In this document: piece by piece, positions 1 through 23,414 of the stretch
Numbering within the stretch: the stretch's first letter is position 1
Layout: each line of letters opens with the position of its first letter
IMG/VR virus record: IMGVR_UViG_3300024255_000956
Coordinates: 1-23,414 of that record
Direction: 5' to 3' (one strand)
DNA length: 23,414 nucleotides
DNA from: a virus
Notes under the pieces: generated by a model
Database searches by the model: none
The model's input: only the letters and a program-made list of their open reading frames with translations
Told to the model about the DNA's origin: nothing
Translations under genes and position numbers: made by a program

Positions 1-375
1 AAATACTGTATTGACATCTTTACAGTTTCTCACATATATTATACCCGATATCCAACTGCCTTGATGGTTGTGAGGTACATTATAACCACCCTCATCCATT
101 ACATTTAACCACATTGTATCGATACGATATGCTGGTTTTTGTGGTGTGTAGAACTCACACACTTTGTCTATATAGGCATATAATTTATCTTGAATGTGCT
201 TGGGCCACTTGTCAGGCATACCAATAGTCTTTTGTTGACCATTTTGTAAAGACACTTTTCTTTGTTTTTCATTTAGATTCCAATCAGCAGTATCTTCGAA
301 CCAATCTAAATCTTCTTGAGTAAAGGCATTTTCTTCGAGGAAAAACCATTTAGGAAATACTGGAGTTGCTTTCAT
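1..375 (-). CDS. 2OG-Fe(II) oxygenase-like protein (N-terminal part, runs off window)
   Basis: The first 125 codons are present and the frame is open to the window edge, so the C-terminus is missing. The ATG at 375 follows the upstream stop by 18 bases. Residues 88-115 read MWLNVMDEGGYNVPHNHQGS and then a W-I-S-G-I-I-Y-V stretch. An H-x-H followed by a glycine/serine turn and an SGxxYV strand is the pattern of the phage-rich 2OG-Fe(II) oxygenase family PF13759/TIGR02466. H102 and/or H104 would supply metal ligands; the distal histidine and the 2-oxoglutarate-binding arginine lie outside the window. Such enzymes hydroxylate proteins or small molecules, and the substrate here is unknown. It is the most distal visible gene of a late-type operon that starts at the late promoter near 3915, so it may modify a virion protein. 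The family call is from motif recognition only. Confidence 0.72.
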   Translation of the reverse strand, partial: MKATPVFPKWFFLEENAFTQEDLDWFEDTADWNLNEKQRKVSLQNGQQKTIGMPDKWPKHIQDKLYAYIDKVCEFYTPQKPAYRIDTMWLNVMDEGGYNVPHNHQGSWISGIIYVRNCKDVNTVF

Positions 376-393
376 AATATTATTTAAGTGAAA

Positions 394-1683
394 TTACTTT
401 TGGAAGTTGAGATTACTGAAGTCTAATCTATCAACTAACTTAATTGCGTTGCCTATTTTATCAACAGCAACAAACCCTTCTTCGCCTACTACTTCGAAAC
501 TACCATCTTCTGTTCTGGTAAAAGTATCCATTACTCTTAATCTAGTTAGTTTGTTTCTTAATAGTTCTTTTGCTTTGATAAGTTGTAAGTACAACTGATA
601 TGTGGTCATAATATCTTGAATATTATCTCTTAAAAATCTAACTCCTTCAACTTCTTTCTGAGTCCATTTTTCTTTTGTAGCAGGATTTGATACACTATCT
701 TCTGCGTCTTTCATTTTCTTTGTGAATCGTTGTATAAAAGTTTTAGCCATCTGTTGTGAATCTTGTGTAAACCCTGTGCCTGCTATTACACCTGCATTGA
801 TGGCTGACATCATTTCTTGCTTCAATTTAAATCTACTAAACCCGCCTTCTGACATTTCTAAGAAGTCAAACACTTTTTTATCTATGCTGTTAAACAAGTT
901 TTCTGATTGAGCAATAGTAAGTTCTAAGTCTCTAGATTCTTTTGCAGTTAAGTTTACCATACCACTAACATCTTTAATAGTGGCATCTCTAAACCATACA
1001 TTAGGTGTTTTTGTTAAACTGTCTGCATTAAATCCAAACTTAGCATCCATATCTTCTAGAGTAGCACCTTTATATTCTGTGTGAAATACTATGCCTATTT
1101 TTGCACTCAGTATTTCATTTGCTAAATCACTTTGTTTGGGTACAGCATATATCAATGTGTTTGGTTTAAAAATAATAAAGTCTTCACCTTTGATGTTTGC
1201 TTCTGATATATCTTTGTCAGTGAACAATAAATCACCTTGCAACACACCTTGTATGTTCAAGTCTTGTAAATGAGTAAAAGCATATCTAAGTTTTTCTCTT
1301 AGACCTTCTTTGCTGATGCTTTCGCCTTTTTGAGTTACGTCTGCGTGATACTCTTCTATGTCTGCTAAACTTTTATTAAGTTTAGGGTTTCTGTTAAACA
1401 CACCTTTTGTACCAACAAAAAATTTACCGTCTGCTGGATCCGTGCCTACAAAGACTGCAGGACTACCGTCCCATTTGGTTGTGATATTCATTCCTGATTC
1501 GGAATTTCCCTTGAGCATATTGTACAAAGAATTTAAGTAATTGATACTGTCTTTTGCTCCTTCATAGCCTTCTTTGTAAATTAAATCTTCCAAGTGAGTT
1601 AAATGCGTATTCTTTGCTTCTAATAGCAAATGTTCGAACACAAGTGTTCTAACTACTTTCTTTTTTATTTCTGTGAGTCTCAT
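394..1683 (-). CDS. DUF6267-like phage protein with nucleotidyltransferase (ligase-fold) motifs
   Basis: This 429-residue protein resembles a conserved family (DUF6267, as I recall it) of marine T4-like phages whose function is not established. What is visible is a set of motifs in the order expected for the covalent nucleotidyltransferase superfamily (DNA/RNA ligases and capping enzymes): K70-W-D-G-S-P-A as motif I (KxDG), R98 shortly after, G-V-L-Q-G-D-L-L-F at 146-154 in the motif III position, F-I-I-F-K-P-N at 169-175 as motif IIIa-like, and E402-G-F-V with K415-L-V-D-R near the C-terminus as motif IV/V-like. A helical segment of about 150 residues (245-395) separates the last two blocks, which is unusual. 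The ATG overlaps the stop of the 657-residue gene by one base (TAATG), implying coupled translation within the late operon. Polynucleotide ligation is an inference; a degenerate or structural role is possible. Confidence 0.6.
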   Translation of the reverse strand: MRLTEIKKKVVRTLVFEHLLLEAKNTHLTHLEDLIYKEGYEGAKDSINYLNSLYNMLKGNSESGMNITTKWDGSPAVFVGTDPADGKFFVGTKGVFNRNPKLNKSLADIEEYHADVTQKGESISKEGLREKLRYAFTHLQDLNIQGVLQGDLLFTDKDISEANIKGEDFIIFKPNTLIYAVPKQSDLANEILSAKIGIVFHTEYKGATLEDMDAKFGFNADSLTKTPNVWFRDATIKDVSGMVNLTAKESRDLELTIAQSENLFNSIDKKVFDFLEMSEGGFSRFKLKQEMMSAINAGVIAGTGFTQDSQQMAKTFIQRFTKKMKDAEDSVSNPATKEKWTQKEVEGVRFLRDNIQDIMTTYQLYLQLIKAKELLRNKLTRLRVMDTFTRTEDGSFEVVGEEGFVAVDKIGNAIKLVDRLDFSNLNFQK

Positions 1684-3656
1684 TATTTGTCGAAGTAATC
1701 AGGTTTAGTTTTACCTGGGTCGTATGGCTTACCTTGTTTGTTTCTCCAACTATTAATAAAATTGCCTCCGCCTTTCCACATTCTTTTTAGAACAGTACCT
1801 ACATTCATAGCACCTTTAAATATTCCCTGTTCGTGGTCTATTAATTCTAAACCATATAATCTTTCTATTGCTCTAGCATAAATTAAATCGTTTTGTGAAG
1901 GATACCATAATGCATCTTTTTCGTCTTGCACATACAACACACCTTCTTGTGATACTATTGCAAAGAATCTCTTTTTAACACTTTTATCACTGTTAGGTTT
2001 ATGACCTGGTTCTTTTTCACTGAGTCCTGCTTTGGTTGGGGTAGGGTATTTTCCGCCATACATTTTCTCCCAATTTTTCTTGGTTTCGTCTGTGAAGTTG
2101 TCCCAACCTATACCATCACCTCTTGCTACCTTTGAAGGTTCACCTCTTTCTCCACTTTCAGGATCTGCTGGTCTAGGAACAACTGTGTCATCATTTGCTA
2201 ATTCTGGATTTACAATTTGCACCGTTTGTGGATTAAGTTCAGGTATGTCTTCTAAATCTGTTCTAATAGGTTGATTTTCTTTTAGAGCCTTTCTTAATAC
2301 ACTCTCGTTGGATGCTTTTTTATCAAACTTTGGAACTCCTGTTTTAATAGGAACTACATCTGCCTTTTTCTTTTTAGGTTCCTCCTCAGGATCGTCAAAA
2401 GGCAATTCTTGTTGCATTTTGTTATAGGCTTTAGACAACTGTTTATCTTGCTTTTGATATTTGATTATGGGGTTGGTTCCTATAACATCAGCATCATCTG
2501 GTACTTGAACTTGTTTTGCAGGTTCTATTGTTACAAATTTCAATTCTGAATCTAAGTCCGATGATGTACTGCCAAAGTCAGGCATATATAAATCATTTGT
2601 AAAATAACCTAATCCTGCTAATCTTTTTTTGATTGCTATTACCATATTTAAAGATTGTGGTATTCGTTTTATGTCTTCGACTTTATAATCTGCTTCTGGT
2701 TTATAATTTCGCAATGCCCATTTTCTTTGATCCATAAAACTTGGATCATCGCTTGAGAACTGGTCATAATAAGGTTTATAAAATTTATGTAATTTTTTAT
2801 AGTAATTAATTATGCTGTTTTTATAATCAGCACTTAACCCTTCAGTGTCTGGTAGTTTATCCTGACCAGGCACTAATTTATTTGCTTGGCCTTTTTTGAC
2901 TTTGTCGGCGCCTGTGTAAACAATGCCCTCTATATTTTCATCGTCTATAATTTTAACATCTTTGTCTCTAAAAGAGTCTACAAAACCATATACAGTATGT
3001 GCTTGGTCTATGAAATATCTCTCCAGTATACCTTTATTTTTCTCTGCACCTAACTTTTTATAGTTTTGTTGTAGTGTTGATACACCGACATCTTTGACAG
3101 ATCCTATACCACTGAATGCATCAAACTTGCCTGGTGTTTTAAAAAGTATAATTGTTTTGTCTAAATCTTTAACGTCAGTAGAATTAAGTTTTTTATTTTT
3201 AATTTGTTTGTTTTTTAATGCCTGAGGATTATTTTCTGAATTTTTTGGATTTATTCTTTTAGGAGAGCCATCCGGATTGTGTGTTCTACCATATTTGTAA
3301 TCCCACTCTGATTGGGTTAAATAATCTGTAGGTGATTTTGAAAAAGCAACTGGTCTATCACCAAATGTATCTTTTGCTCTTTTGTTTGCGGCTTTTCTTT
3401 CTTGTCCTTCTGGTCCAAAATATCTAGGATCTGCTTGTGGGTCAATGTTTTTAAGATTTTTAGGATCCACTATACCAAATTTAATTAATTCTTGTTTAGT
3501 CATTGTGGGTTCGTTAGATTCTGGATGAGGCATACCTAATTTCCAACTTGGGAAGTTTTTTTGTAATTTAGCAATAGTGTCAGATTCTACATCAAATCCA
3601 CCAGCCTCTTTAATATGCTTCTCTTCTAGAGTTGTTATTAACTCATTTATCTTCAT
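1683..3656 (-). CDS. Large late-operon protein of unknown function
   Basis: This 657-residue protein has no domain I can name. I prefer the ATG at 3656 (MKINELITTLEE...) over an in-frame TTG at 3692. It gives a modest 14-base overlap with the upstream gene and a typical charged helical N-terminus. The middle (roughly residues 160-400) looks globular, with many aromatic residues. Residues around 425-460 form a low-complexity Glu/Pro/Lys linker (PEEEPKKKK). A second compact region rich in Trp and Tyr occupies roughly the last 130 residues, ending in KPDYFDK. There is no signal peptide or membrane segment. It lies second in the operon behind a T4-type late promoter, so a virion, assembly or internal head role is plausible but unproven. 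The stop overlaps the next ATG (TAATG). Confidence 0.75.
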   Translation of the reverse strand: MKINELITTLEEKHIKEAGGFDVESDTIAKLQKNFPSWKLGMPHPESNEPTMTKQELIKFGIVDPKNLKNIDPQADPRYFGPEGQERKAANKRAKDTFGDRPVAFSKSPTDYLTQSEWDYKYGRTHNPDGSPKRINPKNSENNPQALKNKQIKNKKLNSTDVKDLDKTIILFKTPGKFDAFSGIGSVKDVGVSTLQQNYKKLGAEKNKGILERYFIDQAHTVYGFVDSFRDKDVKIIDDENIEGIVYTGADKVKKGQANKLVPGQDKLPDTEGLSADYKNSIINYYKKLHKFYKPYYDQFSSDDPSFMDQRKWALRNYKPEADYKVEDIKRIPQSLNMVIAIKKRLAGLGYFTNDLYMPDFGSTSSDLDSELKFVTIEPAKQVQVPDDADVIGTNPIIKYQKQDKQLSKAYNKMQQELPFDDPEEEPKKKKADVVPIKTGVPKFDKKASNESVLRKALKENQPIRTDLEDIPELNPQTVQIVNPELANDDTVVPRPADPESGERGEPSKVARGDGIGWDNFTDETKKNWEKMYGGKYPTPTKAGLSEKEPGHKPNSDKSVKKRFFAIVSQEGVLYVQDEKDALWYPSQNDLIYARAIERLYGLELIDHEQGIFKGAMNVGTVLKRMWKGGGNFINSWRNKQGKPYDPGKTKPDYFDK

Positions 3657-3894
3657 TTTTAGACTCTTTGATTCTTTGGAAACCTCTAGCAAGTTTGATA
3701 GGGTTTCTACCTTTTATGCTGTTGATTAACCTTCTCTCCAAGTCTAATGCATCTTTTTCGTCAAAGTGTTCGTGTAATTGAGCAATTAAGTTAATTGCAC
3801 TACTAACAATATGGTCGCCTCTGTTCTTGAGTACTTGATCCTTGTCTTTTTCTGCTACAATGCTGTTTAATTCTTGAAGTAAAGTTCTTTTCAT
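3643..3894 (-). CDS. Small late protein of unknown function
   Basis: An 83-residue, charged, mainly helical protein without cysteine, membrane segment or recognisable domain. Residues 21-60 have an amphipathic pattern (V-L-K-N-R-G-D-H-I-V-S-S-A-I-N-L-I) consistent with a helical bundle. It is the first gene after the late promoter GATAAATA at 3915-3922, and the ATG lies 20 bases downstream with AGGG in the leader as a weak ribosome binding site. Its 3' end overlaps the next gene by 14 bases. Position and promoter class suggest a late product, possibly an assembly or head-associated factor. I do not recognise the family. Confidence 0.72.
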   Translation of the reverse strand: MKRTLLQELNSIVAEKDKDQVLKNRGDHIVSSAINLIAQLHEHFDEKDALDLERRLINSIKGRNPIKLARGFQRIKESKNEDK

Positions 3895-3914
3895 TATTGT
3901 TTCCCTAATAGCAA

Positions 3915-3922
3915 TATTTATC
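3915..3922 (-). promoter_or_regulatory. T4-type late promoter (GATAAATA)
   Basis: Read on the minus strand the sequence is GATAAATA, matching the NATAAATA late -10 element used by T4 (TATAAATA) and marine T4-like phages. The start codon of the small 83-residue gene is 20 bases downstream, leaving room for a short leader. It sits in the only gap (33 bases) between the helicase gene and the downstream block, where early replication genes give way to probable virion-related genes. Confidence 0.7.
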
Positions 3923-3927
3923 TTCTT

Positions 3928-5319
3928 TTAACTTTTCTTTTTAAGAAAATCTTTTAGCATTGATCCTTGAGCGATGATATCTCCTGATTCTTCAGTGTGA
4001 TCCGAACTAATTTCATCTTTAATACTACTTGAACGTTTTAAAGAGTTAATTAAACTACCTGCAACCATTGTGTCTGTGTCTTCATCGCTTTCATCTAAAT
4101 CTTCTATTCTCAATGTCTCTGGAACAAATTTTAAGTCTATCTTTGTTCCTACACCACTACTAGAACGTGTTTTCATAAACTGTAGTTGATATCTACCACG
4201 TTCTCTCATAGCATTGCTTGTAAAAATACCAATTACATTATCTGCTGTTTGTATTTTACTAATACCACCTGCAATATGATGGTGGTCAAATTCTATTTCT
4301 TCTACTGCACCTCTGTTTAACTGCGATGCTGTTACCATTAGCACATTCCATTCAACTGCTAAATTACGCAACTCTTCAGATACATACTTGTCTTTGATAA
4401 ACAAGTCTCCTGGATTTACTCTACTACTAACTGGCATCATTAGATCCAAGTAATCAATAATAACTGCATCCACCTGCACACCGCTTTGAATCTCGTACTC
4501 TCTTAAAAATGCTTGTATGTCGTTTGCTGTAATACCATTAGTCAACTGCTTAACTCTAAGTTTACCTGCGCCTTTACCTTTTGTTCTAACTTTTAAATCA
4601 ACATCATCGATGTTTTTCATAACTTCACTAGTACCATAACCGCTTATCATACTGTCTAATCTCATACTACATAATTGTTCACTTAACTCTAAACTTATGA
4701 GTACTGTGTTTAAACCGCTTTGGCTCCAATTGAGTGCTAAGTTTTGTAAGAATAAACTTTTACCTGCACCAGAGCCGCCTGCAAAGAATGTGAGTTCGCC
4801 TCTATTCAATCCTCCATACAGTTTCCTGTCCATTGCCTGCCAGCCTGTACTAATTGCACCTGCTTGGTTTTTAATCCATTCTAAACGTTCTTTAGGATTG
4901 GCATAGTAATCTAACCCTAAGTCTTTTACTAAACCTATTTGACTTGCTTCTTTAATCTTTGTTTCGACTGTGCCATAGTCTTTGCTTTCTAATAAATCAG
5001 TACTGTCAAGTATTGCTTTTTCCAATGCCTTATGTCTACAGAATGTTTCAAATTCATCCATAAACCATTCCACGTGTCTAGAATTGAAATCTTCAACCTT
5101 TTCTAATTTGATGTTTGCAGATGCTTCTATTTGCTCAATAGTAGGCATACTGTTATATTCTTGAACGTGTTCTTTTATAAATGTAACAGCATTTCTAAAT
5201 TGCCTATCGAACATATAAGGCTGTACAATACTGTTTACTCTTGCAATAATATCGTTATCCGATACCATAAAACGTAAAAACAGTTCTTGTGTTTCTTCGT
5301 TGTAATTCATATTCTTCAT
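3928..5319 (-). CDS. 41: Replicative DNA helicase, T4 gp41 family (DnaB-like)
   Basis: This 463-residue protein is close to the length of T4 gp41 (about 475). It is a RecA-fold, DnaB-superfamily hexameric helicase that unwinds the fork and works with the gp61 primase. Visible motifs are Walker A G181-G-S-G-A-G-K-S188, the acidic Walker B strand A-V-I-I-D-Y-L-D-L-M at 285-294, and the DnaB-type T-A-S-Q-L-N-R-G segment at 330-337, which contributes the sensor glutamine. An N-terminal helical region (1-130) matches the DnaB-like collar domain. The start overlaps the primase stop as ATGA, so the two are translationally coupled, which fits a primosome. The last 60 residues are a charged, serine-rich tail that probably acts as an interaction peptide. 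An ATG three codons further in is also possible. Confidence 0.96.
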   Translation of the reverse strand: MKNMNYNEETQELFLRFMVSDNDIIARVNSIVQPYMFDRQFRNAVTFIKEHVQEYNSMPTIEQIEASANIKLEKVEDFNSRHVEWFMDEFETFCRHKALEKAILDSTDLLESKDYGTVETKIKEASQIGLVKDLGLDYYANPKERLEWIKNQAGAISTGWQAMDRKLYGGLNRGELTFFAGGSGAGKSLFLQNLALNWSQSGLNTVLISLELSEQLCSMRLDSMISGYGTSEVMKNIDDVDLKVRTKGKGAGKLRVKQLTNGITANDIQAFLREYEIQSGVQVDAVIIDYLDLMMPVSSRVNPGDLFIKDKYVSEELRNLAVEWNVLMVTASQLNRGAVEEIEFDHHHIAGGISKIQTADNVIGIFTSNAMRERGRYQLQFMKTRSSSGVGTKIDLKFVPETLRIEDLDESDEDTDTMVAGSLINSLKRSSSIKDEISSDHTEESGDIIAQGSMLKDFLKKKS

Positions 5320-6293
5320 AACATTTTACTCTGTACTTCTATTTTAATTTTATTAGATACACTATGTTTAATTATGCTATCTAATGTCAAAAGTTTGCCA
5401 TATTTGAGTACGGCATCGCCAACATCTTTACAATCTTTGTGCCAAGGAGGGAAACTTACTTCCCAACCAACATCTGCAACTGCTCTAATTAATTCTTTAC
5501 CTGGAGCATCTCTGTCAGGGCAAAGTATTACTCTTTTCTTTAAAGAGTTTATTTGATTAACTTGTTGTTCATTTATTGTATTACCCAAACAACTAATACC
5601 ATTTATAAGCATTGCATCAAATACACCTTCCATCAACACAATAGTTTTAGTATCTGTAAATATATGATTATCTAATCCAAACACATAACCAGGCTGACTG
5701 TTCATCAAATACTTTGGCGTTTCTTTGTTAGGCGGATTTATATGTCTAGCAGTATACCCAACTAACTCTTCATTATATACAAAAGGCACAATTACTCTGT
5801 TCCTAAACTGTAACTGATTGCTGTAGTATAACTTATGCTTGTCTATTTGTCTATTTACTGCATACTCATAAACTGCTGTAGCATCAGGTGGACTTGTTTC
5901 ATCTAGTTCCATCCAATGAGGTGGCATCTCTACCTTCTTAAACTTTTCAAATTTTATTTCAAAACTGTCTTCTATATCGTCAAATACATCTTTGTGTCTC
6001 ATTAAGTTTAATACAACTTCTTTAACAACTTTATCTGTTGTACCTAATTTATTAGATAAGTCTCTAAACTTTTTACCTATTCTTGGAGTTGGTGCCCACC
6101 CGGTTGTATATCCACAATTAAAACAATTATAACTTATTTTTGCACCACTAGTTATAACACCTGCTCTGCCTCTTGTATCATTACACATAGGACAATCAAA
6201 CGTATTCCACCCACTAGGTGTACGTTTAGTTCTAGCCGGCATATAATCTAATACTAGATTGTGTACCGATGTAACTAATTCAGATAATTCCAT
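5316..6293 (-). CDS. 61: DNA primase, T4 gp61 family
   Basis: This 325-residue protein has the two-part layout of gp61 and DnaG-type primases. The N-terminal zinc-binding domain has C34-P-M-C37 and C57-F-N-C60, used to recognise the priming site. The TOPRIM catalytic domain has E222 in L-M-E-G-V-F-D-A-M and the paired aspartates of C-P-D260-R-D262-A-P-G-K. The enzyme makes RNA primers for lagging-strand synthesis on the gp41 helicase ring. The gene is preceded by a perfect sigma70 promoter whose predicted start point coincides with the ATG, and there is no Shine-Dalgarno sequence, so the message is probably leaderless. The ATGA overlap with the helicase gene couples their translation. Confidence 0.95.
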   Translation of the reverse strand: MELSELVTSVHNLVLDYMPARTKRTPSGWNTFDCPMCNDTRGRAGVITSGAKISYNCFNCGYTTGWAPTPRIGKKFRDLSNKLGTTDKVVKEVVLNLMRHKDVFDDIEDSFEIKFEKFKKVEMPPHWMELDETSPPDATAVYEYAVNRQIDKHKLYYSNQLQFRNRVIVPFVYNEELVGYTARHINPPNKETPKYLMNSQPGYVFGLDNHIFTDTKTIVLMEGVFDAMLINGISCLGNTINEQQVNQINSLKKRVILCPDRDAPGKELIRAVADVGWEVSFPPWHKDCKDVGDAVLKYGKLLTLDSIIKHSVSNKIKIEVQSKML

Positions 6294-6299
6294 ACTGTA

Positions 6300-6328
6300 A
6301 TTATACTAGAAGTAAAAGAAAATGTCAA
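6300..6328 (-). promoter_or_regulatory. Perfect sigma70 promoter of primase-helicase operon
   Basis: On the minus strand: TTGACA (6328-6323), a 17-base spacer, TATAAT (6305-6300). Both boxes and the spacing are exact consensus for host housekeeping RNA polymerase, so this is an early, phage-protein-independent promoter. Only six bases (TACAGT) separate the -10 box from the primase ATG, which puts the expected transcription start at or within a base of the A of ATG. Confidence 0.93.
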
Positions 6329-6331
6329 GTA

Positions 6332-7150
6332 CTAGTTTCTAAGTAAAACTTGTTCTACTGTACCTGCGTTGGTGCTGTTTGGACTATATTGGAATCTTAT
6401 ACTATTGAAGTTACCTGTAAAGTTGTACGGCAAGGGGCCTGTCGCACTCGTAAGAGGTATTCTAAATATTTGTGTACCCAAAGGATCAATACCGAACCAC
6501 ATAGCATCGTCTGAAGATGCTACTAAATCATTGTTGCCTTGAACGTATATATTACCTGAGAAGTTAGTGCAATAAACAGCAAGTGTATGTTTTGCACCTC
6601 TAAAGTTCTTACGTGAGTTGCCTTGCAATGCACTACTCTGGAAAGTATTTGCAGTATCGCCATCGTTAATATTGCTGACTTGTAACCAAGTATTTGCTGT
6701 TTGAGTAGCCGCTGGTACTTTTAAAGCATCATCTTTTACGATAACTGTTATACCTAACTTGTTGTTCTTGTCAGCATATATTGGAGTTTTTGAACCGTTA
6801 GAGTCAAGTTGGGAAACAACCAGTTTATAATTACCAACTGCTAAATCGTTCAAGTCATCTTCTGTTAAGGTTAGTTTTGCACTACCTTTATCTAGTTCTG
6901 ATGTTAAAAACTTTGTTAAAACTCTTTCGCTATTTTCAAAACTAATTAACTCAGCCTGAAATTCGCTATTGTTAATATTCTGTAGTTTTCTATCTTTGTT
7001 TCTAACATCAAAGAAGTAATCATTGTCCATTCCTTGATATGCTATAATTTCTGTTCTATTCATAGATGAGTTTTCCAAATAGGAGAAACTATCTCCTATA
7101 ACTATATTTATCGCAGAGTTGTTATATTTGTATAAAGTATAATTCGACAT
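6332..7150 (-). CDS. Probable virion structural protein (baseplate/fibre-associated type)
   Basis: This 272-residue protein is rich in Asn, Ser, Thr and aromatic residues with few charges, the composition of tail or fibre proteins. The N-terminal half (about 30-130) has alternating beta-strand character and includes L-T-E-D-D-L-N-D-L-A-V-G-N-Y-K-L-V, a helix-turn followed by the G-x-Y strand common in Ig-like or BppU-type baseplate N-domains. The C-terminal half (about 150-272) looks like a second all-beta domain, with S-F-A-like jelly-roll strands and no cysteine cluster. It is transcribed from its own late promoter (AATAAATA, 7169-7176), with AGGA seven bases before the ATG. No terminator follows, so late transcription can continue into the primase gene. 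The exact role is unknown. Confidence 0.68.
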   Translation of the reverse strand: MSNYTLYKYNNSAINIVIGDSFSYLENSSMNRTEIIAYQGMDNDYFFDVRNKDRKLQNINNSEFQAELISFENSERVLTKFLTSELDKGSAKLTLTEDDLNDLAVGNYKLVVSQLDSNGSKTPIYADKNNKLGITVIVKDDALKVPAATQTANTWLQVSNINDGDTANTFQSSALQGNSRKNFRGAKHTLAVYCTNFSGNIYVQGNNDLVASSDDAMWFGIDPLGTQIFRIPLTSATGPLPYNFTGNFNSIRFQYSPNSTNAGTVEQVLLRN

Positions 7151-7168
7151 ATTCTATTCCTGTACTAC

Positions 7169-7176
7169 TATTTATT
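7169..7176 (-). promoter_or_regulatory. T4-type late promoter (AATAAATA), minus strand
   Basis: The minus strand reads AATAAATA 19 bases upstream of the ATG at 7150, with an AGGA ribosome-binding site between. This is the NATAAATA late element. It forms a divergent pair with the plus-strand element at 7184-7191. Confidence 0.72.
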
Positions 7177-7183
7177 TAAAAAG

Positions 7184-7191
7184 CATAAATA
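7184..7191 (+). promoter_or_regulatory. T4-type late promoter (CATAAATA), plus strand
   Basis: The plus strand reads CATAAATA and the ATG of the only plus-strand gene lies just six bases further on. With the usual T4 late start point 5-7 bases after the element, transcription would begin at or next to the ATG, giving a leaderless message. No Shine-Dalgarno sequence is present. Confidence 0.62.
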
Positions 7192-7197
7192 AAAGCA

Positions 7198-7602
7198 ATG
7201 CCTGATAGCAAACAAACATTTAATCAAAAAGAGATTGAAGAAAACTACCCTTTCCTTACCTGTATCAATTATGGTGACAACGATTACCTTGGTATAGTTA
7301 CCAATCGAGATAAAACTTTTTTAAGTATGTTCGATATGGGTTTGATATCTACTCCTGATAACACAAAGAAATTTGTAGAACTTGGTGAGAACTGGTGGTG
7401 GGAAAGTAATAGACAGATACCAATCGATGTATTTTTATTTCAAGAACTTATTCCGTTTAGATATGCTATACGGACTTTTGAAAACAAACACATAGAAGTA
7501 AAGTTTGGACCTGTTACAGAAATTAATAACTTGGTTAAGAAACGTATAAAAAGGCGTACAATAACTTTAGTAAAAAACGTTCCGTCTAAAGACTCTCAAT
7601 AA
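7198..7602 (+). CDS. Conserved-looking phage protein of unknown function (only plus-strand gene)
   Basis: A 134-residue soluble protein with no domain I can name. It has a compact aromatic core (F-V-E-L-G-E-N-W-W-W-E-S-N at about 61-73, then P-I-D-V-F-L-F) and a strongly basic C-terminal segment (K-K-R-I-K-R-R-T-I-T-L at about 114-124), which could contact nucleic acid or a partner. It is the only gene on the plus strand and has its own late-type promoter six bases before the ATG. Its last 17 bases overlap the 3' end of the DnaE-like gene running the other way, so read-through transcripts from the two would be antisense at their ends. Confidence 0.8.
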   Translation: MPDSKQTFNQKEIEENYPFLTCINYGDNDYLGIVTNRDKTFLSMFDMGLISTPDNTKKFVELGENWWWESNRQIPIDVFLFQELIPFRYAIRTFENKHIEVKFGPVTEINNLVKKRIKRRTITLVKNVPSKDSQ

Positions 7603-8155
7603 TTTTATTCAACTGCACCACAATACTTACAGCATAACTTAATGCGTGGCTTCTTTTAAAGAAGTAATCCTCTGTCTTCTCCCATACTTCTTTTTCTATT
7701 ACTTCCCAAGTATGACCTACCAAATGTCTCTTACCAGGTCTAATCATTGCAAGTATCATTGCTAATTGCTCTATACTTTCGGGAGGATGTTTCTCTATGA
7801 TAGCAAAATGATTACTGATATGTGCTAATTGTTCAACTATTTCTTTATGCTCAAACAAACTCCAATTAACTTCTGTCTCTAATAATTTATCTAGATGAGT
7901 TTCATTCTCAATACCATTATATATGCCATTATTGAGCAAATCTATTTTAAAGTAACCTCGTTCTTCTGCTTCATCATAAGGTATGGTTGAAATGTTTTGT
8001 ATTGGATACTTTGGTATGTTTTGTAAATATACACCTGAGTTGTGTTTGGTTAAGTCACCATCTTTTTCCTGACTAGCATTTATGTACCTAGGCAACTTAT
8101 CCAGCAATAAATCTCTATTTGCTAAATCAATATCTACATCAAAATCTAGTTTCAT
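7586..8155 (-). CDS. Miniature DnaE-like protein (C-family polymerase palm/fingers remnant)
   Basis: This 189-residue protein has, in order, the signature blocks of bacterial Pol III alpha (DnaE) compressed into a small protein. L-D-F-D6-V-D8-I at 3-9 is like the P-D-[IF]-D-x-D-F motif holding the first two catalytic aspartates. K37-H-N-S-G-V resembles the HxxGV block. G67-Y-F-K70-I-D72-L-L corresponds to G-L-x-K-F-D-F-L-G with the conserved lysine and third aspartate. E126-S-I-E-Q-L-A...I-R-P-G141 resembles F-E-D-L-x-A...Y-R-P-G-P. F165-F-K-R-S-H-A-L-S-Y-A matches F-N-K-S-H-A-x-A-Y-A. DnaE is about 1,100 residues; PHP, tau-binding and OB parts are absent. I recall similar hypothetical proteins in cyanomyoviruses. 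T4-like phages replicate with a family B polymerase, so this is unlikely to be the main replicase. The start overlaps the zinc-finger gene (ATGA). Confidence 0.72.
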   Translation of the reverse strand: MKLDFDVDIDLANRDLLLDKLPRYINASQEKDGDLTKHNSGVYLQNIPKYPIQNISTIPYDEAEERGYFKIDLLNNGIYNGIENETHLDKLLETEVNWSLFEHKEIVEQLAHISNHFAIIEKHPPESIEQLAMILAMIRPGKRHLVGHTWEVIEKEVWEKTEDYFFKRSHALSYAVSIVVQLNKIIESL

Positions 8156-8820
8156 ATATTTGCCTGCTCACTTATCTCTTGTACTGTTTGAACTTCTTCT
8201 GGATTCTTTCTAAATAAGTCTCTCCAAAATACAGGATCTGCTATATCTTTAATCATATCAATTTGTTCTTTATTAAATTTAGTCCAAAGTCCTTGTCCGC
8301 TTTCAGTTAAGAACATTAACCAAGGAGATATTTTTCCTGCTTTGATATGATATACTGCAAGTGGAGTTGTTACCTGTTTGAAGTAATTTTGTAAATCTGT
8401 GTTATGCTCTTTGCCCCATTCTGTCATTGTGAGTATTGTACGTTCAATTGCCTTAAGAGCAGGTTCTTTTTTAACATATTGATTTAGGTATTTTGTATAT
8501 GTTGCATCAGATGTCCACAGTTTTAATTTTACACTATTCTTTATACAATATTCTGTATACTTCTCAGGATGTAGTAAATCTTCTTTTGCTATTTTTCTAC
8601 CATACTTAACAAATGACATATAGTATTGGCTGTTTGCAAAATCTTCAAATGTTTTAGTTTTGGTAGCATTAGTGGATATTTCATAAAACATCTGGAATGC
8701 TCGAAGTCCTAATCTTACGTGACTTAAATCTTTTTCTGCAAACCGTTGTTTTTTAGGACACATATGAACTGCTAGTGTGCGTTCACTAGCAAAAGACTTA
8801 CTACAAAACTTACACTTCAT
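8152..8820 (-). CDS. N-terminal zinc-finger protein of unknown function
   Basis: This 222-residue protein begins with a clear single zinc finger: C3-K-F-C6 with K-S-F-A-S-E-R-T-L-A-V-H19-M-C21, a C2HC variant of the classical C2H2 finger, starting almost at residue 1. The rest is a helical, aromatic domain (T-W-...-W-L-M-F-L-T-E-S-G-Q-G-L-W at about 165-180) that I cannot assign. The finger suggests binding of DNA, RNA or a protein partner. ATGA overlaps at both ends, with the gene before and with the DnaE-like protein after, imply equal co-expression and possibly a shared complex. I recall similar hypothetical proteins in marine T4-like phages, but no function. Confidence 0.75.
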   Translation of the reverse strand: MKCKFCSKSFASERTLAVHMCPKKQRFAEKDLSHVRLGLRAFQMFYEISTNATKTKTFEDFANSQYYMSFVKYGRKIAKEDLLHPEKYTEYCIKNSVKLKLWTSDATYTKYLNQYVKKEPALKAIERTILTMTEWGKEHNTDLQNYFKQVTTPLAVYHIKAGKISPWLMFLTESGQGLWTKFNKEQIDMIKDIADPVFWRDLFRKNPEEVQTVQEISEQANI

Positions 8821-9281
8821 TTTAAAATTTCTTTAATATCTTTGTCATCATATCCATAACCAACTAAAAAGTCTTTTATCTCTTCTTTAGTTGATAATCC
8901 AATAAACAGTTCTAACTCATCTGTTTTAGTATTTGGAAATAGTTTTCCAAACTCTTCCATTATTTTATTTTTCTTTCTTTTAGATGTAGGAGCCTTTACA
9001 TAAGGATGCCACATCTTTCTACCTGCACCTGCTAGGCATAAACATTTCCAAACTAATTCAGGATGTTTACTTGAACCGGCGGCACTCCAATTATGATTAA
9101 CACAATCATTTACCATTGTGAGATAATGAGAATCATAAGGTTGTCCCTGTACAGAAGAAGCATACCTTTGCATCATCCAAAAGTTTATACCTTTCTTTTG
9201 GTCATCAGACAATCGAGTATAGTAATTCATATCTCTTTTATCTAGTGCCAGCATTACATCTGCAATCTTAGGTACTGCCAT
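8817..9281 (-). CDS. Conserved phage protein, possibly clamp-loader small-subunit-like
   Basis: I place the start at the ATG at 9281 (154 residues, MAVPKIADV...), because GAGG lies about five bases before it. The ATG at 9308 has no ribosome binding site and would overlap the preceding gene by 41 bases. The protein is helical with a central block H-P-E-L-V-W-K-C-L-C-L-A-G-A-G (about 74-88) followed by a basic stretch (T-S-K-R-K-K-N-K). It ends with short helices (T-K-E-E-I-K-D-F-L, D-D-K-D-I-K-E-I-L). The layout vaguely recalls T4 gp62 (N-L-I-G-S-G...P-R-G-K-R-Y-G-K-W), and the neighbourhood is replicative, but the similarity is too weak to name it. The gene overlaps the zinc-finger gene by ATGA and the Zn-ribbon gene by 14 bases. 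Confidence 0.7.
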   Translation of the reverse strand: MAVPKIADVMLALDKRDMNYYTRLSDDQKKGINFWMMQRYASSVQGQPYDSHYLTMVNDCVNHNWSAAGSSKHPELVWKCLCLAGAGRKMWHPYVKAPTSKRKKNKIMEEFGKLFPNTKTDELELFIGLSTKEEIKDFLVGYGYDDKDIKEILK

Positions 9282-9450
9282 TGTTCCTCGTTTGGTCTTT
9301 ACTTGCATCTAGTTTCTCAAAAGTTTTATCATACCAAGCATTGCTACAGTATGCATCACAGAATACATTCATTTGATCCGGAGTGTGATACTTAATGTCC
9401 ATTACATTTAACAGTTTATCGCACTCTGCACATTTGAGGAATCTACTCAC
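9268..9450 (-). CDS. Small zinc-ribbon-like protein
   Basis: A 60-residue protein starting with GTG (GGAG nine bases upstream). It has C7-A-E-C10 and, after a 20-residue loop, C31-D-A-Y-C35, a four-cysteine arrangement likely to bind one zinc. The remaining C-terminal third is charged and probably disordered. It overlaps the 3' end of apt by eight bases and the following gene by 14 bases, so it is embedded in the same translationally coupled chain. The role is unknown; a DNA- or protein-binding adaptor is the simplest guess from the zinc motif and the neighbouring zinc-finger gene. Confidence 0.68.
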   Translation of the reverse strand: MSRFLKCAECDKLLNVMDIKYHTPDQMNVFCDAYCSNAWYDKTFEKLDASKDQTRNNGST

Positions 9451-9979
9451 CTTCGAACTCCGTCAATGTCCTAACATCATATCCTGATTGTTTTATTATA
9501 GCACTTCCTCCCAAATTGGGCAAGTCTATTACTGCTAAAATTAAAATATTCTTTTTAGGTATCTTGAAATTTTCGTGTATTAAATCTGCACAGGCAATTG
9601 CTGTACCTCCTGTAGCAATTAAATCATCTATAATAATCACATTGCCTTTGATAGGTGATATCTTTTGTATATGTAATTCAGATGTTCCATATTCCAGTTC
9701 GTATTCTTTTCTGTGTGTAGGATTAGGTAACTTACCTGGTTTCCTAGCAAGTATGAAAGGAATATTTTTACTTGATGCAATAGTTGAACCAAATATAAAT
9801 CCTCTGCTTTCAATTCCTACAATACAGTCAGCAACTGTTAAATTACAAATATCTTCAAACTCTTTATTGACTAAAGTAAATGCTTCAGGTGTTTCCAACA
9901 AACTTGTTATATCTCTAAACTGAACTCCTTCAATAGGAAAGTCTGAGACTGTTCTAATATATTTGTTTAACTTAGTCAT
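9443..9979 (-). CDS. apt: Adenine phosphoribosyltransferase
   Basis: This 178-residue protein is the typical full length of bacterial APRT. It carries the PRPP-binding loop I117-D-D-L-I-A-T-G-G-T126 and the adenine-site segment G55-I-E-S-R-G-F61, with F-R-D-I-T-S at 21-26 near the N-terminus as usual for this family. The enzyme converts adenine plus PRPP to AMP and pyrophosphate in the cytoplasm. It overlaps metK by eight bases upstream. That neighbour suggests recycling adenine freed when S-adenosylmethionine products are broken down, or adenine from degraded host nucleic acid, into the AMP/ATP pool for phage DNA. No truncation or missing active-site residue is visible. Confidence 0.95.
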   Translation of the reverse strand: MTKLNKYIRTVSDFPIEGVQFRDITSLLETPEAFTLVNKEFEDICNLTVADCIVGIESRGFIFGSTIASSKNIPFILARKPGKLPNPTHRKEYELEYGTSELHIQKISPIKGNVIIIDDLIATGGTAIACADLIHENFKIPKKNILILAVIDLPNLGGSAIIKQSGYDVRTLTEFEGE

Positions 9980-11069
9980 TAAAGATATCTACTTGTTCCC
10001 AAGGCATATCTTCTTTACCAAAGTGTCCATAGTTAGTAGTCTTAGTCAAGTCTAATTTAAACAAATCAAATTTTTCAATTATTCCTTTTGGTGTCAAATC
10101 TATGTTGTTCATAAAATAATCTGCAAACTCTTTTCTTACTTCGCCATCTGCATACACATATATACTAGTTGGTTCTTTTACACCAATAGCATAACTTAAT
10201 TGTACTGTGGCATTCTTTGCCTTGCCACTTGCTACAATATTCTTTGCTAAGTAACGTGCCATATAAGCCGCACTTCTGTCTACTTTGGTACAGTCTTTAC
10301 CACTAAATGCTCCGCCACCGTGTGGTGCATAACCACCGTAAGTATCAACAATAATTTTTCTGCCTGTTAATCCTGTGTCTCCATCTGGTCCACCAATTAC
10401 AAATCTGCCTGTTGGATTAATTAACCATTCAGTTTTTAATAGGTGTACTTTGTCTTTAACAACGGGCAGTATAATGTCCATTACACGTTCTCTAACGTCT
10501 TCTATGCTTACTTCTTCACTGTGCTGAGTACTACATACCACCGTCTTAATATCAATTGGTACACCCACGGCGTCGTAGTTAAATGTAACCTGTGCTTTGC
10601 TGTCAGGCCCTAACCAATCTGCTCCATTGCGTCTAGCATTTTCTAATGCCTTTAGTATTTCGTGACTGTAATAAATTGCACTTGGCATATAGTTGGGTGT
10701 CTCATCACAGGCATAACCAAACATTAAGCCTTGGTCACCAGCACCGAAGTCGTCGGTACCTAAAGCAATATCAGGCGATTGTCCGTGTAGTTCATTGTAA
10801 ACAGCCATCTTGGCCCAATGAAATCCATCTTGCTCATAGCCAATATCCTTAACAACGTTTCTCACAATATGTTCAATAACATCTTTATCAAACTTATCAC
10901 TTTTGTATTCACCTGCTAGTGTGACCATATTTGTAGTAACTAAAGTTTCTACTGCCGCCCTGTGAGTAATCTTACCGTCGATAAGATATGTTGCTACTGC
11001 ATCTGATATGTGGTCTGAAATTTTATCAGGGTGTCCACTACTAACACTTTCGCTTGTAAATTCGTACAT
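9972..11069 (-). CDS. metK: S-adenosylmethionine synthetase
   Basis: This 365-residue protein is slightly shorter than bacterial MetK (about 384) but complete across all three repeats. Key sites: the ATP-binding start S-S-G-H-P-D-K16, signature one G109-A-G-D-Q-G-L-M-F-G-Y-A, the phosphate-binding G227-G-P-D-G-D-T-G, and signature two G251-G-G-A-F-S-G-K-D. It makes S-adenosylmethionine from ATP and methionine. A phage copy could feed methylation of DNA, RNA or protein, or meet SAM demand in a nutrient-poor host. No phage methyltransferase is visible in this window. It is joined to mazG by a TAATG overlap and to apt by an eight-base overlap, so it is clearly in the uvsW-led operon and not an isolated insertion. 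Confidence 0.97.
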   Translation of the reverse strand: MYEFTSESVSSGHPDKISDHISDAVATYLIDGKITHRAAVETLVTTNMVTLAGEYKSDKFDKDVIEHIVRNVVKDIGYEQDGFHWAKMAVYNELHGQSPDIALGTDDFGAGDQGLMFGYACDETPNYMPSAIYYSHEILKALENARRNGADWLGPDSKAQVTFNYDAVGVPIDIKTVVCSTQHSEEVSIEDVRERVMDIILPVVKDKVHLLKTEWLINPTGRFVIGGPDGDTGLTGRKIIVDTYGGYAPHGGGAFSGKDCTKVDRSAAYMARYLAKNIVASGKAKNATVQLSYAIGVKEPTSIYVYADGEVRKEFADYFMNNIDLTPKGIIEKFDLFKLDLTKTTNYGHFGKEDMPWEQVDIFND

Positions 11070-11392
11070 TATAAATCTCCTTCTTTAACAAAGACTCCGT
11101 CAACCATTTTTCCTTTTCTGTCTTTGATGTCGTTATATGCTTGTTCCAAACAATCTTCGATACTGAGATTGTTTCGTTCAGCAATGTTAATTAATACTAC
11201 AATCATATCACCTATATCATCTGCTACATCATTGCCTTTACAGATATTATCACTAAGTTCGCCCATTTCTTGAATGAGTTTTGCTAGTTGATCCTTATCT
11301 GTTGCACCATCGATTAGATTCCTGTCGTGATGCCATTGTGTAATCTTTCTTATTAAGTGGTATGCTGTTGCCATACTGTGGTCGTCTGCCAT
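11069..11392 (-). CDS. MazG-like nucleotide pyrophosphohydrolase
   Basis: This 107-residue single-domain protein has the MazG-fold metal motif: E42-M-G-E45 on one helix and D58-D-I-G-D62 on the next (the E-x-x-E...D-x-x-D pattern). MazG-type enzymes hydrolyse nucleoside triphosphates to monophosphates plus pyrophosphate. Single-domain versions are common in marine T4-like phages, where roles in nucleotide recycling from host DNA or in ppGpp modulation have been proposed. Here the gene sits between the kinase-nucleotidyltransferase fusion and metK, with TAATG overlaps on both sides. A second methionine at residue 7 is an alternative start, but the overlap favours the one given. Confidence 0.88.
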   Translation of the reverse strand: MADDHSMATAYHLIRKITQWHHDRNLIDGATDKDQLAKLIQEMGELSDNICKGNDVADDIGDMIVVLINIAERNNLSIEDCLEQAYNDIKDRKGKMVDGVFVKEGDL

Positions 11393-12168
11393 TATAGTTT
11401 TCCCTCTTTTCGCATTTGTTCGCGTATTTTAGTTGCACTTATATCGTGTGTTGCATCGTCAAAAACTTCTTGTTCTATTTTGTATCCTACATCACGTCCA
11501 TAAGTTATGTTTAAAAGGTTAGGTACAACCTCTATTTTTACTTTACCAGCGAAGTTACATAAACTTTGTTGTAAGTTTTCTATAACTTGATATGCTGGAA
11601 AAGGATTCTTTTCATCTGTTGGCATATCCCTTACCATTAAAAACACTTGATTGTGTTTAGCCAGTGCTCTATCAAATAGTGCTTGGTGTCCAGGATGCCA
11701 AGGTTGAAATCTTCCAAGCATTTGTGTAGTGGGTGCCTGGTTGTCCCAAATAAATCTTTGTCCAATTTCGTAAGCAATTATTTTAGCATCTACATCACCA
11801 CGTTGTTCTTGTACATTGTAGTCTGTGGCATAAGGTCTTTCAAATACTTTATTAGTGTCTTCAAACCTGCCTTCTTTTATTGTGTCTACAAATATCTCAT
11901 AATCTGCATCAAATTCTATTCTTGCATTTCTAAAAGGACATACAAAGTCTGCTATTGCTATTTTGCCCTTTGCTTCTGCTTCAGCACATAAGTCTACCAT
12001 TCTTTGCTTTTGTCTTAATCTGCCTTCTTCGGAGAAGTCCCAATCGTCTGCTTCTTCTCTAACTTTATCTGCATTGAACCAGGCAACATTGTCACCTAGG
12101 TATTCAACTAGTCGTTCTGCCAAATATGTTTTACCACTCCCTGGTAATCCAAATATTAGTACTCTCAT
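11392..12168 (-). CDS. Bifunctional P-loop kinase / HxGH nucleotidyltransferase fusion
   Basis: This 258-residue protein joins two enzymes. Residues 1-140 resemble APS kinase: Walker A G7-L-P-G-S-G-K-T14, F-N-A-D-K-V-R at 31-37 in the position of the D-x-V-R substrate motif, I-A-D-F at 72-75, and a C-P-F-R-N-A-R segment. Residues 148-258 are an adenylyl/cytidylyltransferase: G152-R-F-Q-P-W-H158-P-G-H161, N-P-F-P-A-Y at 188-193, and I243-S-A-T-K-I-R249. The N-P-F and I-S-A-T-x-I-R blocks look most like NadM/NadR-type NMN adenylyltransferases. Plausible roles are NAD salvage (a NadR equivalent with the domains in reverse order) or, less likely, a PAPS-synthetase-like activity. It overlaps the stand-alone kinase by ATGA and mazG by TAATG. 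The substrate is not decidable from the sequence. Confidence 0.82.
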   Translation of the reverse strand: MRVLIFGLPGSGKTYLAERLVEYLGDNVAWFNADKVREEADDWDFSEEGRLRQKQRMVDLCAEAEAKGKIAIADFVCPFRNARIEFDADYEIFVDTIKEGRFEDTNKVFERPYATDYNVQEQRGDVDAKIIAYEIGQRFIWDNQAPTTQMLGRFQPWHPGHQALFDRALAKHNQVFLMVRDMPTDEKNPFPAYQVIENLQQSLCNFAGKVKIEVVPNLLNITYGRDVGYKIEQEVFDDATHDISATKIREQMRKEGKL

Positions 12169-12608
12169 CTATTCTCCATTAGTTTATCTACAATTATTCG
12201 GGCATCGATGTCGTCTCTTTGTTCTGTTACTGCATAGTCAACTGATATTGGTTCTTCATATCTAGCCGCTAACCTAGTATATTTGCCATCTCTTAATTTG
12301 GCATTGCCATTTTTAATGGTGTCTAGATAAATTTCAAAGTCAAAATTCATTAACTCCCTGTCTTTTCTTTTAGCAAAAATTCCATCTACAATAACAATCT
12401 TTCCTTCTAATACTGATTCTTCTGCAAGTTGTTGTATTTTATTAGGTACTAACAACTCGCCTTGTGAATCATACAATTTTAAAAACCCAGTCTCTTTTCT
12501 TATACTATCTATATTTAAATGGACTGCTTGGTCTCCTAACAACTCTGCTAATATTTCTGCTAGGTATGTTTTACCACTTCCTGGTAATCCATAAATTAAT
12601 ATTTTCAC
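12165..12608 (-). CDS. Stand-alone P-loop kinase, paralogue of the fusion's kinase domain
   Basis: I chose the GTG at 12608 (147 residues, MKILIYGLPGSGKT). It overlaps the preceding stop as GTGA and aligns with the N-terminus of the downstream fusion. A TTG at 12629 would overlap more. It has Walker A G-L-P-G-S-G-K-T at 7-14, an N-I-D-S-I-R segment near 32-37 and V-I-V-D-G near 72-76, all like APS kinases. Blocks shared with the neighbour include the Walker region and V-D-Y-A-V-T-E-Q-R-D-D-I-D-A-R-I-I near the C-terminus (the fusion has T-D-Y-N-V-Q-E-Q-R-G-D-V-D-A-K-I-I). This indicates a tandem duplication in which one copy carries an extra transferase domain. Substrate unknown. Confidence 0.8.
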   Translation of the reverse strand: MKILIYGLPGSGKTYLAEILAELLGDQAVHLNIDSIRKETGFLKLYDSQGELLVPNKIQQLAEESVLEGKIVIVDGIFAKRKDRELMNFDFEIYLDTIKNGNAKLRDGKYTRLAARYEEPISVDYAVTEQRDDIDARIIVDKLMENR

Positions 12609-13360
12609 TGGGTAGTTTCTTCTCTCCAATCTTCTATGATGCCATCTTCTTCTAACTGTTCAAACGTTTGAGCATTCACATCGTGCCACTTGTTATTTAA
12701 GTAACCTACAGTAGCATAGTAACCTTTTCCGGTTGTGTCGTTCCAATCGTATTCTAATTCAACTTCTTTGCCGTCATACCATACACTTTCTATAAAAGAA
12801 CCCATATCAGTTTCAACTTGTTGGGTCGCTAACAACCTAGCATCAAAAGGTTCATCTAACTCTAATTTAAAATCAAAAAACTGTCCTTTCTCTCCACTAT
12901 GAAATGCTAACACAGGACTATAGTTTTCAGGATCTTCTACATCGCTGATATCTTCTGTCATATAACATTCCCTGCTACTGTAACAATAAACATCGTCAAA
13001 ATCTATTTCTTCTGCATTATCGTAATCTTCTTCGCCATCTTCATTTATAGGATAAACACTTAGACCTGCATCTGCATAAGGTCCGTTGATGTGTTCTTTA
13101 TCTTCATAATTAAACCAAGCACCAGGCTCAAACTCATCTGGGTCTTCTGTGGGTAAAGGCATTGCCTCTGGATCTTCTATCTCTTCAACTGTGCTAGGAT
13201 CGATATCGTAGTCTGTTAGAAAATCAATTAAGTCTCCATCTCCATCTTCATCCACAATAGGTTTCCAATAATCTACAAAGGCTTTGGATACTGTGCCAAC
13301 AACACACTCTCCGCCATATCTTCCACTTACTAAATGATAATTATATTTTTTATCTGCCAT
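12605..13360 (-). CDS. Highly acidic protein of unknown function
   Basis: This 251-residue protein is dominated by Asp and Glu, especially residues 36-80 (D-E-D-G-D-G-D-L-I-D-F-L, then E-E-I-E-D-P-E) and 105-140. The N- and C-terminal parts look folded, with aromatic beta strands such as Y-H-L-V-S-G-R-Y-G-G-E-C-V-V and W-Y-D-G-K-E-V-E-L-E-Y-D-W. No catalytic motif or signal peptide is visible. The start has a strong ribosome-binding site (AGGAG, seven bases upstream) lying over the stop of the preceding gene. The charge would suit a DNA mimic or a metal- or protein-binding role, but this is only inferred from composition. It is followed by a GTGA overlap with the kinase gene. Confidence 0.75.
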   Translation of the reverse strand: MADKKYNYHLVSGRYGGECVVGTVSKAFVDYWKPIVDEDGDGDLIDFLTDYDIDPSTVEEIEDPEAMPLPTEDPDEFEPGAWFNYEDKEHINGPYADAGLSVYPINEDGEEDYDNAEEIDFDDVYCYSSRECYMTEDISDVEDPENYSPVLAFHSGEKGQFFDFKLELDEPFDARLLATQQVETDMGSFIESVWYDGKEVELEYDWNDTTGKGYYATVGYLNNKWHDVNAQTFEQLEEDGIIEDWREETTQ

Positions 13361-13369
13361 TTTATTCTC

Positions 13370-13873
13370 CTAAAATAAATCACTGATGTCTAACACATCA
13401 TTAATCTTGTTAATATCTTTGCAAAATAATGCACACCTAGGAGTGTTTCCATTCTGTAGGGGCACCGTAATCATATGTCCGTGTTTTAACTTTGGAAAAA
13501 ACCATTTTACATCTTGATAAATGTTAACCACGTCCACTTGCATCACCGTTGGTGACTTATTCTCTAAAGGATTAAATACAGGTGTATGAAATCCTCTATT
13601 GTTTAAACTTGTTAAAGGTAGCATCTCAATTTCATTATACATATCATCATCGCAGATTGCTATGCTCCAATCAATTGGCATTTGAACTGTTCTGTCTCCT
13701 ATTTTTAAAACCATTGCAGGAGAGTAAAAACTTTCTAAAAATATTAGTTGATGAAAATAGAAGTCCATCCATTCAGGATCTCCTGCGTCCATTATACAAT
13801 ATCTCAAATCCACATCTGAATCTGGCACGTTATCTAAATTATATGTTCTGTTTTCCACAGTCAATATGTTCAT
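13370..13873 (-). CDS. Conserved-looking phage protein of unknown function, coupled to uvsW
   Basis: This 167-residue soluble protein is rich in Met, Trp and acidic residues, with an apparent beta-rich fold (T-V-E-N-R-T-Y-N-L at the start; H-M-I-T-V-P-L-Q-N-G at about 133-142). I see no catalytic motif, zinc cluster or membrane segment. Its ATG overlaps the uvsW stop (ATGA), so it is co-translated with the helicase and may be an accessory factor of UvsW or of recombination. That role is an inference from position only. It ends nine bases before the next start codon, and its stop codon lies within that gene's Shine-Dalgarno sequence. Confidence 0.78.
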   Translation of the reverse strand: MNILTVENRTYNLDNVPDSDVDLRYCIMDAGDPEWMDFYFHQLIFLESFYSPAMVLKIGDRTVQMPIDWSIAICDDDMYNEIEMLPLTSLNNRGFHTPVFNPLENKSPTVMQVDVVNIYQDVKWFFPKLKHGHMITVPLQNGNTPRCALFCKDINKINDVLDISDLF

Positions 13874-15330
13874 AAGTACTCCACTTTGGTAACTTTGAAT
13901 GGATAGTTTGCTTCTTTGTAAAACTTTTTACGTTCTGTAAGATGCCTTTTACTATATTTCAAAGTACTTGTAATATCAAAAACTTGCAAATAGTCTTTGT
14001 CTTGTGCTTTACGAATACCTCTACCGATACTTTGTATAACACGAACAAAACTTTTGCCAGGTTCTAATAAGATTAAATTAAAAATTCTAGGTATATTAAT
14101 ACCTGTTGATGCAACACCATATGTTGCCACTATCACTTTGTTATCCATTTTGCTGACTTCTTTGTATTCTGTTTTTCTATCAGCACTTTTCATCTCGCCA
14201 CTCACAAATACCCAATCAGGATTTTGTTCGATAAGCAGTTGCCCAGTTTTAATCCTGTCAACTAATATAAGTGTGTTGCCAGAACCAGATAAGTTTCTAA
14301 CCATATCAGATAAAAAGTTTATCCTCTCCGGAGATGTCACTAACCATTTTAGTTCTTGTGCATAATTACTAAAGCCTACGTGGGTATCTATTAATTGTAA
14401 TACACTTATATCCAAGTTAGCAAGTACTCCTTGCTCTTGTAAATCACTAGCACTGAGTTGATTAATAACACTACCTAATGTGCTAACAACTCCTGCAAAT
14501 TCATATTCTTCTTTAGGTATAGTTCCTGTTAGTCCCCAACGAATAGGAACATTAGCAAACACTCCACCTAATAAGTTTCTTAATACATCTGCTTTTGCTT
14601 TGTGTACTTCATCGACCATTACACATACGACATCTTTCATAAACTCGTCTACTGGAATTGGTGCTTCATCATTCTTTGTTTTCTTTTCTAGTATTGCTAA
14701 ACTTTGCCAAGTACATATAGTGTGAGTCTTGTCATATTCTTTTCTATCGCCATATAACACTCCTACATCTAACCCTAAGTTTTTGTAATCTTCTTCTGTT
14801 TGCGTTACTAAGTCTTTGTTAGGCACAATAACGATAGTTCTACCATATGCTTCACACTTATGACTTAATACTGCCGTTATAAGAGTTTTACCTGCTCCGG
14901 TGGCTACTTCTTGTAAGCCTTGCAAATTGTTTAAGAAACAATTTATAATTTCTACTTGGTAATCCCTTAAAATAACAGGCAGTCCTTCTGCAGTATGCCC
15001 TTTGGGCCAAGCAATATTATCATAGTCTGTATCTACTACAGGTGTAAATTCAAATTTGTATGGGTGTCTGTGGTCTTCTACTTCTATATTGTATCCTTCT
15101 TTCTCCACAATAGGTAAAAGTTTATCTAGTAAGTTAAGATAACTTCTGCCACCTATGTCGCAGAATCTCACACACCCGTCCCATCTTCCTAGTTTATATG
15201 CTGGCATATGATAAGCATAAGGTAAGAAAAACTTTAGTGCATCAGAAATCTTTCGACGTGTATGCACATCAAGGTCAGTGAATCTAACATTGACCTCGTC
15301 TTTAATTACTAATTTCGTTGTTCTTGCCAT
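13870..15330 (-). CDS. uvsW: UvsW-type SF2 recombination helicase
   Basis: This 486-residue protein is near the length of T4 UvsW (about 500). An N-terminal UvsW-type domain (about 1-95) precedes the two helicase domains. Motifs: Q-motif-like L-R-D-Y-Q at 121-125, Walker A A143-T-G-A-G-K-T149, D240-E-V-H as the DExH box, L267-T-G-T270 as motif III, and Q-S-I-G-R-G-I-R as motif VI. UvsW unwinds D-loops, R-loops and stalled forks, helping the switch from origin-dependent to recombination-dependent replication, and acts with UvsX, UvsY and gp32 encoded nearby. It has its own promoter with the predicted start two bases before the ATG and no Shine-Dalgarno sequence, and it heads the long operon that includes metK and apt. 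Confidence 0.95.
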   Translation of the reverse strand: MARTTKLVIKDEVNVRFTDLDVHTRRKISDALKFFLPYAYHMPAYKLGRWDGCVRFCDIGGRSYLNLLDKLLPIVEKEGYNIEVEDHRHPYKFEFTPVVDTDYDNIAWPKGHTAEGLPVILRDYQVEIINCFLNNLQGLQEVATGAGKTLITAVLSHKCEAYGRTIVIVPNKDLVTQTEEDYKNLGLDVGVLYGDRKEYDKTHTICTWQSLAILEKKTKNDEAPIPVDEFMKDVVCVMVDEVHKAKADVLRNLLGGVFANVPIRWGLTGTIPKEEYEFAGVVSTLGSVINQLSASDLQEQGVLANLDISVLQLIDTHVGFSNYAQELKWLVTSPERINFLSDMVRNLSGSGNTLILVDRIKTGQLLIEQNPDWVFVSGEMKSADRKTEYKEVSKMDNKVIVATYGVASTGINIPRIFNLILLEPGKSFVRVIQSIGRGIRKAQDKDYLQVFDITSTLKYSKRHLTERKKFYKEANYPFKVTKVEYL

Positions 15331-15338
15331 TGTATATT

Positions 15339-15367
15339 ATTTTATGCTCGTTTGTTTTAAATGTCAA
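15339..15367 (-). promoter_or_regulatory. Sigma70 promoter of the uvsW operon
   Basis: Minus strand: TTGACA (15367-15362), 17-base spacer, TAAAAT (15344-15339). The -35 is perfect and the -10 has one mismatch. The ATG lies eight bases after the -10 box, so the transcript is expected to start about two bases before the ATG. The -35 abuts the U-tract of the upstream terminator. Confidence 0.88.
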
Positions 15368-15370
15368 CCT

Positions 15371-15400
15371 AAAAAAGAAAGTACCCCATAGTGGGGTACT
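15371..15400 (-). terminator. Intrinsic terminator after the AAA+ ATPase gene
   Basis: Read on the minus strand, a perfect nine-base-pair stem (AGTACCCCA/TGGGGTACT) with a three-base loop is followed by TTCTTTTTT, the classic Rho-independent form. It ends the ATPase transcript just before the uvsW promoter, insulating the two units. Confidence 0.9.
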
Positions 15401-15404
15401 TCCG

Positions 15405-15445
15405 TGGTCCTCTAGGAGGTTCAGTATGCGAGGACCAAACATACT
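15405..15445 (-). repeat. Overlapping inverted repeats at the 3' end of the ATPase gene
   Basis: Two perfect inverted repeats interlock here. TGGTCCTC (15405-15412) pairs with GAGGACCA (15430-15437), and AGTATG (15423-15428) pairs with CATACT (15440-15445), which includes the ATPase stop codon. A shorter CCTC/GAGG helix (15409-15419) competes with the first. The RNA could adopt alternative folds just ahead of the terminator hairpin. The function is unknown. Confidence 0.6.
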
Positions 15446-16475
15446 AAGCCATTCTCTTCATACAGGTTGTTTCAGCCAATGCCTTCCAACCCTCAGGCTT
15501 CATTTTCTTGAGGTCAGCAATCTTGAGTACCATTCTCAAACTAACTTCTCTAAGTCTTGCACTCTTCTCTACCATAAAGTCTACAACTTCTTGGTTACCT
15601 TCGCCTTCAAATTTGTATTCATCAAGCATACCATCTCTAACAATTTGTTTGATTCTTAGGAACTTGTCTGAGACTTTGTTCATTTCCAAATCAATGTAGT
15701 GACATCTTGACATAAGTGCTTCTAAGTGATCCTTAATCTTCTTAGAACGAACGTTTTCAAAATCAACGTTAGTAATAAAGATTGCTGATCCTTCAAAGTC
15801 AAACCTATCTGGAATACCTTCCCTTCTCAATGCGTGGGATTCTGACTTCCAACTTACAGTTCTTTTCTTGCCTGAGTCTAAAACTGCCTTTAACATATTT
15901 AGGCAAACTTCATCAAACAATACTGTATCACAGTCATCAAATATAATAACATCTCCTTTAGCAGAGTTGTTAAACAATGTTTGGTACAAACCAATTGGAG
16001 TCATTGAACCTTTACAGAATTCTGTTTTTGGTCCTTTGCCTTTCAGTTTGTTAAACATATCGTATTTGTCCATTTCAGTTTCAACACCAAAACTCTTACC
16101 AACACCTGGAGGGCCACTTAATATAAGTCCTCTCACAGTACCTTTGATAACTGCTCTAGTCATCTCCGTTAGTATATCGAATCTTGTTTTGATTCTGTCT
16201 AGTGCCTGTTCATCAGTTTCTTGCAGTTCTGCAGGAGTGCTTTTTTGCACTATTGCCTGTGCTTCAAACTCGTGTTCTGAAACTTTTTCAAAAGACGTAA
16301 TGTCGCTGACAATAATTCTTGCACTTGGATACTTAGGTCCTAGTACTTTACTAGCATCAACTGTTAGAAACATTCCTTTCTTTCCAAAAGTAATGTCTTT
16401 GATTAATGGGAAAATGGCGTTCTTTATTGTGTTACCACGATATTTGCCAGATTTAATTTTAACGTAAGTTTGCAT
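15444..16475 (-). CDS. AAA+ ATPase of unknown function
   Basis: This 343-residue protein is a single AAA+ module. Walker A is G121-P-P-G-V-G-K-S128, Walker B V-I-I-F-D-D-C-D at 176-183, sensor 1 I-T-N at 234-236, and an arginine-finger candidate is R257 in A-L-M-S-R-C-H-Y. A beta-rich N-domain (about 1-75) precedes it, and a small helical lid fills the C-terminus. The arrangement suits an oligomeric remodelling or loading ATPase. It is not the T4 gp44 clamp loader as far as I can tell, because the Zn/SRC features and context differ, although S-R-C is present. Expression appears independent: it has its own promoter with an internal inverted repeat, a strong AGGAGG ribosome-binding site four bases before the ATG, and a dedicated terminator. 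A role in replication or DNA transactions is inferred from position. Confidence 0.85.
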   Translation of the reverse strand: MQTYVKIKSGKYRGNTIKNAIFPLIKDITFGKKGMFLTVDASKVLGPKYPSARIIVSDITSFEKVSEHEFEAQAIVQKSTPAELQETDEQALDRIKTRFDILTEMTRAVIKGTVRGLILSGPPGVGKSFGVETEMDKYDMFNKLKGKGPKTEFCKGSMTPIGLYQTLFNNSAKGDVIIFDDCDTVLFDEVCLNMLKAVLDSGKKRTVSWKSESHALRREGIPDRFDFEGSAIFITNVDFENVRSKKIKDHLEALMSRCHYIDLEMNKVSDKFLRIKQIVRDGMLDEYKFEGEGNQEVVDFMVEKSARLREVSLRMVLKIADLKKMKPEGWKALAETTCMKRMA

Positions 16476-16515
16476 ATAACCTCCTAAAGTATGTATGTTT
16501 TAACTTATATATACT

Positions 16516-16543
16516 ATTATACGCCTATTTAGGCAAAAGTCAA
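16516..16543 (-). promoter_or_regulatory. Sigma70-like promoter of the AAA+ ATPase gene
   Basis: Minus strand: TTGACT (16543-16538), 16-base spacer, TATAAT (16521-16516). The -10 is perfect, the -35 has one mismatch, and the spacing is one base short. A T-rich UP-like tract lies upstream. The leader to the ATG at 16475 is about 34 bases and contains AGGAGG. Confidence 0.85.
16523..16534. repeat. Inverted repeat inside the ATPase promoter spacer (operator-like)
   Basis: GCCTA-TT-TAGGC lies wholly between the -35 and -10 boxes. A five-base-pair dyad there is well placed to bind a dimeric regulator that would block RNA polymerase. It is short, so chance is possible. Confidence 0.4.
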
Positions 16544-16547
16544 CCGA

Positions 16548-16880
16548 CTATTTAAAAAAACTTTTAACTTTTATACCAAATAACTTCTTGTAATACTTGG
16601 CAATGCGTTCTTTAAATATAGGTTTTCTTTCTGGGTTATACTTCTTCTTGAGGGAAAGATAGTACTCTTCGCTGGATTCTATGTAAAGTTCTTCATTGGG
16701 TTCTAATTCATAACCGTTATATTCGCCACCGTTATCTCCGGAGGTTATTAGATATCCTCCGTGTTTGTATGTTATAACCATACAACCATTTTGAGCCAGT
16801 AACGAACTTGTACTTTCATACTGTTCTATTTCTGCAAAATCTTTCGCAATACGATTAATTTTATCAGTATACTGACTCAT
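16548..16880 (-). CDS. Small protein of unknown function
   Basis: A 110-residue protein. The N-terminal half has beta strands with a glycine-rich turn (G-D-N-G-G-E-Y-N-G-Y at about 48-57), followed by an acidic stretch. The C-terminal 35 residues are very basic (K-K-K-Y-N-P-E-R-K-P, ending K-L-F-G-I-K-V-K-S-F-F-K), suggesting contact with nucleic acid or membrane. No named domain is seen. It lies six bases after the bL33-like gene, with no clear Shine-Dalgarno sequence, and its stop is four bases before the -35 box of the ATPase promoter. Confidence 0.7.
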   Translation of the reverse strand: MSQYTDKINRIAKDFAEIEQYESTSSLLAQNGCMVITYKHGGYLITSGDNGGEYNGYELEPNEELYIESSEEYYLSLKKKYNPERKPIFKERIAKYYKKLFGIKVKSFFK

Positions 16881-16886
16881 TACAGT

Positions 16887-17090
16887 TTATTTTGAATGAG
16901 GAGGTAGTTTCGCTTCAACAAACCACTCGTGCTTTCTTTTTGCAGGGTTATACTTTTTAAGTCGTAACTTTCTGTTTTCTACTGTGAGTGTTCTTGTTTT
17001 GACAGCCGTGTAATGATATGTATGGTGATCTCTAGTCTCACCTTCTGGTATCATATAAACTAACGTTCTTCTTTTATCTTTCTTTGCCAT
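16887..17090 (-). CDS. rpmG: Ribosomal protein bL33 homologue
   Basis: This 67-residue basic protein starts M-A-K-K, like many bL33 proteins. Its second half, K-L-R-L-K-K-Y-N-P-A-K-R-K-H-E-W-F-V-E-A-K (about 42-62), matches the bL33 signature K-L-x-L-K-K-[FY]-D-P-x-x-R-x-H-x-x-[FY]-x-E-x-K of proteobacterial ribosomes. The Y-H-Y-T-A-V-K-T-R-T segment corresponds to the family's F-Y-T-T-x-K-N-x-R. It lacks the zinc cysteines, as do E. coli-type bL33 proteins. Compared with the usual 55 residues it has about eight extra residues in the N-terminal loop (P-E-G-E-T-R-D-H-H) and four at the end (P-P-H-S-K). It could join the host large subunit near the E site. Ribosomal proteins are known in phages (mainly bS21 and bL12), bL33 more rarely. 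Confidence 0.75.
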   Translation of the reverse strand: MAKKDKRRTLVYMIPEGETRDHHTYHYTAVKTRTLTVENRKLRLKKYNPAKRKHEWFVEAKLPPHSK

Positions 17091-17100
17091 AGTTACTTAT

Positions 17101-18840
17101 TTACCAATTATATTGCAAAGTAATTAATACTTCCCTACCACGGTTATCATACCCTGGTAGAACCTCTACAACGTCGTCTAAAGCATTGTTTACTTTAAAT
17201 GTTAAGTTGTACTTACCCCAAGTCTTAGATGCACTTAAATCTAATCTATTTAAATCTTCTAAGTAATCTTCTCCTTCTGGTATTATGTCATACTGCCCTG
17301 GTGCTCTTTCTAAGTTTACTGCATACCTGCCTGCAACTGTAACACCATTGAACATTTGCTTGTATGTGATTGCTCCCATATACTTGGGCACTCTAGGTTG
17401 CTCTGTATCAGTATATGCTAACATTACACCAAACGGACCATAGTTATTAGCAAATCTAAAACCTTGTGTGGAGTATTCTCCGCCATTTTCATACGTGGCA
17501 TTTGTAAAAATATCTTCTGTTACAGCAGGAGTTACAGTAACTTCTCCTGTGTCAGGATCTGTTGTGGTTACTTCTGGCGTAACTATTATTGTTGTGGTAT
17601 AACTTGGTTGGTACTCAATTGTTTCTTCGAAATCATATTTGAATACACTTATTGCGCCAAACCCAATCTCATACCCTACGCCTTCTTCTGGCATTAAATC
17701 TTCATTACCATCAACCCAAGCATCACCAAACCTTTCATACAAGTTTGCTTTTCTAAAACTGTTTCCAATGTTAAAGAAGAACTCGCCTTTTGATAAACCA
17801 AATCTCATTGCATTTTGGTCATCGTTGCCAAATCTCAAACCAAAGTTGTAGTTTAAGGCGAACGAGGCATTAACATTTAAGTATCCTCCAAAGTTTTCAT
17901 CTTCGTATTTGTTTTCAGTAGCACCCATAGAGTTTATACTTTCTGTATTGTAAATGTTTCTTTCACCATCTACACCAAATGCAACATTTAGTTTATTGGA
18001 AAGATCCAAATTATTACCAAATCTCACAAAGTCTCTATAACTTTCATTTGCATAAGTAGGATCTTCTACTGTAAAATATTCAGCACTGGTATAGTTTCTG
18101 CCTACTGTGATATAATCATTTCTAATTGCTACGTTATATCTTTCACCTAATTCTGTACATTCGTTGCTTTGACCCCAATTGTAATCATAACAGTTATCAT
18201 AATCATATTCATAATCAACAAATTTAGCAATTACTTCAAAGTCCATTGCATCTATAATAATTTTTGCTGACTGTTGTTCATAAGTATCTTCTTCATCATT
18301 ATCATTTCTTGCACTAGCAATAGTATCTTTGAATGATGCTACTTCTAAATTGTTTGATGATAGTTTTATAAATTGATTTTCTATTCCACTGTCTACAATA
18401 TTTCTCATTGTCAATCCTCTAGTGATTGTGTCTTCAATAAGAACTGTTCCAGCCATTGCTCCAGAGCCATACATAACTCCGTTAGCACCACTAATAACTT
18501 TAATTTTTTCTCCTGATGCAATATCGTGTCCAAAATTATACCAAGAGCCGCCTGGTTCATTAGCAGGGATACCATTTCTAAATACTGCGGTATGAACTGT
18601 TTGAGCACCTCTTTCATTATAAAATGCTGAGCCGCCATACCCTCCAGCATTGTATGTGAATGCTGGCAAAATCGCTGTCAATATATTAGTATCAGTAGCA
18701 GGGTTTGTTTCAACTGTTCTTTCTTGTTGACCCACTACTACAACTTCTTCAATATCTGAAGCGAAAGCGAATGCTACCCATAATGGTAAGGTAACAATAA
18801 TCGTAAATTTTATTATATGTTTGTGAAAAAAATCTTCCAT
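17101..18840 (-). CDS. TonB-dependent outer-membrane receptor (phage-encoded)
   Basis: This 579-residue protein starts at the ATG at 18840, which has AGGA eight bases upstream and lies one base after the preceding stop; an upstream in-frame start lacks these. It has a Sec signal peptide (M-E-D-F-F-H-K-H, hydrophobic core to about residue 25, A-F-A cleavage near 27), then a TonB box (I-E-E-V-V-V-V-G at 30-37). A plug domain follows (about 38-150, including G-A-N-G-V-M-Y-G-S-G-A-M-A-G-T-V-L-I). The beta-barrel has the family block F-R-K-A-N-L-Y-E-R-F-G-D...G-N-E-D-L-M-P-E-E and a C-terminal G-R-E-V-L-I-T-L-Q-Y-N-W ending in an aromatic, the BAM signal. Size and C-terminus resemble BtuB-type receptors (about 600). 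It looks intact. A Thr-rich barrel loop (T-T-T-I-I-V-T-P-E-V-T-T-T-D-P-D) is likely surface-exposed. The ligand is unknown. Confidence 0.9.
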   Translation of the reverse strand: MEDFFHKHIIKFTIIVTLPLWVAFAFASDIEEVVVVGQQERTVETNPATDTNILTAILPAFTYNAGGYGGSAFYNERGAQTVHTAVFRNGIPANEPGGSWYNFGHDIASGEKIKVISGANGVMYGSGAMAGTVLIEDTITRGLTMRNIVDSGIENQFIKLSSNNLEVASFKDTIASARNDNDEEDTYEQQSAKIIIDAMDFEVIAKFVDYEYDYDNCYDYNWGQSNECTELGERYNVAIRNDYITVGRNYTSAEYFTVEDPTYANESYRDFVRFGNNLDLSNKLNVAFGVDGERNIYNTESINSMGATENKYEDENFGGYLNVNASFALNYNFGLRFGNDDQNAMRFGLSKGEFFFNIGNSFRKANLYERFGDAWVDGNEDLMPEEGVGYEIGFGAISVFKYDFEETIEYQPSYTTTIIVTPEVTTTDPDTGEVTVTPAVTEDIFTNATYENGGEYSTQGFRFANNYGPFGVMLAYTDTEQPRVPKYMGAITYKQMFNGVTVAGRYAVNLERAPGQYDIIPEGEDYLEDLNRLDLSASKTWGKYNLTFKVNNALDDVVEVLPGYDNRGREVLITLQYNW

Positions 18841-18841
18841 T

Positions 18842-19273
18842 TTAATTCCTATTTTTAATAGATAATATAGTGTTGGATGCTGGTAAAAAGTCTTTAAACA
18901 ATTTATCAACATTCAACACCCGTTTTTTATTATTGTAAGACATCCATATCCACTTATCTAATTCATCTGTTGTTGAAAGCACCAAGCAATTTTCTAAGAG
19001 TGCTTTGTTAAACAGTTTTTCTAAATATGTATTTGCTACTAACAATAAATTATATTCTTTTGCAGAGTTAATAATATCTATTGCGTGGTCTTCGTTATCA
19101 TACTTAATAATTTTTAAATTCAAATCAATTTGGTCTAGAGTGAAATCTATATCGTTTGGTAAAATTAAAACGTCCTTGTAATCAACATAGCCTTTTGTTT
19201 CTTCAAAAGTTTTTGCTAAATCAATTCCGTATTCGATTGCTTGTTGCAAATCTTGTACTTCAATATTAACCAA
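18842..19273 (-). CDS. Protein of unknown function between uvsY and the TonB receptor
   Basis: A 143-residue soluble protein starting with TTG (GGAAG about nine bases upstream), overlapping the uvsY stop by eight bases. It has alternating helix/strand character with repeated hydrophobic strands (D-V-L-I-L-P-N-D-I, N-L-L-L-V-A-N-T-Y, N-C-L-V-L-S-T-T), resembling a small alpha/beta Rossmann-like or glycosyltransferase-like fold, but no catalytic motif can be named. Its stop is one base before the receptor's ATG, so the two are probably co-translated. There is no signal peptide, so it should remain cytoplasmic. Confidence 0.72.
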   Translation of the reverse strand: MVNIEVQDLQQAIEYGIDLAKTFEETKGYVDYKDVLILPNDIDFTLDQIDLNLKIIKYDNEDHAIDIINSAKEYNLLLVANTYLEKLFNKALLENCLVLSTTDELDKWIWMSYNNKKRVLNVDKLFKDFLPASNTILSIKNRN

Positions 19274-19727
19274 CTGATATATCTTCCATTCCTGCTGTTC
19301 TTAACCTTACAATGTGACCAATTTGCCATTGCTTGGTATCTAAACCTTTCATTATGCCTAAGTATTTGTTTCTTAAAAGACTTATTTGGTTTACTAAACT
19401 TGTTAGTTGTACCACTTCATCTTCACCGTCAACAAACTTATCTGCATCTCTACTTGTTAATTGTCTATTATAATTTTCAAGGAACTTTCGGAAGACCTTA
19501 CTTCTGGTCTTCCTAAGTTCAATGTTAAGGTGTTCGAGAATTGCTTCTATTTCCTGTAACTGGTTGAATCTGTGTTCAGTAATACCTGGTAGTGCCGCAG
19601 ATAATCTTTCGACATTACCTTTTACTCCACATTCAAACTTGGCTTCTGCTAGTTCTTTCTCATAGTAATCAATACAGTTTACTATTTCTGCTAAACTATC
19701 ATTTACCTTGTTATACCAACCTGCCAT
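19266..19727 (-). CDS. uvsY: UvsY recombination mediator
   Basis: This 153-residue protein is slightly longer than T4 UvsY (137). The recognisable block is R-K-F-L-E-N-Y-N-R-Q-L-T-S-R-D-A-D-K at about 80-97, followed by the acidic V-D-G-E-D-E-V, then L-R-N-K-Y-L-G-I-M-K-G-L-D and Q-W-Q-I-G-H-I-V-R-L-R near the C-terminus, as in UvsY of marine T4-like phages. UvsY binds single-stranded DNA, displaces gp32 and loads UvsX recombinase. It lies downstream of gp32 and uvsX in one transcription unit, which matches its partners. Helical coiled-coil character dominates residues 10-75, consistent with oligomer formation. Confidence 0.92.
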   Translation of the reverse strand: MAGWYNKVNDSLAEIVNCIDYYEKELAEAKFECGVKGNVERLSAALPGITEHRFNQLQEIEAILEHLNIELRKTRSKVFRKFLENYNRQLTSRDADKFVDGEDEVVQLTSLVNQISLLRNKYLGIMKGLDTKQWQIGHIVRLRTAGMEDISVG

Positions 19728-19730
19728 AGT

Positions 19731-19967
19731 CTAGTCCCATTCCTCGTCTTCTTCTTCCTCGTCAAGACCTAAGTCCTCACGATATAAAGCCAATGCTTCT
19801 TTTAAATGTTTATCACAATCTGTGAACATTTTAATTTCATCTGGATCGAGCATTCCATTTTCTTCAAATACTCTTACAAGATTTTCAGCGGCTTCGACTT
19901 TAAGTTTGGCATCTATGTTTATAGAAACACTATCCCAAACTTCACTCAGTAGTTGTAGATTGTCCAT
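19731..19967 (-). CDS. Small acidic protein between uvsX and uvsY
   Basis: A 78-residue helical protein ending in a run of Glu and Asp (D-E-E-E-E-D-E-E-W-D). It overlaps the 3' end of uvsX by 26 bases and ends three bases before uvsY, so it is locked into the recombination operon. The acidic tail resembles the interaction tails of single-stranded DNA-binding proteins and could act as a partner or regulator of UvsX or UvsY, but that is an inference. Similar small genes occur at this location in marine T4-like phages as far as I recall. Confidence 0.75.
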   Translation of the reverse strand: MDNLQLLSEVWDSVSINIDAKLKVEAAENLVRVFEENGMLDPDEIKMFTDCDKHLKEALALYREDLGLDEEEEDEEWD

Positions 19968-21054
19968 CTAAAGTCTCCTCATCAACATCATCAAAGTTAT
20001 CTTCTAAAGGATGATAATCTCTGTTTGGGTTAGTTCCCCATTCATCCATTACCATTTGTAGTTTTTCAGCATCGTTCCATTGCTTTCTAAAATGCTTATG
20101 CTCTTCTCCTGTTACTGGACTTACATAAAGCAGTTTATTTCCTACTTTAGTAAATATTTCTTTGCTTTCAAAGATATCTACTAGTCCACTAATTGGTTCT
20201 AAGCCTGTGTCATATGGTATTTTCAATTGAACTTGTTCAAACGGTTTGCTGTAACGAGACTTCATTACTTTGCATTTCGCTCTAATACCTTTAACTTCAG
20301 TAACTTTGTTGCCGTCTAAATCTTCTTTTAGTTTTAACTTTTGAAGTGCTACAACAATGCTACTTGCATATATAAAGCCTTGACCACCTGATATTTTATC
20401 ATCTGGATCAAACATATCTTGTGATGCATAAGTGTGGTTAGTTGCCACAAGTGCTATCGGATAAGGTGCTAATTGGTTAACAGTATTTCTAATCAATGCT
20501 GTTAGAGCCTTAGGTTTTCTACCTAAGTCGCCTTTTAGGTCACCCTTATCAAATTGTGCTACATCAGTAGGTGTTAATAACATACCTAGACTATCTATTA
20601 CAAATATAAGTTTAGGCATCTCTTCATATTCTAAGTCGCCATAGTTTGATTTGTAGTCTTTCAAAAAATCACCAAGTGTCTTAGCAACGTCATCAATCAT
20701 AGACACACTAATTCTTAATAATTTTTCAGGTGATGTATCAACATCTAATGCTTTTAACCAGTCCTCATCTAGAGCATTCTCGGAATCAAATAAAACTACT
20801 TGACACCCCATCTTTTGTGCTTGGTGAACCAAACTTCCGGAGCATAAGAAACTTTTACCTGAGCCGGACTCTCCAGCAAAAACACTCACCTTACCAAGAG
20901 GGATTCCTTTATTGAAATCCCCGCTGATAAGATAATTGAGTGCAAAGTTACCCGTACTGATCCAATCTTGTGGATCGTGGAATCCAGCACTAATGCCTGA
21001 TATACTTTTAGTTACACTGGTCCTAAATTTACTTAAATCAAAAGGTTTTTGCAT
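19942..21054 (-). CDS. uvsX: UvsX RecA-like recombinase
   Basis: This 370-residue protein is near T4 UvsX (391). RecA-fold motifs: Walker A G61-E-S-G-S-G-K-S68, Walker B L-I-F-V-I-D-S at 149-155, an A-T-N-H sensor segment at 204-207 and a glycine-rich DNA-binding loop region I-S-G-G-Q-G-F at 221-227. It forms filaments on single-stranded DNA for strand exchange, driving recombination-dependent replication and repair. The start has a very strong ribosome binding site (AAGGAGG, about eight bases upstream), located 12 bases after the gp32 stop. The C-terminal 30 residues are acidic, as is common in this family. Confidence 0.95.
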   Translation of the reverse strand: MQKPFDLSKFRTSVTKSISGISAGFHDPQDWISTGNFALNYLISGDFNKGIPLGKVSVFAGESGSGKSFLCSGSLVHQAQKMGCQVVLFDSENALDEDWLKALDVDTSPEKLLRISVSMIDDVAKTLGDFLKDYKSNYGDLEYEEMPKLIFVIDSLGMLLTPTDVAQFDKGDLKGDLGRKPKALTALIRNTVNQLAPYPIALVATNHTYASQDMFDPDDKISGGQGFIYASSIVVALQKLKLKEDLDGNKVTEVKGIRAKCKVMKSRYSKPFEQVQLKIPYDTGLEPISGLVDIFESKEIFTKVGNKLLYVSPVTGEEHKHFRKQWNDAEKLQMVMDEWGTNPNRDYHPLEDNFDDVDEETLDGQSTTTE

Positions 21055-21066
21055 TGCACAACCTCC

Positions 21067-22101
21067 TTAAGATTCAGTAGAACGGTTTCTAATCATTGCC
21101 AAAATATCTTCAGTAGAACTGTTGCCGTTGCTGGCAGAAGCATTTTCCTCTACTGGAGTACTTGGAGTTGGATTAGATACACTTTGCACTACGGCTTCAT
21201 TACTAGTTTCAGAGGCTACGGATTCTTCGCTAGTAGATGAACTTGTTGTAGGAGTTGCTGGTGCAGGTGCTGGAGCCTGTGCAGGTGCTGATGCAGTTTG
21301 AACACTAGTTGTATTCAATTGCATTCCTGCTGGCTTGTAAAAACTACCCCATCTCTCTGGATCGTATAGTTCTCCATTAACACTTGCCTCAAACATTTCC
21401 TTGATAACTTGTAGTTCTTGGTCTCCTGGTTGCTTAGGTAAGAACGATTTTAAATCGTGTAAACCGTGTGTATCAACAGCAGATAGTTCTTCTTCTGTTA
21501 GAGCAGATTCTTTTCTTGCCCATTTAGAAGTACTGTAGTCTGCATATTGACCTTTGGTTGTTTTTGATAAACGGAAGTCTGTTCCATTTACATAATCTGT
21601 TGGAATGTTTTCCATATCTGGATCCATTAGTGCACCTTTGATAATATTAAATATCTGTGGTCCAATAATAAATCTTCTAATTGGATTCTCTGGTTTAGTA
21701 TCTTCTTGTAAAGCATCTTCTTTCACAAATCCTTGAAAGATATAACTTTTCTTTTTCCAATACTTTCTACCCATATCTTCTAGACTTGGATCTTTGAACC
21801 AAGGTCTAACTTCCTGTAGTACTGGACATTGTCCACCATACATTTCTACGCACGGTACTTGTACGATAACGGGTCTGGAGTCTCCTCCTTTTATACCAGG
21901 GAATGGTAATCTAATCATTAACCTTTCTGTCCAGAACAAAATGTTGTCCGGGTCATTGTCAGGTAAAAATCTTAGTGTTGTGGACTGACCTTCTGCGATA
22001 TTCCAGAACGGATATACTGCGTTGTCCATTTGTGAGTTGCTACCGCCTGGTTTTGATTCCATCGATGCTAACTTTTGTCTTATTTCAGCCAATGTTGCCA
22101 T
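21067..22101 (-). CDS. 32: Single-stranded DNA-binding protein, gp32-like
   Basis: This 344-residue protein sits directly upstream of uvsX. The N-terminal helix (M-A-T-L-A-E-I-R-Q-K-L) could mediate cooperative binding. A beta-rich core (about 28-240) starts N-I-A-E-G-Q-S-T-T-L-R-F-L-P-D, the OB-fold entry strand typical of marine gp32 proteins. Only C84 and C92 stand near a possible zinc site, so the T4 zinc ligand set is not evident. A long Ala/Pro/Ser/Thr linker (about 265-325) ends in a short acidic helix (S-T-E-D-I-L-A-M-I-R-N-R) that may be the partner-binding tip. It coats single-stranded DNA and binds UvsX, UvsY and polymerase. A consensus promoter, a possible late promoter and a leader hairpin precede it, and AGGAG lies nine bases before the ATG. 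Confidence 0.88.
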   Translation of the reverse strand: MATLAEIRQKLASMESKPGGSNSQMDNAVYPFWNIAEGQSTTLRFLPDNDPDNILFWTERLMIRLPFPGIKGGDSRPVIVQVPCVEMYGGQCPVLQEVRPWFKDPSLEDMGRKYWKKKSYIFQGFVKEDALQEDTKPENPIRRFIIGPQIFNIIKGALMDPDMENIPTDYVNGTDFRLSKTTKGQYADYSTSKWARKESALTEEELSAVDTHGLHDLKSFLPKQPGDQELQVIKEMFEASVNGELYDPERWGSFYKPAGMQLNTTSVQTASAPAQAPAPAPATPTTSSSTSEESVASETSNEAVVQSVSNPTPSTPVEENASASNGNSSTEDILAMIRNRSTES

Positions 22102-22129
22102 AATATTTTTCTCCTATTTTGCCTTGTTT

Positions 22130-22148
22130 GTATGGAAACTTTCCATAC
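22130..22148 (-). promoter_or_regulatory. 32: Leader hairpin/palindrome upstream of gene 32
   Basis: A perfect nine-base inverted repeat around a single centre base (GTATGGAAA/TTTCCATAC) begins about four bases after the predicted transcription start of the sigma70 promoter. In RNA it could form a 5' stem-loop. In DNA it is a symmetric site that a dimeric regulator could bind. T4 gene 32 represses its own translation through a leader pseudoknot, so an analogous role is plausible but unproven. Confidence 0.6.
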
Positions 22149-22158
22149 TGTTGCCTTA

Positions 22159-22187
22159 ATTATATTGCCAAGATAGATAAATGTCAA
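22159..22187 (-). promoter_or_regulatory. Perfect sigma70 promoter of the gp32-uvsX-uvsY operon
   Basis: Minus strand: TTGACA (22187-22182), 17-base spacer, TATAAT (22164-22159), with an A/T-rich UP-like tract upstream. Both boxes and the spacing are exact consensus, so strong early transcription by host polymerase is expected. The leader to the ATG is about 50 bases. Confidence 0.94.
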
Positions 22188-22225
22188 CCTATTTTTTAAA
22201 AAAGTTTTTAATTATCTAACAGTAT

Positions 22226-22233
22226 TATTTATA
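22226..22233 (-). promoter_or_regulatory. T4-type late promoter (TATAAATA) upstream of gene 32
   Basis: The minus strand reads the exact T4 late consensus TATAAATA, overlapping the stop codon of the upstream gene and about 125 bases before the gp32 ATG. It would give a longer leader than the sigma70 promoter and allow gp32 synthesis to continue late. The region is AT-rich, so a chance match is possible. Confidence 0.5.
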
Positions 22234-23414
22234 TATCTTTAGTCAAATCTTCTATAAAATCGGTAAATTCTTTACTTTCATTTATACTTTCATTTATCTG
22301 CGAACCTTGTCCAGACATAATTTTTTTGATTGTGTTTGTTTCAAATTCGCTTAAAGATACATTATTTTTAATCTTTCTAACACTATTGAGTAGTAAGTAT
22401 TTTAGACTATCGCCTTGTACCATACTAGTCATTTCAGTTAACCATTCTGTAAGATTGGATTCTGGATTAAGTGTTCTAAAGAAACTTTTTGAAATAGCAG
22501 TTGTATCTAGTTCTTCATTTACTCTGCTTTCAAAATTTTGTTTTTGTTTATTAAATTTATTAAGTGTACCTAATACACTTTCTATTCTAGAGTCAACGAA
22601 TGTCTCTTTGAAATAATTCATTAGGTCTTCGTTGTCTTCTTCTATGATTTCGTTTTGTGAAAATACTGCAAGTTCACTTATTGCTCTGGTGTATGTTTTT
22701 GCACCTGCTAAAGATTTAAGTATGTCTCTGCTGTTACTTAAATTTTCAACTGCAAGTTTTACATACTCTTCGTTTTCTTCGTTCATTAAGTTTTTGCTCT
22801 TTACAGCATTTAAAAATTGTCTTACTGTGGATAGGTTGCCAGTCATTTCTACAATTTGCTCGCCTATTGTGTCGTGGACTTCTCCGCCATTACTCATATG
22901 ACGTGCCATTGCTCTAGCACCTATCATTGAATTTACTGGAAACTTAAATCTTTCTCCAGCACGTTCTATAAAAATCTTGCTGATGTTTCTGCTTCTAGAT
23001 CCTTTGACGTCTTCGTCTACTTCTTTCTTGTGTCTCACGACAATTTTAACGTCTTGGTCTAATGGTTGGTAACTTGTTTTTCTTGAACCTGATAATTTGC
23101 CAAAGCCTTCTTCAACTTTTTTCTTTTCCTTTTTAGGCTTATCGTGTTTATCAATTGTTTTAGTTCCAAAAGTATCTTCTATTCTGCCTTCGTCTTTCTT
23201 CTTTTTATCTTTTGCGGCTTTCTTCATTGACTCTTCTTTATCGCCGTCACCATCTAAATCTAAAAAGTCAGGCTTTGATTCTTCTGCTTTAACTCTTTTC
23301 ATCATAGCCTTATATACTTTATCTGGCGTAAACTCATTAGTAGCAGAGTTTTTTGCTTGTTCTTTTTCTCTTTTGGATCTAGGCATTGAATAATCGTCGT
23401 CTTTATCATCGGCT
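22229..23414 (-). CDS. Lys/Asp-rich phage protein, probably virion-associated (5' end beyond window)
   Basis: The frame is open to the window edge. An ATG at 23386 (MPRSKREKEQ) has no ribosome-binding site, and nine in-frame codons precede it (A-D-D-K-D-D-D-Y-S), so the true start is probably outside. At least 394 residues are present. The N-terminal 115 residues are highly charged and disordered, with F-L-D-L-D-G-D-G-D-K-E-E at 41-52 (counted from that ATG), a possible calcium-binding DxDxDG loop, followed by a lysine cluster. The remainder is helical with coiled-coil tendency (about 140-385). The composition recalls internal head or prohead-core proteins of T4-like phages, but I cannot assign it. 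It ends just before the gp32 promoters with no clear hairpin terminator. Confidence 0.72.
   Translation of the reverse strand, partial: ADDKDDDYSMPRSKREKEQAKNSATNEFTPDKVYKAMMKRVKAEESKPDFLDLDGDGDKEESMKKAAKDKKKKDEGRIEDTFGTKTIDKHDKPKKEKKKVEEGFGKLSGSRKTSYQPLDQDVKIVVRHKKEVDEDVKGSRSRNISKIFIERAGERFKFPVNSMIGARAMARHMSNGGEVHDTIGEQIVEMTGNLSTVRQFLNAVKSKNLMNEENEEYVKLAVENLSNSRDILKSLAGAKTYTRAISELAVFSQNEIIEEDNEDLMNYFKETFVDSRIESVLGTLNKFNKQKQNFESRVNEELDTTAISKSFFRTLNPESNLTEWLTEMTSMVQGDSLKYLLLNSVRKIKNNVSLSEFETNTIKKIMSGQGSQINESINESKEFTDFIEDLTKDI

Follow-up and report, generated by a model that had tools for sequence, protein, structure and literature searches.

Why would a T4-like phage carry the gene for an outer-membrane receptor, and what could such a protein do in an infected cell? 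The question is raised by a virus record of 23,414 bp (IMGVR_UViG_3300024255_000956, analysed over its full length and called here the window), in which the initial annotation had pointed to an intact TonB-dependent receptor open reading frame with signal peptide, TonB box, plug, barrel and C-terminal aromatic residue. Here we describe the evidence on this gene and on its relatives, given where necessary by their locus numbers (L). The receptor gene and its parts are the following.

17101..18840, minus strand: TonB-dependent receptor gene, BtuB-like; intact ORF of 579 aa (from first Met, Pfam, model and profile)
18760..18840, minus strand: putative N-terminal export signal, residues 1-27 (by eye; model helix at 2-17)
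18730..18753, minus strand: TonB box IEEVVVVG, residues 30-37 (conservation averages 0.84 over 104 sequences)
18424..18729, minus strand: plug domain, residues 38-139 (PF07715 and model)
17104..18417, minus strand: beta-barrel, residues 142-579 (22 strands counted by hand from the DSSP string)
18289..18318, minus strand: predicted extracellular loop L2, residues 175-184 (N181 and E183 invariant)
18160..18198, minus strand: predicted extracellular loop L3, residues 215-227 (contains C217, with C228 just after)

The open reading frame is indeed intact. An upstream in-frame ATG at 18912 would make a 603-aa version; the 579-aa start at 18840 is preferred because in L003 and L005, two close relatives, the frame has its first Met at the residue matching that position. 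The N-terminus is hydrophobic and ends in AFA, as read by eye from the sequence, and the structural model puts a helix at residues 2-17 of this putative signal peptide. Two main presequence patterns drawn from the receptor were absent from every other viral ORF searched; a third, looser one matched many viral ORFs. The Pfam Plug model (PF07715) covers residues 42-132 (E 1.1e-9, 39.2 bits for a cut-off of 23.9), and the chain closes on TLQYNW, its last residue being the aromatic W579. An AlphaFold2 model built with 104 viral sequences (pLDDT 87.8, pTM 0.85) has a confident plug and a barrel of 22 strands by hand count; another, built from 10 sequences, was discarded (pLDDT 39.8). The predicted plug-barrel fold is considered secure. 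With its plug, its 22-strand barrel ending in an aromatic residue and its TonB box, the protein is a TonB-dependent receptor, in agreement with the original proposal; the box is present in the sequence and binding to TonB is predicted from it.

The surroundings of the gene are those of a T4-type replication block, with UvsY-family, UvsX, UvsW, metK, apt and MazG genes, which bears out the phage context first described. The neighbours that matter here are listed below; the labels gp32, gp41, gp61, gp46, gp47, gp55, gp25 and gp6 were assigned by the look of the sequence and gene order.

19266..19727, minus strand: uvsY-like recombination mediator (PHROG 231)
18842..19273, minus strand: putative protein of 143 aa between receptor and uvsY, its stop abutting the receptor start
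16887..17090, minus strand: bL33-like ribosomal protein (just under the Pfam and NCBIfam cut-offs)
15444..16475, minus strand: AAA-type ATPase (PHROG 1250), within the uvsY-uvsW interval
13870..15330, minus strand: uvsW-like helicase, downstream border of the uvsY-uvsW interval
9972..11069, minus strand: metK, S-adenosylmethionine synthetase (TIGR01034, 442.5 bits for a cut-off of 309.4)
9443..9979, minus strand: apt, adenine phosphoribosyltransferase (NF002636, above its cut-off)

The receptor had been placed between uvsY and a ribosomal protein gene. Both flanks are there, but the gene for the 143-aa protein intervenes on the uvsY side and the L33 label is a weak one. That protein is 79-86% identical to its counterparts in three relatives, where uvsY reaches 99%. 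PADLOC, run on four proteins, gave no match.

A sequence query of viral contigs yielded 25 loci with the receptor, and four profile queries, whose overlapping sets were each restricted to the best 80, gave 178 confirmed stretches among 232 candidates, 170 among 182, 217 among 346 and 151 among 208. Extraction from the viral loci gave 141 distinct receptors, all 480 aa or longer (107 representatives at 97% identity); 134 are complete at the C-terminus, with an intact 3′ end, and the other 7 run off the end of the locus. The set of 104 sequences used throughout consists of these representatives minus L060, L085 and L327, which are cut by contig ends, the window standing in for L026.

Cellular genomes gave a different picture from the viral records. 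With a 10-sequence profile (E <= 1e-5), a match was found in 4 of 12 genomes, in 7 of 151 of the SAR86 order and in 38 of 398 of the Pseudomonadota; the best cellular match scored 45.9 bits and lay mostly in the plug, whereas all of 20 viral records matched, with 546-1074 bits. A scan of genome contigs with the same profile returned 275 pattern matches, none of which could be confirmed as a relative. A tree was built with 43 viral and 42 cellular rows, a comparison that the initial annotation had called for; in it the viral sequences form their own clade on one side of a single fully supported branch, whose length is divided by the midpoint root into 1.84 and 0.58. Because the cellular rows were picked by similarity, many branches are long and residue make-up is unequal, the tree shows separation and not source; six of the 48 cellular loci (L520, L528 and L533-L536) gave no row. 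Among the seven SAR86-order matches, all except L262 are BtuB-type or group with BtuB-type receptors, two of these six being the same genes as in the BtuB-model scan of the order described below, and the BtuB-type rows form two clusters among the other receptors of the tree. A recent capture of a host gene is not supported, the clade being virus-only and the genomes searched having yielded no close relative among cells.

Which known receptor, then, does the phage protein resemble most? The model superposes on solved receptors over residues 28-579. In VIA-align, where absence from the list was not counted against any family, the first 15 of 50 rows are B12 transporters without exception (Z 35.6 to 30.9), among them E. 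coli BtuB 2gsk (Z 35.6, 2.3 A over 496 aligned residues) and the Bacteroides thetaiotaomicron BtuBs (Z 30.9-32.9), which are as long as ChuA; this haem receptor follows in row 16 (Z 29.4), and the sixteenth and last of the B12-transporter rows, number 30, is a BtuB cross-linking model. In Foldseek, the siderophore receptor PirA comes first (3.3e-19) and BtuB second (2.1e-18), followed closely by FepA, PfeA and OprC. The sequence profile matches a single PDB receptor strongly, namely BtuB: the 104-sequence profile gave it 71.8 bits (E 4.3e-19), the next being PhuR with 18.2 bits, and with the 10-sequence profile no PDB chain matched at E 0.01. Alignment by hhalign to E. coli BtuB alone had a probability of 98.9% (E 1.1e-17), and to E. 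coli BtuB together with 14 SAR86 BtuB-type proteins 99.9% (E 2.7e-31, 493 columns). Among 13 family members compared with NCBIfam, the BtuB model TIGR01779 was the best match in 10 and TIGR01786 in two, namely the window (2.3e-4) and, by a hair, L012, the fragment L006 having none; all these matches are weak. Furthermore, the window protein had no match to the BtuB equivalog models TIGR01779 and NF007926, and its best relative scored 62.1 bits for a cut-off of 599.7. The nearest known receptor is BtuB, by profile and by one of the two fold comparisons. Describing the protein as BtuB-like is well supported; it is not called BtuB because it falls short of the equivalog cut-offs.

The residues around the ligand site of BtuB permit a closer comparison. 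We take the calcium aspartates of BtuB to be D179, D193, D195, D230 and D241, and all five positions are Asp in the E. coli sequence. In the profile alignment, which is soft in the loops, the counterparts of D193 and D195 are E183 and D185 of the window, each invariant in 104 of 104 sequences, and that of D179 is Ser176; D230 falls on D219, where 61 of the 104 sequences have Thr and 24 have Asp, and D241 on E230, where 97 have Gln. D224 of BtuB aligns with D213. Thus, two of the five positions are conserved acids in the family, and four are acidic in the window (E183, D185, D219 and E230). According to PMC7360065, BtuB holds two calcium ions in a five-aspartate cage near the B12 site, and its loops L2-L5 are thought to be key to high-affinity binding. 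The pattern in the phage family would fit, in part, a calcium-assisted corrinoid site. Six residues of this region are the same in 104 of 104 sequences: N181, E183, D185 just past L2, D215, C217 and C228.

In turn, some of the phages themselves encode proteins that could use a corrinoid. The B12-binding domain PF02310 occurs in three of 25 viral records, which are the three largest (340, 217 and 251 kb); two of the three have the same receptor, so that only two lineages are involved, and the match in the 251-kb contig lies below the Pfam cut-off. For the two distinct B12 proteins, 35% identical to each other, the best family is KedN5 (4.8e-67 and 9e-44, under its cut-off), a family of methylcobalamin-dependent radical-SAM methyltransferases. 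A viral scan found a KedN5-like gene in 10 contigs, including those of 340 and 217 kb; its neighbours are common to L544, L545 and L550, and five others differ in the stretch examined or are short. Compared with cultured phages, the KedN5-like protein gave one match, at 25.5%. MetK, a nucleosidase and Apt fit a SAM cycle; metK is also present in contigs that lack a receptor at uvsW, so it is not receptor-specific. Against a use of B12, the ribonucleotide reductase, considered as another potential consumer of the vitamin, looks class I in the one locus read by eye, L491, where a NrdA-like protein of 761 aa stands beside a NrdB-like one of 364 aa, and Rfam found no family, hence no cobalamin riboswitch, on the window and six loci.

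Altogether, we put at about even chances that the gene encodes a working BtuB-type corrinoid (B12) importer, used in infection and belonging to a virus-only receptor family that is maintained in a set of T4-like jumbo phages. The receptor would be exported during infection and inserted in the host outer membrane, where a pocket including loops L2 and L3 would hold cobalamin or a similar corrinoid and the TonB-ExbB-ExbD machine of the host would energise the receptor. The imported corrinoid could serve phage metabolism, for instance through the B12-binding radical-SAM methyltransferase-like protein of the phage, and could also feed a SAM cycle with the phage MetK, nucleosidase and Apt. Expression, export, ligand, timing and benefit are all parts of the proposal that we infer. 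The initial annotation had listed several roles side by side, from nutrient uptake to superinfection masking and decoy display. Cobalamin-type uptake is favoured among them, because BtuB is nearest by profile and by VIA-align fold, because the TonB box, L2 and L3 are conserved, and because a B12 radical-SAM gene is present in the largest contigs.

A serious alternative, though one to which we give less than even chances, is that the protein is a true transporter for another ligand, such as a siderophore, haem or another nutrient, and owes its BtuB look to small size and to shared ancestry of small receptors. The Foldseek order, with PirA first and FepA, PfeA and OprC near BtuB, points in this direction, as do the scores below the BtuB cut-offs and the family-wide match to only two of the five calcium aspartates. 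Other cellular receptors, moreover, reach up to 67 bits against 72 for BtuB, in a set in which most rows were picked with the phage profile. Against it, VIA-align ranks 15 of the 16 B12-transporter rows above every other receptor, BtuB leads the PDB profile search by more than 50 bits, and the three largest contigs carry the B12-binding radical-SAM gene.

The way in which the gene evolves bears on a less probable explanation. TonB-dependent receptors are known phage receptors, a fact on which an explanation by superinfection control can draw: the phage would place a receptor of its own, or replace or mask that of the host, and so block adsorption, or would display a decoy on lysis debris. The receptor evolves faster than its replication neighbours, being 52-58% identical to four more distant relatives (dN/dS 0.17-0.31) where uvsW is 72-73% identical, and three of its loops are variable. 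Compared with the three close relatives L003, L004 and L005, its dN/dS is 0.084-0.099, uvsX having 0.087-0.088; the gene is under purifying selection. Mean conservation over the 104 sequences is 0.84 in the TonB box, 0.73 in the plug, 0.58 in the strands and 0.51 in the periplasmic turns. With borders set by hand from strand order, and L5 left out, the ten scored loops gave 0.29 (L1), 0.76 (L2), 0.75 (L3), 0.42 (L4), 0.66 (L6), 0.71 (L7), 0.39 (L8), 0.79 (L9), 0.58 (L10) and 0.67 (L11), so that seven of the ten are at least as conserved as the strands and only L1, L4 and L8 less. Masking and decoy display are disfavoured because they predict fast-evolving surface loops, yet these seven are conserved. 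Moreover, the conserved TonB box is needed for transport and not for masking, and a sequence so distant from all the host receptors that were found would mimic them badly. We consider superinfection control, in any of these forms, unlikely.

Two further explanations depend on where the gene lies. In a sample anchored on uvsW, and thus independent of the receptor, the receptor lies upstream of uvsW in 48 of the best 80 contigs and is missing from that place, with uvsY present, in 28; the remaining 4 do not extend far enough to tell. In three of the 48, which are of the window's type, the stretch from receptor to uvsW also contains the AAA gene, a gene for an L33-like protein and another small gene. 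A second lineage, which includes L012, L053 and L062, has the receptor next to a nucleosidase gene and to genes that by eye look like baseplate genes. The gene is also found in large virus assemblies, as had been proposed for a check, in contigs of 339,794, 250,519 and 216,820 bp. The largest of them has the receptor at uvsW, as the single match in the whole contig, together with a region homologous to the baseplate site of the second lineage; therefore, the gene has changed place or been acquired anew inside a single broad group of viruses. Could the protein be a component of the virion, for example a tail-tip or membrane-derived protein aiding adsorption? The baseplate-like neighbourhood of L012 and its kin invites the thought, and in PMC10504331 a TonB-dependent receptor of a phage is taken as a pointer to adsorption. 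That neighbourhood belongs, however, to one lineage only, the majority of the uvsW-anchored contigs have the gene in the replication block, and a signal-like N-terminus and a TonB box speak against it, so that a virion role is most improbable. Recurrence in the same interval and the dN/dS of 0.084-0.099 mean that the gene is there neither by chance nor by an assembly join; its recurrent and viral status is secure, and a chimera or stray host gene, suggested by a receptor family that is normally cellular and by cultured phage records without a close match, is refuted by flanks that recur in many contigs, up to 340 kb long, and in many metagenomes, by the separate viral clade and by purifying selection.

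The host of these viruses is another matter. Among cultured phages, the closest uvsW belongs to jumbo phages of Pseudomonas, Paride and PA5oct among them (58-59%), and the closest UvsX to Sinorhizobium phage Phosso (64%). Against 50,697 phage records, the window receptor gave one weak match only (E 0.05) and a divergent relative nine weak ones, the best being an Acinetobacter 'phage' with an annotated btuB (22%); PA5oct- and Paride-type records gave no tblastn match. No cultured phage of this collection was found to carry the receptor. One cellular genome, SAR86 AG-893-L08, has a metK 69-70% identical to that of the window, for 42-56% in other genomes of the order (56 with a match among 60 others searched). 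In a tree drawn from a scan of genome contigs of which the best 80 of 596 were kept, this metK lies inside a 60-row phage clade, with supports of 84-96 on nested branches; a Marinimicrobia MAG locus (L166, metK 64% by tblastn) gave no row. This position suggests a transfer of metK from such a phage to SAR86, and hence contact with a SAR86 host. In AG-893-L08 the gene adjoins others read by eye as pgk, transketolase, ahcY and xerC. By this exchange, SAR86-type gammaproteobacteria would be the hosts.

Within the SAR86 order, 16 of 101 genomes have a receptor scoring at least 225 bits with the BtuB model, all of these falling short of the curated cut-off; the MetH activation domain is found in 13 of 101, 12 of which are among those 16. 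Neither a BtuB-type receptor nor MetH was found in AG-893-L08; the genomes come without completeness figures, so that all these absences are soft. SAR86 relies on TonB transporters (PMC6931264), information on its B12 is scarce, one subclade genome encoding synthesis and another not (PMC9296465), and phages of SAR86 have been predicted, no SAR86 virus having been isolated as of 2017 (PMC5332604). A bolder version of the preferred reading can be built on these data: SAR86 jumbo phages would bring their own corrinoid importer to feed their own cobalamin radical-SAM methyltransferase and SAM cycle, most of their hosts showing no BtuB-type receptor and no MetH, and a cell that makes no use of B12 would, once infected, begin to import it. 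Taken as a whole, this version is tentative and less likely than not.

Phage metabolic genes that are usually discussed encode cytoplasmic enzymes. A recurrent outer-membrane transporter confined to viruses would mean that these phages remodel the uptake of the infected cell, perhaps of B12. More generally, a viral BtuB-shaped transporter suggests that these large uncultured viruses may bring nutrients into the infected cell, and the metK link would tie a large uncultured jumbo-phage group to SAR86. Vitamin B12 is one that many prokaryotes must obtain from others (PMC9296465). Searches of the open PMC literature, judged by titles and abstract openings, brought up no BtuB-like phage receptor.

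How do known systems compare? The Arenbergviridae and Wroclawvirus jumbo phages PA5oct and Paride have the nearest cultured uvsW and a similar SSB-UvsX-helicase gene order, the comparison with this family covering UvsX and uvsW matches and the gene order of one phage; Paride, however, has a 465-bp hypothetical gene directly before the helicase and no receptor at that place. The pelagiphage Skadi-1 has, by the description in PMC10504331, a 'TonB-dependent receptor' between tail tube and capsid genes, that is, the same annotation at a different gene place. The receptor of the marine megaphage Mar_Mega_1, for which carbohydrate uptake during infection has been proposed (PMC9723777), is likewise carried by a phage but is of SusC type and not of BtuB type. 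A similarly named BFVD entry, A0A8D9FQQ5, has 805 aa and 10% identity to the window receptor; this SusC-type protein was one of two matches under E 0.001 in BFVD, the other, A0A0R6PI85, being weak, partial and without a name. Among cellular receptors, the BtuB-type transporters of B. thetaiotaomicron (8blw, 8bmx, 8p97 and 8p98) are the next fold neighbours after E. coli BtuB (TIGR01779; 2gsk, 1nqg and 1nqh). With the latter, the phage receptor shares plug and barrel, the TonB box, a near full-length profile alignment and the two acidic calcium-ligand positions of L2; it differs in being only about 18% identical and below the equivalog cut-off, in the other three calcium positions, which are not conserved in the phage family, in its invariant Cys217 and Cys228 of the L3 region, and in belonging to a clade made of viruses alone.

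Across the family, the presequences of the BtuB-like TonB-dependent receptor (window 18760-18840 (-) and its relatives) include two main kinds, one beginning MEEFFHKHIIK... and the other M..DKNFHINFSPLY..., and each of them is found fused to varied receptors. In the window, the gene is adjoined by the first of the features listed here; the second is interrupted by the window end:

16887-17090 (-), bL33-like ribosomal protein, scoring below the family cut-offs
1-375 (-), 2OG-Fe(II) oxygenase domain (PF13759)

Among the best 80 uvsW-anchored viral contigs, those devoid of the receptor often carry in the uvsY-uvsW interval an alternative cassette, composed of ORFs of ~312-336 and ~357-369 aa of unknown function (contigs L091, L094-L097, L113, L118 and L126).

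Two long contigs named as Acinetobacter phage, CAKLQH020000002 and CAKLQF020000003, have btuB or fitA annotated; they look like bacterial DNA deposited under a phage label.

The metK gene of SAR86 AG-893-L08 (locus L165, 2995-4080) looks chromosomal and is nested in the tree within the phage metK clade. It is possible that a phage copy replaced this core host gene in that genome.

Finally, two jumbo phage contigs, L539 and L540, encode B12-binding proteins, and the window encodes two kinase-like ones:

L539, 58-1908 (-), KedN5-like B12-binding radical-SAM protein
L540, 3162-5231 (-), KedN5-like B12-binding radical-SAM protein
window 11392-12168 (-), P-loop kinase-like protein, first of two
window 12165-12629 (-), P-loop kinase-like protein, second of two

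The product of 11392-12168 presents weak C-terminal similarity to NMN adenylyltransferases. The kinase-like pair would perhaps serve NAD salvage, a role that would match the NAD synthetase gene adjoining the radical-SAM gene in L539.
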